From positions 1 through 64,000 of the forward strand of contig JAFDVU010000005.1 of the NCBI GenBank assembly GCA_018268835.1: a stretch of 64,000 nt of DNA, in the 5' to 3' direction. Numbering within the stretch: the first letter of the stretch is position 1; every line of letters starts with the position of its first letter. Positions 1 to 64,000 of the stretch are shown here, one piece after another. Made by a program: the position numbers and the translations under genes. A model generated the notes under the pieces. That model made no database searches. It was given only the letters and a program-made list of their open reading frames with translations, and was not told the DNA's origin. Origin of the DNA: Acidobacteriota bacterium (GTDB taxonomy: Bacteria > Acidobacteriota > Terriglobia > Bryobacterales > Bryobacteraceae).

Positions 1-2904
1 CCGTTCCGCAAAGCCCTGGCGCTGGCTCCGGATTCGGTTCGCGAGCGCATCAATTACGGCCTCTCCCTGCTGCGCGCGGGCGATCTGGACAGCGGCCTCG
101 CCGAACTCCGCAAGGCGCAGAGCCAGGACCCGAGTTCGCCCTACACATGGTTCAACATTGCGGTCACGCTCAAGCGGCAGGGAGACCTCGACGGCGCACT
201 GACACAGTTTCGCGGTATGGAGAAGCTCGTTCCCGGCGATCCCATCACCCACTACCAGATCGGGTCCATTCTGAAGGCGCAGGGTCACCTGGAAGACGCC
301 ACCCGGGAGTTCGAAGCCGCGCGCCGGCTCGATCCGCTGCTCACCGCTCCGCACTTCCAGCTTTACGGGCTCTACCGGCAGGCCAACCGCGCCCAGGATG
401 CCGCGGCGGAATTGAACCTCTTCCGCGACCTCAAGAAACAGCAGGAAGGCGCCGCCGTACCCGAAGACATGGAGTGGAATGTGTACGCCGAGATCGACGA
501 TCCGATCGACGCGCCCGCGCCTCCCCCGCTGCCGGAACCGGTCTACCGCGCCGAACGCATCGCCGGCGGGTTCACCGGCGGGTCGCCGGGTGTGGCTGCC
601 ATCGTGCTCGACGGCGGCGTCCGGCCCAGCCTGCTGGCCTGGTCCTCCGGCCGGGTCGCGCTCTATCGCAACGGCCGCGTTCCCGTCGCCGATTCCGGAC
701 TGGAAGCGCTGCGCGACGTGGTCTCCATCGCGCCCGGCGATTTCGATAACGACGGGCTGCCCGATCTGTGCGTCGTCACCACCCACGGAGCCGCCCTCTA
801 TCGCAACGTCAACGGCAAATTCCAGAAGCAGTCCGACCTCGCCGCCGGCTCCTTCCGCGAGGCCGTGTGGCTCGACTTCGATCACGATTACGACCTGGAC
901 CTGTTCCTGCTCGGCGACGATGCCAGGCTGCTGCGCAACAACGGCGCAGCCGGCTTCAGCGACGAAACCCGCCGCTTCCCGTTCGTGGCCGGCCGCGCCC
1001 TCTCCGCCACCCGCTTCGACCTCGAACCCGATACCCCGGGCTTCGACCTGGTGGTCTCCTACCAGGACCGCCCCGGCGTACTCTACCGCGACCGCCTGGC
1101 AGGAACCTACGAAGCGGTTCCCCTGCCGCGGCTTCCGGCCGGCGCCACCCATCTTGCCGCCGCCGACTTCAATCGCGACGGACGCACCGACCTGGCCGCC
1201 GCCCCAGCCCTGCTGCTCCTCAACCGCCCCGCCGGCTTCGAGCCTTCCACCCCGGCGCCCGATTCCGGCGCCCACGCCTTCGCCGATTTCGACGGCGACG
1301 GCCGCCTGGCGCGCGCCTCCATCGCGGCCAACGGCGATCTGCGGATCGAGCGCGATACCTCCGCCGGGTACGGCAACTGGATCGAAATCGGGCTAACCGG
1401 GGTGAAGAACCTCAAGACCGCGGTCGGCGCCAAGGTGGAGGTGCGCGCCGGCCCGGTCTACTCCAAGCAGCTCTACCAGGGCGTGCCGCTCGTCTTCCGG
1501 CTGGGCCCGCGGAAGGAAATCGATACCGTCCGCGTCACCTGGCCCAACGGCCTGATCCAGAACGAACTGGCGCAAGCTCCCGGCCGCGTCACCCCCATTA
1601 CGGAGGCGCCGCGCATGTCCGGCTCCTGTCCCATGATCTTCACCTGGGACGGGGAGCGCTTCCACTTCATCACCGACGTGCTCGGCGTGGCGCCGCTGGG
1701 CGCCAGTTCCGGCGACGGCCGCTACTTCCCGGTGGACCACGACGAGTACGTCTCCATCCCCGGCGAACTGGTCCGGCCGCGCGACGGCGCCTACCCGGTG
1801 CGCATCACCGAGGAATTGCACGAGGTCTCCTACCTGGACCAGGTGAGCCTGCTGGCGCTGGATCATCCCGCGGCCACCGAAGTGGTCACCAACGAGAAGT
1901 TCAAGTCGCCGCCGTTCCCCGAGTTCCGCCTCTATGGCGGCGAACACCGCGTGTATCCGGTGGCGGCGCGCGACACTCGCGGCCGCGACGTGCTCCCCGC
2001 GCTCCTGCACCGCGACTCCACCTATCCCGATGCCTTCCGCCGCGATTCGGCCGGAGTGGCCGAGACGCACCACCTCGATCTCGACTTCGGCCGCGCCGCG
2101 CCTTCCAATCGCGCGGTGCTGGTGCTGAACGGTTGGGTGGACTGGGCCGATGGCAGCACCTTCCTCTCCGCCATGCAGGAGCGCAAGGACCTCACCTTCC
2201 CCTACCTGCAGGTGAAGGATGCGGCGGGCAACTGGAAGACCGTCGTGGAAGACATGGGCATGCCCTCCGGCAAGCCAAAGACCATGGCGGTGGACCTGAC
2301 CGGCAAGTTCCTCTCGGCTTCGCGCGAAGTGCGCATCGTCACCAACCTGTGTGTTTACTGGGACGAAATCTACCTCTTCGAGAGCGCTGCCCCGCCCGCG
2401 GCGCGCCTCACCGCCGCGCCCCTGCTCTCCGCCGGCCTCCACTTCCGTGGCTTCTCCAAGGTCACGATTCACCCCCAGCGCAAGCAGCCCGAGCGCTTCG
2501 ATTACCAGTCCGTGAGCGACACCTCCATGTGGAATCCCACGCCCGGCAATTACACGCGCTACGGCGACGTCGCTGATCTGCTGCGTGCGCCCGACGACCG
2601 CATGCTGATCATGGGCTCCGGCGACGAGGTCGCGCTGCGCTTCGACTCCCGCGCGCTGCCGCCGCTCCCCGATGGCTGGAAGCGCGACTTCCTGCTCCTG
2701 GTGGACGGCTGGGCCAAGGACGCCGACGCCAATACGGCGTACTCGCAAACCGTGGCGCCGCTGCCCTTCCACGGGATGAGCAGTTACCCCTACCCGGCCG
2801 GCGAGCACTATCCCGACGACCCGGCCCACCGCGAGTACCAGCGCCTGTACAACACGCGTCCCGCGCTCAGGTTGATCGGGCCGTTGCACCCCCGGTCGGA
2901 ATGA
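1..2904 (+). CDS. TPR / FG-GAP / ASPIC-UnbV repeat protein (5' truncated)
   Basis: The reading frame is open from the first base, so the true start lies upstream; an internal ATG at 217 is not the real start. Counting from base 1, residues 1 to about 150 are tetratricopeptide repeats. About 230-440 hold FG-GAP/VCBS-like calcium-loop repeats, for example GDFDNDGLPDL and ADFNRDGRTDL. About 460-525 match the ASPIC/UnbV domain (GAKVEVRAG, VTWPNG). The remaining 440 residues are a long C-terminal part starting with a CPMIFTWDGERFHF segment, a type I know from Solibacter-like genomes but cannot assign to a function. Such proteins are normally extracytoplasmic and thought to bind protein or carbohydrate. 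The role here is unknown; the domain calls are secure. Confidence 0.85.
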   Translation, partial: PFRKALALAPDSVRERINYGLSLLRAGDLDSGLAELRKAQSQDPSSPYTWFNIAVTLKRQGDLDGALTQFRGMEKLVPGDPITHYQIGSILKAQGHLEDATREFEAARRLDPLLTAPHFQLYGLYRQANRAQDAAAELNLFRDLKKQQEGAAVPEDMEWNVYAEIDDPIDAPAPPPLPEPVYRAERIAGGFTGGSPGVAAIVLDGGVRPSLLAWSSGRVALYRNGRVPVADSGLEALRDVVSIAPGDFDNDGLPDLCVVTTHGAALYRNVNGKFQKQSDLAAGSFREAVWLDFDHDYDLDLFLLGDDARLLRNNGAAGFSDETRRFPFVAGRALSATRFDLEPDTPGFDLVVSYQDRPGVLYRDRLAGTYEAVPLPRLPAGATHLAAADFNRDGRTDLAAAPALLLLNRPAGFEPSTPAPDSGAHAFADFDGDGRLARASIAANGDLRIERDTSAGYGNWIEIGLTGVKNLKTAVGAKVEVRAGPVYSKQLYQGVPLVFRLGPRKEIDTVRVTWPNGLIQNELAQAPGRVTPITEAPRMSGSCPMIFTWDGERFHFITDVLGVAPLGASSGDGRYFPVDHDEYVSIPGELVRPRDGAYPVRITEELHEVSYLDQVSLLALDHPAATEVVTNEKFKSPPFPEFRLYGGEHRVYPVAARDTRGRDVLPALLHRDSTYPDAFRRDSAGVAETHHLDLDFGRAAPSNRAVLVLNGWVDWADGSTFLSAMQERKDLTFPYLQVKDAAGNWKTVVEDMGMPSGKPKTMAVDLTGKFLSASREVRIVTNLCVYWDEIYLFESAAPPAARLTAAPLLSAGLHFRGFSKVTIHPQRKQPERFDYQSVSDTSMWNPTPGNYTRYGDVADLLRAPDDRMLIMGSGDEVALRFDSRALPPLPDGWKRDFLLLVDGWAKDADANTAYSQTVAPLPFHGMSSYPYPAGEHYPDDPAHREYQRLYNTRPALRLIGPLHPRSE

Positions 2905-2920
2905 CCGCCGCGCCCGGCGG
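2905..2920 (+). terminator. Possible terminator hairpin after the UnbV gene
   Basis: A 6-bp perfect GC stem (CCGCCG/CGGCGG) with a CGCC loop begins at the base after the stop codon. There is no U-tract, so intrinsic termination is uncertain. Confidence 0.35.
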
Positions 2921-3134
2921 CGCGCCCGCGGCAATGCCCGGCATGCGAACTTCTTCACCCCGCCCCAACATTTGCACCCGATTGTGGTGTATTTTCAGAA
3001 TTGCCCATCCTTTTTTCGGCCACGCATAAGGTCAGGCGGGGTGTGGGGAAGTACCGGCAGGCGAGAGAGCGCGTCGGGGATTACCGGGGAGAGCCGGCCA
3101 CGGCAGGTCAGGAAGTTGGGCTGAAAGGACCAGA

Positions 3135-4184
3135 ATGAAACTCACAAGACGAGATTGGGGGAAGATCGCGCTGGCATCGCTGCCTCTGTCGAGAGCGTTT
3201 GGCGCGAAAATGATCGATTCGAAGTTCGGGGGCGTCCAGATCGGCGCCATCACCTACAGCTTCAACCGGATCGCCAGTCCCGATCCGGAAGCGATCATCA
3301 AGGCATACGTCGAAATCGGCCTGGGCGAGGCCGAGTTGATGTCCAACCACTGTGAAGCTCTCGCCGGCGCTCCCGCCATGCCCATGTTCGGTCGCGGCCC
3401 CGGAGCCGGCCGCGCACCGGCAGCACCCGGAGCACCGGCCCCGGCCCCCGGTGGAGCACCCGGACAGGCCGGCGCCCGCCGTGGACCCGGAGGCGGCCGC
3501 GCGCCGCTCACTCCCGAACAGCAGGCCGAGCGCCAGGCGGCGATGGAGAAGCTCGCCCAGTGGCGCGCTTCCGCCAACGCCAATACCTGGAAAGGCGTCC
3601 GCAAAAAGTTCAACGATGCCGGCGTCGATGTCGCCCTGCTCTGCTACAACATGCAGGACGCCATGAAGGACGAAGACATCGAGTACGGGTTCAGCATGGC
3701 CAAGGGCCTCGGCGTGAAAGGCATCACCACCAGCACCACCCTCACCATGGCCAAGCGCATCGCGCCCGTCGCCGACAAGCACAAGCTGTTGGTCGGCTAT
3801 CACGGCCACGACGCCACCAACGATCCCAACCAGACCGCCACGCTGGAAAGCTACGACACCCTGATGGCCTATGGCAAGTACAACGGCATCAACCTCGACA
3901 TCGGCCACTTCACCGCCGCCGGATACGACGCCGTCGCCTTCATCAAGCAGCACCACGCCCGCATCACCAACCTGCACGTGAAGGATCGCAAGAAAGACCA
4001 CGGCCCCAACGTCGCCGTCTGGGGCACGGGCGACACCCCCATCAAACCCGTGCTGCAACTCCTCAAAACGGAAAAGTACCCCATTCCGGCGAACCTGGAA
4101 TTGGAGTACCCCATTCCGGAAGGTTCGGACATCGTCGCCGAGGCCAAGAAGTGCCTCGCCTATGTAAAGAGCTGTCTCGTTTAA
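3135..4184 (+). CDS. Exported sugar phosphate isomerase/epimerase-like TIM-barrel protein
   Basis: The 349-residue protein belongs to the xylose-isomerase-like / AP-endonuclease-2 TIM-barrel superfamily. It starts with a twin-arginine-like leader (TRRDWGK, then an alanine/leucine stretch), so it is probably exported folded. C-terminal metal- and substrate-site signatures are visible: VGYHGHDA, LDIGHF, HVKDR at 281-285 and LELEYP. Residues about 86-126 are a Gly/Ala/Pro/Arg-rich insertion absent from typical members, probably a surface loop. AAAGGA lies 7 bases before the ATG as a Shine-Dalgarno site. The next gene, an oxidoreductase, starts 16 bases after the stop, so the pair likely acts on one carbohydrate. 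The substrate cannot be read from sequence. Confidence 0.85.
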   Translation: MKLTRRDWGKIALASLPLSRAFGAKMIDSKFGGVQIGAITYSFNRIASPDPEAIIKAYVEIGLGEAELMSNHCEALAGAPAMPMFGRGPGAGRAPAAPGAPAPAPGGAPGQAGARRGPGGGRAPLTPEQQAERQAAMEKLAQWRASANANTWKGVRKKFNDAGVDVALLCYNMQDAMKDEDIEYGFSMAKGLGVKGITTSTTLTMAKRIAPVADKHKLLVGYHGHDATNDPNQTATLESYDTLMAYGKYNGINLDIGHFTAAGYDAVAFIKQHHARITNLHVKDRKKDHGPNVAVWGTGDTPIKPVLQLLKTEKYPIPANLELEYPIPEGSDIVAEAKKCLAYVKSCLV

Positions 4185-4200
4185 CACCGGAGAATCGACA

Positions 4201-5823
4201 ATGGCTATCACCAGGCGTTATTTCTTCTATGGCAGCCTTCTGGCCGGCGCTATACCGGCGGGAGGCTTCGGCAGTACACCATCTCTCAAAGCGGCCGGCT
4301 ACAAGTCGCCCAACGAAAAGTTGAACATGGCGTCCATCGGCGCCGGCGGACAGGCGGCAGCCAACATTTCCGCCGCCGCGCCCACCGAAAACGTCGTTGC
4401 CCTTTGCGATGTGGACGACCGCCGCGCCGAGGGCATGTACAAGCGCTTCGACAAGGCGCCCAAGTATAAAGACTTCCGCAAGATGCTCGACAAGGAAGCC
4501 AACAACATCGATGCCGTCATCGTCGCCATCCCGGATCACATGCACGCCAGTGCCGCCATCTGGTGCATGGAGCGCGGCAAGCACGTGTACGTGCAGAAGC
4601 CCCTCGTTCGCAGCATCTGGGAAGCGCGCCAACTGAGAGCGGCCGCCACGAAGTACAAGGTGGCCACCCAGATGGGCAACCAGGGCTACTCCAACGAGGG
4701 CACGCGCCAGTGCGCCGAGATCGTCTGGCGCGGCGACATCGGCAGCGTCGGTGAAGTCCACGCCTGGAGCGACCGCCCGATGTGGCCGCAGGGCCTCACC
4801 GAGATCCCCAAGCCGGATCCGGTTCCCTCCACGCTCGATTGGGACCTCTGGCTCGGCATCGCCGAAAACCGTCCCTTCACCGCCGATGGCAAGACCGAAC
4901 CCGACCGCAATGGCGGCTTCTTCTACCAGCCCTTCAACTGGCGCGGCTTCTACGATTTCGGCTGCGGCGCGCTGGGCGATATGGCCTGCCATATCCTGGG
5001 TGCCCCCAACATGGCCCTGCACCTCTCCAACCGCAAGGTCATCGGCGTCGAGTGCATCAAGAAGGAGGGCACCAGTTCCTTCATGTTCCCCAAGTCGTCG
5101 GTCATCCGCTACGACTTCGCCGCCTACGGCAACATGCCTCCGCTCAAAATCTTCTGGCACGACGGCCTCAAGGAAACACCCAAGATCGATGGCGTCCCCG
5201 AAGGCGAGTGGCTCGGCGATCCGCCCATGCTCCCCGGAGGCCTCGGCGGACGCGGCGGACGCGGACGTGGCGCGGCCCCGGGCGGCGCTCCCGCTGCCGG
5301 TGCTGCCGGCGCGGCCGGCGCGGCCGGACGCGGCATGGCCATGGGCCCGGGCATGATGCGCCCCGCGGACAACGAGTTCCACTCCCCGGGCCGTGTCTTC
5401 AACTGGGAACAGTTCCAGGCCCTCAAGGAGTCCACCACTCCCCTGCGCTTCCCGCAGCCCGACGGCAGCCTCTTCATCGGCGACAAAGGTATGCTCACCA
5501 CCGGCACCTACGGTGACGTGACCCGTCTCATCCCGGTAGAAAAGATGAAGGACTTCCGCATGCCGGAACCGCTGCTCACCCGCTCGCCCGGCCACATGCG
5601 CGACTTCATCCGCGCCTGCAAGGGCGGCGACCCCGCCTGCTCCAACTTCGACGTGGCCGCTCCCTTCGTGGAATGGATGCTGCTCGGTGTCATCGCCCTG
5701 CGCAGCGAGGGCAAGCTCGAATACGACCCCGACAAGATGCGCATCACCAACAATGCCGAAGCCAACAAGTACCTCAAACCCAACTTCCGCAAAGGTTGGG
5801 AGTTCCACACCGTCAAGTCGTAA
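4201..5823 (+). CDS. Exported Gfo/Idh/MocA family NAD(P)-dependent oxidoreductase
   Basis: The 540-residue protein has a Tat leader (ITRRYFFYG) and an N-terminal Rossmann fold (ASIGAGGQAAANI, then VVALCDVDD), followed by DHMHA and VYVQKPL. The last is the family EKP motif with Gln for Glu but with the lysine kept. The C-terminal half has the expected alpha/beta domain. Residues about 347-385 form a Gly/Arg/Ala-rich insertion. GGAGA 9 bases upstream supports the ATG, and the gene directly follows the TIM-barrel gene as an operon. Family members oxidise or reduce sugars and sugar-like polyols; the large exported group in Acidobacteria and Planctomycetes is poorly characterised, so the substrate is open. 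Confidence 0.88.
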   Translation: MAITRRYFFYGSLLAGAIPAGGFGSTPSLKAAGYKSPNEKLNMASIGAGGQAAANISAAAPTENVVALCDVDDRRAEGMYKRFDKAPKYKDFRKMLDKEANNIDAVIVAIPDHMHASAAIWCMERGKHVYVQKPLVRSIWEARQLRAAATKYKVATQMGNQGYSNEGTRQCAEIVWRGDIGSVGEVHAWSDRPMWPQGLTEIPKPDPVPSTLDWDLWLGIAENRPFTADGKTEPDRNGGFFYQPFNWRGFYDFGCGALGDMACHILGAPNMALHLSNRKVIGVECIKKEGTSSFMFPKSSVIRYDFAAYGNMPPLKIFWHDGLKETPKIDGVPEGEWLGDPPMLPGGLGGRGGRGRGAAPGGAPAAGAAGAAGAAGRGMAMGPGMMRPADNEFHSPGRVFNWEQFQALKESTTPLRFPQPDGSLFIGDKGMLTTGTYGDVTRLIPVEKMKDFRMPEPLLTRSPGHMRDFIRACKGGDPACSNFDVAAPFVEWMLLGVIALRSEGKLEYDPDKMRITNNAEANKYLKPNFRKGWEFHTVKS

Positions 5824-5829
5824 CCAGGT

Positions 5830-5855
5830 AGGGTAGGCCTCCGGGCCTACCCTTT
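5830..5855 (+). terminator. Strong terminator-like hairpin
   Basis: A perfect 10-bp stem (AGGGTAGGCC with GGCCTACCCT) and a TCCG loop sit 6 bases after the oxidoreductase stop and end in TTT. A second hairpin follows at 5868-5885. Confidence 0.6.
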
Positions 5856-5867
5856 CCCCACGGTAGC

Positions 5868-5885
5868 GCAGGCCTCCCGGCCTGC
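5868..5885 (+). terminator. Second tandem hairpin
   Basis: GCAGGCC and GGCCTGC pair perfectly over 7 bp around a TCCC loop, followed by CTTTG. It has the same layout and nearly the same wording as the hairpin just upstream, which suggests a repeated intergenic element. Confidence 0.5.
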
Positions 5886-5978
5886 CTTTGGATCGAATCG
5901 GAATCTCCGCCGCCACACCCGATTTCAGACCCCGTCCCCATGCGCCCGTCCGCGCGCCGGTATAGCATTAGAGATCAA

Positions 5979-7997
5979 ATGACCTGGAAGTCTTTGTTGA
6001 TCTTTCTCTGCCTCGCGCCGGCGCTGTTCCCGCAGGCGGCCCCGCAGCCCGGGATCGAGGCGCGCAAGGCGCCCATCATCACCCACGACGGACTCAAATT
6101 CCGCGACCTCAACAAGAACGGCGCCCTCGATCCTTACGAGGACTGGCGCCTTCCCGTCGACAAGCGCGTCGCCGACCTGCTCTCCCGCATGACCGTCGAA
6201 GAGAAAACCGGCCTCATGATCCACTCCTCGCTCGCCGGTTTCACCGGGCCCAACGGCGACGTCCTCGGCCTGCCCGCGGCCGGCGGACGCGGCGGACGAG
6301 GCGGACGCGGCGCTCCCGCCGGCAGCGCGGATCGCGCTTTCCAGGGACGCCCCAATCAGAACAACGTGGAGCCCATGGGCAGCGCCAACCCCACCCAGTT
6401 GGTCGTCGAGCGCAACGTGCGTTACATCCTGGTCCGCCCCAATCAGGGCGAGGCGCCGGAGATCACCGCGAAGTTCCATAACGGCCTCCAGGAAATGGCC
6501 GAAGCCACGCGCCTCGGCATCCCCATCATCTTCAGTACGGACCCGCGCCACGCCGGCGGACGCGGCGGCGCCAACGCCAGGCCCGTGATCTCCCAGTGGC
6601 CCGATCAACTCGGCCTCGCCGCCGCGCGCGATCCCGAGCTCGTCCGCCAGTTTGGCCGGATCGCCGCCAGGGAACTCCGCGCCCTGGGCATCCAGTGCCT
6701 CCTCGGCCCCATGGCCGACACTGCCACCGAACCGCGCTGGAACCGCATCAACGGCACCTTCGGCGAAGACGCCAATCTCAACGCGACCCTCATCAAGGCC
6801 ATCGTCGAAGGATTTCAGGGCAAGCGGCTCGGACCGGAAGGCGTCATGACCATCACCAAGCACTTCCCCGGTGACGGCCCCGTCAAAGACGGCTACGACG
6901 GCCACAACAACTACGGCAAGTGGACCATCTATCCCGGCAATAATTTCGACTACCACCTCATCCCGTTCCGCGCGGCCATCGAAGCCGGCACCGGCGGCTT
7001 CATGGGCGGCTACTTCATCCCCGTAGGCCACGACACTGCCGGCATCAACTTCTCCAAGGCGATGGTCAACGGCCTGCTGCGCGAGAAACTCGGCTTCCAC
7101 GGCCTGGTGGTCACCGACTGGCTGCGCAACATGCCCTGGGGCGTCGAGAAGCTCTCCGAAAAGGACCGGCAGAAGACCATGGTGCTCGCCGGCGTCGATC
7201 AGATCGGCGGCGATAACGACCCCCGCGTCATCCTCTCCAGCGTCAAGGATGGCGGCATCCCCATGGCCGTCCTCGATGCCGCGGCGCGCCGCATCCTCCG
7301 ACCCATCTTCGAACTCGGCCTCTTCGAGGACCCCTACGTCGATCCCGAGCACGCCCGCGCCACGGTTGCCGGCGAACCCTTCCTCGCCGCCGGCTACGCC
7401 GCGCAGGTGCGCTCCACCGTGCTGCTGAAAAACGCCGGCAACGTCCTCCCCGCCGCCTCCGGCAGGAAGATCTACGTGGAAGGTATCGATCGCGAAGTGG
7501 CCGCGCGCTACGGCACCGTGGTGGACGATCCCAAGTCCGCCGACCTCGCCCTCCTGCGCGTGGCCAGCCCCGCGACGACCTACCCCTACGGCGGAGCCTT
7601 CGCCATGGGCGCCGGGCGCGGCGCGGCCGCTTCCACCCCGCCGCCGCGCCCCACCTACGGCATCACCCTCGCCTACGGCAACGCCGCCAACTGGAGCGTG
7701 CTCGAAGACATCCGCAAGGTTGCCGCCACCGGTACCCCTACCGTCGTCATCGTGAACATGGATAAACCCGTGATCCTCACCGAATTCATCGATGCGGTGG
7801 CCGGCGTGTTCGGCGCCTTCGGAGCCGGCGACGCCGCCCTGCTAGACGTCGTCTTCGGCAAAGCCAAACCCACCGGCAAGCTGCCCTTCGATCTGCCTGC
7901 TGACATGCCGTCCGTCATGGCCCAGGCAGCCGACCTGCCCTTCGATATGGACGATCCTCTTTTCAAATTCGGATTCGGCCTGACTTACAGCCGCTAA
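5979..7997 (+). CDS. Glycoside hydrolase family 3 (beta-glucosidase type)
   Basis: This is a secreted exo-glycosidase of about 672 residues. I chose the ATG at 5979 over 5940 because it starts a clean signal peptide (MTWKSLLIFLCLAPALF). GH3 marks are RMTVEEKTGLM near the N-terminus, KHFPGDG at 294-300, and VVTDW with Asp380 as the likely nucleophile. The C-terminal (alpha/beta)6 sandwich follows, and the protein ends in the typical FGFGLTYSR. Gly-Arg insertions lie at about residues 101-118 (GGRGGRGGRG) and 191-197 (AGGRGGA). The gene sits between an oxidoreductase and a GH78 rhamnosidase, so it probably trims plant oligosaccharides. The exact sugar specificity is unknown. Confidence 0.9.
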   Translation: MTWKSLLIFLCLAPALFPQAAPQPGIEARKAPIITHDGLKFRDLNKNGALDPYEDWRLPVDKRVADLLSRMTVEEKTGLMIHSSLAGFTGPNGDVLGLPAAGGRGGRGGRGAPAGSADRAFQGRPNQNNVEPMGSANPTQLVVERNVRYILVRPNQGEAPEITAKFHNGLQEMAEATRLGIPIIFSTDPRHAGGRGGANARPVISQWPDQLGLAAARDPELVRQFGRIAARELRALGIQCLLGPMADTATEPRWNRINGTFGEDANLNATLIKAIVEGFQGKRLGPEGVMTITKHFPGDGPVKDGYDGHNNYGKWTIYPGNNFDYHLIPFRAAIEAGTGGFMGGYFIPVGHDTAGINFSKAMVNGLLREKLGFHGLVVTDWLRNMPWGVEKLSEKDRQKTMVLAGVDQIGGDNDPRVILSSVKDGGIPMAVLDAAARRILRPIFELGLFEDPYVDPEHARATVAGEPFLAAGYAAQVRSTVLLKNAGNVLPAASGRKIYVEGIDREVAARYGTVVDDPKSADLALLRVASPATTYPYGGAFAMGAGRGAAASTPPPRPTYGITLAYGNAANWSVLEDIRKVAATGTPTVVIVNMDKPVILTEFIDAVAGVFGAFGAGDAALLDVVFGKAKPTGKLPFDLPADMPSVMAQAADLPFDMDDPLFKFGFGLTYSR

Positions 7998-8021
7998 TAT
8001 CACCAGGGAGCGAACTCATCC

Positions 8022-11000
8022 ATGAAACGATTCGTCATCGCGCTGTCCATCCTCCTCTGCGCCACTCTTGCGGCCCACGCCGCCATCGTACTCAAGAACC
8101 TTCAGGTCGAGTACCGCGCCACCCCTCTGGGTATCGATGTCGCGCAGCCGCGCTTCGCCTGGCAGATGGACGCCACCGCCGGAGAGCGCGCCTGCGCGCA
8201 GAGCGCGTACCAGATCCAGGTCCGCGATCCCAAAGGCACGGTGGTCTGGGACACCGGCCGCGTCCCCGGCGCCGAATCGCTCGGCATCAAGTATGCCGGC
8301 ACTCCGCTGCAACCCGCGACCCGTTATACCTGGACCGTCACCGCGTGGGACCAGGCCTCAGCCAAACTCACCGCTACCAGTTGGTTCGAAACCGGCCTCA
8401 TGGATCCCGCTCCCGATGCCCGCGCCTGGGGTGGCGCGAAGTGGATCGGTGGCGGCAATGAAGACCTCGTCCTCTACTCGCCGTACCTGGCCATCTTCGA
8501 TGCAAAGTACTCTCTCACCATCGCGCCCGGCAGTACGCGCGCGAGCTTCGTCTATGGCGCCAACGATTCGCGCCTCATGGACAAGTACAAAAACATCTAC
8601 CAGGTCCAGAGCGCCAGGGACCAGAGCTACATCAAGCTCGAACTCGATATCTCCGGCGTCGAAGGCACGCCCGGCGGAAAGGCCAGACTCCACGTCTACC
8701 GCGCCGGATACAAAGACACCGACACTCCCACGCAGCCGCTGAAGACCTTCGACATCTCGACCGACGTCATCAACGGTGCGAACAAGAACGCCGCGCACGT
8801 CATCCAATTCAGCAGTGCGTTCGGCCAGATCGCGGTCACCATCGACGGCAGCGCCACGTTCGCCGGCGCGCCCCCGCCCCCACCCGCCGGCGGACGCGGC
8901 GGCTTCGGCGGACGCGGTGGCGCGGCCAACTCGGTCAACCTCAACCCCGTCGGATCCGGCGGCAACTACCTTGCCTTCGGCATGCTTTGCGACATGGGCT
9001 TCTCCGTGGACGCCGGCCAGCGCGCCGCCTTCAGCGACGTCGCCATCCGCAACAATCGCGCCCCCAATCACGTCCTCTTCCACGAGGACCTCGCCGCCGC
9101 CCCCTACAAGGGGATCTATGCCGATGCCGCCGCCGCCCGCTCCGGGCTCACCGTCTCCGGCGGCGCCTATGTCCTGGATGGCGGCGGCAAGGGCGCCTTC
9201 GTCGTGCGCAACCCCAGCCACAACTCCACCTCCATGCTGCGCGCCACGTTCAAGACAGCGAAGCCCATCGGCCACGCCCGCCTGTACGTCACCGCACGCG
9301 GCATCTACGAGGTCTACCTCAACGGCAGGCGTGTCGGCGGCGACCACTACAACCCCGGCCTGACGCAATACAACGTCACCCACCTCTACCAGACCTACGA
9401 TGTGACTCCGCTGCTTCGTCCCGGCGCCAACGCCATCGGCGCCATGCTCGGCGAAGGCTGGTGGAGCGGTCTGCTCAGCTTCGGCAACATCTGGAATCAC
9501 TTCGGCGACCGGCAGTCGCTGCTTGCCAAACTGGCCATCACGTACCAGGACGGCACCTCCGAGACCGTCATCACCGATCCCGCAACCTGGAAATACTACG
9601 GCAACGGTCCGGTCGTCTACAGCAGCCTCGACATGGGTGAGATCTACGATTCTTCCCGCGAGCGCGCCGTCGAAGGCTGGACCACCGCCGCCTACGTGGA
9701 CACCAAATGGAAGCCCGCCGTCGCCGTTCCGCTCGAAGGCACCACCTTCTCCGGCGCCGAAGCCGGACGCGGCGGCGTCCCCGGTCCTGCCTTCACCTGG
9801 GACAAGCTCTCCCTAATCGGCCAAATCGGCAACAACGCGCAGGTCTTCCGCATCCTCACCGCGAAGAGCGTCAAGGAAGTGCGTCCCGGCGTCTTCGTCT
9901 ACAACCTCGGCCAGAACATTGTCGGCGTCCCGCGCATCACCGTCGCCGCCGGCACTCCCGGCGCGAAGTTCACGCTGCGTTACGCCGAAATGCTCTACCC
10001 GGACCTGAAGGAGTCCGGTAAGAACGTCGGCATGATCATGACCGAGAATTACCGCGCGGCCATCAGCCAGGATGTCTACACCATGCGCGCCGGCAGCCAG
10101 GTCTTCCAACCGCGCTTCACCTCGCACGGTTTCCAGTACATCGAAATCACCGGCATCCCCAAGCCGCTTCCGCTCGAAGCCGTGCAGGGCGTCGTCATCA
10201 GCTCCGTCCACGAGTTGACCTCCGACTACAAAACCTCCAACCAGAAGGTCAACCGCCTCTGGTCCAACCTGGTCTGGTCCAACGTGGACAACTTCCTGAC
10301 CATCCCCACGGATTGTCCGCAGCGCAATGAGCGCATGGGCTGGTCCGGCGACATCAACGTGTTCTCCCGCACCGCGACCTACGTGTCCAACGCCGACCAG
10401 TTCCTCACGCGCCACATGTACGCCATGCGTGACGTGCAGACACCGGCCGGCAAATTCACCGATGTCGCGCCCGTGGGCGGAGGCTTCGGCGGCGTCCTCT
10501 GGGGCAGCGCCGGCATCGTCGTCCCGTGGGAGGCGTACCTGCAATACAAGGACACCGGCCTGCTCGAACAGCACTATCCCGCGATGGTGAAATATATCGA
10601 CTACCTGGAGACCACCATCGATCCCAAGACCGGCCTGAGCTCGGACAGCCAGCTTGGCGACTGGCTCGGTCCCCAGAATAACGCGCTCGGCACAGCCTAC
10701 CTCGTCACCGCCTATCACGCCTACGACCTCGACATCATGGCCAAAGTGGCCGGCATCCTCGGCAAGTCCGCCGACGCCGCGCGCTTCCAGGCCATGTACG
10801 AAAAACGCAAGGCGTACTTCAACTCGACCTTCGTCAACGGCGAAAAGAAGACCCTGGCCACTGGTGGTGGACGCGGCGGACCTGGCCGGGGCGCGACCGC
10901 CGAGCCGCCGCAATTCCGCCTCGCCGACACGCAGACCTCTTACGCGGTGGGCCTCGGCATGGGTCTGTTCAACCCGGCGGACGTCCCGCAGATGGCGAAG

Positions 11001-11657
11001 AATCTCGCCGCCGCCGTCATCCGCGAAAACAAGGACGACGACGGTTCCATGCGCCCGCCCTACTCGCTGATGACCGGGTTCATCGGCACCGCGTGGATCA
11101 GCAAGGCGCTCTCCGACCACGGTCTCAGCGAGGTCGCCTACCGCCTGCTGCTCAACGACCAATACCCGTCGTGGCTCTACGCGATCGATCAGGGCGCCAC
11201 CTCCATCTGGGAGCGGCTCAACGGCTACACGGTGGAGAACGGCTTCGGTGGCAACAACAGCATGAACTCGTTCAACCACTACTCCTTCGGCGCGGTCGGC
11301 CAGTGGATGATGGCGTATTCGCTCGGAATTCAGCGCGAGGAGCCGGGGTTCCGGAAATTCATCCTGCAGCCCGAGCCCGACCCCACCGGCGGCATCGCAT
11401 CGGCCGAGGGCCACTACGATTCCATGTACGGCCGCATCGCGAGCGCGTGGAAGGTGACCGGCAAGACGTTGACCTACCAGGCCACCGTCCCGGCCAATAC
11501 TACGGCGACGCTCTATCTCCCGGCAAGCGGCGCCGCCGGTGTAACAGAAAGTGGGACCCCCGCCGGTGAGTCAAAGGGAGTAACGTTCCTCAAATACGAA
11601 AACGGAAAAGCGATCTACACCCTGAAGTCCGGCACCTACACCTTCACGGCAAAGTAA
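8022..11657 (+). CDS. Glycoside hydrolase family 78 alpha-L-rhamnosidase
   Basis: The 1211-residue secreted enzyme starts with a signal peptide (MKRFVIALSILLCATLAAHA) followed by the N-terminal fibronectin-like domain of the family (LKNLQVEYRATPLGIDV). An extra beta-rich region at about 150-340 interrupts the usual layout and carries a Gly-Arg insertion near 285-304. The carbohydrate-binding jelly-roll domain follows. The (alpha/alpha)6 catalytic domain contains TDCPQRNERMGWSGD, GDWLGP and GATSIWERLNGYT, the acidic clusters that hold the acid/base residues in GH78. A second GGRGG insertion lies near 948-963. It is longer than the usual 900-1000 residues because of these insertions. It starts 24 bases after the GH3 stop and likely shares its transcript. 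The role is removal of terminal rhamnose from pectin (RG-I) or plant glycosides. Confidence 0.92.
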   Translation: MKRFVIALSILLCATLAAHAAIVLKNLQVEYRATPLGIDVAQPRFAWQMDATAGERACAQSAYQIQVRDPKGTVVWDTGRVPGAESLGIKYAGTPLQPATRYTWTVTAWDQASAKLTATSWFETGLMDPAPDARAWGGAKWIGGGNEDLVLYSPYLAIFDAKYSLTIAPGSTRASFVYGANDSRLMDKYKNIYQVQSARDQSYIKLELDISGVEGTPGGKARLHVYRAGYKDTDTPTQPLKTFDISTDVINGANKNAAHVIQFSSAFGQIAVTIDGSATFAGAPPPPPAGGRGGFGGRGGAANSVNLNPVGSGGNYLAFGMLCDMGFSVDAGQRAAFSDVAIRNNRAPNHVLFHEDLAAAPYKGIYADAAAARSGLTVSGGAYVLDGGGKGAFVVRNPSHNSTSMLRATFKTAKPIGHARLYVTARGIYEVYLNGRRVGGDHYNPGLTQYNVTHLYQTYDVTPLLRPGANAIGAMLGEGWWSGLLSFGNIWNHFGDRQSLLAKLAITYQDGTSETVITDPATWKYYGNGPVVYSSLDMGEIYDSSRERAVEGWTTAAYVDTKWKPAVAVPLEGTTFSGAEAGRGGVPGPAFTWDKLSLIGQIGNNAQVFRILTAKSVKEVRPGVFVYNLGQNIVGVPRITVAAGTPGAKFTLRYAEMLYPDLKESGKNVGMIMTENYRAAISQDVYTMRAGSQVFQPRFTSHGFQYIEITGIPKPLPLEAVQGVVISSVHELTSDYKTSNQKVNRLWSNLVWSNVDNFLTIPTDCPQRNERMGWSGDINVFSRTATYVSNADQFLTRHMYAMRDVQTPAGKFTDVAPVGGGFGGVLWGSAGIVVPWEAYLQYKDTGLLEQHYPAMVKYIDYLETTIDPKTGLSSDSQLGDWLGPQNNALGTAYLVTAYHAYDLDIMAKVAGILGKSADAARFQAMYEKRKAYFNSTFVNGEKKTLATGGGRGGPGRGATAEPPQFRLADTQTSYAVGLGMGLFNPADVPQMAKNLAAAVIRENKDDDGSMRPPYSLMTGFIGTAWISKALSDHGLSEVAYRLLLNDQYPSWLYAIDQGATSIWERLNGYTVENGFGGNNSMNSFNHYSFGAVGQWMMAYSLGIQREEPGFRKFILQPEPDPTGGIASAEGHYDSMYGRIASAWKVTGKTLTYQATVPANTTATLYLPASGAAGVTESGTPAGESKGVTFLKYENGKAIYTLKSGTYTFTAK

Positions 11658-11658
11658 T

Positions 11659-11696
11659 GTCGGCCTCCGGCCGGCAAAGGCGAGCGTCAGCTCGCC
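11659..11696 (+). terminator. Tandem hairpins after the rhamnosidase gene
   Basis: Two stem-loops follow the stop codon. GTCGGCC/GGCCGGC with a TCC loop (one G-U pair) is at 11659-11675. The perfect 7-bp GGCGAGC/GCTCGCC with a GTCA loop is at 11679-11696. They resemble the paired hairpins at 5830-5885. There is no U-tract. Confidence 0.45.
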
Positions 11697-11833
11697 CGCG
11701 CCGGGGGGTGGCTGCGGATGCGTCTCGCCCGAGCCAATCGACCCGGTGGGCGGTAGTCAGCCAAGTGTCGGTCGAGTGCGTTCGCCGGAAGCTGGCCGAC
11801 TTCCCGTTCCTAGTCCTCGAACATCTCTCTGGG

Positions 11834-11847
11834 TGTACAATTGTACA
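11834..11847 (+). promoter_or_regulatory. Perfect 14-bp palindrome overlapping a -10 box (probable BrnA operator)
   Basis: TGTACAATTGTACA is a perfect inverted repeat three bases before the brnT GTG start. It contains TACAAT (11836-11841), a good -10 hexamer, so a repressor bound here would block the promoter. BrnA antitoxins are known to autorepress their operon; that this palindrome is the site is my inference. Confidence 0.65.
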
Positions 11848-11850
11848 TAC

Positions 11851-12135
11851 GTGCTGACAGAATGGGATCCCGGCAAAGCGCGGCTGAATGTTAGGAAACA
11901 CGGCATTTCCTTTGCCGATGCCGTGGCTTCGCTCGAAGATGAGGGAGCGCTGACAATGCGAGATCCCTTCTCTGACGACGAAGAGCGTTGGGTGACGATG
12001 GGTCGTGACGTCTTGGGCCGCGTGCTCGTTGTCGTCTACACTTGGCGCGGTGAGAGTGTGCGCCTGATTTCGGCACGGAAGGCGACGGCGCGTGAACGCC
12101 GGAGATACGAGGATGTAAATGAAACGCGAATATGA
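11851..12135 (+). CDS. brnT: BrnT family toxin (RelE-like fold ribonuclease)
   Basis: The 94-residue toxin of the type II BrnT/BrnA system starts with the typical TEWDPGKARLNVRKHGISF and ends with the family block VRLISARKATARERRRYE. Characterised homologues are RelE-fold ribonucleases that stop translation. The frame is open further upstream to an ATG at 11746, but that extension does not look like BrnT. The GTG at 11851 fits the homologue N-terminus and lies just 9 bases after a TACAAT -10 box, so the mRNA would be leaderless or nearly so. The gene overlaps brnA by 17 bases. Composition is less GC-rich than the flanking hydrolase genes, which suggests an acquired module. Confidence 0.9.
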   Translation: MLTEWDPGKARLNVRKHGISFADAVASLEDEGALTMRDPFSDDEERWVTMGRDVLGRVLVVVYTWRGESVRLISARKATARERRRYEDVNETRI

Positions 12136-12373
12136 TTTTTCAAAAGCGAAGCGCGGGCCGGTAATCCCGGTTCCCAAGGGAAAAACGCGAATCACCATCC
12201 GGCTAGACGAGGACGTGATCACCTGGTTCCGGACTCGGGTAGAGAAGGCGGGCGGCGGCAACTACCAAAGTCTCATCAACGATGCCTTACGGCAGCACAT
12301 CGCCCAGGCGCGCGAACCGCTGGAGGAAACGCTTCGACGAGTAGTCCGGGAGGAAATCAGGCGGGCGAGTTAA
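12119..12373 (+). CDS. brnA: BrnA family antitoxin (ribbon-helix-helix)
   Basis: The 84-residue protein has the hallmark N-terminus MKREYDFSKAKRGPV, which in this family wraps the toxin. A ribbon-helix-helix DNA-binding part follows (TRITIRLDEDVITWFR, then GGGNYQSLINDALRQ). It should neutralise BrnT and, as a dimer, bind the operon promoter; the palindrome at 11834-11847 is the obvious target. The ATG lies inside the end of brnT, so translation is coupled. The toxin-first order is the usual one for this family. Confidence 0.92.
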   Translation: MKREYDFSKAKRGPVIPVPKGKTRITIRLDEDVITWFRTRVEKAGGGNYQSLINDALRQHIAQAREPLEETLRRVVREEIRRAS

Positions 12374-12591
12374 TGAGTCTTCGGACCAGTGCAGTCAGCG
12401 TTCAATGTCCGATGCCGACTTATCGGGAGTAATCCGGTCCAAAGTCTGAACGGCATTCTGCTCACAACCCCGCGGCCAGATTCCCGAACGGGACTTGGAA
12501 ACAGCTCCTCGGGCCTGGGCATTTCGGTCTACCTTGGCGCTCTCAAATTCGGCCGAAAAGCGTGAGCCAATCTGTGATGTACTGAGTATTC

Positions 12592-13488
12592 ATGTGGCCG
12601 GAATCGGACATAAAGTACGATCACACCGCTTTGAGCGGAGCGAGACCAGAGGAACAGATGAGGATCATGGAGGCCTGGTTTCGGGCTCGTTACGAAGACC
12701 CCGCCTTCCGCACTCCGTACGAGTCCGCTGAGGGCGGATATATTTGGATCTCAGGCGGCCCATACGATGCAAGAGAACAACTCGAAGTGGAATTCGGAGG
12801 CACCGTTCCCGACGAGGTGATCGGACAATTGGCCGAGAAACTGAACGGCGAGTCCCTGGAGTGGGCACCTGTTCCTAGCCCAGACGACTACGACCTTGAG
12901 CTCTACGATGCGGTTCGCGAGAACGACAGAGAGACGGCAACTCTGGGGGATGCCTTGAACGCAATATCCAGCCTGCTCACCGTAAACATTGCCGGCCCTG
13001 AAGTGTACGTCCATCGAAGGCTGCTGTTTGCGAACGTCATCGCCGCGATTGAGACATTCCTCTCCGATACATTCATCAATCGTGTAATGGGGAACGACAT
13101 ACTGTTCCAACGCTACCTCGATACCGAAAAGGCATTTCAGGAGCGGAAGTGCCCACTGAAGGATGCACTGCGCATGGCCGCTGAGATCAAGGCTGTCGCG
13201 GCTAAGGAACTCATCGAGATGGTATGGCACAATATCGCCAAGGTGAAGACACTGTACGCCGATGTTCTCCATATTGACCTCGGCGACATAGGGCCCCTAG
13301 CAAAGGCAATCAACATCCGGCACGATATAGTGCATCGGAACGGACGGCAGAAGGACGGTACTGAACGGGAAATTTCGGCCACCGAGATCACCGACTTGAT
13401 CGGTCTTGCGCGAGGCCTCGCAATCAGAATTGACATGGCGCTCAATCCGTCCCCAGTTATCGAAGATCCTGAAGGCGCACCATTTTAG
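12592..13488 (+). CDS. HEPN domain protein with HEPN/RES-type N-terminal domain
   Basis: The 298-residue protein is cytoplasmic with no signal or membrane segment. Residues about 10-90 (including YESAEGGYIW, GGPYDAREQLEVEFGG and VPDEVIGQLAEKL) resemble the short domain found before HEPN and RES domains. The remainder is helical and carries INIRHDIVHRNGR. Its Arg243-x4-His248 fits the R-x4-6-H active-site signature of HEPN ribonucleases. HEPN RNases are common effectors in toxin-antitoxin and abortive infection systems, and brnTA lies just upstream. An inner ATG at 12658 is a less likely start because the conserved N-terminal part would be cut. No cognate nucleotidyltransferase or antitoxin is adjacent. 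Confidence 0.7.
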   Translation: MWPESDIKYDHTALSGARPEEQMRIMEAWFRARYEDPAFRTPYESAEGGYIWISGGPYDAREQLEVEFGGTVPDEVIGQLAEKLNGESLEWAPVPSPDDYDLELYDAVRENDRETATLGDALNAISSLLTVNIAGPEVYVHRRLLFANVIAAIETFLSDTFINRVMGNDILFQRYLDTEKAFQERKCPLKDALRMAAEIKAVAAKELIEMVWHNIAKVKTLYADVLHIDLGDIGPLAKAINIRHDIVHRNGRQKDGTEREISATEITDLIGLARGLAIRIDMALNPSPVIEDPEGAPF

Positions 13489-13552
13489 ATATCGGGGCAA
13501 AACGGGCGAAAACGGGACAGACGCATCTTCCAATTCGGTGGCTGGCTGCGAA

Positions 13553-13572
13553 CCCCCCGCGGTTTTGGGGGG
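13553..13572. terminator. C6/G6 hairpin between convergent genes
   Basis: CCCCCC and GGGGGG can pair around the 8-base loop GCGGTTTT in the 163-base gap between the HEPN gene (plus) and the Gp37-like gene (minus). It could end transcription from either side. No U-tract is seen. Confidence 0.35.
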
Positions 13573-13651
13573 CGTTGCCCGTCACCGAATTACCATTCAG
13601 GAACGACCATCGTGTGGCCGCAACGCGGAGACATTCTGCAGAGCAGCCCTT

Positions 13652-14374
13652 CTACAGGACAACCAACGGCAGCGGCATTTGGTCCCATGTGCGTCCGTCC
13701 AGCGTCCTGCCGGCCTTCTTCTTGTTTACGCCACCCCACTGCTTAAAGAAAAACTGGACGCCGCCAAGGCGGCACTGATCGCGAATGTTGCGGACCCATT
13801 CCGGCGCCATAGGTCTGGCGCCAGGTCCGGATTCGCCGCCGACGATTAACCAGTCGATGCCCCGAAGATTGATCTTGCGAAGCGGCCCAAGAAGTGGTTC
13901 GAGGGACAGAAATTTAACGTAAGCATCGGTCCGGCGCAGATGGTCAATGCGCATGGCGTAATCCTCGTTTTCGACGCTGACGCCCATCCAGATCTGAGGC
14001 TCCCAGTTGAGCATCTTGCTCAGATCCAGTAGACGCTCTGAGCGCTTTGTGAGCACTTGGTATTGATGCCAGTGCGCCCTCCGCATGATATCGAAAACAT
14101 CGCGGATATACCGGACCGGAACATCCTCATGAAACAGGTCGCTCATGGAATTTACGAAGATGCGCTTTGGCGACTTCCATTTCAGCGGTAGTTCGAGCAT
14201 CTGCGGTTGCAGCGTTACGTCGAAGCCGTTACGGTAATTCGCCTGGCCCATGGCCTGCAGTCGGTTGGCGAGCCGCTCGGCATAGCAGTGTTTGCAGCCC
14301 GGGCTGATCTTCGTGCAACCCGTCACCGGATTCCACGTTGCGTCCGTCCACTCGATATGTGAGTTCGTCGCCAT
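13652..14374 (-). CDS. Phage Gp37/Gp68-like (DUF5131) three-Cys protein
   Basis: The 240-residue protein belongs to the Gp37/Gp68 family. Near the N-terminus it has [14 protein letters not shown], then Cys20, Cys27 and Cys30 (C-x6-C-x2-C, with [16 protein letters not shown]). Further blocks are [49 protein letters not shown] and FFFKQWGG. The Cys triad and the barrel-like order of strands recall radical SAM enzymes, though the spacing is not the classical CxxxCxxC. The gene starts 11 bases after tcmP ends, as one operon. Partners of this kind recur together in genomes and phages, but no reaction has been established to my knowledge. The best inference is nucleic acid or metabolite modification, possibly in phage defence. 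Confidence 0.85.
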
Positions 14375-14385
14375 CTCTTCACAGT

Positions 14386-15216
14386 CTATCGTTGCCGGTA
14401 CTTGTTGAAGATGTCGTCAACGATGTTCGCTGCAACCGGCTTTTGGGAGGCGAAATACAAATAGTAGATGACGGATTTGGTTTTCGTCGTCATCGGCATG
14501 GGCCTGGACACGAACTTGAAGCCCGCTTTGGTTTTCAACCGCTCGCGCCATGCCGCTTCGAACTGCTCATTCGAAACCTTTTCAGGGTCGCCGAACAGGT
14601 TGCCGGAACTGTCGAAGGCTGCGGCTTCCCATGTGTCGTCGCCCCATAGGCGGGTTAGCTGGTCGATTTTGCTCTGCACCGCCTTGTCGCGGTTCCTGCG
14701 GAGAGCGTTCCGGTTGATATCCATAATCATGAAGTTCAGGAAGACCTCAATTGATCCGGACCTACCGGCAGCCTCAATGACCTCCCATTTCAGATTAATG
14801 TTGTACGGATCCAGCAGGCAAAGGGCGCGGCGGTAATCGCTGTACTTCGCGCGCGGAAACACCTTCTGGATCAGAGCGTCGTTGCAGTCGGCGCTTTCGA
14901 TGAAAACATCGTCCCGTTCACCGATTAGACTCCTGAGTTGCTCTGCTCTGCGCGGGTTGGCATCGATGAAGTGGTACTCCGAAAACGGTGGATTCGTGTT
15001 GACTGCGATGAGTGGACTTCCCTCCACGATCTCGCCAGTCGCTCTAGAGAGATGAAGGCCAGGGCCCGCATACGCGTCGATGTACAGCCATTTCAGGCTG
15101 GGAATCTTCTGGCGCCGCTGGGCGTCGAGGATGGTGGAATAGGCAGAGGCGTATTCCCTGATGATGGCCAGCTTCACCTCGGACCATATGCCGATCTCGT
15201 CGTAATCGACCGCCAC
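14386..15216 (-). CDS. tcmP: Three-Cys-motif partner protein TcmP
   Basis: The 276-residue protein has the TcmP N-terminus ([17 protein letters not shown]). Methyltransferase-like Rossmann signatures follow: [10 protein letters not shown] at about 44-53 (motif I position) and [14 protein letters not shown] at 131-144 (motif IV position). Next come [12 protein letters not shown] and a helical C-terminus. TcmP is named for its constant neighbour, a protein with an N-terminal three-Cys motif, which is exactly the gene 11 bases downstream. SAM-dependent methyl or related group transfer is suggested by the motifs but unproven. The ATG at 15216 gives the family length. Lower GC than the flanks and the neighbouring toxin-antitoxin genes mark an accessory island. 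Confidence 0.87.
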
Positions 15217-15419
15217 AACAGAACTCTAGCAGAATGTTTGGGCTACGGCCACTGACCGGTCCCCGGAACGGATTACTCCCGTGAAACGCGCTAGCTTCCG
15301 GAGGAAATCTTCGACCCGCCGCTCGCCAGTACCCGGGAGATCTCACGCGGCGGCCCTTTCCGGAGCCGCACCGCCGTTCCTGCCGCAGAACGATGCACTT
15401 TGCGGCGTACTGATGCTGT

Positions 15420-15731
15420 ATGCCGCATACGAAAGTGCCGAAGCGGAAGCCACTGGTCCGCCATCCGAGGAAAAAACTTGACCGCAAACCGGAAGCCCGA
15501 CATACGGTCGCTCTTCCGTCGCTGGTCGCCAGCCAGGTGGAACGGTATGCGGAGACTGCCGGCGCCAGTATGAGCAAGGCGATAGCCGCATTCGTACGGT
15601 TCGGTCTCCAGAGCCAGGCGGACCGGAAGCGCGAGTTCTTCAAAAGACTCAAGGAGAATCTTGGCGACGATGATCCCGCCGATCAGGATCGGTTAGTGGA
15701 CGAGTTCCGCGCGTTGATCCTGGGTCGCTGA
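15420..15731 (+). CDS. Small ribbon-helix-helix-like protein
   Basis: The 103-residue protein has a basic N-terminus (HTKVPKRKPLVRHPRKK). A segment resembling a ribbon-helix-helix fold follows (RHTVALPSLVASQVERYA, then GASMSKAIAAFVRFGL), with an acidic helical tail. This layout suits a DNA-binding antitoxin or small repressor. No toxin-like partner is adjacent on the same strand. The start has no clear Shine-Dalgarno site. It could be a regulator of the divergent tcmP operon, 203 bases away. The fold call is from pattern only and the function is unknown. Confidence 0.5.
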   Translation: MPHTKVPKRKPLVRHPRKKLDRKPEARHTVALPSLVASQVERYAETAGASMSKAIAAFVRFGLQSQADRKREFFKRLKENLGDDDPADQDRLVDEFRALILGR

Positions 15732-15770
15732 GCCATGCCGGCGAAGCCTCGAGCACTCTTCTGGTGCCCC

Positions 15771-16226
15771 CTACACCTTCACGCCGCACATCTCGGCGAA
15801 CCGCTCCTCGGTCGCCTTCACCCGCCCGGCCACCACGTTCAGCACCCGGTGCAGGATCGCCGCCCCCAGCGCCGGATCCTGGAAGCACCGCTGCTTCATC
15901 CGCGCCCCGTCGATTTCCAGCGCCCGCGTCTCCTCCCGCGCCCGCACCTGGAACAACGTGTCCTGACGGTCCAACAGCGAACTCCACCCGAATACGCTCC
16001 CGCCGCCCAACGACTGCACGCACACCACGTAGTGCGGCGTCCGCAACTCCACCACCACGCTGCCGGTCAGCAGCAGGTAGAAATACGTGGAGCGCTGCCC
16101 GTCCACCAGCACCACATCGTTTTCCGCGAACGTCACCTCGCGCGCCAATGACGCCAGGCACGTCACCTGTTCCTCGCTCAACCCCTGCGTGAACTCGTGT
16201 GCCTTCAGAACATCAAATAGAGCCAT
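15771..16226 (-). CDS. Cyclic nucleotide-binding domain protein without HTH
   Basis: The 151-residue protein consists almost entirely of one cNMP-binding (CRP-like) beta-barrel: VTFAENDVVLVDGQ, YFYLLLTGSVVVEL, GGGSVFGWSSLL, then RALEIDG. It ends in a short helix without the DNA-binding HTH of Crp/Fnr regulators. An ATG at 16226 follows a GGGGGG Shine-Dalgarno-like run; an upstream GTG at 16238 would place that run inside the gene. Stand-alone domains of this kind are thought to act through protein contacts. The partner is not evident; the gene is divergent from an MFS transporter. Confidence 0.82.
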   Translation of the reverse strand: MALFDVLKAHEFTQGLSEEQVTCLASLAREVTFAENDVVLVDGQRSTYFYLLLTGSVVVELRTPHYVVCVQSLGGGSVFGWSSLLDRQDTLFQVRAREETRALEIDGARMKQRCFQDPALGAAILHRVLNVVAGRVKATEERFAEMCGVKV

Positions 16227-16337
16227 ATCCCCCCACACAGGGTGAAAACACCCTCCCCGATTGCGCTAGTCTCCTCAGAAGTCGTAGAGTTTCGCCACAG
16301 CGCAGTGCGATTTCTGCAATCCGCGTGCCATGCCATC

Positions 16338-16343
16338 TACAAT
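16338..16343 (+). promoter_or_regulatory. -10 hexamer TACAAT close to the MFS start
   Basis: TACAAT lies 7 bases before the ATG at 16351, leaving room for almost no leader. No clear -35 box is seen. Confidence 0.5.
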
Positions 16344-16350
16344 CGAAACA

Positions 16351-17592
16351 ATGTCCTCTGAACGCTATCGATGGGCCGTCGTCGGCATGCTCTGGTTCGT
16401 CTGCTTCTTCAACTACGCCGACCGCCAGGCGATTTTCAGCGTCTTCCCCGTCCTGAAGACCGAAATGCACCTCTCCGACAAGGAGTTAGGCATCATTGGC
16501 TCGGCCTTTATGTGGGTCTACGCCGCCACCGCGCCGTTGGCAGGACTCGTCGCCGACCGCTTCTCCCGCAAAACGCTCATCCTCGGCGGACTCCTCTTCT
16601 GGAGCGCCGTCACCCTGGCGACCGCCTACTGTACCCAGTACTGGCAGTTGGTCGCCGTCCGCGCCGTCGAAGGCCTCGGCGAGTCCTTCTATTTCCCCGC
16701 CTCCATGTCGCTCATCAGCGATTACCACGGCGGCGGCACCCGCTCCCGTGCGATGTCCATCCACCAGTCCAGCGTGTACGCCGGCACCATCGCCGGTGGA
16801 TCGCTCGCCGGCTACCTCGGCCAGTATTACGGCTGGCGCTCCAGCTTCCACTTCTTCGGATGGGCCGGGATGGTGCTGGCGCTGGTCCTGATGACCATGC
16901 TCCGCGAACCTAGGCGCGGCGCCGCGGACAGGATCGCCGAACCCGTCGAAGCCCACGGCATCGCGCGCAGCATTCGCGCCGTCTTCACCCACCCGATGGC
17001 CCCGGTCCTGATGGCGGTCTTCGTGGGAGCCAACTTCGTGGCCAGCGTCTTCCTCACCTGGCTGCCGAGTTTCCTGGTGCGCAAGTTCTCCATGAACCTC
17101 TCGATGGCCGGATTCAGCAGCACGGCCTACCTGCAGATCGCCAGCGTCCTCGGCGTGCTCGCCGGCGGCTGGCTGGCCGACCGCATGGTGCGCCGCCACG
17201 CCGGCGGCCGCATGATCACCCAGGCCATCGGCCTGCTTTGCGGCGTGCCCTTCATCCTCCTGACCGGCCTCACCACCACCGTCGGTTCCGTGATCGCCGC
17301 CATGACCTGCTTCGGCCTTTTCAAGGGTCTCTACGACGCCAACATCTGGGCCTCGCTCTACGACGTGGTGCCGCCCGCGCAGCGCGCCACCGCGCTCGGC
17401 CTGATGAACTCCATCGGCTGGCTCGGCGGCGGCGCCGCTCCCGTCGCCATCGGGGCCATGAGCGACAGCTTCGGCCTCAGCCGCTCCATCGCCGCCACCA
17501 GTGTGATCTACCTGATCGTCGGCACCGCTCTCTTCGCCGCCATCCGCCGCTGGATGCGCGACGATTCCGGCCCGAAACCCGCATCCTGCTAG
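16351..17592 (+). CDS. MFS transporter
   Basis: This polytopic inner-membrane protein of about 413 residues has twelve predicted hydrophobic segments. The MFS signature loop after TM2 is visible (GLVADRFSRKTLILGG), with a second copy in the C-half (GGWLADRMVRRHAGG) and the N-terminal FFNYADRQAIFSVFP typical of the anion/sugar-acid and sialate-type permeases. I favour the ATG at 16351, 7 bases after a TACAAT -10 box, over the ATG at 16330, which precedes that box. Substrate unknown; a carboxylate or sugar acid would fit relatives. Its stop codon overlaps a TAGAAT -10-like box for the next operon. Confidence 0.88.
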   Translation: MSSERYRWAVVGMLWFVCFFNYADRQAIFSVFPVLKTEMHLSDKELGIIGSAFMWVYAATAPLAGLVADRFSRKTLILGGLLFWSAVTLATAYCTQYWQLVAVRAVEGLGESFYFPASMSLISDYHGGGTRSRAMSIHQSSVYAGTIAGGSLAGYLGQYYGWRSSFHFFGWAGMVLALVLMTMLREPRRGAADRIAEPVEAHGIARSIRAVFTHPMAPVLMAVFVGANFVASVFLTWLPSFLVRKFSMNLSMAGFSSTAYLQIASVLGVLAGGWLADRMVRRHAGGRMITQAIGLLCGVPFILLTGLTTTVGSVIAAMTCFGLFKGLYDANIWASLYDVVPPAQRATALGLMNSIGWLGGGAAPVAIGAMSDSFGLSRSIAATSVIYLIVGTALFAAIRRWMRDDSGPKPASC

Positions 17593-17616
17593 AATCACTT
17601 CGTTACCTTGGGAGAG
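17590..17616 (+). promoter_or_regulatory. Candidate promoter and RBS of the MoxR operon
   Basis: TAGAAT (17590-17595) overlaps the stop of the MFS gene and is followed by a GGGAGAG ribosome-binding site just before the ATG at 17620. Confidence 0.45.
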
Positions 17617-17619
17617 CTT

Positions 17620-18228
17620 ATGACACCGGAGACCGGGGCGGAAATCCGCTATTGTTCCCAGTGCGGCCGGCCCATGCCAATAGACGAAATGGCGCGCTTC
17701 GGCGACGCCTTGATCTGTTCCAACTGCAAGGATAGCTACGCCCAGAGACTGCGTGAAGGCGTGGCGCCCGCCGCGGCCGGCCGTTACCAGTACGCCGGCT
17801 TTTGGATTCGCGTGCTCGCCGTCATCATCGACTCCATCATCCTCGGCGTCGTCCAGTCCATCCTGCAGTTCACCGCGCTGCGTCCCATGCTCGGCACCGC
17901 GGACCTGGAGGGCAACCCCGCCGCCCTGTTCGCCGCCTTCGGCGCCATCGGCTTGCTGGGACTCGTCAGTCTGGCCATCTCCTGCGCTTACGAATCGATC
18001 TTCGTCGCGCAGATGGGCGCCACCCCCGGCAAGATGGCGCTCGGCATGCGCGTGGTCCGCCCGGACGGATCCCGCGTCGATCTCGGCCGCGCTGTCGGCC
18101 GCTACTTCGCCAAGATGCTGAGCGGGATCATCCTCTGCATCGGCTACATCATGGTCGGGTTCGACGCCGAAAAGCGCGGCCTCCACGACATGATCTGCGA
18201 TACCAGGGTCGTGCGGCAGACTAACTAA
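17620..18228 (+). CDS. Zinc-ribbon plus RDD membrane protein
   Basis: This protein of about 202 residues starts with a small zinc ribbon (YCSQCGRPMP, then LICSNCKDSY). An RDD-family membrane domain with three to four segments follows (YAGFWIRVLAVIIDSIIL, then GATPGKMALGMRVV and KRGLHDMICDTRVV). The start is the ATG at 17620 behind GGGAGAG; a TTG at 17608 in the same frame would swallow the RBS. It is first in a ten-gene run reaching 26702. RDD proteins are small membrane proteins, some linked to ion or antibiotic resistance, and no firm role is known. Confidence 0.82.
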   Translation: MTPETGAEIRYCSQCGRPMPIDEMARFGDALICSNCKDSYAQRLREGVAPAAAGRYQYAGFWIRVLAVIIDSIILGVVQSILQFTALRPMLGTADLEGNPAALFAAFGAIGLLGLVSLAISCAYESIFVAQMGATPGKMALGMRVVRPDGSRVDLGRAVGRYFAKMLSGIILCIGYIMVGFDAEKRGLHDMICDTRVVRQTN

Positions 18229-18240
18229 CCTCGGTGTAAC

Positions 18241-18819
18241 ATGCCTGTTCCCTGCGCGCGCTGCCAGATGCCGCTGAGTAAGTGGGAATTCCAGGCCGGC
18301 GGGACGGCTACCTGTCCGGCGTGCGGCGCCGCGAATACCGTGTGCGCCTTTCCCGCGATGCTCGCGGCCGCAGGCGCCGCCCGTGCCGAAGCCGCGCTCG
18401 AAGGCGAGGCCGCCTGCTTCGATCATCCGGCCAAGCGCGCCACCGCCGCCTGCTCGCAGTGCGGCCGCTACGTCTGCGCGCTCTGCGCCGTCGAACTCGG
18501 CGGCGAAGTCTGGTGCCCCAACTGCGTCGCCTCCCGCGCCGGACGCGCCCGTGCCGCCAACCTGGAAACCTCGCGCACGCTCTGGGACTCCGTCGCCTTC
18601 ACGCTGCCGCTGGCCTCGCTCGCCGTCTGGCCGGTGACCATCCTCGCGGCGCCCGCGGCCATCGCCATCGGAATCGTCAAGTGGAATCGCCCCCTCAGCC
18701 TGGTGCGCCGCACCCGCTGGCGCCTCGCCGCCGGGATCGCGCTCGGCGCGGCTGAGACCGCCGGTTGGGCCTGGGCCATCGCCTACCTCCTTGCGCTGCC
18801 GCGCGGAGGCGGAGGCTGA
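18241..18819 (+). CDS. Zinc-ribbon/B-box-like membrane protein
   Basis: The 192-residue protein carries an N-terminal zinc ribbon (CARCQMPL, then CPACGAAN) and a B-box-like cluster (CFDHPAKRATAACSQCGRYV, then CALC and CPNC). Two hydrophobic segments lie near the C-terminus (about 120-145 and 160-185). It sits 12 bases after the RDD gene and 3 bases before the next, inside the MoxR operon. It probably senses or holds zinc or anchors a complex at the membrane; the function is unknown. Confidence 0.75.
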   Translation: MPVPCARCQMPLSKWEFQAGGTATCPACGAANTVCAFPAMLAAAGAARAEAALEGEAACFDHPAKRATAACSQCGRYVCALCAVELGGEVWCPNCVASRAGRARAANLETSRTLWDSVAFTLPLASLAVWPVTILAAPAAIAIGIVKWNRPLSLVRRTRWRLAAGIALGAAETAGWAWAIAYLLALPRGGGG

Positions 18820-18822
18820 AAC

Positions 18823-19830
18823 ATGGCCGCCGAACCCATCCGCTACCGCAAACTGCCCGGCCATCGCCGCGGCATCATCAACGCCTCCAGCGTGTGGCTG
18901 GGCCCCGATCACCTGCTGCTGGTCAAGTCGCAGCGCTTCAAGGAGGAGTACAAGCGCTACTACCTGCGCGACATCCAGGCCATCGCCGTCGCCCGCGCCG
19001 GACGCTTCCATATCTCCAGCCGTGCCCTGGCCCTGGGCGCGCTCTGGTTCGCTTCCTGGGTAGTCAGCCTGACGTACCTGCGACTTACTCCCTTCGTGTG
19101 GACCGCCGGACCGCTCCTGGTCATCGCCTGGCTCTACATCTCCTTCGACCGCAGTTGCGTCTGCCGCATCTACACGGCGGTCAGCGCGGACGTCCTGCCC
19201 TCCGTCTACCGCACCTGGACCGCGCGCCGCTTCCTGCGCGCCGTGGAACCGCGCATCCGCGAAGTGCAGGGGCCCATCGACCCCGCGTGGCTCGACGTCG
19301 CCGGCCGGCGCGTCGGACCCGAATCGGCGCCCGCGCCCGGCATGCTGCCGCTCACGGACTTACCCTCCATCCTCGAACCTGCCGCCCCTGGACCCGCGGC
19401 CGCGACGCCCGCCGGCGCGGCGCGCACCGTCGCCTCCGACATCTTCCTCGCCACCCTGCTGATCGAAGCCGCGCTCGATGCCGCGGGCTTCCGCATGAAC
19501 GCGCCGGCGCTCTCCTGGCTCACCGCCGCGGCCGCCGTCGCGCAAATCGGCGCCGCCGTCTTCCTTTTCATCGATCGCAGCCGCGGGCGTCTGCGCTCGG
19601 CCGTCCACAAGGTCGCCATCGCCAGGCTCATCTGGCTGACCGTGGTCTACTACATCGGGTCGGGGCTCAACGCCATCACCCGCACCGCGATGATCCCCTT
19701 CGTCCCGGCCAACGATGTCATCCGCGCCATCGATCTCGCCGTCTCGATCGTGCTGCTTGCCACGGGCGCATCCATTGTCTGGCGCGCCGGCGAGGAGCCG
19801 CCGCCCAGCCTCCTGGGGAACGGATCATGA
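18823..19830 (+). CDS. Membrane protein with N-terminal PH-like segment
   Basis: The 335-residue protein has an N-terminal part (VWLGPDHLLLVKSQRFKEEY, then YLRDIQAIAV) that resembles the start of bacterial PH-like domains. Two membrane segments follow at about 60-105, then a soluble stretch, and then four more segments (about 200-325). GGAGG precedes the ATG. The stop overlaps the next start (ATGA), so translation is coupled. No known family was recognised with certainty; it is a conserved passenger of the MoxR operon. Confidence 0.7.
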   Translation: MAAEPIRYRKLPGHRRGIINASSVWLGPDHLLLVKSQRFKEEYKRYYLRDIQAIAVARAGRFHISSRALALGALWFASWVVSLTYLRLTPFVWTAGPLLVIAWLYISFDRSCVCRIYTAVSADVLPSVYRTWTARRFLRAVEPRIREVQGPIDPAWLDVAGRRVGPESAPAPGMLPLTDLPSILEPAAPGPAAATPAGAARTVASDIFLATLLIEAALDAAGFRMNAPALSWLTAAAAVAQIGAAVFLFIDRSRGRLRSAVHKVAIARLIWLTVVYYIGSGLNAITRTAMIPFVPANDVIRAIDLAVSIVLLATGASIVWRAGEEPPPSLLGNGS

Positions 19831-20132
19831 CCGCGCCCATCCGCCACCAGTGCTGGAACCACGACACGCGCGAAGCCGTGTGCCGCTGCCCCGGTTGCGC
19901 GCGCTCTTTCTGCCGCGAGTGCGTCACGGAACACGACGCGCGCCTGCTCTGCGCGTCCTGCCTGCGCAAGGCGCTGGAAGCGGCCGGCGCGAAACGCGGC
20001 GCGCGCGCCGTGCCTGCGGCGGTGTTGCTCACCGCGGGGCTGGCGATTTCCTGGGCGGTCTTCTTGACCCTGGCCGGAGGCGTCAGCGAACTCCTCGCGC
20101 GCATGGAGCAGGCGGCATGGCGGCCCCGCTAG
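19827..20132 (+). CDS. Small B-box zinc-finger membrane protein
   Basis: This 101-residue protein starts with a His/Cys-rich B-box-like module (CWNHDTREAVCRCPGCARSF, then CREC, EHD and CASC) and ends with one hydrophobic helix (VPAAVLLTAGLAISWAVFL). It starts in an ATGA overlap with the preceding gene and ends 16 bases inside the next. It is the third zinc-binding protein of the operon; a scaffolding or sensing role is a guess. Confidence 0.72.
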   Translation: MTAPIRHQCWNHDTREAVCRCPGCARSFCRECVTEHDARLLCASCLRKALEAAGAKRGARAVPAAVLLTAGLAISWAVFLTLAGGVSELLARMEQAAWRPR

Positions 20133-21715
20133 TGCGCCGCAAATCCGCCGGCGCCGGCGCGCTGGAACTCCTGGAGCGGGCCGTCCACCTGCTGCGCGCC
20201 GCACCCGCGGGCACACTCGCCTGGCACGGCGCCGGAAGCCTCCCGATGGCCGTCGCGGCGGCCTGGTTCTGGAGCGAGATCACCCATCCCAACGCGGCTG
20301 CCGCCCGCCTCGCCGCGGATGCGCTGCTTCTCGCGCTCCTCTTCGCCTGGCTCAACGTCTGCCGCGCGGTCTTCGCCTCGCGCCTGCGCGATCGCCTCGC
20401 CGGAACCGCATCGGCCGGCGATTGGCGCCGCGCCGCGGGCACGCAGGTGTTCCTCGGCGCCACGAAACTGATCGTGCTGCCCGTGGCGCTGGCCGCCGGA
20501 GTCCTGCTCGCGCCCGCGGTCGCCTTCTATCGCAACGCCGCGGCGCTGGCGGCAAGCGAACCCGGAATCGCGGCCCTCACCGCCCGCGCGCGCCGCTACG
20601 CGCGCTATCGCGGCAAGCAGAACTGGCAGGCGCTCGGCCTGCTGGCCTGCCTCTTTCCCCTGGTCTTCGTCAATACGCTGATCGTGCTGGCCTTCTTGCC
20701 GCAGATGGCGCGCATCCTTACCGGCTACGAGTCCGCGTACAGCCGCATGGGCGCGCACCTCGCCGAAGACCCGCTCTTCTGGATCCTGGTACTCGCCGCC
20801 GCGTGGCTGGTGTTCGATCCCTTCGTCCAGGCCGTCTACTGCCTGCGCTGCTTCGAAGCCGAATCCGCCGAAACCGGCGAGGACGTCAAAGCCGCCGTGC
20901 GCCGCCTGAATCCCCGCGCGGCCGCCGCACTCCTGCTGTTTTGCTGCGCTCTCGCCGCGCCCGCGTTGCGCGCCGAAACTGTGCCCCCGCCCGATCTGCG
21001 CCGGGCCGCGCAGCAGGCCGCGCAAGCTCCCGAATACGATTGGCGCATCCCGCCTCCGCCGCCCGGCAGGGAGGCGCCCAACTGGTTCGTCGCCGCGACC
21101 GGCCGGATCCTCACGGCCACCCGCGCGTTCTTCAATCAACTCTCCGGCGCCATCGGCCGCTTCATCCGATGGATCTTCGGACGCCCGTCGATGCTCCCCG
21201 CGCAGGATGGCGCGCCGCCCGCCGGATCGCTCCCCGCGGGACTGTGGGTGCTCATCGTGGTGGTCGCGGCCGGCGCCGCCTACGCTATCCTGCGCGCGCG
21301 CCGTCCCTCCCGCACCCGCGCGGCTTCCGCGCCCGCCGCCGTGGCCGCCACCCGCGAAGACGCCGAGGACATGGACCCGCTGCGCTTCCCCGAAGAGGCC
21401 TGGGTCGAACTCGCCGAACGCTCCATGGCCGCCGGCGACTGGCGCCTCGCCATGCGCGCCTTCTATCTCGCCAGCCTCGGCTGGCTCGGACGCCGCGAGT
21501 ACCTGCAGATCCACTCCGGAAAAACCAACCGCGAGTACACTCTCGAACTGCGCCGCCGCACCGCCGCCGCGCCCGCGGCGCGCGACCTCTTCGCGTACAA
21601 CGTGGCCGCTTTCGAACGCTGCTGGTACGGCATGCATGAGCCCGGAGCGGAAGAGGTCGAGCAGTTCCGCACCCGCGTGCGCGAGTTGCAGCGGCAACTG
21701 GAGGCGGCGGCATGA
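20117..21715 (+). CDS. DUF4129 membrane protein
   Basis: This protein of about 532 residues has several transmembrane segments in the N-terminal 280 residues and a further one near 380-400. A cytoplasmic C-terminal DUF4129 domain includes YLASLGWLGRREYLQIHSGK, TNREYTLELRRR and FERCWYG. The start is the ATG at 20117, overlapping the previous gene by 16 bases; the frame is open further upstream but only as a shadow of the earlier genes. DUF4129 genes travel with MoxR and DUF58 genes. The stop overlaps the next start (ATGA). Confidence 0.8.
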   Translation: MAAPLVRRKSAGAGALELLERAVHLLRAAPAGTLAWHGAGSLPMAVAAAWFWSEITHPNAAAARLAADALLLALLFAWLNVCRAVFASRLRDRLAGTASAGDWRRAAGTQVFLGATKLIVLPVALAAGVLLAPAVAFYRNAAALAASEPGIAALTARARRYARYRGKQNWQALGLLACLFPLVFVNTLIVLAFLPQMARILTGYESAYSRMGAHLAEDPLFWILVLAAAWLVFDPFVQAVYCLRCFEAESAETGEDVKAAVRRLNPRAAAALLLFCCALAAPALRAETVPPPDLRRAAQQAAQAPEYDWRIPPPPPGREAPNWFVAATGRILTATRAFFNQLSGAIGRFIRWIFGRPSMLPAQDGAPPAGSLPAGLWVLIVVVAAGAAYAILRARRPSRTRAASAPAAVAATREDAEDMDPLRFPEEAWVELAERSMAAGDWRLAMRAFYLASLGWLGRREYLQIHSGKTNREYTLELRRRTAAAPAARDLFAYNVAAFERCWYGMHEPGAEEVEQFRTRVRELQRQLEAAA

Positions 21716-22725
21716 AGCGCTCCTCCGTCGCGTTGCTGGCGCTTGCCGCGATCTTATCCGCCGCGGCGCTGGTCCGCCTGTCGCAGCAGGAACTCGCGGG
21801 CGGATCGGCGTACCCCGCGTACTCGTCCCTGCGCGCCGATCCGGACGGCGGCAAACTCCTCTTCGACGCGCTTTCGCGCCTGCCCGGCATCGCGGTGGAG
21901 CGCAACTTCCTGCCGCTCGACGGCCTCGAGCAACGCGGTGCCGCGATCCTGCTGCTCGGCACCGATCCCGCGGGCCTCAATTCCAGCGAAGGCGTGATCC
22001 GCGCAATCGAATCCCTCGCTAAAGCTGGTAACCGCGTCGTGATCGCGTTCCGCTACCGCGAGCAAGACGGCGAACTGCGACTGCCGCGCCTGGCGCAAGC
22101 CTGGGACGTGCAGGTGGGCACGGACAAACGCGCCGATCCCTTCTTCTTCCGCGAGTCCAAGGGCTGGACGGCGCTGGAGAGCGTGCGCGGAAAGATCCTC
22201 GTCATGGAGCGTGCGTTTGGCGCCGGCGCCATCCTGCTGGCGGCGGAGAGCGACCCCTTCGCCAACGATTCGGTGCTCGCCGGACGCGAAACCGCCTCGG
22301 TCAGCCACGCGATCGGCGACTACCGCCGCGTGGTGTTTGACGAATCGCACCTGGGCATCGAAGAATCCGGCAGCGTGGTGGGTCTGGCGCGCCGCTTTCA
22401 TCTCATGGGCTTCGCCGCTGGACTCGCACTGTGCGCGCTCCTGTTTCTCTGGAAGAACCTGCCCGCCTTCCCGCCGCCCGCTCCGGCGCGCGCCGCCGCG
22501 CGTTCCGGCATGACGGCGCAGGCCGGCCTCACCACGCTCCTGCGCCGCCACATCCCGCCCGGCGATCTCGCCGCGACCTGCTGGCACGCGTGGCTCGAGA
22601 CCAATCGCAACACGGTGACGCCGGGACACGCCGCGCGCGCCGCCGAGATCCTCCGGCAACCGGCGGCGCCGGCCGAAACCTTATCGCGCCTCGCAGCCCT
22701 GCTGCGTTCGAAAGGAGAGCTTTGA
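21712..22725 (+). CDS. DUF4350 domain protein
   Basis: The 337-residue protein has an N-terminal membrane anchor (SSVALLALAAILSAAALV). A Rossmann-like extracytoplasmic domain follows (SAYPAYSSLRADPDGGKLLF, then ERNFLPLD and GAAILLLGTD), then VVFDESHLG, a second membrane segment (about 228-248) and a cytoplasmic tail. This matches DUF4350, a constant member of MoxR/DUF58 clusters. It starts in an ATGA overlap and its stop overlaps a TTG start of the MoxR gene. No enzymatic role is known. Confidence 0.8.
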   Translation: MKRSSVALLALAAILSAAALVRLSQQELAGGSAYPAYSSLRADPDGGKLLFDALSRLPGIAVERNFLPLDGLEQRGAAILLLGTDPAGLNSSEGVIRAIESLAKAGNRVVIAFRYREQDGELRLPRLAQAWDVQVGTDKRADPFFFRESKGWTALESVRGKILVMERAFGAGAILLAAESDPFANDSVLAGRETASVSHAIGDYRRVVFDESHLGIEESGSVVGLARRFHLMGFAAGLALCALLFLWKNLPAFPPPAPARAAARSGMTAQAGLTTLLRRHIPPGDLAATCWHAWLETNRNTVTPGHAARAAEILRQPAAPAETLSRLAALLRSKGEL

Positions 22726-23681
22726 CCCTCGATCGATTTCAAGCCGTCACGGAGAACGTCACCCGCGAATTGCGCAAGGTGATCATCGGGCAGGACGATG
22801 CGCTGCGCTACTCCCTCGTCGTCGTGCTCTGCAATCAGCACGCGCTCGTCGAAGGTGTTCCGGGACTGGGCAAGACCTTGCTCGTCCGAACCCTCGCCGC
22901 CTGCCTCGGCTGCGAGTTCAAGCGCATTCAGTTCACCCCGGACCTCATGCCCGCGGATATCACCGGGACCAACGTCTTCAATCTGGCGCGCAACGAGTTT
23001 TCGCTGGTGCGCGGGCCGCTGTTCACCACCTTCCTGCTGGCCGATGAAATCAACCGCGCCCCCGCCAAGACGCAATCCGCGCTGCTCGAAGCCATGCAGG
23101 AGCGCACCGTCACCATCGATCGCGAAAGCTACCGCCTGCCCGCCGACTTCACCGTCTTCGCCACGCAGAACCCCATCGAAAGCGAAGGCACTTATCCGCT
23201 GCCTGAGGCGCAGAAGGACCGCTTTCTGCTCAAGGTCAACATGACCTGGCCCGGGGAAGGCGAGGAACTTTCGCTGGCGCAGCGCAGCCTCAACGGGCAG
23301 GCGCCCGAAGCCGTTCTGTTGCGCGGCGAAGTGCAGCCGTGCCTCGGCGAGCAGACCCTGGCCGACATGCGCGCCGCGCTGGAAACGGTTCGCGTGACCG
23401 ATGAACTCGCCGTGTACGCCGTGAAGGTGGTCCGCCGCACCCGCGCCGACGATGCGATTCTGGTGGGCGCCGGTCCGCGCGCCACGCAATCGCTGCTGCG
23501 CGCGGCGCGCGCCTGGGCCGCGATCTCCGGCCGCGATTTCGTCAGCCCCGATGACGTGCGCGCCGTGGCCGCCCCTGTGCTCGAGCATCGTCTGATCCTG
23601 CGTCCGGAATCCGAACTGGAAGGCGTCCGCGCCGGCGAAGTGCTCGACCGCATCCTGCACGAGGTGGCGGTGCCGCGGTGA
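22722..23681 (+). CDS. MoxR-type AAA+ ATPase
   Basis: The cytoplasmic ATPase of 319 residues has Walker A GVPGLGKT at 45-52, Walker B LLADEINRAP, sensor FATQNPIESEGTYPLPEAQ with the arginine motif KDRF, and the C-terminal lid. I place the start at the TTG at 22722. It has AAGGAGAG just upstream, overlaps the stop of the DUF4350 gene (TTGA), and gives the exact MoxR length. MoxR ATPases act as chaperones that remodel or insert metal into partner proteins, usually VWA or DUF58 proteins; the DUF58 gene is next. Confidence 0.92.
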   Translation: MTLDRFQAVTENVTRELRKVIIGQDDALRYSLVVVLCNQHALVEGVPGLGKTLLVRTLAACLGCEFKRIQFTPDLMPADITGTNVFNLARNEFSLVRGPLFTTFLLADEINRAPAKTQSALLEAMQERTVTIDRESYRLPADFTVFATQNPIESEGTYPLPEAQKDRFLLKVNMTWPGEGEELSLAQRSLNGQAPEAVLLRGEVQPCLGEQTLADMRAALETVRVTDELAVYAVKVVRRTRADDAILVGAGPRATQSLLRAARAWAAISGRDFVSPDDVRAVAAPVLEHRLILRPESELEGVRAGEVLDRILHEVAVPR

Positions 23682-24973
23682 TCGTTCCCTCCAACCGGTT
23701 GCTCGTCAGCGCTGCCGCGATCGTGCTGCCCGCGGCGGCGCTGGCCGGGTATGCGCCCGCGCTGGCCCCCGCGGCATGGGGCGCCATCGCCGTGTGGACC
23801 CTCGCGGCGGGTGTGGATGCATGGCGCGGCACTCGCCGCCTTCGCGCGCTCTCGGCCTCCGCGCCCGCGGAGTTGCGCATGACCCGCGACGTGGCCGCGC
23901 CCGTCACATTCGCGCTCGATAACCTGTCCGGCGCCGCCCTGCCCCTGCGGTTGGCGCCGGTGGTGCCCGAGACGTTCGAGAGCGACCGTCCCGTGGTCGA
24001 GGTCACCGCGCCCGCCGGCGCGTCGCGGGTCGAGTGGACCTGCCGCGGCGGCACGCGCGGCGATCGCATCCTGCGCGAAGTCTGGCTGGAGACGTGCTCG
24101 CCGTTCGCATTGTGGCAGGCGCGCGCCGCGCGCCAGCTCGATTGCACCCTGCGCGTGTATCCCAACCTGCGCGACCGCGCCACCTCCGCGCTCTTCCTCC
24201 GCGCCATGGACCCCGGGACCCGCCTCCGCCGCCAGCGCGGCAAGGGCAAGGAGTTCGAAAATCTCCGCCACTACCTTCCCGGGGACAGCTTCGAAGACGT
24301 CCATTGGAAGGCCACCGCGCGCCGCGCCTTCCCCATGGTGAAGCAGTACAGCATCGAACACGCGCAGGAGGTTTACGCCGTGATCGATGCCTCCCGCCTG
24401 TCCGCGCGCGCCGGCATCCTGGACCGCTACGTGGATGCCGCCCTGCACCTGGCGCTGATTGCGGAGCGGCAGCACGACCGCTTCGGGCTGGTCACCTTCG
24501 CCGACCGCACCGGCAGCCTGGTGCGCGCGCGCGGCGGCAGCGAGCAGTTCCGCGTCTGCCGCGAGGCCATCTACCGGCTGCAGCCGCGCCGCGTGAGTCC
24601 GGACTTCCGCGAAGTCTTTACCACCCTGCAAACCAGCCTGCGCCGCCGCGCGCTGCTGGTCTTCTTTACGTCGCTCGACGACGCCCTGCTGGCCGAAACC
24701 TTCGAACGCGATGTCGCGCTCCTCGCGCGGCGGCACCTCGTGCTGGTCCACGTGATGCCGGGTCCGGAAGCGCGTCCCCTGTTCGAGCGCCTGCCCGCCG
24801 ATACCGAAGCCGTATGGTCCGCGTTATCCGGGCAACTGGCGTGGAACCGGATGCGGCGCCTGCAAATCGCGCTGCAGAATCGTGGCGTGCGGTTGTCCTT
24901 CGTGGACGCGGACCGCATCAAGACGCAGGTGGCCAACGCGTACCTGGAAGTGAAGCGGAGGCAGGCGCTGTGA
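23678..24973 (+). CDS. DUF58 (VWA-like) protein
   Basis: The 431-residue protein has two N-terminal membrane helices, a beta-rich middle, and the DUF58 signature RRQRGKGKEFENLRHYLPGD, followed by DVHWKATARR. A von Willebrand A-like fold then follows (VYAVIDASRLS, then LVFFTSLDD). The start is a GTG that overlaps the MoxR stop (GTGA). DUF58 proteins are the usual partners of MoxR ATPases and are thought to work at the cell envelope. Confidence 0.88.
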   Translation: MIVPSNRLLVSAAAIVLPAAALAGYAPALAPAAWGAIAVWTLAAGVDAWRGTRRLRALSASAPAELRMTRDVAAPVTFALDNLSGAALPLRLAPVVPETFESDRPVVEVTAPAGASRVEWTCRGGTRGDRILREVWLETCSPFALWQARAARQLDCTLRVYPNLRDRATSALFLRAMDPGTRLRRQRGKGKEFENLRHYLPGDSFEDVHWKATARRAFPMVKQYSIEHAQEVYAVIDASRLSARAGILDRYVDAALHLALIAERQHDRFGLVTFADRTGSLVRARGGSEQFRVCREAIYRLQPRRVSPDFREVFTTLQTSLRRRALLVFFTSLDDALLAETFERDVALLARRHLVLVHVMPGPEARPLFERLPADTEAVWSALSGQLAWNRMRRLQIALQNRGVRLSFVDADRIKTQVANAYLEVKRRQAL

Positions 24974-25950
24974 TCATTGATGTCGCGCGCTTCATCGACG
25001 CCGAGCGCCCCTACTGGGAGGAACTGGAGCGGCTGCTGGAGCAGTTGAAGAACGATCCCGCGCGGCGTCTCCCGTTCGAACAGGTCCAGCGGCTGCACTA
25101 TCTCTACGAGCGCTGTTCCGCGGACCTCTCGCGCGTGGGCACCTTCACCAGCGAGCCGCGCCTGCGCCAATCGCTCGAATCGCTCGTGGCGCGCGCCTAC
25201 GCCGAGATTCACGAGACGCGCGCGAAATCCCGGATCGACGTCAAGGGCGCGCTCCTCGCCTTCCCGCGCGCCGTCCGCCGCCATCGCGCGGCGCTTGCGC
25301 TCTCGGTCGCGGTGACGCTCCTCGGTGCCGCGTTCGGCGGCTTCGCCGTTCGCCACGATCCGCGCGCGAAAGCCGTGCTGATCCCGTTCCCCAACCTCAC
25401 CGGCTCTCCCGCCGAGCGCGTGAAACAGGAGGAATCCGCCAGATCCGATCGCCTCGCCGGCGAGAAGGCTACCTTCTCTGCGCAATTGATGACCCACAAT
25501 ATCCGCACCACCATCCTGGCCATGGCGGCCGGCGTCACCTGGGGCGCGGGCACCCTCATCCTGCTCTTCTATAACGGCGTGCTCCTGGGCGCGGTGGTCA
25601 CCGATTACGTCGCGGCCAACCAGACCGCGTTCGTCGCCGGATGGCTGCTGCCCCACGGTTCCATCGAAATTCCCGCGATCCTCATCGGCGGACAGGCGGG
25701 ACTCGTGCTGGCCTTCGCGCTCATCGGCTGGGGCGGCCGCGAATCGCGCGCCGAGCGCTTCCGCGCGGTTTCGCACGATCTCTTCGCGCTCATGGGCGGC
25801 GCCGCGGCGATGCTCGTGTGGGCCGGCTTCGTCGAAGCCTTCATCTCGCAATACCACCAGCCGGTCATCCCTTACGGCTTGAAGATCGCGTTCGGCATCT
25901 GCGAACTCGCCGGCCTGGCTGCGTTTCTTTCCCTGGCGGGGCGCGAATGA
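24970..25950 (+). CDS. SpoIIM-like (DUF95) integral membrane protein
   Basis: This protein of about 326 residues has a cytoplasmic helical N-terminal domain (FIDAERPYWEELERLLEQLK). Five or so membrane segments follow, with the family block LMTHNIRTTILAMAAGVTWG, then FYNGVLLGAV and GWLLPHGSIEIPAILIGGQA. This is the stage II sporulation protein M superfamily, which occurs in non-sporulating bacteria next to RDD and MoxR genes. It starts with a GTG in a GTGA overlap and ends in an ATGA overlap with the RDD gene. A role in membrane transport or envelope remodelling is only inferred. Confidence 0.87.
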   Translation: MIIDVARFIDAERPYWEELERLLEQLKNDPARRLPFEQVQRLHYLYERCSADLSRVGTFTSEPRLRQSLESLVARAYAEIHETRAKSRIDVKGALLAFPRAVRRHRAALALSVAVTLLGAAFGGFAVRHDPRAKAVLIPFPNLTGSPAERVKQEESARSDRLAGEKATFSAQLMTHNIRTTILAMAAGVTWGAGTLILLFYNGVLLGAVVTDYVAANQTAFVAGWLLPHGSIEIPAILIGGQAGLVLAFALIGWGGRESRAERFRAVSHDLFALMGGAAAMLVWAGFVEAFISQYHQPVIPYGLKIAFGICELAGLAAFLSLAGRE

Positions 25951-26702
25951 AGCAGAGCGCGCTCATCATCGAGACGCCCGAAGGCGTGACCTTCTCCCAC
26001 GAACTGGCCACGCCCGTGGTCCGCGCCTTCGCCTGGATCCTGGACGCGATGGTGCTCGCGCTGGCCTCCGCCATCCTCACGCAGATTGCCGGAGTGCTGC
26101 GCCTTGTGGGCCCGGACTGGGCCGCCGCCGCCGGCGCGCTGGCGTTCTTCGTCTTCTCGATCGCCTACGGCATCGTCTGCGAGTGGCGCTGGCGCGGACA
26201 GACCATTGGCAAGCGCCTCTTCCGCCTGCGCGTGATCGATGCCCACGGCCTGCGGCTCCGCCTGCCCCAGGTGGTCCTGCGCAACCTGATGCGCGTCTTC
26301 GATTCGTTGCCGCTGCTCTATCTGGTTGGCGGCGCCGCCTGCCTCCTCAGCGCCAGGTTGCAGCGCCTGGGCGACCTGGTGGCGAACACGGTCGTCGTCC
26401 GCGAGCGGCCTTGGGAAGAGCCCGATATCGAGCGCATCGCGCCGGCGAAGTACAACTCGCTGCTCGCGTGGCCCCACCTTGCCGCGCGCCTCCGCGCCTC
26501 CGCGGAACCGGAAGCCGTCGCGGCCGCGGTCCGCGCCGTCACCCATCGCGGCGAATACGATCCCGCCGCGCGTGTGGAACTCTTCCGTCTTCTGGCGGGC
26601 CACTTTCGCGCCCTCGCCGCTTACCCCGCCGAAGCCCTCGAAGGCATGAGCGATGAAGAGTACGTCCGCTGCGTCCTCCGCGTCATCTACCGCGCGCAAT
26701 AG
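25947..26702 (+). CDS. RDD family membrane protein
   Basis: The 251-residue protein has the RDD domain (VVRAFAWILDAMVLALASAI, then GQTIGKRLFRLRVID, then LQRLGDLVANTVVV) with three to four membrane segments. A soluble C-terminal helical tail of about 100 residues follows. It starts in an ATGA overlap with the SpoIIM-like gene and closes the ten-gene operon. RDD and SpoIIM-like genes are regular neighbours in MoxR clusters. Confidence 0.87.
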   Translation: MKQSALIIETPEGVTFSHELATPVVRAFAWILDAMVLALASAILTQIAGVLRLVGPDWAAAAGALAFFVFSIAYGIVCEWRWRGQTIGKRLFRLRVIDAHGLRLRLPQVVLRNLMRVFDSLPLLYLVGGAACLLSARLQRLGDLVANTVVVRERPWEEPDIERIAPAKYNSLLAWPHLAARLRASAEPEAVAAAVRAVTHRGEYDPAARVELFRLLAGHFRALAAYPAEALEGMSDEEYVRCVLRVIYRAQ

Positions 26703-26749
26703 GAGAGCCTGCGCTACCATAGTCGTTACCCCATAACATTGCAATCTCT

Positions 26750-29188
<2,439 letters not shown>

Positions 29189-29191
29189 CCG

Positions 29192-30016
29192 CTACCGCTG
29201 GCAGGTCGGGCACCAGTAGGAACTGCGCGCGTCGGCGTGACGGCGCCACTCGATCGGCGTGCCGCACTGCCGGCACGGCTTCCCCGAGCGATGGTAGACC
29301 CACAGGTTCTCCTCGGGATGCATGCTGTTGGTGGTGCGCCGCACTCCGAAAACCGTGGCGATGGGGTCGCCTGAACGCTCCGTCACGTTGGCGCGCAGCA
29401 GTTTCACCGCCGCCCGCATGAGCGCGCGCATCTCCTCGTCCGAAAGCGAGTCCACGCGCCGGAACGGATTCACCCTCGCGGCGAAGCACACCTCGCTCTT
29501 GAAGACGTTGCCGATGCCGGCCAGCAGGCGTTGCGCCAGCAGCGCCACGCCGATCTCCGCGTCCGGCTGCGTGCGCAGGTTCGCGATCGCCTGCTCCGCG
29601 TCGAAGTCGTCCTCCAGGATGCGCGGACCCAGCGTGCGCAGCCCCGCGCGCCGCGCCAGCGTCGCTTCCGTGTGAAACTCGGCCACCGGAACGCGGAACG
29701 CCACTGCGAGCCACGCGTCCGTCGCGATCGCGATCCGCATGTCCCGCCGCGGCCGCTGCCACCGCTCGCCCGGACGGTAGATGTGCCAGCTTCCGCTCAT
29801 CAGCATGTGGGTGAGCAGCGTCAGCCCGCCGGAGAAGCGCATCAGCAGCCACTTGCCCTCCGCCTCCACGCTCTCTACCGTGCGTCCGGCGAGCGGCGTG
29901 TCTTCGTCCACGCGCGCCAGTTTCGGCAGCACCGTCTCGAAACCCGTAACCACCCGGCCGCCGATCGCGCGTTCCAGCGTCCGCGCCGTGCGCCACAGCG
30001 TGTCGCCTTCAGGCAC
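29192..30016 (-). CDS. Formamidopyrimidine-DNA glycosylase / endonuclease VIII family (Nei-like)
   Basis: The 274-residue DNA repair glycosylase has MPEGDT at the N-terminus; after Met removal Pro1 is the Schiff-base nucleophile and Glu2 the acid. The PEGDT form, as opposed to PELPE, is the Nei-type start. The helix-two-turn-helix block is LLAGIGNVFKSEVCFAARVNP, and the C-terminal zinc finger CRQC, then CPTC, is complete. It removes oxidised bases. The ATG lies 8 bases inside the end of lhr, so the two are co-translated. It ends 3 bases from the convergent leuS. Confidence 0.92.
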   Translation of the reverse strand: MPEGDTLWRTARTLERAIGGRVVTGFETVLPKLARVDEDTPLAGRTVESVEAEGKWLLMRFSGGLTLLTHMLMSGSWHIYRPGERWQRPRRDMRIAIATDAWLAVAFRVPVAEFHTEATLARRAGLRTLGPRILEDDFDAEQAIANLRTQPDAEIGVALLAQRLLAGIGNVFKSEVCFAARVNPFRRVDSLSDEEMRALMRAAVKLLRANVTERSGDPIATVFGVRRTTNSMHPEENLWVYHRSGKPCRQCGTPIEWRRHADARSSYWCPTCQR

Positions 30017-33000
30017 GCTCGTCCTCGTCTTCGTCCCCCCCGGTGTCGATTTCCAGCACCGGCGCGACGCGCCGCATCTGGTATCCGTTGGCAGTGGAGA
30101 CGAAGCCCGCCTCTTCCAGGAAGCCCGCCAGGAAGTGTTCGCGCGCCGGTGCGCCTTCGATCTCGCCGACGAGCAGTCCGCTCCTCCGCCCCTGCCGCCG
30201 GATCGCGACCTCGGCCAGCTTTCGCGCCGTCTCGCGCGCCACCATCGAACGCTCCGGCTCGCTTTCCGGAAGAAACACGCGGACCGCCGGACTCCTTCTC
30301 CGCAGGAACGCGGCCAGCCTCCCGTTCACCAGAATCACGCTGGCGCCGCTCGTGCGCGACATCGCGTGCGCCTCGCCCTCCTCGCGCGGCCACCCGAGCA
30401 GCGCGCCGTACGGATTCGCCGGATCCGTCGCCGCGACGTGCAGCGTCTCCGCGCGCTCCGGAGCGCCGCGCAGGGTGCGCAGCATATCCACCGCGCCGGT
30501 CATGGCGAATTGCGCCGCCCCCAGCCCCGCTACGAACATGCCGCGCCGGATCCAGCCGCTCTCCTCCATCTTGCGCAGCGCCGGGTAGATCGCCGGATAC
30601 CCGCCCGGAACATTTTCCGCGAGCGCCGTTTCTCTCATCACGATCCCGTTGCGCACCAGCAGTTGCTGCGCCATGTTGGCGCTCCACTCCGTCGGGCTCG
30701 CCGTCTCCAGCGCGCGCAGCCGCACCAGGCTCCAGCGGCCCTGCCCGGCGGCGCCGTGCTCGCTGTGCCCGCGCAGCCGCCGCAGGAACTCGGGCGATCC
30801 CGGCGGACCCTGGCGCAACTCGCGCCGCGCGTGCCGTTCGTCGCGCTCCTCCACCAGGCTGCGCACCGGCTGGAACGTGTCGTTGGTGATGCGCCCCGCC
30901 CACACCAGTTCCCACAGCGCCTCCTGCGTGTCCCCCGGATAGCCGCCGCCCGCCGCCTGGTGCAGCGCCGGGAAGAAGTTCGCGCCCCGCGTCGCCAGCG
31001 CGTCCAGGATGCGCCGCGCCCGCTCGCTCAGTTCCACCTCCTGATCCGGCGGCAGTAGCTTGCCCAGCGATTCCGACAGGTACAGCGCGACTCGTCCATC
31101 GCGCTCGCCGGTGCGCTCGCGCCCCACCCACACCACGTCGCCCGACGCCATCAGCGCGTCGATGTCGCCCATTCGGTAATCGCTCACCCGCGCGGGCAGG
31201 ATTTCGCGCTCCAGTTCGCTCGCCGGAATCGCCGCCCCCTGCAGCATCTCGATCGCATCCACCAGCGCCGCCGCCCCGCGCCGCGGGACCGCCGCGCCCT
31301 GCCAGCGGCACAGAAGCCGCGCGAAGGTGTGCTGCTCGACGGGTTCCACTTCGCTGCGCAGCCGCGCCAGCGTCTTGCGGCGTACCTGTTGCAGCACGTC
31401 CGGATCGCACCACTCGCGATGCGATCCCCCGGGGCGGAACTCGCCCTCCATCAGCTTGCCCGCCGCCTGCTGCGCGCGGAAGACGGCCTCGGCCTTCTCC
31501 GCCGGCAGACCGTAACGCGCCGCCGCCTCCATCGTGGTGAACGGCCCGTGCGTGCGCGCGTACCGGCGCAGCAACTCCGCGAGCGGCCGTTCCACGCGCT
31601 CCAGGTACGCCTCGGCGATCCCCGGAGGCAGCGGCACGCCGAGCGCGTCGCGGTACCGCCCCGCGTACTCGATCGCGATGTAGCGCGTCCCGCCCGCGAT
31701 CCGCGCCGGCAACGCGCGCCGCGCCTTGAGGAGCCGCTCCAGCGCCAGTGGATCGTCGCACCGCGCCGCCACTTCTTCCTCGCTGAGATCGCCGAGCCGC
31801 AGCAGCAGGTCGTGCAGGCCATCCGGATGCCGCGCGTGATACTCGGGGTCGAGCGCCTGCAGATGCTGCTCCACCTCCTCCAGCGCCCCGCGGTCCAGCA
31901 GTTCGCGCAGGTCCGTGCTGCCCAGGATCTCCTCGAGCTGCGATTGATCGATTGCCAGCGCCTGCGCGCGCCGCTCCGCCAGAGGCGCGTCGCCGTCGTA
32001 AATGTAGTTGGCGATGTAGGAGAACAACAGCGTCGCCGCGAACGGCGAGGGCCGCTCGGAATCGAGCGCCGTCACGCGGATCTTTCCCCGCTGGATCTCG
32101 CGCAGGATCGCGGTGGCGGCGGCCAGGTCGAACACGTCGCGGACACACTCGCGATAGGTTTCGAGTAGGATCGGGAAGCTGGAATACCGCGACGCCACAC
32201 TCAGCAGATCGGCCGCGCGTTTGCGCTGCTGCCACAAGGGCGCGCGCACGCCCGGACGGCGCTTGGGCAAAAGCAGCGCGCGCGCCGCCGCCTCGCGGAA
32301 CTTCGCCGCGAACAGCGACGTGCTCCCCAACTGCCGCAGCACCAGGTCCTTCAACTCCGCGGCCGCCGGCAGCAGCCACGCGGTGTCGAGCGCCTCTTCC
32401 TCCTCCGGCATCCGGATTACGAAGCCGTCGTCGTTCCACATCGATTCCGTGTCCAGCCCGCGCTCCGCGCGCAGTTTCGCCGACGCCGCCATGCACCACG
32501 GCGCGTGCACCCGCGCGCCGAAGGGTGTCAGCACGCACACCCGCCAGTCGCCCAGTTCATCGCGGCAGCGCTCGATCACGATATCGCGGTCGCTCGGCAC
32601 CCGCCGCGTCGCCGCCGCCTGTTCCATCAGGTAGCGCAGCAGGTTCTCGGCCGCGTTGCCGTCCAGGCTGTGCTGTTCCACCAGCCGCGCGTACGCCACC
32701 GGTTGCGGCGTCTCGATCAGTTCGCGCGCCATTTCGCCGATGCGGCGGCCGAATTCCGCCGGGCGCCCCGCCTGATCGCCGTGCCAGAACGGCATCTTGC
32801 CGGGTTCTCCCGGCGCGGGCGAAACGATCACGCGGTCGTGCGTGATGTCGTCGATCCGCCACGTGCTCGCGCCCAGCACGATGGTGTCGCCGGCGCGGCT
32901 CTCGAACACCATCTCTTCGTCGAGTTCGCCCACCCGCGCGCCCCGCTCCGCGCCCGCGAGGAACACGCCGTACAACCCGCGGTCCGGAATCGTGCCGCCA

Positions 33001-34607
33001 TTGACCACCGCGACGCGCTTCGCGCCCTGCCGCGCGGTCACGCGCCGCGCCACCCGGTCCCACGTCAGCCGCGGACGCAATTCCACGAACTCGTCGGAAG
33101 GGTACCGCCCGGAGAGCATGTCCAGCACGCTTTCGAACACGCCGTGGGTCAGCGCCGCGTACGGCGCCGCGCGGCGGACGGCGCGGAAGAGATCCGCCAC
33201 CTCCCAATCGTCCATCGACACCATGGCGACGATCTGCTGCGCCAGCACGTCCAGCGGATTGCGCGGATAGTGCACGGCTTCGACGTGCCCTTCGTACATG
33301 GCGCGCGTGATCGCCGCGCACGCCACCAGGTCGCCGCGGTACTTGGGATAGATGACGGCGGAACTCGTGCCCCCCACCTGGTGCCCCGCGCGCCCCACCC
33401 GCTGCATCCCGCTGGCCACGGAGAGCGGCGCTTCGATCTGCACCACCAGGTCCACCGCGCCCATATCGATGCCCAGTTCGAGCGACGAGGTCGCCACCAG
33501 TCCGCGCAGCGTCCCCATCTTGAGCCGGTCCTCGATCTCCTTCCGCTGCGGCGCCGCCACGCTGCCGTGATGCGCCCGCACCAGCGTCTCTCCGGCGAGA
33601 TCGTTGATCGCGCCCGAGATGCGCTCCGCGAGCCTGCGATTGTTGACGAAGATGATGGTGGACGTGTGCCCGCGCACCAGTTCCAGCAGCCGCGGGTGAA
33701 TCGCGCTCCAGATTGACGGCCGCACCGGCGCCTGCGACGCCGGACCGCTCGTCAGCGTCTCCAGATCGTCCAGCCGCGCCATGTCCTCGATCGGCACCTC
33801 GACCTTGAGTTCCAGCTGTTTCGGCTCGCTCGCGTCCACCACCGCGACTTCGCGATACCGCGGCGCCGCGTCGCCGGCCTCGAACTCGGCCAGGATCTCC
33901 TCTTCCGTGCCCGTGGCTTTCGTGCTCTTGCGCCCCGCGCGCGCGTCCATCGCGCCGCCCAGGAAACGCGCCACCTCGTCCAGCGGGCGCTGCGTCGCGG
34001 AGAGCCCGATGCGCTGGAGCGGGCGCTCGCACAATTCTTCCAGCCGTTCCAGTGAGAGCGCCAGGTGCGAGCCGCGCTTGGTCGGGGCGAGCGCGTGAAT
34101 CTCGTCCACGATCACGCTCTCGATGGAGCGCAATACCTCGCGCGCGTTCGACGTCAGCAGCAGATAGATCGATTCCGGAGTCGTGATCAGGATGTCCGCC
34201 GGATGCCGCGTGAAGCGCGCGCGCTCGTCCGCCGGAGTGTCGCCGGTTCGGATCGCCACCGCCGGAGTGTGGAACTCCGCGCCCGCCCGCTGCGCCGCCT
34301 GCGCGATCCCCACCAGCGGCGATTGCAGGTTGCGCTCCACGTCCACCGCCAGCGCCTTGATCGGAGAAATGTAGAGCACGCGGCAGCGCCGCCGCTTCTC
34401 CGGCACGGGCGCGAACATCACCCGGTTGATGGCCCACAGGAACGCGGCCAGCGTTTTCCCGGAACCCGTGGGCGCCAGAATCAGCGTCGATTCGCCGCGT
34501 GCGATCGCCGGCCAGCCCATTCGCTGCGGACGCGTCGGGGCGGGGAACACCGCCTCGAACCACTCCCGCACCGGGGGGTGAAACAACTCGAGCGGCCTGC
34601 TGGACAT
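30009..34607 (-). CDS. lhr: Lhr-type ATP-dependent helicase
   Basis: This superfamily 2 helicase of 1532 residues has Walker A APTGSGKT at 45-52, DEIH at 168-171, TTPES, SATQRP and the helicase-C block with QRVGRAGH. The winged-helix and large C-terminal domains of full-length bacterial Lhr follow. Lhr proteins unwind RNA:DNA hybrids and act in DNA repair. The next gene in the operon, overlapping by 8 bases, is a Nei-like glycosylase; the same linkage supports a repair role. A GACAAT hexamer lies about 9 bases before the ATG on the minus strand. Confidence 0.95.
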   Translation of the reverse strand: MSSRPLELFHPPVREWFEAVFPAPTRPQRMGWPAIARGESTLILAPTGSGKTLAAFLWAINRVMFAPVPEKRRRCRVLYISPIKALAVDVERNLQSPLVGIAQAAQRAGAEFHTPAVAIRTGDTPADERARFTRHPADILITTPESIYLLLTSNAREVLRSIESVIVDEIHALAPTKRGSHLALSLERLEELCERPLQRIGLSATQRPLDEVARFLGGAMDARAGRKSTKATGTEEEILAEFEAGDAAPRYREVAVVDASEPKQLELKVEVPIEDMARLDDLETLTSGPASQAPVRPSIWSAIHPRLLELVRGHTSTIIFVNNRRLAERISGAINDLAGETLVRAHHGSVAAPQRKEIEDRLKMGTLRGLVATSSLELGIDMGAVDLVVQIEAPLSVASGMQRVGRAGHQVGGTSSAVIYPKYRGDLVACAAITRAMYEGHVEAVHYPRNPLDVLAQQIVAMVSMDDWEVADLFRAVRRAAPYAALTHGVFESVLDMLSGRYPSDEFVELRPRLTWDRVARRVTARQGAKRVAVVNGGTIPDRGLYGVFLAGAERGARVGELDEEMVFESRAGDTIVLGASTWRIDDITHDRVIVSPAPGEPGKMPFWHGDQAGRPAEFGRRIGEMARELIETPQPVAYARLVEQHSLDGNAAENLLRYLMEQAAATRRVPSDRDIVIERCRDELGDWRVCVLTPFGARVHAPWCMAASAKLRAERGLDTESMWNDDGFVIRMPEEEEALDTAWLLPAAAELKDLVLRQLGSTSLFAAKFREAAARALLLPKRRPGVRAPLWQQRKRAADLLSVASRYSSFPILLETYRECVRDVFDLAAATAILREIQRGKIRVTALDSERPSPFAATLLFSYIANYIYDGDAPLAERRAQALAIDQSQLEEILGSTDLRELLDRGALEEVEQHLQALDPEYHARHPDGLHDLLLRLGDLSEEEVAARCDDPLALERLLKARRALPARIAGGTRYIAIEYAGRYRDALGVPLPPGIAEAYLERVERPLAELLRRYARTHGPFTTMEAAARYGLPAEKAEAVFRAQQAAGKLMEGEFRPGGSHREWCDPDVLQQVRRKTLARLRSEVEPVEQHTFARLLCRWQGAAVPRRGAAALVDAIEMLQGAAIPASELEREILPARVSDYRMGDIDALMASGDVVWVGRERTGERDGRVALYLSESLGKLLPPDQEVELSERARRILDALATRGANFFPALHQAAGGGYPGDTQEALWELVWAGRITNDTFQPVRSLVEERDERHARRELRQGPPGSPEFLRRLRGHSEHGAAGQGRWSLVRLRALETASPTEWSANMAQQLLVRNGIVMRETALAENVPGGYPAIYPALRKMEESGWIRRGMFVAGLGAAQFAMTGAVDMLRTLRGAPERAETLHVAATDPANPYGALLGWPREEGEAHAMSRTSGASVILVNGRLAAFLRRRSPAVRVFLPESEPERSMVARETARKLAEVAIRRQGRRSGLLVGEIEGAPAREHFLAGFLEEAGFVSTANGYQMRRVAPVLEIDTGGDEDEDERA

Positions 34608-34626
34608 GCCACTCTATTGTCGCCCA

Positions 34627-35145
34627 CTAGCCCGGCTTCGTCTTCACCAGTTTGCCGGTGTCGAACCCCTGGCCGGCGGCGATTCCCGTGATCTCCCGGT
34701 ACACCTCGTCGCTGATCTCGGGCTCCCGGCTGAGGATCCACAAATAGTCGCGCCCCGGATCGCCCACCAGCGCCCAGCGATATTCCGGGTCCAGTCCGAT
34801 GATCCAGTAATTTCCGCTGAACGGCCAGAAGAACGTCACCTTGAGTTTGCTGTTCGGCCCCCGCGAATCGGCCAGGCGCGCCGTCCCGGTCGCCTTCTTC
34901 GGCTTCCCCTCCGCCGTGCGGCACTCGTTGACCACCGTGATCTTGCCGTCCGGACGCAGCGTGTACGTCGCCGTCACCCCGCTGTCGCAGCCCCGCTGAA
35001 ACCAGTTGGGAAAGCGCGCGATCTCGTACCACTTTCCGGCGTAGCGCTTCAGGTCCACATTCGGGACCGTCTGTACGGGAGCGTTCGGGCCTGCCGCCAT
35101 TGCCGTGCCGGCCAGCGCGGCCCACGCGAGGATCCAGTGCGTCAT
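34627..35145 (-). CDS. Lipocalin (Blc type)
   Basis: This exported lipocalin has about 172 residues. I choose the ATG at 35145 because it begins a signal peptide (MTHWILAWAALAGTAMAA); an upstream start at 35265 would cross the promoter region and add an unlikely leader. The lipocalin signature GKWYEIARFPNWF starts at 37, and FFWPFSGNYWIIGLD, then YLWILSREPEI are the Blc-type blocks. There is no lipobox cysteine, so it is probably periplasmic rather than a lipoprotein. Bacterial lipocalins bind lysophospholipids and other hydrophobic ligands. Confidence 0.88.
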   Translation of the reverse strand: MTHWILAWAALAGTAMAAGPNAPVQTVPNVDLKRYAGKWYEIARFPNWFQRGCDSGVTATYTLRPDGKITVVNECRTAEGKPKKATGTARLADSRGPNSKLKVTFFWPFSGNYWIIGLDPEYRWALVGDPGRDYLWILSREPEISDEVYREITGIAAGQGFDTGKLVKTKPG

Positions 35146-35202
35146 CGTCTCTACAGACGCGGCCGGCACGGCCCGCGATTCATTTCCTTCGCTCCCCGGA
35201 TG

Positions 35203-35227
35203 TATAATCGAGACGCAGTGAAGGAGG
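35203..35227 (+). promoter_or_regulatory. -10 box TATAAT and GGAGG site
   Basis: TATAAT lies at 35203-35208 and GGAGG at 35223-35227, 10 bases before the ATG at 35238. The 92-base gap to the divergent lipocalin start must hold both promoters. Confidence 0.6.
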
Positions 35228-35237
35228 GCTGTCGGCA

Positions 35238-35720
35238 ATGCGGCTCTCGGCAACGTACTCAGCATCCCGGCTCGTGCCTGTGCTGCTCGCCCTGACCTGG
35301 GGCGTCTGCGCGGGGCAGAGTCAGAACTTCAGCGGAAACTGGCACCTGGACGTCGAAAAGTCGAACTGGGGCGCGGTCTCCCGGCCGGTCAGCGTGGTCA
35401 TCGTCATCGATCATCACAACCCGGAGATCACGTACCAGGGCACCGTAATTTACGCCAACGAAGATATCCGCACCTTCGGATTCACCGGCGCGTTCGACGG
35501 CAAGCCGTACCCCATGAGCCGTTCCTATGGCAACGGCGCGATCACGCTGCAGCGCGTGGACCCGTACACGTTCAGCTCCACGTTTCACAGCGAAGACGGC
35601 AGGTACACCGAAAGCGCGCGTACGTGGATTTCGCGCGACGGCAAGACCCTCAGGCGGCAGTTGACCCTGCGCTCGCCGGAGGGCACAAAACACTGGTTGG
35701 AGGTTTACCGCAAAGCGTAG
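35238..35720 (+). CDS. Secreted hypothetical protein (NFSGNWHLDVEKS family)
   Basis: The 160-residue protein has a signal peptide (about 1-26, ending GVCAGQSQ) and a beta-rich body beginning NFSGNWHLDVEKSNWG. This pattern I associate with a family of small secreted proteins common in Acidobacteria. Predicted strands alternate through the whole length (FSSTFHSEDGRY, TWISRDGKTLRRQLTLRS), which suggests a lipocalin-like barrel. It is divergent from the lipocalin gene. Function unknown. Confidence 0.75.
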   Translation: MRLSATYSASRLVPVLLALTWGVCAGQSQNFSGNWHLDVEKSNWGAVSRPVSVVIVIDHHNPEITYQGTVIYANEDIRTFGFTGAFDGKPYPMSRSYGNGAITLQRVDPYTFSSTFHSEDGRYTESARTWISRDGKTLRRQLTLRSPEGTKHWLEVYRKA

Positions 35721-35757
35721 CGGCGAACCGGCCCGCCCCCGGGCGGCGCCGCGAGGA

Positions 35758-35955
35758 CTATTCGAGCGATTTCCCGGCCCGGTAGAGCATCACCACGCCG
35801 GGCGCCAGGAGAATTGCCGCGGCCGCGGTCAGCCACTGCGAGCGGGTGACCACGGCCGAGACCGCCGCGATAATCCCGAGTACGAAGAACACGGTGCCCA
35901 GCATCGACATGCGGCGCACCTGCCGTCTGAGGTTCCTGTCTGTCTGCACTACCAA
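35758..35955 (-). CDS. Small two-helix membrane protein
   Basis: A 65-residue protein with two hydrophobic helices (MLGTVFFVLGIIAAVSAVV and WLTAAAAILLAPGVVML) and a basic N-terminus. The start is uncertain: a TTG at 35955 or a GTG at 35949. It lies between convergent gene ends and has no recognised family. Confidence 0.5.
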   Translation of the reverse strand: MVVQTDRNLRRQVRRMSMLGTVFFVLGIIAAVSAVVTRSQWLTAAAAILLAPGVVMLYRAGKSLE

Positions 35956-35994
35956 TATTCTGGCCCGGTTTTCTTCCCGGCGCGAGCGGTTCCG

Positions 35995-37188
35995 TCACAG
36001 GAACAGGACTTGGGCCGGCGTTCCCACGGGAGTGTACTGCCCGGTGAAAGTCAGCGCGCCGGATTGCCGGTTCACGCGGAAACAGGCGACCGCGTCGGCG
36101 CGCTGGTTGCACGAGTAGAGGAACTCGCCGCTCGGGTCGATGGTGAAACTGCGCGGGTAATCGCCGCGCGTCCACTCTTCCCCGCCCGGCGTGAGGTTGC
36201 CATCGGCCGCGATGGCGAACCAGGCGATCGAATCGTGCAGCCGGTTCGCCGCGTAGAGAAACTTTCCATCCGGCGAGATCGCGACCTCGGAAGTGAAGTT
36301 GGTGCCGGCGAATCCCTTGGGCAGCGTGGAGAGCGTCTGCCGCACCGTCATCTTCGCCGTCTGCGGATCGTAGTCGAAAACCGTCAGCGTGGATGCCTCC
36401 TCCTGCAGGCAGTAGAGGCGGCGCCCGTTGGGATGGAAGGCGAAGTGCCGCGGACCGTCGCCCGCCGGCAGTTTCACCGTGTGGTTCGCCGCCGGCATCA
36501 ACTTGCCCTTGTCCAAGTCCAGCCACCACACCAGGATCAGGTCCAGGGCGAGGTCGGTGGAGAGGATGAAGCGGCCCGTGGGATCGGGCAGGATCATGTG
36601 CGCGTGCGGCTTGTCGTGTCCGCTGATGGCGAAGCTTCCCGGAGGCGCGCTGGTAGCGTGCGCGGGCCCCGGAGTGCCCTCATCGCGGTGGAAATCGGTG
36701 GCCGCCAGCAGCGAGCCGTCCCCCGCGATCGGCAGCGCCGCCACCGTCCCCCCGTGATAGTTCGCCGCCAGGACGTACCTGTCCGAACGATCGACGGAGA
36801 TGTAGGCCGGCCCGGCGCCCTGCGAACTCTGCGTGTTCATCCAGGTAAGCGCTCCGGTCGATGGATCGACCTTGTACGCGCTCACCGACCCCGAGTCCTT
36901 GCCCTCGTAGTTGGAGATCTCGTTGCCCGAGTAGAGGCGGGTGCGCGACCGGTTGAACGCGATCCACGACGGGTTGTCCCCGTTACGGAAAACCTCCCGC
37001 TGCCGCAGCGCGCCGGTCGCGGGATCCATGGCGAAGAGATAGATCCCTTCGCCATTTCCCTTGCTCCCCTCGGGCCCCTGGGGCGAACTGTAGCTGGCCA
37101 CATACAACAGCTTCGATCGCGGCTGGGCCGGCACGCTCCGTATGGCCGCCAGGGCCGCCGCGCTCTTCAGAAACTCCCGTCGTTTCAT
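35995..37188 (-). CDS. Exported lactonase family beta-propeller protein (6-phosphogluconolactonase-like)
   Basis: The 397-residue protein has a Tat leader (KRREFLKSAAALAA) and repeating propeller blades, each with a PSGRF-like turn (FNRSRTRLYSGNE, VDRSDRYVLAANY, PDPTGRFILSTD, FHPNGRRLYCL, ISPDGKFLYAANR, IDPSGEFLYSCN). The layout is that of the seven-bladed lactonase family (PF10282). Cytoplasmic members hydrolyse 6-phosphogluconolactone; a Tat-exported form more likely acts on other sugar lactones. An exported RidA gene lies 18 bases upstream, and the two may be co-transcribed. Confidence 0.87.
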   Translation of the reverse strand: MKRREFLKSAAALAAIRSVPAQPRSKLLYVASYSSPQGPEGSKGNGEGIYLFAMDPATGALRQREVFRNGDNPSWIAFNRSRTRLYSGNEISNYEGKDSGSVSAYKVDPSTGALTWMNTQSSQGAGPAYISVDRSDRYVLAANYHGGTVAALPIAGDGSLLAATDFHRDEGTPGPAHATSAPPGSFAISGHDKPHAHMILPDPTGRFILSTDLALDLILVWWLDLDKGKLMPAANHTVKLPAGDGPRHFAFHPNGRRLYCLQEEASTLTVFDYDPQTAKMTVRQTLSTLPKGFAGTNFTSEVAISPDGKFLYAANRLHDSIAWFAIAADGNLTPGGEEWTRGDYPRSFTIDPSGEFLYSCNQRADAVACFRVNRQSGALTFTGQYTPVGTPAQVLFL

Positions 37189-37206
37189 CGTTTCTCCCGT
37201 GGTTCG

Positions 37207-37668
37207 TTATAGGCAGGCGATTACGTCGATCTCCACCAGCGAATTGCCTGGAATTCCGCCCGCCGCCGCGATCGTGGTGCGCACCGGCGGCTCGGGGCCG
37301 AATTTACCCAGAAAGACCTCGTTCATACCAGCATAGTCCTTGAGGTCGTTCAGATAGACGTTGCACTTGAGCACCTTCTCCATCGACGACCCGGCGCTCT
37401 CCAGTTGCTGCTTGATCGATTCCAGGACCTTCTCGGTGTGCACCTTGATGTCGCCCGCCTGGTGGTATCCAACCCCGGCGATGAAGAGCAGGTTCCCGTA
37501 GGCAACCGTGCCGCTGAACAGCGGCGTCTTCTCCGGCTTCTTCCCGTTGCGATAGATCACCTTCTTCGTAGCCTTCTCCTGCGCTCCGGCAGGGGAAGCC
37601 GCCGCGGTCACCGCCGCTGCCGCGGCCACGCCGCCTCCGATGAATCTGCGCCGATTGGTTGCGCTCAT
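37207..37668 (-). CDS. Tat-exported RidA family protein
   Basis: The 153-residue protein combines a twin-arginine leader (NRRRFIGGGVAAAAAVTAAA) with a full RidA/YjgF domain (LFSGTVAYGNLLFIAG, VLKCNVYLNDLKDYAGMNEVF, PPVRTTIAAAGGIPGNSLVEIDVIA). The Arg that binds the carboxylate in deaminase-active members (VRTTIAA) is present. RidA proteins hydrolyse reactive enamine/imine intermediates and are normally cytoplasmic; export is unusual. The gene is divergent from the DUF362 gene and just upstream of the lactonase. Confidence 0.88.
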   Translation of the reverse strand: MSATNRRRFIGGGVAAAAAVTAAASPAGAQEKATKKVIYRNGKKPEKTPLFSGTVAYGNLLFIAGVGYHQAGDIKVHTEKVLESIKQQLESAGSSMEKVLKCNVYLNDLKDYAGMNEVFLGKFGPEPPVRTTIAAAGGIPGNSLVEIDVIACL

Positions 37669-37717
37669 GGATTCTCCTTTCGTTGAGGGCCGATGATTGA
37701 CTCGGATGCACCTGAGA

Positions 37718-37725
37718 TATACACT
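37718..37725 (+). promoter_or_regulatory. -10-like TATACACT close to a GTG start
   Basis: TATACA/TACACT ends 8 bases before the GTG at 37734, another case of an almost leaderless start. Confidence 0.45.
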
Positions 37726-37733
37726 ACACCCGC

Positions 37734-38849
37734 GTGGAGAGAAGAGTCTTTTTGCAGCTTGCCGCGGCAGCGCCGCTGGCTGCGGCGCCGGACGATCAGC
37801 CGGTGTACCGCGTGGTCACCCGCTTTCAACCGGCGGCGGCGAGGGCCATGCCCGGACCGCATCCCGGCCGCGTGATTCGCGTGCATTCGGAGCGGTCCAT
37901 CGACGCCCAGACCGACGCCGTCAATAAACAGGTAGTGGAGCAGATGCTCGACGCCGGCATGCGAAAACTGACCGGCGACAGCCGCCCCGAAGATGCCTGG
38001 GCGCGCTTCATTACGCCCAAGGATGTGGTGGGCATCAAGGTCAACTGCTCCGGAGCGCCGCAAATCCGCTCCAGTCCCGAAATCGTGGGCGCCATCGCGG
38101 CGAACCTGGTCAAGGTCGGCGTGCCCCCGCAGCAGATCTACGTCTACGAGCGCTTCGAAGACCAGATGCGCACCGTGGACTACGCCGGGCATCTTCCCGC
38201 CGGCGTCACTATCGTGGCTGCCGAAGGCCGCCTTTCGCGCGGGGCGATTCTTGGCTACTCGCCCTACACCTACGTCGAAACCAGCTTCTTCGGAGAAGAG
38301 GACACGCGGTCCAACCTGGTGCGCCTGGTCGCCGACAAACTCACCAAGATCATCAACGTCCCGAACGCGAAGGAGCACCAGGCGTCGGGCGTCACCGGAT
38401 GCCTGAAGAACATCTCGTACGGCAACTTTTCCAACGTCGCCCGCTCCCATCAATCCGAAAAAACTTATACGTACTCGTTTATCGGCACGCTGGCGGCGGT
38501 GGAGCCTTTGCCCTCGCGAGTGGTTCTGCAGGTGATGGACGGCCTCGCCGGAGTGTGGAACGCCGGACCGTTCAGCCGCAACCGCCGCTTCCGCTTTTAT
38601 CCCAAGCAACTCATGATCGGGACCGACCCGGTTGCCATCGATCGACAGGTGATCGGCCTCGTGGAAGCCAAGCGCAAGGCCGAAGACGCCACCTCCATCT
38701 TCGACCGCTCGCGAGAGCATCTGGGTGACCCGGCCAACCCGAACTTCAACCGCTACATTCGGGAGCCGGGACATATCGAGTACGCCTCCAAACTCGGGCT
38801 CGGCATTTACGACAGTGCGAAGATCAAGGTCGAGGAGATCGAACTGTGA
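37734..38849 (+). CDS. Exported DUF362 domain protein
   Basis: The 371-residue protein has a Tat-like leader (ERRVFLQLAAAAPLAAAP) and the DUF362 core (DVVGIKVNCSGAPQIRSSPE, VYERFEDQMRTVDY, KIINVPNAKEHQASGVTGCLKNISYG, then TDPVAIDRQVI). DUF362 proteins often carry ferredoxin domains, but none is seen here. The GTG start follows a -10-like box closely. The stop overlaps the next gene, so the two are coupled. The biochemical role is unknown. Confidence 0.83.
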   Translation: MERRVFLQLAAAAPLAAAPDDQPVYRVVTRFQPAAARAMPGPHPGRVIRVHSERSIDAQTDAVNKQVVEQMLDAGMRKLTGDSRPEDAWARFITPKDVVGIKVNCSGAPQIRSSPEIVGAIAANLVKVGVPPQQIYVYERFEDQMRTVDYAGHLPAGVTIVAAEGRLSRGAILGYSPYTYVETSFFGEEDTRSNLVRLVADKLTKIINVPNAKEHQASGVTGCLKNISYGNFSNVARSHQSEKTYTYSFIGTLAAVEPLPSRVVLQVMDGLAGVWNAGPFSRNRRFRFYPKQLMIGTDPVAIDRQVIGLVEAKRKAEDATSIFDRSREHLGDPANPNFNRYIREPGHIEYASKLGLGIYDSAKIKVEEIEL

Positions 38850-39778
38850 TGCTGCTGCTGATGGCGGCGGTGCTGCCCTCCCTGCTGTGGGACGCCCCGC
38901 CCGATACCGCGCCCGCGCTGCGCGACGCCGGCATCGTCCGCGTCCAGGTTCCCGCCGCGCGCTACGAGGCGTGGAAGGGTGTGAGCGGCATCCAGGTGGA
39001 ATCGGTGGACCTGCGCGGCGTGGCGCGGCTCTCGCCGCCGGGCGTGCAATACCGCATGAACGAAGCCTCCGCCACGCGGATGCCTTGGCTCATGTGCAAC
39101 GGCTGGCGTTTCCTGCGCAACCCGAAGGGCCCCTACTACTACGACGTGCAGGGCCCGAAGGCGGCGCTGGCCGCGGCCGAGGCCTTCTGTTTCGGCGGCG
39201 CCGCGATGGTGCGCGCCGATAGCGCCGGGATCAAACCGCTCGCCGGAATGCTCGGGTTTCTCGGCGGTCTCGGCGCCAACGACACGCCCACTGTGGCCGA
39301 CATCGGCTTCCTCGACGACGGCTCCTCCACCGCCGGCGAAGTCATGAACCTCATGGTGCGCTACAACCTGCTCTTCCGCCGCGTGAGCCGTCCGGATCCG
39401 CAATTGAAACTGAACGTGCGCCTCGGATCGAAGGAGTTTCCGCTGAATCTCGCCAAGAATCCGGGCATGATGGCGCACGAGATCCGCGCCCAACTCACGG
39501 ATGAGAAGCGCTCCCTCCGGGTTTACGGCAGCGCGGTGGTGGTGGCGCGGCTGACCGTGTCGCCCGATGGGCTTCGCGTCCACCTGTTGAATTATGCGGG
39601 CGCGGAGCGAAAGGTGGACGGCATCCGCGTGCGCGTTCCCGGGCGATATACGAAGCACCGCGTGGCCGCCGAAGGCAGCCCGCAGGTCGAACTGCTCGAC
39701 TACCTGGCGGACGCGGACGCAACCGAGTTCACTCTGCCCGAACTCAAAACTTACGCGGTGATCGATCTCTCACGGTAA
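38849..39778 (+). CDS. Hypothetical exported protein
   Basis: The protein of about 309 residues starts with a short hydrophobic leader (MLLLMAAVLPSLLW). A soluble body follows that includes IVRVQVPAARYEAWKG, then WLMCNGWRFLRNPKGPYYYD, FLGGLGANDTPTVADIGFLD and MNLMVRYNLLFRRV. A C-terminal beta-sandwich-like stretch has HLLNYAG and VRVPGRY, wording also seen at the end of sugar-active proteins. The gene overlaps the DUF362 stop and lies 5 bases before the amidohydrolase. No family was recognised. Confidence 0.65.
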   Translation: MLLLMAAVLPSLLWDAPPDTAPALRDAGIVRVQVPAARYEAWKGVSGIQVESVDLRGVARLSPPGVQYRMNEASATRMPWLMCNGWRFLRNPKGPYYYDVQGPKAALAAAEAFCFGGAAMVRADSAGIKPLAGMLGFLGGLGANDTPTVADIGFLDDGSSTAGEVMNLMVRYNLLFRRVSRPDPQLKLNVRLGSKEFPLNLAKNPGMMAHEIRAQLTDEKRSLRVYGSAVVVARLTVSPDGLRVHLLNYAGAERKVDGIRVRVPGRYTKHRVAAEGSPQVELLDYLADADATEFTLPELKTYAVIDLSR

Positions 39779-39783
39779 TCCCC

Positions 39784-41106
39784 ATGGTGTACAAATACGC
39801 TCCGGCGGTGTTGCTCCTTTCGCTGTGGTTGGGCAGCAAAGGCTACGGCCAGGCCCGTTACGATCTGCTTCTTCAGGGCGGCCATGTCATCGATCCGAAA
39901 AACGGCATCAGCGCGGTGCGCGACGTCGCCGTGAAGGACGGGAGGATCGCGGCCGTCGCGCCGCACCTCGACCGCAAGGACGCGTTGAAGACCGTGAGCG
40001 CCGCGGGCCTCTACGTCACCCCGGGGCTGGTCGATATCCACGCGCACGTTTACACCGGCACCGGCGAACGCGCCTCCTATGCCGGAGACAACAGCGTCTA
40101 CCCGGACGGCTTCACGTTTCGCGTAGGAGTCACCACGGTGGCCGACGCGGGCGGTTCGGGATGGCGCAATTTCGAGGATTTCAAGCAGCGCGTCATCGAC
40201 CGTTCGAAGACCCGCGTGCTCGCGTTTCTCAATATTGTCGGCCACGGCATGCGCGGCGCGAAGTTCGAAAACGATCTCGCCGACATGGAAGCCGCAGCCG
40301 CGGCCGAGATGGCGAAGCGCTACCCCGGCCTGATCGTCGGCTTCAAAACCGCGCACTACGCCGGTCCCGAATGGACCCCGGTGGAGCACGCGGTGGAGGC
40401 CGGCACCATGGCCGGAATCCCCGTGATGGTGGACTTCGGCACGGATCATCCGGAACGCCCCCTGGCCGACCTGGTCACGAAAAAGCTGCGCCCCGGCGAC
40501 ATCTACACCCACTGCTACTCCGGACTGCGGCATGAACTCGACGACAGCGGCCACGTGAACCCCGGGATGATCGAGGGGCGCAAGCGCGGCGTCATCTTCG
40601 ACGTGGGCCACGGCGGCGGCAGTTTCGCCTGGCGCATCGCCGTGCCGGCCATCCGCCAGGGCTTTCTCCCCGATTCGATTTCGACCGACCTGCACATCGG
40701 CAGCATGAACACCGGTATGAAAGACATGCTGAATGTGATGGACAAGTTTCTGGCCATGGGACTTTCCCTGGACGACGTGATTGTGCGCTCCACCTGGAAC
40801 CCCGCGCGCGAGATCCATCACGAAGAGCTGGGCAACCTCTCGGTGGGTTCGCCCGCGGATATCGCGGTGCTCCGCTTGGAAACCGGCCGCTTCGGCTTCA
40901 CCGATATGTACGGCGCGCGGATGGACGGCAGACGAAAGCTCACCTGCGAACTGACGGTGCACAACGGCCGCGTGGTCTACGACCTCAACGGCATGTCGCG
41001 CCCCGTGTGGACCACGCTGCCTCCCGGCTACACCCAGGTCGGCGATGCCGCCTGGGACGCGCTGAATCCCAAGCCCGTGCGCCGCGCCCCGGCGAAGAAA
41101 CAGTAG
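39784..41106 (+). CDS. Amidohydrolase/deacetylase family metallohydrolase (exported)
   Basis: The 440-residue protein has a signal peptide (YAPAVLLLSLWLGSKGYGQ) and the amidohydrolase fold: VDIHAHVY with His86/His88, GFKTAHYAG with Lys188 as the likely bridging residue, THCYSG, VGHGGGSF and STDLHIG. This is the predicted-amidohydrolase group (COG3964 type), whose members in other bacteria sit next to SelA-like PLP enzymes. Here such an enzyme is convergent, with only 8 bases between the stops. A deacetylase or hydrolase on an amino-sugar-like compound is an inference from that linkage. Confidence 0.85.
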   Translation: MVYKYAPAVLLLSLWLGSKGYGQARYDLLLQGGHVIDPKNGISAVRDVAVKDGRIAAVAPHLDRKDALKTVSAAGLYVTPGLVDIHAHVYTGTGERASYAGDNSVYPDGFTFRVGVTTVADAGGSGWRNFEDFKQRVIDRSKTRVLAFLNIVGHGMRGAKFENDLADMEAAAAAEMAKRYPGLIVGFKTAHYAGPEWTPVEHAVEAGTMAGIPVMVDFGTDHPERPLADLVTKKLRPGDIYTHCYSGLRHELDDSGHVNPGMIEGRKRGVIFDVGHGGGSFAWRIAVPAIRQGFLPDSISTDLHIGSMNTGMKDMLNVMDKFLAMGLSLDDVIVRSTWNPAREIHHEELGNLSVGSPADIAVLRLETGRFGFTDMYGARMDGRRKLTCELTVHNGRVVYDLNGMSRPVWTTLPPGYTQVGDAAWDALNPKPVRRAPAKKQ

Positions 41107-41114
41107 GGTAAGAA

Positions 41115-42728
41115 CTATCCGCGGCCGGAGCGGTACTGGTGGCGCGACGCGGTCCAGCGCGCCTCGCCGTATTCGGCCAGCCCCACGGTGCCGGAGAGTT
41201 TGTCGCCCTCCAGCGCTCCCGTGAACTGGAAGGAGACCCGCGTGCCCTCGGTCGGCAGCGAGCTTTGGAAGCGGACCGTGTTGCCGGCGACGGTTCCGCT
41301 GAGATCGCCGGATGCGAATTCGCCTTCGTGCGTCCCCATCAGCTTCGTGCCGTCCTGCTCCAGCATCAGCTTGTGGCGCGCCGACCCGTAGTTGAATACG
41401 AGTTCCACGTCCCACAAACCGGCGACCGGGACCGGTGAGCCTCCCGGTGCCGGAGCAGCCGGTATGGCGGGCGGCTTGGAGAGCAGCGTGTAGAGGCGTT
41501 CCGCGATCACCTTTTCATCGCCCGGCATCATCTGGTAGGGAACGATCGCGGCGAAGCTCGCCGTGCCGCCATCGCGCCCGCTTCCGGCGCGCGCCAGCGC
41601 GATGCGCGGCTCCGTATCGAGCGCGATCTTGCCAAGCTCCTGGCCGGTGATTCCGAGCTTCGCGCTGTCCCACCGGATCATCAATTCCGGCGAGCGGTTG
41701 GAGAGATCGGCGGAGGGCTGGTTGATCTGCGTGGTCACGCCGTCCACCCGCTTCACGGAAGTCGCGATGTGATCGAGCCACGCTTCCCACTGCGCCCACT
41801 CGGCTTTATGGTCGCGCTTCACCCAGGCTTCGACGGCGGCCAGCATGCCCATGATTTCCTCTTTGCCGACCTTCAGGGAGCGCCCGAACGCGTGGTGCGG
41901 CGCGCTGTTGATCCACGCCGCCTGCAGGAAGCTCTTTTCGCCGAGCAGCAGTCCCGCCGCCTGTGGTCCGCGAATGCACTTGCCGCCGGAGTAGGCTACG
42001 GCGGTCGCGCCGCGTTCGAGGTGCACGTTCGGCTTCAGGGTGAGGATCTCGGCCGCGGCGTCCACCACCACCGGCACCTTCTTTGCGCGCGCCGCCTGCG
42101 CGATCACGCGGGTGCCGAGCGGCCCGTCGTCCTGCAGTCCGGCCAGGATATAGACCATGGCGGTGCGTTCGTTGAACGCGCGCTCCAACTCGGACGGGTC
42201 GTGGACCACCACCAGCTTCGCCCCCACCATGCGGGCGGCGTGATCGTAGACGTTGCGCGAATACGCCGGAACGATGATTTCACTCTTGAGTCCGGCGAGA
42301 TCTGGGACGCGCTGCATGCGCTCGGGATTGCCGCCCGCAATCGCCGCTGCCGCGCAATTCGTTACGGCGGCGCAGCAGCCGGCGGTCACGATCCCCCACT
42401 CGGCTCCGGTCAACTCGGCCAGCCGCTCGCCCACCGCGTCCATCAGCTCATCCATGTGCACGAAGCCGCGGGAGGCGATGTCCATGGCGCGCTTCACGTC
42501 GGGCAGCGTCTGCGACCCGGTGATGATGGTGAACGTGCCGCGCGCGTTGATCAGCGGGCGCACGCCGATCGAGCGGTACATGTCGGGCCCCAGGACGAGG
42601 GGTGCGGCCACGGCGCGCATGCTGCCGCCTACGGCCTGCGCGACGGCCAGCAATCCGCCGCGCCGGAATAGGTCCCGCCGGCTGAAGCCGGTCCAGGGCC
42701 GCTTTACGTCTTGCCACCACAGACTCAT
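41115..42728 (-). CDS. SelA-like PLP-dependent enzyme with C-terminal beta domain
   Basis: This fold-type I PLP enzyme has about 537 residues. A Tat leader is at the N-terminus (FSRRDLFRRGGLLAVAQA). The SelA/DgaE-type body follows: INARGTFTIITGSQ, FVHMDELMDAVGERLAEL, GAEWGIVTAGCCAA, VVVDAAAEI and YSGGKCIRGPQAAG with Lys250 as the PLP lysine. The last 100 residues are a separate beta-rich domain (LWDVELVFNYGSARHKLML, MGTHEGEFASGDLSG). The ATG at 42728 has GGAAGG upstream; the frame also opens at a GTG at 42734. Relatives include D-glucosaminate-6-phosphate ammonia-lyase; an exported form cannot use that cytoplasmic substrate directly. Confidence 0.84.
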   Translation of the reverse strand: MSLWWQDVKRPWTGFSRRDLFRRGGLLAVAQAVGGSMRAVAAPLVLGPDMYRSIGVRPLINARGTFTIITGSQTLPDVKRAMDIASRGFVHMDELMDAVGERLAELTGAEWGIVTAGCCAAVTNCAAAAIAGGNPERMQRVPDLAGLKSEIIVPAYSRNVYDHAARMVGAKLVVVHDPSELERAFNERTAMVYILAGLQDDGPLGTRVIAQAARAKKVPVVVDAAAEILTLKPNVHLERGATAVAYSGGKCIRGPQAAGLLLGEKSFLQAAWINSAPHHAFGRSLKVGKEEIMGMLAAVEAWVKRDHKAEWAQWEAWLDHIATSVKRVDGVTTQINQPSADLSNRSPELMIRWDSAKLGITGQELGKIALDTEPRIALARAGSGRDGGTASFAAIVPYQMMPGDEKVIAERLYTLLSKPPAIPAAPAPGGSPVPVAGLWDVELVFNYGSARHKLMLEQDGTKLMGTHEGEFASGDLSGTVAGNTVRFQSSLPTEGTRVSFQFTGALEGDKLSGTVGLAEYGEARWTASRHQYRSGRG

Positions 42729-42808
42729 AGTCACCTTCCAGGCTGGAGATATTCTACGCCCGAAACGGAAGCCGCGGCGCGGGGGAGTTTCATTGGTAAG
42801 CTGCAGTC

Positions 42809-43606
42809 ATGGTCCGCCTTTGGCTCTGCTTGTGGATTGCCGCCGCACTGGCATCCGCCGCCGTGCCCTTTCCCGGCAAGCAGTCCGCCTGGCAGGGTTT
42901 CCCGCGATACGATTTCGAACTCGCCGGCCGTACCGTCACGGTGGTGACGCCGGAGCGCGCGGCCGCGGGCACCCCGTGGCTCTGGCGCGGCGAATTCTTC
43001 GGGGCCTTCGCGACCGTGGATGAAGCCCTGCTCAAGCGCGGCTGGCACGTGGTTTACATGGCGTGTCCGGACACGTTCGGCAGTCCGGACACCATGCGGC
43101 GATGGGCGCGACTCTATGCGGCATTGACGCGCGGCCACGGATTTTCACGGCGTCCGGTGCTGTTGGGGATGAGCCGCGGAGGGCTTTACGTCTACCGCTG
43201 GGCGGCGGCGCATCCCGGCGAGGTGGGGCTGATCTACGGTGACGCGCCGGTCTGCGACGTGAAGAGCTGGCCCGGCGGAAAGGGCAAAGGGAAAGGCAGC
43301 CCTCGCGATTGGGAGCTCTTCCAACACGTCTACAGGCTGAGCGAATCGCAGGCGCTCGAATGGAGGGGCAATCCTATCGATATCCTGGCGCCCATCGCCA
43401 AGGCACGCATCCCCATCATCCATGTGGCCGGCGACGCCGACGACGTGGTGCCGATGGAGGAGAACACCCTCATCCTCAAGCAGCGCTACGAAGCTCTGGG
43501 CGGGCACGTGGAATTGATCGTGAAACACGGTGTGGGCCATCATCCGCACTCGCTCGCGGACCCGGCGCCGATCGTGGACTACATCCTCAAGAACCGGATC
43601 CCGTAG
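42809..43606 (+). CDS. Secreted alpha/beta hydrolase
   Basis: The 265-residue protein has a signal peptide (MVRLWLCLWIAAALASAA) and an alpha/beta hydrolase body. The nucleophile elbow is GMSRGG (Ser122), the acid lies in AGDADDVVP, and the histidine is in GVGHHPHSLADP. It resembles secreted esterases/peptidases of polysaccharide loci. The gene is divergent from the SelA-like gene with 80 bases between. Substrate unknown. Confidence 0.85.
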   Translation: MVRLWLCLWIAAALASAAVPFPGKQSAWQGFPRYDFELAGRTVTVVTPERAAAGTPWLWRGEFFGAFATVDEALLKRGWHVVYMACPDTFGSPDTMRRWARLYAALTRGHGFSRRPVLLGMSRGGLYVYRWAAAHPGEVGLIYGDAPVCDVKSWPGGKGKGKGSPRDWELFQHVYRLSESQALEWRGNPIDILAPIAKARIPIIHVAGDADDVVPMEENTLILKQRYEALGGHVELIVKHGVGHHPHSLADPAPIVDYILKNRIP

Positions 43607-43614
43607 CTCTCGCC

Positions 43615-43637
43615 CGCGGCCGCGGCCGCGTCGTTTT
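43615..43637. terminator. GC-palindrome with T-run between convergent genes
   Basis: CGCGGCCGCGGCCGCG (43615-43630) is a perfect 16-bp palindrome followed by TCGTTTT, 9 bases after the hydrolase stop. It suits an intrinsic terminator between the plus-strand hydrolase and the minus-strand corrinoid operon. Confidence 0.5.
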
Positions 43638-43725
43638 GAGATTCGCGGTGAACCCGGTTGGTCCAAAGTTTCACCAGTTTTCAGCAACTTACCTTGAAAT
43701 TGTGGACCATGCTGGTTCACCGGCG

Positions 43726-45150
43726 CTACGCTTTCGGATCCGGGAAGGGCATCGCATCGACGTACGCGTCCTGGAAGGCGGGATCGGCGCCGAGCGGTAC
43801 GTGGCGCGCGATGACGCGCACGCCGCGGAAGGTGGGGTCGGGCGCGAAGAGCGCGATTTTGGCGCCGAGCAGCGCGGTGTTGCCGGCGGGCTCGACCGTT
43901 TCCTCGGGGAACTCGAGCAGGCCGATGCGGCGGGCGCTGGCGCGGTTCACATAGTTGCCGAAAGCGCCGGCGAGCCACACGCGGCGGACATCCGCCGGGG
44001 CCGCGCCGAGTTGATGGAGCAGCGCGCGGACCCCGCCGGCGATCGCGGCCTTGGCCAGTTGCAGCTCGCGCACGTCGGCCTGCGTGAGCGCGAGGCCATC
44101 GGCGAGTTCGAGCGGCTGTGGCGTGCGGCCGCGCGGCGTGATGCGGCCGAGATCGAGTCCGGCGGCGACCGCGTCCACCAGTCCGCTGCCGCAGATGCCG
44201 CGCGCCGGTCCGCCGCCGATCACGGTGCAGCGGATCCCATCGCCCTCCACGGCGGCTTCGGAGATGGCGCCGGTGGAGGCGCGCATGCCGCGCGAGATGC
44301 GTCCGCCCTCGAACGCCGGACCGGCCGCGGTGGAGGCGCAGAGCAGCCGCTCGCGATTGCCCACGACCACCTCGCCGTTGGTGCCCAGGTCGATCAGCAC
44401 CGAAAGATCGCCGCTCTCGTGCATGCCGGTGGCGACGATACCCGCGAGGATGTCGCTGCCGACGAAGCCGCCGATGCAGGGGAGGAAGCCGTTGGGCGAC
44501 TCCAGGTGTACCGGCTCGAAGGGCGCGTGGGAGAGCGGCGTGGGATCGAGTCCGTCGAAGAGGTGGAGCATCGCGGTGTTCCCGCAGATGGCCACGGCGT
44601 CCGGCTGCCGGTTTCCGCAAAGGCTCGCGATCATCTCGTCCAGCGCCGCGTGGATCGCGTCGCGCAACCGCGCGCGGCCTTCGGGATGGAGCGCGTGTTC
44701 GATGCGGGTCATCACGTCCGCGCCCCAGGCTGCCTGCGGATTGAGCGCGGTGCGCACGCCGAGCACGGCGCCGGTGGCGAGGTCCACGAGTTGCGCCACC
44801 ACCGTGGTGGTGCCGAGGTCGATTGCGATCGCGCGGCCCGGGCGCGGTTCGAAGGAGAACGGACGATCGTCGGCGAGAATGGGCGCTTCGAACTGCCCGA
44901 TTTCCAGCGTTGCGTTGGCGGCGGCGCGCGCGCGGCAGGCGAGCATGCAGCCGGGCTCCAGGTCCGCCGCATCGCCGCCGGCGCCCGGATCCACGTCGCC
45001 TTCCAGCACGCGCACGCGGCAGCGGCGGCAGCGGCCCTTGCCCCCGCACGGGAACTCCACGCCGAACGGCAGCAGCAGGTCGCGCAGTGGCGCGCCCGGC
45101 TCCGTCTTCACCTGGGTTCCCAGCGGTTCGAGGCGGATCGCGATGCTCAT
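43726..45150 (-). CDS. RACo-type reductive activator of corrinoid proteins (2Fe-2S ASKHA ATPase)
   Basis: This protein of about 474 residues has an N-terminal plant-type 2Fe-2S domain with Cys35, Cys41 and Cys44 (EFPCGGKGRCRRCRVRVLEG) and Cys68/Cys72. A linker follows, then an ASKHA ATPase domain (IAIDLGTTTVVAQLVD, VAICGNTAMLHL, VLIDLGTNGEVVVGN, GGGPARGICGSGLVDAV). This layout is that of RACo, which uses ATP to reduce inactive Co(II) corrinoid back to Co(I). The ATG at 45150 overlaps the stop of the upstream methyltransferase gene (ATGA). It is the last gene of a six-gene methyl-transfer operon and would reactivate the corrinoid protein encoded at 47706-48344. Confidence 0.92.
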   Translation of the reverse strand: MSIAIRLEPLGTQVKTEPGAPLRDLLLPFGVEFPCGGKGRCRRCRVRVLEGDVDPGAGGDAADLEPGCMLACRARAAANATLEIGQFEAPILADDRPFSFEPRPGRAIAIDLGTTTVVAQLVDLATGAVLGVRTALNPQAAWGADVMTRIEHALHPEGRARLRDAIHAALDEMIASLCGNRQPDAVAICGNTAMLHLFDGLDPTPLSHAPFEPVHLESPNGFLPCIGGFVGSDILAGIVATGMHESGDLSVLIDLGTNGEVVVGNRERLLCASTAAGPAFEGGRISRGMRASTGAISEAAVEGDGIRCTVIGGGPARGICGSGLVDAVAAGLDLGRITPRGRTPQPLELADGLALTQADVRELQLAKAAIAGGVRALLHQLGAAPADVRRVWLAGAFGNYVNRASARRIGLLEFPEETVEPAGNTALLGAKIALFAPDPTFRGVRVIARHVPLGADPAFQDAYVDAMPFPDPKA

Positions 45151-46157
45151 CGGGAAACGTGCGCGTACTCGCAAAGGGCGCGGAGGTTGGCTTCGGGCGT
45201 ATCGCGGCAGACTTCGCAACCGGCGCCGGCGATGTAATTCTCTCCCGCATCGCGGTGGCAGGCGGCGACAGTGTCGCGCACGATTTCGGGACTGCCGTTG
45301 CGCAGCACGCCGACCGGTTCCAGGTTGCCGAGCAGCACCTGGCGCGGGCCCATGGCGGCGCGCGCCGCGGCGACCGGAGCGAGGTAATCGAGATCGACGA
45401 TATCGGCTCCGGTACGTCCCATTCCTTCCAGAATCCTGCGCGTGTTGCCGCAGATGTGCAGCCGGACCTTGGCGCCGAGATCGTGAATGCCCTGGATCAA
45501 CTTCTTCTCATAAGCCCACACGTGGCCCTGGTAGAATTTCGGCCCGACCAGCGAGGCGGCGGCGTCGCCTACCCCGATGATGTCGGCGCCGGCCTGTATC
45601 TGGGCCTTCGCGAACTCCAGTTCCATGGCGACCGTGAATTCGAAGAGATCGTCCACGAACGCCGGATCGTCGTAGAAATCCACCATGAGGGTGTTGATGC
45701 CGCGCAGGTCGGCGGCTTCGGCGCAGGGACCCTCCACCCAGCCTTCGACGAGCAGATCGCCACCGGCGCGCTGCTTGAGCAACGCGACGCCGTGGACGCG
45801 ATCGCTCATGCGGCGTCCGGCGAGCGGGTCGGGAACGCGCAGCGCGGCGAGGCGGGTCTTGTCGGCAAGCAGGGCGCGATCTTCGATGACGGCGGGCGGC
45901 TGGTCCGGGAAGAATTCGATGGCCGCGCCGAGGTCGGCCGGTTCGCGCGCGGGGTCGGAGATCGCGGAGACGTAATCGAAGCCGAACTTTTCCGCGGTGC
46001 GCATCTGGCCTTCGGCGAGCACGCGGTAATCGGTGACGTAGTCGAGGTAGCGCGCACCGATCTGGTCCGCGGCGAACATCATGGTGATCGGCATCAGCGG
46101 GAGGCGGCCGGTGGGCTGCCCCTGGATGGACGCCAGAATGCGTTCGCGGCCGTTCAT
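45147..46157 (-). CDS. Uroporphyrinogen decarboxylase-family methyltransferase (MtaA/MtbA type)
   Basis: This UroD-fold methyltransferase has 336 residues, close to the MtaA/MtbA length. It begins [20 protein letters not shown], as family members do, and has the zinc-site HxCG (LHICGNT) and the late Cys motif ([20 protein letters not shown]). In characterised systems such proteins carry methyl groups between a corrinoid protein and another acceptor. The start is the ATG at 46157, overlapping the DUF1638 stop (ATGA). It is the second UroD-type gene of the operon. Whether it takes or gives the methyl group cannot be told from sequence. Confidence 0.88.
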
Positions 46158-46879
46158 GGCTCCGCCTTGCGCGCCTCGATGATGCGGTCGTCCCAGGTGG
46201 CCGCGATGCGGTGCCCGGGCGGCACCACCAGGAAGTCCGCCTCGTTCCAGTCGCCCTCCACCAGGCGGCGCAGCAGGGACATGTCGCCGGCGAGTTTCTC
46301 GAAATCCCAGCCGCGTTCGGCGGCGGCGGCGCGGGTCTGCTCCTCGAAGCGGCCGTCGGGTTCCACGCCCATCTCGATGTAGACGAACGTGTGGTAGGTC
46401 TGCTTGTACCGGTTCAACTGCTCGTAGAGGTACACGGCGTTTTCCTCGCCATACTTGGCGACCAACTCGGCCATTTCGACGCCGTATCCGGTGAGCTGGT
46501 TGACGGTGTTGCCGCGCTCGATCCAGCCGCTGGTCTTGAAGTAGACGCCGTGGTGGGCATCGAAGTATTGCTGGTAGCGTTGGCGTCCGCCCATGAAGAG
46601 CGCGATGCAATCGTGGGCGCGCGGGGCCACCAGCGGGATGGCCCGAGCGTGCAGCCCGGCGAGGCCGTTGCCGCACAACGCGTAGGCCATGGCCACGGCG
46701 TCGTAGTCCTGGGCCGGGGCCGCGTCCACGCGCTCCTGAAGCCGCTCGCGCATCACGCCGCTCTTCAGATCGTGCAGCCCCTTGGGCAGGAATTCGACAT
46801 CCACCTGGTTGGTGGAGTGGGCCGCGAGGTGGCAGACCTCGCGGTACATGACGTCGCAGGCGATGACCTTCAGGCGCAT
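46154..46879 (-). CDS. DUF1638 domain protein
   Basis: The 241-residue protein matches DUF1638: [77 protein letters not shown] and [10 protein letters not shown]. Conserved Cys and His residues suggest a metal or corrinoid site. DUF1638 genes are regular companions of corrinoid methyltransferases, but no activity is known to me. The start is the ATG at 46879, 10 bases inside the end of the homocysteine methyltransferase gene. The end overlaps the next start (ATGA). Confidence 0.85.
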
Positions 46880-47709
46880 GATTCCGCCAGCGCGCGAATG
46901 AACCGCGGATTGGTGCCGCAGCAGCCGCCGAGGTAGGCGACGCCTTCCATTTTGCGCGCGTGCGCGGCGAATTCCCCGGGCGTCATGCGGTAGGTGACGC
47001 GCCCCTCGACGAGTTCGGGCAGCCCGGCGTTGGCCTTGATCCAGATAGGCAGCGCGGTGGCCGCGCGCAGGCGGGCGGCGATTGCGACATAGCCTTCGAT
47101 GCCGCATCCGCAGTTGGCGCCGATGACACTGGCGCCGGCGGCGGCGAGGCGGGCGGCGGCCTGTTCCGGCGTGGTCCCCATCATGGTGCGGTCCTTGTTG
47201 CGGCCGGTATCGTAGACCATGCAGCCGACCACCGGCAGGCCGGTGGCGCGGGCGGCTTCGACGGCGATCGCGGCTTCGTCGACATCCGACATGGTCTCGA
47301 CGACGAGCGCGTCCGCGCCCGCGGCGGCGAGGGCGCGGGCCTGCTCGGCGAAGGCTTCGCGCAGGGAATCTTCCGTGACGTCGCCGGTGGCGATCATCTT
47401 GCCGCTGGGACCGATGGAGGCGAACACTTTCGCGCGTCCGGCGGCGCCGCGCCGCGAAAGTTCGACGCCGGCTCGATTGATGGCCTCCACCTGGCCGGCG
47501 AGTCCGTAGCCCTCGAGCGCGATCCGGTTGGCGCGGAACGTATTGGTGAGCACGACGCGGCTGCCGGCATCGGCGTAGGCGGCGGCCACCTCGCTCACCG
47601 CCTCCGGGCGCGAGAGGTTCCAGGCGTCGGGGCATTCGCCGGCGGCGAGCCCGCGGGCCTGCAGTTCGGTGCCCCAGGCGCCGTCGGTGATGATGGGCGC
47701 GGTGCTCAT
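46870..47709 (-). CDS. Homocysteine S-methyltransferase family protein
   Basis: This 279-residue protein matches the first (homocysteine) module of MetH and [47 protein letters not shown] with Cys200, and GGCCGT with Cys263/Cys264, the three zinc ligands. It should accept the methyl group from the corrinoid protein to make methionine. It lacks B12 and folate domains, so the separate corrinoid protein encoded just before it would supply the methyl group. The start overlaps the corrinoid gene stop by 4 bases. Confidence 0.92.
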
Positions 47710-48344
47710 GCGGCCTGTAAGAGTTGACGCGCCAGCGCGACGGCGGCGGTGGCGTTCTCGCCGAAACCATCGGCGCCGATCTCGCGCGCGAACTCGGCGG
47801 TGACGGGCGCGCCGCCCACGATCACTTTGACGCCATCGCGGACGCCGGCTTCCTTGAAGGCTTCGATGGTGGTCTTCATCGAGGGCATAGTCACGGTGAG
47901 CAGGGCGGAGAGGCAGATCAGTTGCGGGTTGCGCTCTTTGATGGCCGCGATGAACTTCTGCGGCGCCACGTCCGCGCCGAGATCGATCACCTCAAAGCCG
48001 CCGCCTTCGAGCATCGCGCCGACAATGTTCTTGCCGATGTCGTGCAGATCGCCCTTCACGGTGCCGATGACGACGCGGCCCGCGGATTTGGCGCCGGACG
48101 CCGCCAGCAGCGGGCGCAGCAGTTCGAGCGCCGCCTTCATCGCGCGCGCCGAAAGCAGCAGTTCGGGGATGAAGTAGTCCTCGCATTCGAAGCGCTTCCC
48201 GACCTCGTCCATGGCGGGCACCATGTAGCCGCTCACCAGTTCCATCGGCTCGATTCCGGCGTCGATGGCCTCCCTGGTCACCGCGGCCGAGGTTTTGTGG
48301 TCGCCATTGAGGATGGCATCGTAGAGTTCTCTGAGTTCAGGCAT
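47706..48344 (-). CDS. Corrinoid (B12-binding) methyltransferase protein
   Basis: The 212-residue protein has the helical cap domain ([20 protein letters not shown], then [20 protein letters not shown]). The B12-binding Rossmann domain follows, with DLHDIGKN (Asp99-x-His101-x2-Gly104, His being the lower cobalt ligand), [12 protein letters not shown] and VIVGGAPVT. It matches MtbC/MttC/MtaC-type proteins that shuttle methyl groups on Co(I). It lies between a UroD-type methyltransferase gene and a homocysteine methyltransferase gene, overlapping both. Confidence 0.94.
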
Positions 48345-49605
48345 GCACAGCCACTCCGTTGAATTCGTGCACGGCCTCGATCATCGCCACGATGTTTTCG
48401 ACGGGCGTCCGCGCCTGCACGTTATGAATGGTATTGAAGACGAATCCGCCGCCGGCGGAGAAAATGCGGCAGCGTTCGAGCACCTGGCGGCGCACTTCGC
48501 CGGGGGTGCCGAAGGGCAGCACCTTCTGCGTGTCCACGCCGCCGCCCCAGAAGACGATGCGGTCTCCGTAATCGGCCTTCAGGTGCGAGGCGTCCATGTT
48601 GGCGGCGGAACATTGCACCGGGTTGAGGATGTCGAATCCGGCCTCGATGAAGGAGGGGATGAAGCGGTCCACCGAGCCGCACGAGTGCTTGAAGGTCTTC
48701 CAGGATGTGTTCGCGTGGACCCACCGGTTGACATGCCGGTAGTAGGGCAGCCAGAGGTCGCGGAACGTATTCACGCTACAGAAGGTGCCGGACTGGGTGC
48801 CGAAATCGGTGCCGCAGATGAAAAGGGCGTCCACCAGATCGCCCACGGCGGCGTGGATTTTCGCGAGGTTGGCGATGCCGGTTTCGCACTGGCGCGCGAA
48901 GATGGCGTGGACGTAATCGCGGCGCGAACTGAGCGACATGTACCATTCGGCGATGTCGCGGATTCCCTTGGGGTGTTTGAGGAAGGGCGCCGGCACCAGC
49001 GCGATATCGCCGAACGCGGTGCCGCCGAAGGTGGCGACCACGGCGCGTCCGCCGGCCGCGGCTGCCTCCACTTCGGCCTTCAGCGACGCGACATCGGCAT
49101 CGGCGATGGGCTGGAACTCTTCGAGGTTGTCCTCGGGATTCAACTGCTCCTCGACGATCGGCTCCTGGCGCATGATGGCGTCGAAGAAGTAGCCTTCGGC
49201 GGGCATGCGCGCGCTGGGCGGGGCGTGGAGGTCGCCTTCGGGATAGATGTAGATGTCGCCGTTATCGCCGGTGGTGGTCTCAAACGCGCCGGGGACGAGC
49301 ACTTCGAGGCCCTGCGGGGTGCGCCACAGTTTCCAGTTTTCGCAACTGAAGCCGAACATGGTCTTGCGGCGGAAGACACCGTTGACGTCCACTCCCATGG
49401 CCTGCTTCAGGTCCTCATCGAGGCGGCCGAGCATCTGGGAGGGCTCGTGGACATAGACCGGGCGGCGCTCGAGCCCGTAGTGTTCGCGCAACGCGGCGAC
49501 GCAACTTACGTGGATGCCGGTGACCGTTGTGCTGCCGAAATCGATCGGGACACGGTCCGGCGGCCGGTGATTGAGAGCGGCGGCCACGCGTTCTTTGCTG
49601 GTCAT
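48337..49605 (-). CDS. Uroporphyrinogen decarboxylase-family methyltransferase
   Basis: This 422-residue UroD-fold protein begins MTSKERVAAALNHRPPDRVP, typical of the family, and has KHSCGSVDRFIPSFIEAG with His and Cys as candidate zinc ligands and VFWGGGVDTQKVLPFG. It is longer than MtaA-type proteins (about 340). It belongs to the wide group that in other bacteria takes methyl groups from substrates such as O-demethylated aromatics or methylated amines. It is first in the operon, overlaps the corrinoid gene by 8 bases, and has a candidate TACACT -10 at 49629-49624. The substrate is unknown. Confidence 0.87.
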   Translation of the reverse strand: MTSKERVAAALNHRPPDRVPIDFGSTTVTGIHVSCVAALREHYGLERRPVYVHEPSQMLGRLDEDLKQAMGVDVNGVFRRKTMFGFSCENWKLWRTPQGLEVLVPGAFETTTGDNGDIYIYPEGDLHAPPSARMPAEGYFFDAIMRQEPIVEEQLNPEDNLEEFQPIADADVASLKAEVEAAAAGGRAVVATFGGTAFGDIALVPAPFLKHPKGIRDIAEWYMSLSSRRDYVHAIFARQCETGIANLAKIHAAVGDLVDALFICGTDFGTQSGTFCSVNTFRDLWLPYYRHVNRWVHANTSWKTFKHSCGSVDRFIPSFIEAGFDILNPVQCSAANMDASHLKADYGDRIVFWGGGVDTQKVLPFGTPGEVRRQVLERCRIFSAGGGFVFNTIHNVQARTPVENIVAMIEAVHEFNGVAVHA

Positions 49606-49751
49606 GGCGTGTTCCCGACCCGCAGTGTATCAGATAAACGGAGGTGTTATGGCGGAGGCGGAGGGGAGTTTCAGGGCGCGGGCGAAGCCTAACTCCGCCT
49701 GGTTGCGTTGCGGCTCCACCGGGTCAGGCGGCGGATCCGCCGTGTGTCCGG

Positions 49752-52700
49752 TCAGGCCTCCGCGGCGCGGGCCGATGCTTTGCGGGACGACTCGGCGGCG
49801 CCGATCTCCGCGTAGAGGCGGGCCGCTTCGTCCAGCAGGACGCGCGCGCGGTCGCGGCCGCCGGCCTCGCCGCGGGCCAGGAGCGTCTCCGCGTACCAGG
49901 CGCGGGCCGATGCCAGCGGGGTGCGGTAGGCGAGTTCGGCGGCCCTGGCAATCGCCGCGCGGTGATGTTCGTCGGCGCGCTGCCACTCCCCGGCGCAGGC
50001 CGCGGCGATTCCGGCGGCGGTGCGGGTCATGTCGTGGGTGTACACGGCGCCCAAGGCGGCGAGGCGCTCGACCAGGTTCAAGTACGCCGCCGCCTCGCGA
50101 TGCCGGCCCAGCAGGGCCAGCGCCTCGATCGCCCGCACCAGGCCGAAGTATTGGCCGATGGCGGGTTCCTGCCCGGCGCGCGGCATGAGCGCGAGGGCGC
50201 GGTCGAGCGCTTCACCCGCGCGGGCATCGCCGGCCGACGCCAGCGCCCACGCCGCACAGGATTCGGCATCGCCCCGCCAGGCCGATTTCAGCACCCCGGG
50301 GTCCATCGCGCGCGTGAACCACGGTTGCGCGGCGGCCAGGTCGCCGCGCAGGACGGCCAGGTTGGCCAGCGCCAGTTCGTTGCGGAAGCGAAACACGCAG
50401 CCGAACGATTCGGCCAGCGCCAGCGTGTCGCGCGCTTCCGCCTCCGCCTCCACCAGCCGTCCCGTGGCTTCGTAGTAGTACACCAGTCCGGTCTTACAGG
50501 CCCATGCGCTGTACTGATGGCCCACGCGCTCGGCGCGCGCCACGGCATCGCGCGCCAGCGCCTCCACCTGCATGGTGCGCCCGAAGAAGATGCGCTCGAA
50601 GCCCTTGACGTACTCGCCGTCCACCCTTCCCCAGGGATCGCCCGCCGCCTCGAAGGCGCGCATGGCCCGGTCCACCGCCGCCGATGCCAGGTCCAACTGG
50701 AACGCGTGATAGCGCACATGGCCCTCGCACGACCACAGGAAGGCGTTCGGCGCGGGTTCGCCGGGCGATTCGCCCAGCCGGTTCGCCGCCGCCAGTTCGG
50801 ATAGCGCGGTGTCCATGTCACCGGCGACGCTGGCGCAAGCCGCGCTCAGGTTCAGGATGGGACGCCGCACCGGAGAGGGTCCGTCTCCCAGGCGGTCGAG
50901 CGCGCGTTTGAGGATCCCGCGCGCCACCGTGACGTTCAGCGCCCAGCCGTGAATGTAGCCCAGCGGGATGCTGGTCGCGCCGTAGCGAAGCGCGTCGCCG
51001 CCGCGGTCGAAGAGGGCCAGCGCGCGCTCGTAGGCGTCCACCGCTTCGGTGTGGCGCATGAGGCTGCGCAGGGCCACGGCGCGCCGCACCTGGAGGTCGC
51101 CCGCGCGGCTCCAATCGCTGTCGTCGACCAGGGTCAGGGCGTTCTCGATGTGAATGAGGGCGTCTTCGTGCGCCGCCGCCGCCGACGCCTGGCCGGCCGC
51201 GCGCGTCAGGTACTCGACCGTTCGTGCCGCGTCCGCCGCCGGTCCCGATTGGAACAGGTGATGGGCCAGCGCCGGGGTGTGGCGTTCCAGGCCCGCCGCG
51301 TACACTTTCTCGATGGCCGCGGCGATGCGCGCATGCAGCCGCTGCCGGCGCGCCAGCGTGAGCGTCTCGGCCAGGGTCTGCCGCACCAGCTCGTGGACGA
51401 ACTTGTAGGGCGGCTCGCGCCCCGGTTCGGCGGCGACCAATTGCACGCGCTCGGCCGCTTCCACGGCGTCCAGCGCCGCGTCGGGGCGCGTGTTCTCCAG
51501 TTCCTCCAGCAATTGCAGGCCGAACGTGCGGCCCACCACCGCCGCGGTGGTCAGCACCTGGCGCGCTTCCCCGGTGAGCCGCTCCAGGCGGCGCCCGATC
51601 ACGAGGCGCACGCCGTCGGGCACATCGAGCTGGTCCACGCGCAACCCCGTGCGCCACTCGCCGTCGGGGCCGAGCAGCTTGCCTTCCTCGGAAAGATGCC
51701 GGAACACCTCCTCCACGAAGAACGGGTTGCCCTCAGTGGCTTCGAAGATCACGCGCGGCAGAGAGTGCGGCGGCTGCCTTCCGCTCAACACGCGGAGCAT
51801 TTCACTCACGCCCGCGAGCGGCAGGCGCTTGAGCGGGATTCGCGTCACCAGTTTCCGGCGCACCAGCCGTTCCAGCGCCGCGGTGAAAGGGCGCGTCGCG
51901 TCCAGTTCGGCTTCGCGGTAGGTGCCGATCATCAGGCGCGGGATGGTGCCGACGGTTTGCGCCAGGTGTTCGAGCAGCGCCACGGTCGCTTCGTCGGCCC
52001 AGTGCAGGTCCTCGAACACCTGCACCACCGGAGTGAGCCGGGAAGAGCGGTCCACGAAATCGCGGTAGGCGTTGAAGAGAAAGCGGCGCTGCTGTTCCGG
52101 CGGGAGTTCGGCGGGCGGCGGGATATCGGGAAACATGCGGCGCAACTCGGGCATGAGGCGCGCCACTTCGGAGGCGGAATCGCCGATGGCGTAGCGCAAC
52201 GCATCCGGCGGCGCGAGGCGCGCACTGTACTCCAGCATCTCGATGAACGGGATGTACGGCGGCGCGCCCTCGGCCTCGTGGCAGTGCCCCACCACGGGCA
52301 GCGCCCCGCGCCTGCCCGCCTCCGCCAGGATTTTGCGCGCGAGGTGCGTCTTGCCGATGCCGGCCTCTCCGCCGATGAGCACGAGCGCGCCGCGTCCGGC
52401 CATGGCTTCGTCCAGGTGGTGAAACAGTTCGTCCCGCTCTTTGTCGCGCCCGATCAGCGGGATGATCCCGGGAGCTTCTTCCAGCACGAGGGCGGTTTCG
52501 CTGCCGGATATGGCCGATAGCCGGTGCATGTCCTCCAGCACTTCACGCATGGATCGATAGCGATCCTCCACCGCCTTGGCCAGCATCCGGCGGATCAGCA
52601 CCAGCAGGCCCGGCGTGACATCGCGCCGGCGTTCCACGGCGAAGCGCGGGGGATCGCGCAGGATCGCCGCCATGGTCTCCGCACGGGTGTGCCCGAGGAA

Positions 52701-53582
52701 GGGATGCATGCCGGTGACCATCTCGGCGAGACAGATCCCGAGGGAGAACACGTCGGAACGGGGATCGAGCTCCGCGCCCCGCACCTGTTCGGGGGACATG
52801 TAGTTGGGCGTGCCGACGACGTCGCCGGCCATCGTCAATGGCGGCTCCATGGAGGCCGTCTCGTCTCCCTCGGCAGTTTCGGCCGCGCCGAAGCGGGTGG
52901 CGAACCCGAAGTCCAGGACCTTGGCGTGCCCCTGCGTGGTGAGCATCACATTGGACGGCTTCAGGTCGCGGTGAATCAGCCGCGCGGTGTGGGCCTCGTG
53001 CAGCGCCTCGGCTACTTCGCCGGCGATGTGCAGCGCCTCGCCGGCGTCCATTCGCCCGCGCCGCAGCCGGTCCGCCAGGGTTTCCCCGGCCACATACTCC
53101 ATCGCGATGAAGGCGATGCCGTCTTCCTCGCCGATCTCAAATACCTTGCAGATGAAAGGATGGTCGAGCGCGGCCGCGGCCATGGCTTCGCGCCGCAATC
53201 GCTCGCGCGCCACCGTGTCCGCCGCCAGGTGCGAGGGCAGCACCTTTATGGCTACCCGCCGTCCCAACCGTGGATCGTGGCCGAGGTGGACCTCTCCCAT
53301 GCCGCCGTGGCCGAGAACGCCGATGATCTGGTAGCCGCCCAGCGTCCGGCGGGCCTGTCCACCGCCGCCGGTTTCACGTCCCGGCTTCGGCGGAGCGGGC
53401 ACGCCGGGGTTGAGGCCCTCGGTGGGGGTGGATTCCATGGCCAGCAACCGGTCCACCTCGGCGCGTAGCGCGCCTTCCGTGCCGCAGGCGGCATCCAGGA
53501 ATTCTCTCCGGGCGCCGGGGGCGAATCGCAGCGCGGCCTGACAGAGTGCCTCGACGGACTGCTGCTGGCTCTTGTCTTCCAT
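49752..53582 (-). CDS. Ser/Thr protein kinase fused to AAA ATPase and helical repeats
   Basis: This cytoplasmic signalling protein of about 1276 residues has a complete Hanks-type kinase domain at about 85-350: GHGGMGEVHLG, Lys113 in VAIKVL, HRDLKPSN at 204-211 and DFG at 224-226. An AAA/NACHT-like ATPase domain follows, with P-loop GGEAGIGKT at 404-412, VFEDLHWAD and RLMIGTYRE. About 500 residues of TPR-like helical repeats complete it, the same layout as LuxR/MalT-type regulators without an HTH. I start at the ATG at 53582 because a TATGAT -10 box lies at 53610-53605; starts further upstream (to 53678) would precede it. It is divergent from the TonB-dependent receptor. Targets unknown. Confidence 0.9.
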   Translation of the reverse strand: MEDKSQQQSVEALCQAALRFAPGARREFLDAACGTEGALRAEVDRLLAMESTPTEGLNPGVPAPPKPGRETGGGGQARRTLGGYQIIGVLGHGGMGEVHLGHDPRLGRRVAIKVLPSHLAADTVARERLRREAMAAAALDHPFICKVFEIGEEDGIAFIAMEYVAGETLADRLRRGRMDAGEALHIAGEVAEALHEAHTARLIHRDLKPSNVMLTTQGHAKVLDFGFATRFGAAETAEGDETASMEPPLTMAGDVVGTPNYMSPEQVRGAELDPRSDVFSLGICLAEMVTGMHPFLGHTRAETMAAILRDPPRFAVERRRDVTPGLLVLIRRMLAKAVEDRYRSMREVLEDMHRLSAISGSETALVLEEAPGIIPLIGRDKERDELFHHLDEAMAGRGALVLIGGEAGIGKTHLARKILAEAGRRGALPVVGHCHEAEGAPPYIPFIEMLEYSARLAPPDALRYAIGDSASEVARLMPELRRMFPDIPPPAELPPEQQRRFLFNAYRDFVDRSSRLTPVVQVFEDLHWADEATVALLEHLAQTVGTIPRLMIGTYREAELDATRPFTAALERLVRRKLVTRIPLKRLPLAGVSEMLRVLSGRQPPHSLPRVIFEATEGNPFFVEEVFRHLSEEGKLLGPDGEWRTGLRVDQLDVPDGVRLVIGRRLERLTGEARQVLTTAAVVGRTFGLQLLEELENTRPDAALDAVEAAERVQLVAAEPGREPPYKFVHELVRQTLAETLTLARRQRLHARIAAAIEKVYAAGLERHTPALAHHLFQSGPAADAARTVEYLTRAAGQASAAAAHEDALIHIENALTLVDDSDWSRAGDLQVRRAVALRSLMRHTEAVDAYERALALFDRGGDALRYGATSIPLGYIHGWALNVTVARGILKRALDRLGDGPSPVRRPILNLSAACASVAGDMDTALSELAAANRLGESPGEPAPNAFLWSCEGHVRYHAFQLDLASAAVDRAMRAFEAAGDPWGRVDGEYVKGFERIFFGRTMQVEALARDAVARAERVGHQYSAWACKTGLVYYYEATGRLVEAEAEARDTLALAESFGCVFRFRNELALANLAVLRGDLAAAQPWFTRAMDPGVLKSAWRGDAESCAAWALASAGDARAGEALDRALALMPRAGQEPAIGQYFGLVRAIEALALLGRHREAAAYLNLVERLAALGAVYTHDMTRTAAGIAAACAGEWQRADEHHRAAIARAAELAYRTPLASARAWYAETLLARGEAGGRDRARVLLDEAARLYAEIGAAESSRKASARAAEA

Positions 53583-53705
53583 GCGGGCCGTTGCGGCCCA
53601 GGATATCATAGCGGGGCCTGTTTTCCGTTTGGCCGCAGGCACTTGGGGAGAGGAGAAGCGGTCGCGCCGGAGCCTCAAGGTTCGGGAAAGACCCTAAATA
53701 AAAGG

Positions 53706-53734
53706 TTGACATCCGCACACTATGCGGGTACTCT
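53706..53734 (+). promoter_or_regulatory. Sigma70-type promoter of the TonB-dependent receptor
   Basis: TTGACA (53706-53711), a 17-base spacer and TACTCT (53729-53734) form a good vegetative promoter. Transcription should start near 53741, just before the ATG at 53743. Confidence 0.7.
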
Positions 53735-53742
53735 CAACCCCA

Positions 53743-56700
53743 ATGATGCGTCTGGGGCTGTCTGTATTGTTGTGCACCCGTGCGCTCGTTGCCCAGTCCG
53801 CCGCGGCATCCGGTGAACTCCAGGGCACCGTCACCGACCCCAGTTCAGCGACCGTAGCCAACGTTGTGGTGGCGCTGCGGAACAGCGAGAACGGATTGCT
53901 CCGCCACACGCTGACCGGAGCGGACGGCGCTTACCGCTTCCTGCTGGTGCCGCCGGGCGATTACGAGGTGGACTTTCTGCGCGACGCATTTCAGCCCACC
54001 ACCGTGCGGGGGGTCCGGGTTACGGTGGGCGCGGTCGCCGCGCTGGATGTCCAACTCCGGATCGGTCCGCGGCGCGAGACGATCGCGGTAACCGGCGCCC
54101 CGGCGCTGGTCGAGGCGGAACGCTCGCAGCAGGCCAACACGCTGCCCAAGGAAGCGATCTCCAGCCTGCCAATCGACCGCCGCGATTACCTGACGTTCGC
54201 GCTGCTCGCGCCCGGAGTCACCGATTCCAACACGATCGCCGACAACACCGACTTGCGCCTGAAGCCGACCATTCAGAGCGGGCTTTCTTTCGCCGGCTCC
54301 AACGGGCGCGGCAATTCGGTGACGGTGGATGGCGGGGAGGCGAACGATTTCACCGGCGGGGTGCGCGCCACTCTTCCGCAGGAAGGCGTGCAGGAGTTTC
54401 AGATCAACCGCAGCAACTACTCGGCGGAATTGGGCGGGTCTTCTGGCGGCGCCATCAACATAGTTTCCCGCGCCGGCACGAATACGCCGCACGGCTCCGC
54501 GTTCGACTATCTGCGCAACCAGGTATTGGATGCCGGCAATCCCTTCGCCCGGGTGCTGGTCAACGGCTCGCTGGTCCGGACCAAGCCGCAATCGCGCCGG
54601 CAGCAGTTCGGCGGCAGCCTGGGCGGCGCCATCCGCCGGAATCGCACCTTCTACTTTCTGGCCGGCGAAGGGCTGATCCGCCGCGAATCCTCCGTGGTCT
54701 CGTTGCTCACCGACACCTCCATCTTCAGCCCCACTCCGGCGCAGGAGCAGGTGCTGCGCGGTCTGCCGGCGCCCGCGGCCGACGCGCTCCGCGCCGCGCT
54801 CACGGCGCCGCCTTCCACGGTGGCCCTGTTCGAGCGGAATACCGGGGTGTTTCCCTTCACCACGAACCTTTACCGCTTCTCTTTGCGGTTGGACCATCGC
54901 GCCTCCGAGCACAACCTCTTCTTCTTCCGGCAGAGCGTTTCCAACATCGAAGAGAGCAACGCCAACCTGCAATCGCTGGTGGCAGCCTCGCGCGGCACCC
55001 GGATGACGCAGTATGACCCGACTTCGGCGGGCGGATGGACCCACGTGTTCAGCCCGTTCCTGGTCAACGAAGCTCACGCGCAATGGAACTACCGCGGCTT
55101 CTACATGAACTCGCTGGATCCCTACGGACCCGAAGTGCGCATCAACGGCTACGGCATCTTCAACCGCGACTACCTGCTGCCCAGCATCAACATCGAGCGC
55201 CGCTACGAAGCGCGCGACAACCTGACGTATTTCTCCGGCCGGCACACGTGGAAAGTGGGTGGAGTCCTGCTGGAACGCGGCGCGCACAGCGAAACCGACG
55301 TGCTGTTTTCCGGCCGGTTCACGTTCGGGGACCTGCCGGGCACCCTGCTCAACCCGAACCTGCCGGCCAGTTTCACGATCAACGCGCTGCAGGCCTACAA
55401 CCTGGGGCTGGCGCAGACGTTTCTGCAAGGCACGGGCGACCCGGTGGTACAGTCCACCGACCCCTCCCTGGGGGTCTTCGCGCAGGATAGCTGGCAGGCG
55501 ACGCGCAACTTAAAATTGGATATCGGGCTGCGTTACGAACTCGACGTGCGGCACTACCCGATGCCCACCGGCAAGAGGGACATCGCGCCGCGCTTCGGCT
55601 TCGCGTGGAGCCCGGGAGGCAGCACCAGCACAGTCATCCGCGGCGGCTACGGAATCTACTACGCACCCACTTACTACCAGATCGACTGGGGTGCGCAGGC
55701 GCTGAACGACCTGGGCGGCTACCGGCAGATCTCCTCGGTGTTCACCAGCATCCTCACGCCGGGCGCTGCGGCGGCCAACAACATCTTCACCACCCTGCGC
55801 GCCCAGGGCTACATCGGCGTGCCCACGCCCTCGCGTCCCATCCTTCCTTCCGCCCTGGCGCAGTTCGGGCTGAGTTTTCCGCACACCGGGCCGAATCCTC
55901 CGTACTCCATCCTGTACACGGTGGCGAACGACTATCGCGACCCCTACTCGCAGCAGGCATCGCTGGGCATTGAGCGTTCGCTGGGCAAGGACATGTCCAT
56001 CTCGGCGGCGTTCCTGTGGTCCCACACGCTGCGGCTGCCGCGCACCAGGGACATCAATCTTCTTCCGGCACCGGTCGATCCCACACTGGGCATTCGGGTG
56101 TGGAACTCCCCGGCGTACTTCGTGAACCCGCTGGTCGCGCAGCGCAACATCTACGAATCCACCGCCACCGCGATTTACAAGGGGCTGACCCTCGAAATCC
56201 GGCGCCGCTTCGCGCGCAGGTTCGGGTTTGACGCCAACTACACGCTGAGCAAAACGGTAGACGACGTGACCGACTTCAACTCCGATTTTCAGGCCTTCGA
56301 CCAGACCAACCAGAGCGCCGAACGGGCGCGGTCCTCCTTCGATCAGCGCCACCGGTTCGTCCTCTACGGTACATGGGACGCGCCGGCGGGCTTCACGCTT
56401 TCGCCGATTATGCGGGCGAATTCCAATCACCCGTTCAACCTGCTGGCCGGCTACGACATCAACCAGGATCGCCACGACACCACCGACCGGCCGATCGGCG
56501 CCGGACGCAATACAGGCATCGGTCCGAACTTCTGGACGGTGGACTTGCGGCTGGCCCGGCAGTTCCGCCTCGGCGAGCGCGCCGCGGTGCAGGCGACCGC
56601 CGAAGCGTTCAACCTGCTGAACCGCCTGAACCTGGCCAGCGTGAACAACGTGGTGGGCAACATGCAAGCTCCCTTCAACGTCACCGGGCGGGCCGACCGC

Positions 56701-56778
56701 CTGCCCAGTCAACCGCTCGGATTCGATTCCGCGTACGACCCGCGCCGTCTCCAGTTGGGCCTGCGCGTCTCCTTCTGA
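53743..56778 (+). CDS. TonB-dependent receptor with carboxypeptidase regulatory-like domain
   Basis: This outer-membrane protein of about 1011 residues has a signal peptide (MMRLGLSVLLCTRALVAQ). A CarboxypepD_reg-like domain at about 20-110 follows (ELQGTVTDPSSATVANVVVA, DGAYRFLLVPPGDYEVDF). Then come a plug domain (SLPIDRRDYLTFALLAPGVT, GGEANDFTGGVR, VQEFQINRSNYSAELGGSSG) and a long beta-barrel ending in LQLGLRVSF, with the aromatic C-terminal residue needed for insertion. This is the Acidobacteria-type receptor often seen with polysaccharide uptake. The ATG at 53722 lies upstream of the predicted transcription start and is rejected; 53743 (or 53746) is used. Confidence 0.9.
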   Translation: MMRLGLSVLLCTRALVAQSAAASGELQGTVTDPSSATVANVVVALRNSENGLLRHTLTGADGAYRFLLVPPGDYEVDFLRDAFQPTTVRGVRVTVGAVAALDVQLRIGPRRETIAVTGAPALVEAERSQQANTLPKEAISSLPIDRRDYLTFALLAPGVTDSNTIADNTDLRLKPTIQSGLSFAGSNGRGNSVTVDGGEANDFTGGVRATLPQEGVQEFQINRSNYSAELGGSSGGAINIVSRAGTNTPHGSAFDYLRNQVLDAGNPFARVLVNGSLVRTKPQSRRQQFGGSLGGAIRRNRTFYFLAGEGLIRRESSVVSLLTDTSIFSPTPAQEQVLRGLPAPAADALRAALTAPPSTVALFERNTGVFPFTTNLYRFSLRLDHRASEHNLFFFRQSVSNIEESNANLQSLVAASRGTRMTQYDPTSAGGWTHVFSPFLVNEAHAQWNYRGFYMNSLDPYGPEVRINGYGIFNRDYLLPSINIERRYEARDNLTYFSGRHTWKVGGVLLERGAHSETDVLFSGRFTFGDLPGTLLNPNLPASFTINALQAYNLGLAQTFLQGTGDPVVQSTDPSLGVFAQDSWQATRNLKLDIGLRYELDVRHYPMPTGKRDIAPRFGFAWSPGGSTSTVIRGGYGIYYAPTYYQIDWGAQALNDLGGYRQISSVFTSILTPGAAAANNIFTTLRAQGYIGVPTPSRPILPSALAQFGLSFPHTGPNPPYSILYTVANDYRDPYSQQASLGIERSLGKDMSISAAFLWSHTLRLPRTRDINLLPAPVDPTLGIRVWNSPAYFVNPLVAQRNIYESTATAIYKGLTLEIRRRFARRFGFDANYTLSKTVDDVTDFNSDFQAFDQTNQSAERARSSFDQRHRFVLYGTWDAPAGFTLSPIMRANSNHPFNLLAGYDINQDRHDTTDRPIGAGRNTGIGPNFWTVDLRLARQFRLGERAAVQATAEAFNLLNRLNLASVNNVVGNMQAPFNVTGRADRLPSQPLGFDSAYDPRRLQLGLRVSF

Positions 56779-56783
56779 AACAC

Positions 56784-58967
56784 ATGCCGCCGATTCCCGA
56801 TCGCCTCCTCGCCTTCGCCAAACGCGCCGCCGCCTGGTTGCCGGCCGCGGTGCGGAACTCCTGGCATAGGATCCGGCGATACCTGCGTCCGGTCTTCTGG
56901 ATGCGGTTCTGCCGCGCGCTTCCGGCGCTGGTGTGGGCTGTGGCGGTGGCCTGGGGGAGGAGCGCCGCCGGCATTCTCACATTGATCGGATCGATCCCCC
57001 TGCGGCGCGTATTCATCGCGGCCTGCATCACACTGGCGCTGATCATCGTGGGATTCTACACGCTCCTCCGGCTGCCGAGTACGCAGGTCGCCTATCACCT
57101 TCCCGAGCGCAGGATCGTCTACCTCGAACAGGGGTGGGGCCCCACCGCAACCTCCGATTACCGGCAGAAGTGGTACTACACGCCGCAGGGCACATCCCTG
57201 CTCGGCAACAAGCTGCGCTATTCCTGGCTGGTCAACCTGGAGCGCAACGACGGGCAGCGCTTCATCCAGCCGGACCATATGCGCGCGCTCGGCTTCGTGG
57301 TGGACAACATCGCGACCAAGGCGAATCCTGACCGGCTGCCGGTGGGCTTCACGAAACACTGGGATCCGGAGGTGAACGAGGACATCCTGGATATTACCTG
57401 CGCCGCCTGCCACACCGGCGAACTCCACCTGCGCATCGACGGGGAGGAAACCGCCATCCGCATCGATGGCGGCCAGGCCATGCACGCCTTCACCTCCACT
57501 TCGGTCGGGCAGTTCGGTCTCACTCTGGTGGCGGCCATGGGCGAGACCGCGTTTCAGCCGTGGCGGTTCAACCGGTTTGCGCGCAGGGTGCTCGGCGAGA
57601 AATATTATTCGGGCCGCTTCGCGCTGTGGCGCGACTTCGCCTGGGTCTGGTGCGGGCTCGCCTGGGGCGCGATCCGCGACGCGCGGCTCGGCCTGTATCC
57701 GGTGGAGGAAGGCTTCGGCCGCACCGACGCAGTGGGCCGCATCTCCAACAACGTTTTCGGCGCCGAGATCGACCCCAAGAACTTCTCGCCGGCCGATGCG
57801 CCCGTGAGTTATCCCGCGCTCTGGGACGCTCCGCGCTTCGATTTCGTGCAATACACCCACTCGGTGGCCCAGCCCATGGCGCGCAACCTGGGCGAATCGC
57901 TCGGCGTGGGCGCGGTGATGACCGCCGTGGACGCTTACGGGAGGCCACTGCCGCCGGACCATCCGCTCTCCTCTACCAGCGCGATCAAGAATCTCACCGA
58001 GATCGAAGACTACCTTTCCGACCTCCACGCGCCGCGCTGGCCGGAGGAGTTGCTCGGCAAGATCGACCGGGACAAGGCGGCGCGCGGCGAGAAGTTGTTC
58101 GAGAAGTACTGCGCCCACTGTCACGTCCCCTGCGCGGAGACTCCCCAGATGATGGCGGTCGAGCGACCTCTGCGGGACCCCAGGAATCCGCTGTGGCGCG
58201 TCACGCCCATTCCCGTGGAGACCGTCGGCACGGATCCGCGGGCCGCCCTGAACTTCGTCAACACCCACATCGATCTCACTCGCGCGGGTCTGGACCGCAG
58301 GGTGGTCGTGGATGAAGAGCGCAGGATCCTCGAGGAGCAGGCCAGGCGTGTGCGCAAGTTCGACCCCAAGGCCGCGGACGCTCTCCAGGCGTCGATTCAG
58401 CAGAAACTCGACGGCATCGATCTGGCCAACACCACGATCGGCGGCGGGCTGCACATTCTGGACACGCTGATCACCCGGCGGGTGTACGCGGAACTCAACC
58501 TGACGGACCATGAGAAGCAGGTGTACGACGGCGAAGGCGCTCTCGACCTGCCCGTGGTCGCGATGCAGTACCGTCCGCGGCCGCTCGAAGGCGTGTGGGC
58601 CACCGGGCCGTACCTGCACAACGGGAGCGTGCCCACGCTCTACGAGATGCTGATTCCGGCATCCCAACGCACGAAGCGCTTCTTCATCAGCAGCCGGATT
58701 GACTTCGATCCGGTGCGTGTCGGCCTGGTGGCTTCGCCCACCTCGGAGAAGGGTTTCTGGCTGGATACCACGATCCCGGGCAATCTGAACATCGGCCACG
58801 AATTCCGCGCCGGCTATCCCGGGTGTCCGGACCACGGCGTGATCGGGCCCGAACTGACGGAGGACGAGCGCTGGGCGATCATCGAGTACCTGAAGATTCA
58901 TCGCGACAACCCGCCCCCGTGCAAGAATCCCCCGGTACCCACGCCTCCGCTGGCGTGCGCGAAATGA
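56784..58967 (+). CDS. Di-heme cytochrome c, RoxA-like oxygenase/peroxidase family
   Basis: The 727-residue protein is anchored by a helix at about 76-94 with the rest periplasmic. It has two c-type heme motifs, CAACH at 206-210 and CAHCH at 443-447. C-terminal blocks are WATGPYLHNGSVPTLYEMLI, then FDPVRVGLV and GHEFRAGYP, the pattern shared by RoxA-type rubber oxygenases and related di-heme cytochromes rather than CcpA. The stop overlaps the start of a catalase-like gene (ATGA), so the two products are co-translated. An oxidative attack on a lipid or isoprenoid is a reasonable inference but unproven. The ATG at 56784 comes 5 bases after the receptor stop. Confidence 0.87.
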   Translation: MPPIPDRLLAFAKRAAAWLPAAVRNSWHRIRRYLRPVFWMRFCRALPALVWAVAVAWGRSAAGILTLIGSIPLRRVFIAACITLALIIVGFYTLLRLPSTQVAYHLPERRIVYLEQGWGPTATSDYRQKWYYTPQGTSLLGNKLRYSWLVNLERNDGQRFIQPDHMRALGFVVDNIATKANPDRLPVGFTKHWDPEVNEDILDITCAACHTGELHLRIDGEETAIRIDGGQAMHAFTSTSVGQFGLTLVAAMGETAFQPWRFNRFARRVLGEKYYSGRFALWRDFAWVWCGLAWGAIRDARLGLYPVEEGFGRTDAVGRISNNVFGAEIDPKNFSPADAPVSYPALWDAPRFDFVQYTHSVAQPMARNLGESLGVGAVMTAVDAYGRPLPPDHPLSSTSAIKNLTEIEDYLSDLHAPRWPEELLGKIDRDKAARGEKLFEKYCAHCHVPCAETPQMMAVERPLRDPRNPLWRVTPIPVETVGTDPRAALNFVNTHIDLTRAGLDRRVVVDEERRILEEQARRVRKFDPKAADALQASIQQKLDGIDLANTTIGGGLHILDTLITRRVYAELNLTDHEKQVYDGEGALDLPVVAMQYRPRPLEGVWATGPYLHNGSVPTLYEMLIPASQRTKRFFISSRIDFDPVRVGLVASPTSEKGFWLDTTIPGNLNIGHEFRAGYPGCPDHGVIGPELTEDERWAIIEYLKIHRDNPPPCKNPPVPTPPLACAK

Positions 58968-60178
58968 GAACCTCCATGCCTTTCCTGCGCAAACTCGGCA
59001 AACTCGTCCTGATCCTCTTCGCCCTCTTCGCGGTATACGCGGTCTGGGCGTCATATGCCGAGCCGCCCCGTATCGCCATCGGCAACGTCGTCGGGCCGGA
59101 CGAGGAGTACCACGTTTCGCAGTTGATCGATTCCGGCATCGACCTGGTCAACCGAACCCGCGCGGAGGCAGGCGACGGCATCTACCGCCGCGACGCCCAT
59201 GCCAAGACGCACGGCTGTGCCAGCGCCACATTCACCGTCAACCCGTCCACGGATTCCCGCACCGCCCTGGGCGTTTTCGCCGAGCCAAGGAGCTACAAAG
59301 CGTGGATCCGCTGGTCGAACGCCGATCCCGGGCTGCACAGCGATTGGGCGCCGGATGCGCATGGCATGGCCATCAAGCTGCTCGGCGTCCCCGGTACCAA
59401 ACTGCTCCCCGCGGAGGCCAACGAGCACACGCAGGATTTCGTCATGGTGAATAACCCGGTGTTCATCGTGCGCAACATCGAGGAATACACCGAGATCTCG
59501 CGGGACCTGGGCAACGGAGGCACGCGCAGGTACTTTTTCCCCGGTTGGAATCCGTTGAACTGGCGCCTGCGCGAGGCCCGGCTCGCCATGGGGCTGCTCA
59601 AGTTTCCGCCGCCCAGGAACCTGCTGAGCGACCGCTTCTACAGCCTGACCGCCTACCGGCTCGGCACCGGCAATTTCGTGAAATACAGCGTCAAACCCGT
59701 GCCCTGCAAGGGGTCCGACGATACGCCCGGCCGGTGGGCCGGGTTCGGCGCCAACGCGCTGGGGGCGAGTCTGGCCAGACAACTCTGCGGCAAGAAGAAG
59801 TACTGTTACGATTTCATGGTGCAGTTCCAGCGCACGGACCGGTACATGCCGGTGGAGGACCCAACCATCGAGTGGGACGAATCGGCATCCCCGTTCATCC
59901 CGGTGGCGCGGATCGAGGTCGAGCCGCAGGATGTGTCCCGCACCATGACCAACCACTTCTGCGAGAACCTGGCCATGACGCCGTGGCACTCGCTGCCCGA
60001 ACACGAGCCGGTTGGCGCGCTGAATCGCGCCCGCAAGTACGTGTATCCGGGCAGTTCCCGCTACCGCCGATGCCAGAACGGCTTCGGTTTCGGCGAGCCG
60101 CTCGACGACGGCAGCATGACGTTCGACACCAGGCCGTGCACGGCCACCGAAGCGGCGCCGCAGGCCGGCGAGCGCTGA
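58964..60178 (+). CDS. Membrane-anchored catalase-family heme protein
   Basis: This protein of about 404 residues has one N-terminal membrane helix (LGKLVLILFALFAVYAVWAS) and a catalase-fold body. Distal His79 is in DAHAKTHGCASATFTV, followed by IRWSNADPGLHSDWAPDAHG, QDFVMVNNPVFIV, and a C-terminal RKYVYPGSSRYR that could give the proximal Tyr. It lacks the length and the flavodoxin or C-terminal domains of classical catalases and resembles SrpA-like and lipid-hydroperoxide catalase-family enzymes. It is translationally coupled to the di-heme gene. Confidence 0.83.
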   Translation: MRTSMPFLRKLGKLVLILFALFAVYAVWASYAEPPRIAIGNVVGPDEEYHVSQLIDSGIDLVNRTRAEAGDGIYRRDAHAKTHGCASATFTVNPSTDSRTALGVFAEPRSYKAWIRWSNADPGLHSDWAPDAHGMAIKLLGVPGTKLLPAEANEHTQDFVMVNNPVFIVRNIEEYTEISRDLGNGGTRRYFFPGWNPLNWRLREARLAMGLLKFPPPRNLLSDRFYSLTAYRLGTGNFVKYSVKPVPCKGSDDTPGRWAGFGANALGASLARQLCGKKKYCYDFMVQFQRTDRYMPVEDPTIEWDESASPFIPVARIEVEPQDVSRTMTNHFCENLAMTPWHSLPEHEPVGALNRARKYVYPGSSRYRRCQNGFGFGEPLDDGSMTFDTRPCTATEAAPQAGER

Positions 60179-60219
60179 GGCGAGACGCGCGCGCGATTGC
60201 CGGCAGCACGTCCGCGGGC

Positions 60220-60225
60220 TAAGAT
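60220..60225 (+). promoter_or_regulatory. -10 hexamer TAAGAT next to a GTG start
   Basis: TAAGAT ends 7 bases before the GTG at 60233, repeating the spacing seen at 16338-16351. Confidence 0.4.
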
Positions 60226-60232
60226 CGAACCT

Positions 60233-61537
60233 GTGACCGATACCCCTGGCCTCTTCCATGCCTCCGGCAGACTCTACCGCTTCAGCATCCTGCTGTTTGC
60301 CTCGGCGATGGCTTTCGGCAGTTACTTCGCCTACGACAGCGTGGGCGCGATCGAGACAACGCTGATCGAGGCCTTCCACACCAACCGCGCCGCCATCGGC
60401 AGCATGTACTCGGTGTACAGCCTGGCGGCGGTGTTCGCGGTGCTGGGCGGCGGCGTGCTGATCGACCGCGCCGGCGTCCGGCGCGCCAGCATGATCTTCT
60501 CGTTGCTGGTGGTTTCCGGCGCGGCCATCGTCGCGTGGGCGCCGAATCTGCCGGTCATGTATTTCGGACGCATCGTCTTCGGCATGGGGAGCGAATCGAT
60601 GATCGTGGCGCAGAGCGCGCTGGTGGCGCGCTGGTTCGCCGGCAAGGAGCTGGCGATGGCGTTCGGCATCACGCTCACGGTGAGCCGGCTGGGCACGCTG
60701 TTCTCCTTCAATACCGAGGAACTGCTGGCGAGCCGGCTCGGATTCCGCGGCGCGCTGTGGGTTGCGGCGGCGCTGTGCGTGCTCAGCCTGGCGGCGAACT
60801 GGATCTACACCCTGATGGACCGGCACGCCGAGCCCATTCTCAATCTTCCGAAGCCGGGGGCGGGCGACCAGATCCGCTGGAAGGACATCGGAAAATTCAC
60901 GTCGTCCTACTGGTTTGCCGTGGGCATCTGCGTGGCGTTCTACTCGGCGATCTTTCCCTTCACCGCGCTTTCCACGGATTTCTTCCACGATAAGTGGGGC
61001 CTGCCCATGGCCAGCGGCGAGGGACTGAGCTTTTTTTCGGGCGTATTCTACAACATCACCCACATGTTCTCGACGGCGCAGGGCACCACTTCCATCATCA
61101 TCACCGCGTCGATGTTCCTGGCGCCGTTTGCCGGGCGGCTGGCCGACCGCATCGGGCGGCGCGCGAGCCTGATGGTGGTGGGTTCGCTGCTGATGGTGCC
61201 GGCGCACGCGATCCTGGGCGTGAGCCGCATGGACCCGGTGTTTCCGATGATCGCCCTGGGCGCCGCGTTCGTGCTGGTGCCGGCGTGTATCTGGCCGTGC
61301 GTGCCGCTCATCGTGGAGGAATCGCGCGTGGGCACGGCATTCGGTCTGATGACCGCGTGCCAGAACGTGGGCCTGCTCGCGTTTCCCTATTTCAACGGAG
61401 CGTTGCGCGACGCCACCCACGGCTACACGGCGAGCCAGATCATGTTCGCCGCGCTGGGAACGCTGGGCCTGGTTTTCGCCCTTCTGCTGCTGGGCGCCGA
61501 CCGCCGCGCCGGCGGGCGCCTGGAGCGGGCCGGATAG
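60233..61537 (+). CDS. MFS transporter
   Basis: This inner-membrane transporter of about 434 residues has twelve segments. MFS signatures are seen: GGGVLIDRAGVRRASM after TM2, GRIVFGMGSESMIVAQSAL and GRLADRIGRRASLMVVG in the second half. A wide central loop contains KPGAGDQIRWKDIGKF. I choose the GTG at 60233, just behind TAAGAT; a start at 60197 would precede this box. No neighbour fixes the substrate: upstream is the catalase-like gene, and downstream, convergent, the pectin hydrolases. Confidence 0.87.
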   Translation: MTDTPGLFHASGRLYRFSILLFASAMAFGSYFAYDSVGAIETTLIEAFHTNRAAIGSMYSVYSLAAVFAVLGGGVLIDRAGVRRASMIFSLLVVSGAAIVAWAPNLPVMYFGRIVFGMGSESMIVAQSALVARWFAGKELAMAFGITLTVSRLGTLFSFNTEELLASRLGFRGALWVAAALCVLSLAANWIYTLMDRHAEPILNLPKPGAGDQIRWKDIGKFTSSYWFAVGICVAFYSAIFPFTALSTDFFHDKWGLPMASGEGLSFFSGVFYNITHMFSTAQGTTSIIITASMFLAPFAGRLADRIGRRASLMVVGSLLMVPAHAILGVSRMDPVFPMIALGAAFVLVPACIWPCVPLIVEESRVGTAFGLMTACQNVGLLAFPYFNGALRDATHGYTASQIMFAALGTLGLVFALLLLGADRRAGGRLERAG

Positions 61538-61559
61538 TTGCGCGGCGCCGCGTCCGCAA
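61538..61559. terminator. Inverted repeat between convergent genes
   Basis: TTGCG/CGCAA arms enclose GC-rich sequence, and CGCGGCGCCGCG (61541-61552) is itself a perfect palindrome. It lies directly after the MFS stop, facing the GH28 gene end. No U-tract. Confidence 0.35.
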
Positions 61560-61568
61560 CTTCGCGGG

Positions 61569-63179
61569 TCAGCGCTCTTCGGTGGCGGTCCGCGCGTTGT
61601 CCAACACGTTGCCCACCAGGTGCAGGGACTTCATCGCGCCCGGTTCCACGGAGAGAAACGTGCTTGTGCCAGGAAACGCGCGGCTGTTGCGCAGCACCGC
61701 GCCCGGGGTCCCCACCAGCCGCAGCACGGGCGACGCGGGAAGCGGCGCGGCGGTGGTCACGGCGTCGAGTTCCAGGTTGGCGGCGTTCCCGATCGCGAAT
61801 GCGGGACCGCGGCCCGCGTCGATTTGCACGCGATGCAGTTCGAGAGCGTCCGTGTAGCGCGCGCTCAATCCCGCGGCGCCGGAGGCAACGACATCGGTCA
61901 GGCGCAGGCCGCGGATCGGCATCTCGGGCAAGCCGTCGATGTCCACCGCCTTCTTCGCGCCGGCGATGGTCACGTTGCTCACCGCGATGCCGCGGAAGAC
62001 CGGCGTGCGCCGGGAGACCGGCTCCTCTTTGGTGGAGCTCTCGCCGCCCATCACGTAGTAGCTGGTGACTACGATTCCGGTGCCGACGTTGCGCATGGTC
62101 CAGTTGTCGAAGCGGACATTTTCCACCGTGCCTCCGCGGCCCCTGCGGCTCTTGATGCGGATGCCGTTTTCGGTATCCACGGCGGTGATGTTGCTCGCGG
62201 TCACGTTGCGGATGCCGCCGGCGGTCTCGCTGCCGATCACGACCGCGCCGTGCGCGTGGTGCACGGTGCAGTTGGCGATGGCGACGTCTTCGGTGGGGCG
62301 GTTCACGCGCAGCCCGTCGGCGTCTTTTCCCGCCTTGAGCACGATGCCGTCGTCGCCGGTATCCACGTAGCTGCCGGAGATGCGGACGAAGCGGCTGGAA
62401 TCGACCACGATGCCGTTGGCATGAGGCCCCGGATAGGTCTCGATCATCACGTTGCGGACGGTCGCGTTCTCCGTGTAGAGCAGGTGCACCACGAACATCG
62501 GCGCGCCTTGGATGCGCACGTCTTCAACCAGCACGTTCTTCGCGTTCATGAAGCATACGAAGGAAGGGCGCAGTTCCGCGGCGGCCGCGCGGTAGTCTTC
62601 GGCGGTGATGGGGCGCCCGGCTTCGAGCGACTGCAACAGGTAATCCCAGCGCGGACCGTTGGCGCTGCCGCTCTCATCGCCGTGCGTGGAGACCGCGCCG
62701 CCGCGGGACTTCAGGTACTCCTCGTACGCTTCGTTGTACGCCTTGCGCCACGCTTCGTAATCGCCCGTGGTGAGAATGCCGCGTCCCCTCACCGCGACGT
62801 TCTCCACGTCGTGGCCGCCGACGAGCGGCATCGGGGCCAGCGTCTCCACTCCCAGGTAGCGGCTCTTGACGAACGGCAGGCGGGCGACGGGGAACGCGAT
62901 GGTCGCGCCGGCCTCGATTTCCAGCGTCATGTTGCTGAAGAGTTCGATCGGTCCGGAGCTGTACTTCCCCGGCGGCACGTAGATGACGCCGCCGCCCGCC
63001 GCTTTCGCCGCCGCGATGGCGCGGCCGAAGGCTTCGGTGGCGGGCGCGGAGGCGTCGCGCGGCGCGCCATAATCGGCGACGTTGAAGACCTGCCGCGCGG
63101 AATCCGCGGCCAGGGCGAAACCCTGCGCGCAGAGCGCGAGGAGGAGGCAGACGCGCGGCCGGCTCATTACGTGTGACAT
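61569..63179 (-). CDS. Glycoside hydrolase family 28 polygalacturonase-like enzyme
   Basis: The 536-residue secreted enzyme has a signal peptide (RPRVCLLLALCAQGFALA) and a pectate-lyase-like beta-helix beginning FNVADYGAPRDA and YVPPGKYSSGPI. GH28 active-site motifs are complete: DTGDDG with Asp276/Asp277, HAHG with His310, and RIK at 341-343; NGIVVD at 255-260 takes the place of NTD. It hydrolyses galacturonan or rhamnogalacturonan. The start is the ATG at 63179 or the one at 63167. It lies 12 bases after a GH127 gene as one operon for pectin side chains and backbone. Confidence 0.9.
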   Translation of the reverse strand: MSHVMSRPRVCLLLALCAQGFALAADSARQVFNVADYGAPRDASAPATEAFGRAIAAAKAAGGGVIYVPPGKYSSGPIELFSNMTLEIEAGATIAFPVARLPFVKSRYLGVETLAPMPLVGGHDVENVAVRGRGILTTGDYEAWRKAYNEAYEEYLKSRGGAVSTHGDESGSANGPRWDYLLQSLEAGRPITAEDYRAAAAELRPSFVCFMNAKNVLVEDVRIQGAPMFVVHLLYTENATVRNVMIETYPGPHANGIVVDSSRFVRISGSYVDTGDDGIVLKAGKDADGLRVNRPTEDVAIANCTVHHAHGAVVIGSETAGGIRNVTASNITAVDTENGIRIKSRRGRGGTVENVRFDNWTMRNVGTGIVVTSYYVMGGESSTKEEPVSRRTPVFRGIAVSNVTIAGAKKAVDIDGLPEMPIRGLRLTDVVASGAAGLSARYTDALELHRVQIDAGRGPAFAIGNAANLELDAVTTAAPLPASPVLRLVGTPGAVLRNSRAFPGTSTFLSVEPGAMKSLHLVGNVLDNARTATEER

Positions 63180-63191
63180 CTGATTCGAAAG

Positions 63192-64000
63192 CTACCAGAC
63201 CGCGATCGGGAGCGCATCCAGGTCGTGATACATGCGGTACGGCGCCGCTTCCCCGACCGCGTAGAACGGGCGCAGGCGCGCGACCAGTTTCGTGCCGCCG
63301 GGCTGCGCCACGCGGAACGTGCCGGGCTGCTCGCCCGGCACGAGTCCCTGGTCGAGCGCGTCCGGCTCCGGAAAGCGGGGCAGCACCTCCATGGCCCAAT
63401 CGTCGTACACCAGCACCGCGGGACCGTGCACGAAGGCCACGCGCCGCGGATGCTGCCGGTCGACCGCTTCCGTGCGCAGCGTGAGCGGAATCCGCACTTC
63501 CACCCGGTCGCCGGAATTCCACGTGCGGGCGACCTCGGCCCACGTCCCCGGCTTGCACGCCACGTCGGCCACCGCGCCGTTGACCTTCACGGAGGCGTCG
63601 CGCGTCCAGGCGGGCACGCGGAACTTGAGCGCGAAACGCGCGCTTCGCGTCAACTCGAGCTTGAGCGTGCTGGTATCGGCCTCGGGGTACGCGGTTTCCT
63701 GCACCACCCGCACCTCGCCCTCCGGCCGCTGCCACGTCACTTCCGACGGCAGATAGAGGTTGACATACAGCGCGCCCGGATCGCGGTAGTAAATCAGGTT
63801 GTGATAGTCGGCCACGTTCTGGATGTAGGTTCCGGAGCAGCACGAATAGCGCGACACCTTGTAGAACTTCATCGTGCCGCCCACGCGGTAGTCCGCGTAA
63901 TAGAAATGCTTGCCGCCTTCCACGATGGGCAGCGCGGCGCCCACGCCGTTATAGAACAGGCGCTCGGCCCAATCGCCGTAGCGGCTCTCGCCGGTGAACT
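63192..64000 (-). CDS. Glycoside hydrolase family 127 (beta-L-arabinofuranosidase-like), 5' truncated by the window
   Basis: The frame is open to the window edge; 268 C-terminal residues are present and the start lies beyond 64000. The first visible residues, FTGESRYGDWAERLFYNG, then YYADYRVGG and SCCSGTYIQNVADYHNLIYYRD, are GH127 landmarks. The Cys pair in CCSGT is part of the zinc-thiolate site of the family, and a C-terminal beta domain follows. An inner GTG at 63944 is not the start. It likely removes arabinofuranose from pectin side chains, in keeping with the GH28 gene 12 bases downstream. Confidence 0.9.
   Translation of the reverse strand, partial: FTGESRYGDWAERLFYNGVGAALPIVEGGKHFYYADYRVGGTMKFYKVSRYSCCSGTYIQNVADYHNLIYYRDPGALYVNLYLPSEVTWQRPEGEVRVVQETAYPEADTSTLKLELTRSARFALKFRVPAWTRDASVKVNGAVADVACKPGTWAEVARTWNSGDRVEVRIPLTLRTEAVDRQHPRRVAFVHGPAVLVYDDWAMEVLPRFPEPDALDQGLVPGEQPGTFRVAQPGGTKLVARLRPFYAVGEAAPYRMYHDLDALPIAVW

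Follow-up and report, generated by a model that had tools for sequence, protein, structure and literature searches.

The window studied here (64,000 nucleotides of contig JAFDVU010000005.1 from an Acidobacteriota bacterium) raises the question of how a single 14-bp word, GGCGGACGCGGCGG, came to be repeated in neighbouring genes for proteins of unrelated folds. Four exact copies were found within 3.7 kb, at 5245–5258, 6282–6295, 6555–6568 and 8889–8902, together with one-mismatch copies at 9762–9775 and 10866–10879, all on the plus strand and all where the first-pass annotation had placed them. Additional one-mismatch copies were identified at 6291, 6300 and 8907. With up to two mismatches allowed, the window contained 36 matches compared with 9.6 ± 3.3 in dinucleotide shuffles. 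It had also been claimed that the word always reads Gly-Gly-Arg-Gly-Gly (GGRGG); translation agrees for five of the six copies then named, but the copy at 9762 (GCC GGA CGC GGC GGC) encodes AGRGG.

On the basis of Pfam matches, the first host gene (4201–5823, plus strand) encodes a Gfo/Idh/MocA oxidoreductase with a Tat-like N-terminus, and the copy at 5245 lies in a hypervariable Gly/Arg/Ala/Pro loop of this protein (5233–5373, plus strand, residues ~345–391). The other hosts, on the same strand, are a GH3 glycosidase (5979–7997, in an ORF listed from 5940) and a GH78-type alpha-L-rhamnosidase (8022–11657), each with a signal peptide. In the GH3 protein the copies at 6282, 6291 and 6300 fall within hypervariable loop 1 (6270–6360), delimited by orthologue alignment, and that at 6555 within loop 2 (6549–6584), located 3' of a conserved DPRH motif. 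The GH78 protein carries copies in three loops, namely loop 1 (8862–8927, residues 281–302; 8889 and 8907), which is Gly/Pro/Gln/Arg-rich and of variable length, loop 2 (9756–9788, residues 579–589; 9762) and loop 3 (10851–10913, residues 944–964; 10866). The earlier description of the hosts as exported hydrolases does not hold for the Gfo/Idh/MocA protein, which is an oxidoreductase. A TIM-barrel protein (AP_endonuc_2/xylose-isomerase-like by Pfam; 3135–4184, plus strand) with a Tat-like N-terminus has a Gly/Pro/Ala/Arg-rich stretch at 3366–3509 (residues ~78–125, from the translation of this single sequence). Elsewhere in the window, positions 12001–16000 have a G+C content of 57.8%, compared with 64–71% in the rest, and an ORF on the minus strand (13652–14374) presumably encodes a phage Gp37/DUF5131-type protein.

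Alignment with homologues revealed variable loops at identical positions, which are missing from some homologues. Loop 1 of the GH3 protein reads GGRGGRGGRG in the window and GGRGAPGGGRG, GGRGGRGGGRG or GGRGGGGRG in relatives of 79–83% identity, while GGRGG was not found in this loop in relatives of 74% and 57% identity and the loop itself is missing from the homologues of family f3 (~42% identity). Among orthologues of more than 70% identity the Gfo/Idh/MocA loop ranges from ~24 to 61 residues, with Gly, Arg, Ala, Pro and Met in shifting order and encoded by different codons. Loops 1 and 3 of GH78 also vary among orthologues, and loop 3 is missing from distant GH78 relatives. The closest solved homologues, 9UL7 (GH3 loop 1), 8TDF (Gfo/Idh/MocA loop) and 3W5M (GH78 loop 3), do not have the respective loops. 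That orthologues vary precisely at these places and solved homologues do without them agrees with the original view of low-complexity, probably solvent-exposed loops.

The view that every copy sits in an insertion is, however, not supported at 6555 and 9762, where loop length is about the same in close orthologues. Loop 2 of GH3 reads GAGRGA or TAGRG- in these, with equal length or one residue fewer, and since the loop is shared in this way the word at 6555 arose by substitution. In the four nearest orthologues loop 2 of GH78 is also AGRGG but uses different codons, so that two of the six copies in the window are products of substitution within shared loops. The orthologue alignments and solved homologues of the three families show that the loops are not present in every member of their families and did not enter as single insertions of one DNA unit.

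The word was then considered at the level of the genome (7.46 Mb, 367 contigs), which contains 45 exact copies of GGCGGACGCGGCGG compared with 18 of the reversed word. Twenty six of the 30 genome copies examined (one being a duplicate record) read GGRGG in frame. In a 1.17 Mb sample of the same genome, with genes called by a simple codon-usage caller, 31 of 37 copies were in frame 0 on the sense strand. Part of this sample was picked for containing the 14-mer and the unbiased part is small, hence the use of whole-genome counts as well. Sense copies numbered 33 against 3.6 ± 1.5 in a shuffle preserving codons and protein, a comparison made in this sample enriched for word-bearing contigs. In the genome-wide count, one of the checks that had been proposed, the 14-mer is over-represented, and nearly all copies lie in the GGRGG frame.

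Such an excess, with four exact copies in 3.7 kb, 45 genome-wide and a uniformity of wording beyond what codon usage by itself would give, could be taken to mean that one word was placed into unrelated genes by gene conversion or by a small DNA element that spreads. This explanation is rejected on the evidence of frame, wording and orthologues and is considered extremely improbable. Copies independent of frame, strand and gene, as looked for in a REP- or MITE-like element, were not observed; nearly all share one reading frame (26/30 and 31/37 for the word, and 56 of 58 sites of the longer peptide GGRGGRGG in stretches of genome G028 and three genomes of the window's genus). Nor is the DNA of the unit conserved across copies, as codons differ between orthologues where the amino acids agree, substitution produced two of the six copies in the window, and a given peptide is worded in many ways across the genus (29 distinct 14-mers among 44 in G004). 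A doubled form of the word, a 23-mer, occurs in at least 118 stretches, in all frames and in both sense and antisense orientation; the sources include Streptomyces, Cupriavidus, Burkholderiales, Planctomycetota, Gemmatimonadetes and archaea. Because these phyla are unrelated and the frames are spread, the occurrence of the 23-mer across phyla is a case of GC-rich convergence. The initial suggestion of spread or conversion is therefore contradicted by the differing wording of orthologues, by the doubled word in unrelated phyla and by the unlikeness of adjacent units described below.

Replication slippage was rejected as the usual source of the loops. Adjacent GGR units were found to be no more alike in their wobble bases than shuffled partners in G028 (30 sites), the genus (23 sites) and the window's own genome (26 sites), and as neighbouring units do not have wobble bases in common, recent slippage is not how such loops usually arise. 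GH3 loop 1, with its units GGCGGACGC GGCGGACGA GGCGGACGC, resembles a local 9-bp duplication and is possibly a single local exception. It is very probable that what recurs in these genes is a type of protein loop rather than a DNA element.

The wording of the 14-mer was also compared at its sixth base. Genome-wide, variants with A, C or G at this position number 45, 37 and 48 (the split between C and G being a hand count from the match list), and the fractions in frame are 26/30, 4/15 and 5/15, respectively. When the pattern GGC-GGN-CGC-GGC-GG is in frame, GGA is used in ~60% of cases across the genome, compared with 21% before CGC in the own-genome sample when neither flanking residue is Gly, an excess of ~2.9-fold (about threefold) above plain Gly-Arg codon-pair use. 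In the same sample, partly picked for the 14-mer, the share of GGA before CGC is 0.18, 0.25, 0.28, 0.40, 0.51 and 0.68 with zero to five Gly neighbours within five residues and 0.66 with six or more, while that of GGC falls from 0.51 to 0.07. GGA is favoured ahead of C-initial codons, and more so at higher local Gly density.

The excess of the 14-mer thus looks like a codon-context preference that grows with Gly density, since the share of GGA is already raised at one to two Gly neighbours, where tandem repeats play no part. This effect accounts for the ~2.9-fold excess in part but not fully. It had been argued that identical DNA wording in unrelated genes favours spread; the codon-context effect and the varied wording in relatives count against that argument. 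Avoidance of palindromes was rejected as an explanation for the preference for GGA and makes at most a contribution: GGCC and GCGGCCGC occur at 0.75 and 0.64 of the synonymous-shuffle expectation, but CGGCCG and CCGCGG are near expectation in a Markov model. As a separate observation, CAGCTG (the PvuII site) is strongly avoided in the genes of the own-genome sample (the window and loci L031–L090), with 21 occurrences against 495 expected from synonymous shuffles, and in all sampled DNA, with 25 against 199 expected from a Markov model. The Markov model also gives low values for GTCGAC (0.38) and AAGCTT (0.30), and the avoidance of these three sites is possibly the imprint of a restriction-modification system.

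At the protein level, the window's own genome has 29 occurrences of GGRGGRGG in any spelling, compared with 5 of the reversed control; across nine genomes of the genus the figures are 178 and 37. The spellings of this peptide and of GGRGG vary both within and between genomes. The 28 other genomes of the family hold 86 occurrences, of which 43 are from G028, most members having 0–3. A genome from another family of the same class (G057) has 33. Across the phylum the motif is scattered, being present in 145 of 297 genomes with a few having 10 or more. Several independent gains are likely, since G028 and G057 are as rich in it as the genus of the window, in contrast to the 0–3 occurrences of most relatives.

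The proteins concerned are predominantly exported, signal peptides being called by a simple hydrophobic-segment rule. Thirty two of 36 scorable GGRGGRGG hosts from two genera bear a signal peptide, compared with about half of the neighbouring genes; the figure was 16 of 18 in each set, G028 and the window's genus (Fisher p = 0.005 and 0.002, respectively). In the own-genome sample, GGRGG was found in 28 of 354 signal-bearing proteins and in 6 of 473 others, several of these six being truncated or Tat-like. Others among them are what we take to be an Obg-like GTPase (L061) and an alanyl-tRNA-editing-like protein (L052), in which the same five residues occur, yet apparently as old conserved cytosolic motifs rather than variable loops. 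Within the small unbiased subsample the association of GGRGG with signal peptides was not significant (p = 0.65), and that of Arg-containing Gly-rich segments gave p = 0.035.

Taken from alignments, codon usage and predicted export, it can be proposed with good confidence that these segments are RGG-like hypervariable surface loops, probably disordered, of exported enzymes in one acidobacterial lineage, and that the 14-mer is the favoured spelling of GGRGG. From one orthologue to the next the loops stay at fixed positions, whereas their length and codons change freely; their composition remains Gly/Arg/Ala/Pro, and they are found mainly in proteins with a signal peptide. They would be surface features away from the catalytic core, with selection maintaining their composition (flexible, soluble and with few acidic residues) and not their sequence. 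A role as flexible, solubilising or spacing segments of secreted enzymes may be suggested tentatively, at a little under an even chance.

The main rival to flexible or solubilising loops is that the loops are functionless, being filled with Gly, Ala, Arg and Pro by replication slippage and GC pressure because the surface of exported proteins tolerates insertions. This is plausible, though clearly short of an even chance. Close orthologues would be expected to differ freely in the length and sequence of such neutral loops, and the loops to be made up of G, A, R and P, as is found, and GH3 loop 1 does resemble a local duplication. However, the wobble bases of adjacent units show no likeness at the 30, 23 and 26 sites, and the restriction to exported proteins, and to some genera among relatives of fairly similar GC, calls for an additional reason. 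The composition also argues against it, as Asp, Glu and Lys are depleted 4- to 8-fold in Gly-rich stretches of the own-genome sample, with no such loss of Gln, Met or Phe; in these stretches Val is depleted to a like extent, Arg is enriched 1.3-fold and Ala and Pro are retained.

The same composition bears on the idea, raised in the first-pass annotation, of binding patches for anionic polymers or envelope; these would be Arg-rich patches with the envelope, exopolysaccharide, humic matter or a pectic substrate as partners. The retention of Arg, the scarcity of acidic residues and the export of the hosts, some of them sugar-acting, fit this proposal, but Lys is as depleted as Glu. In most orthologues the net charge of the loops is +1 to +3, which is ordinary when compared with windows of equal length from the same proteins, and so small a charge gives no support to a strong patch for anions. 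The proposal is considered unlikely and survives in a weak form at best, the loops making at most weak contacts with anionic surfaces.

Clustered RGG and GRG triplets within a Gly-rich stretch are the hallmark of eukaryotic RGG/RG (GAR) motifs, such as those of fibrillarin and nucleolin, and are also found here. The likeness is at word level (GGRGG, GGRGGFGGRGG), whereas the hosts here are exported bacterial proteins, the stretches are loops of folded enzymes and nothing pointed to an RNA-binding context. It is unlikely that several lineages independently gave many unrelated exported enzymes RGG-type disordered loops whose composition is held by selection. Such loops would be the extracellular equivalent of RGG regions in eukaryotes, and might serve to cluster secreted enzymes through weak multivalent contacts, either on anionic polymers or at the cell surface. 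Low-complexity regions are common in bacterial proteins, and a survey of prokaryotes reports Arg to be strongly under-represented in them and Arg-rich examples to be typical of RNA-binding proteins (PMC6821194). The loops resemble the surveyed regions in their Gly/Ala/Pro-rich stretches and in GGC as the leading Gly codon (PMC6821194), but differ from them in that Arg is mildly enriched and that they belong to exported enzymes.

No description of RGG-like loops in exported bacterial enzymes was found in the literature searched, and it may be that the protein loop pattern is undescribed while the DNA word itself is ordinary. The case shows that a striking repeated DNA word can stem from codon context together with a peptide that recurs, without any mobile element. 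The Arg/Gly-rich loops in exported enzymes of some acidobacterial genera run counter to the reported scarcity of Arg (PMC6821194), and could bear on how soil bacteria hold secreted enzymes soluble or close to the cell. Apart from these enzymes, an ORF at 4250–7708 of locus L045 (G000:C111:100001-111529) was observed to have a stretch of ~60 residues of the GGRGGFGGGRGG type, similar to the GAR domains of eukaryotes, and the ORF contains three exact copies of the 14-mer.
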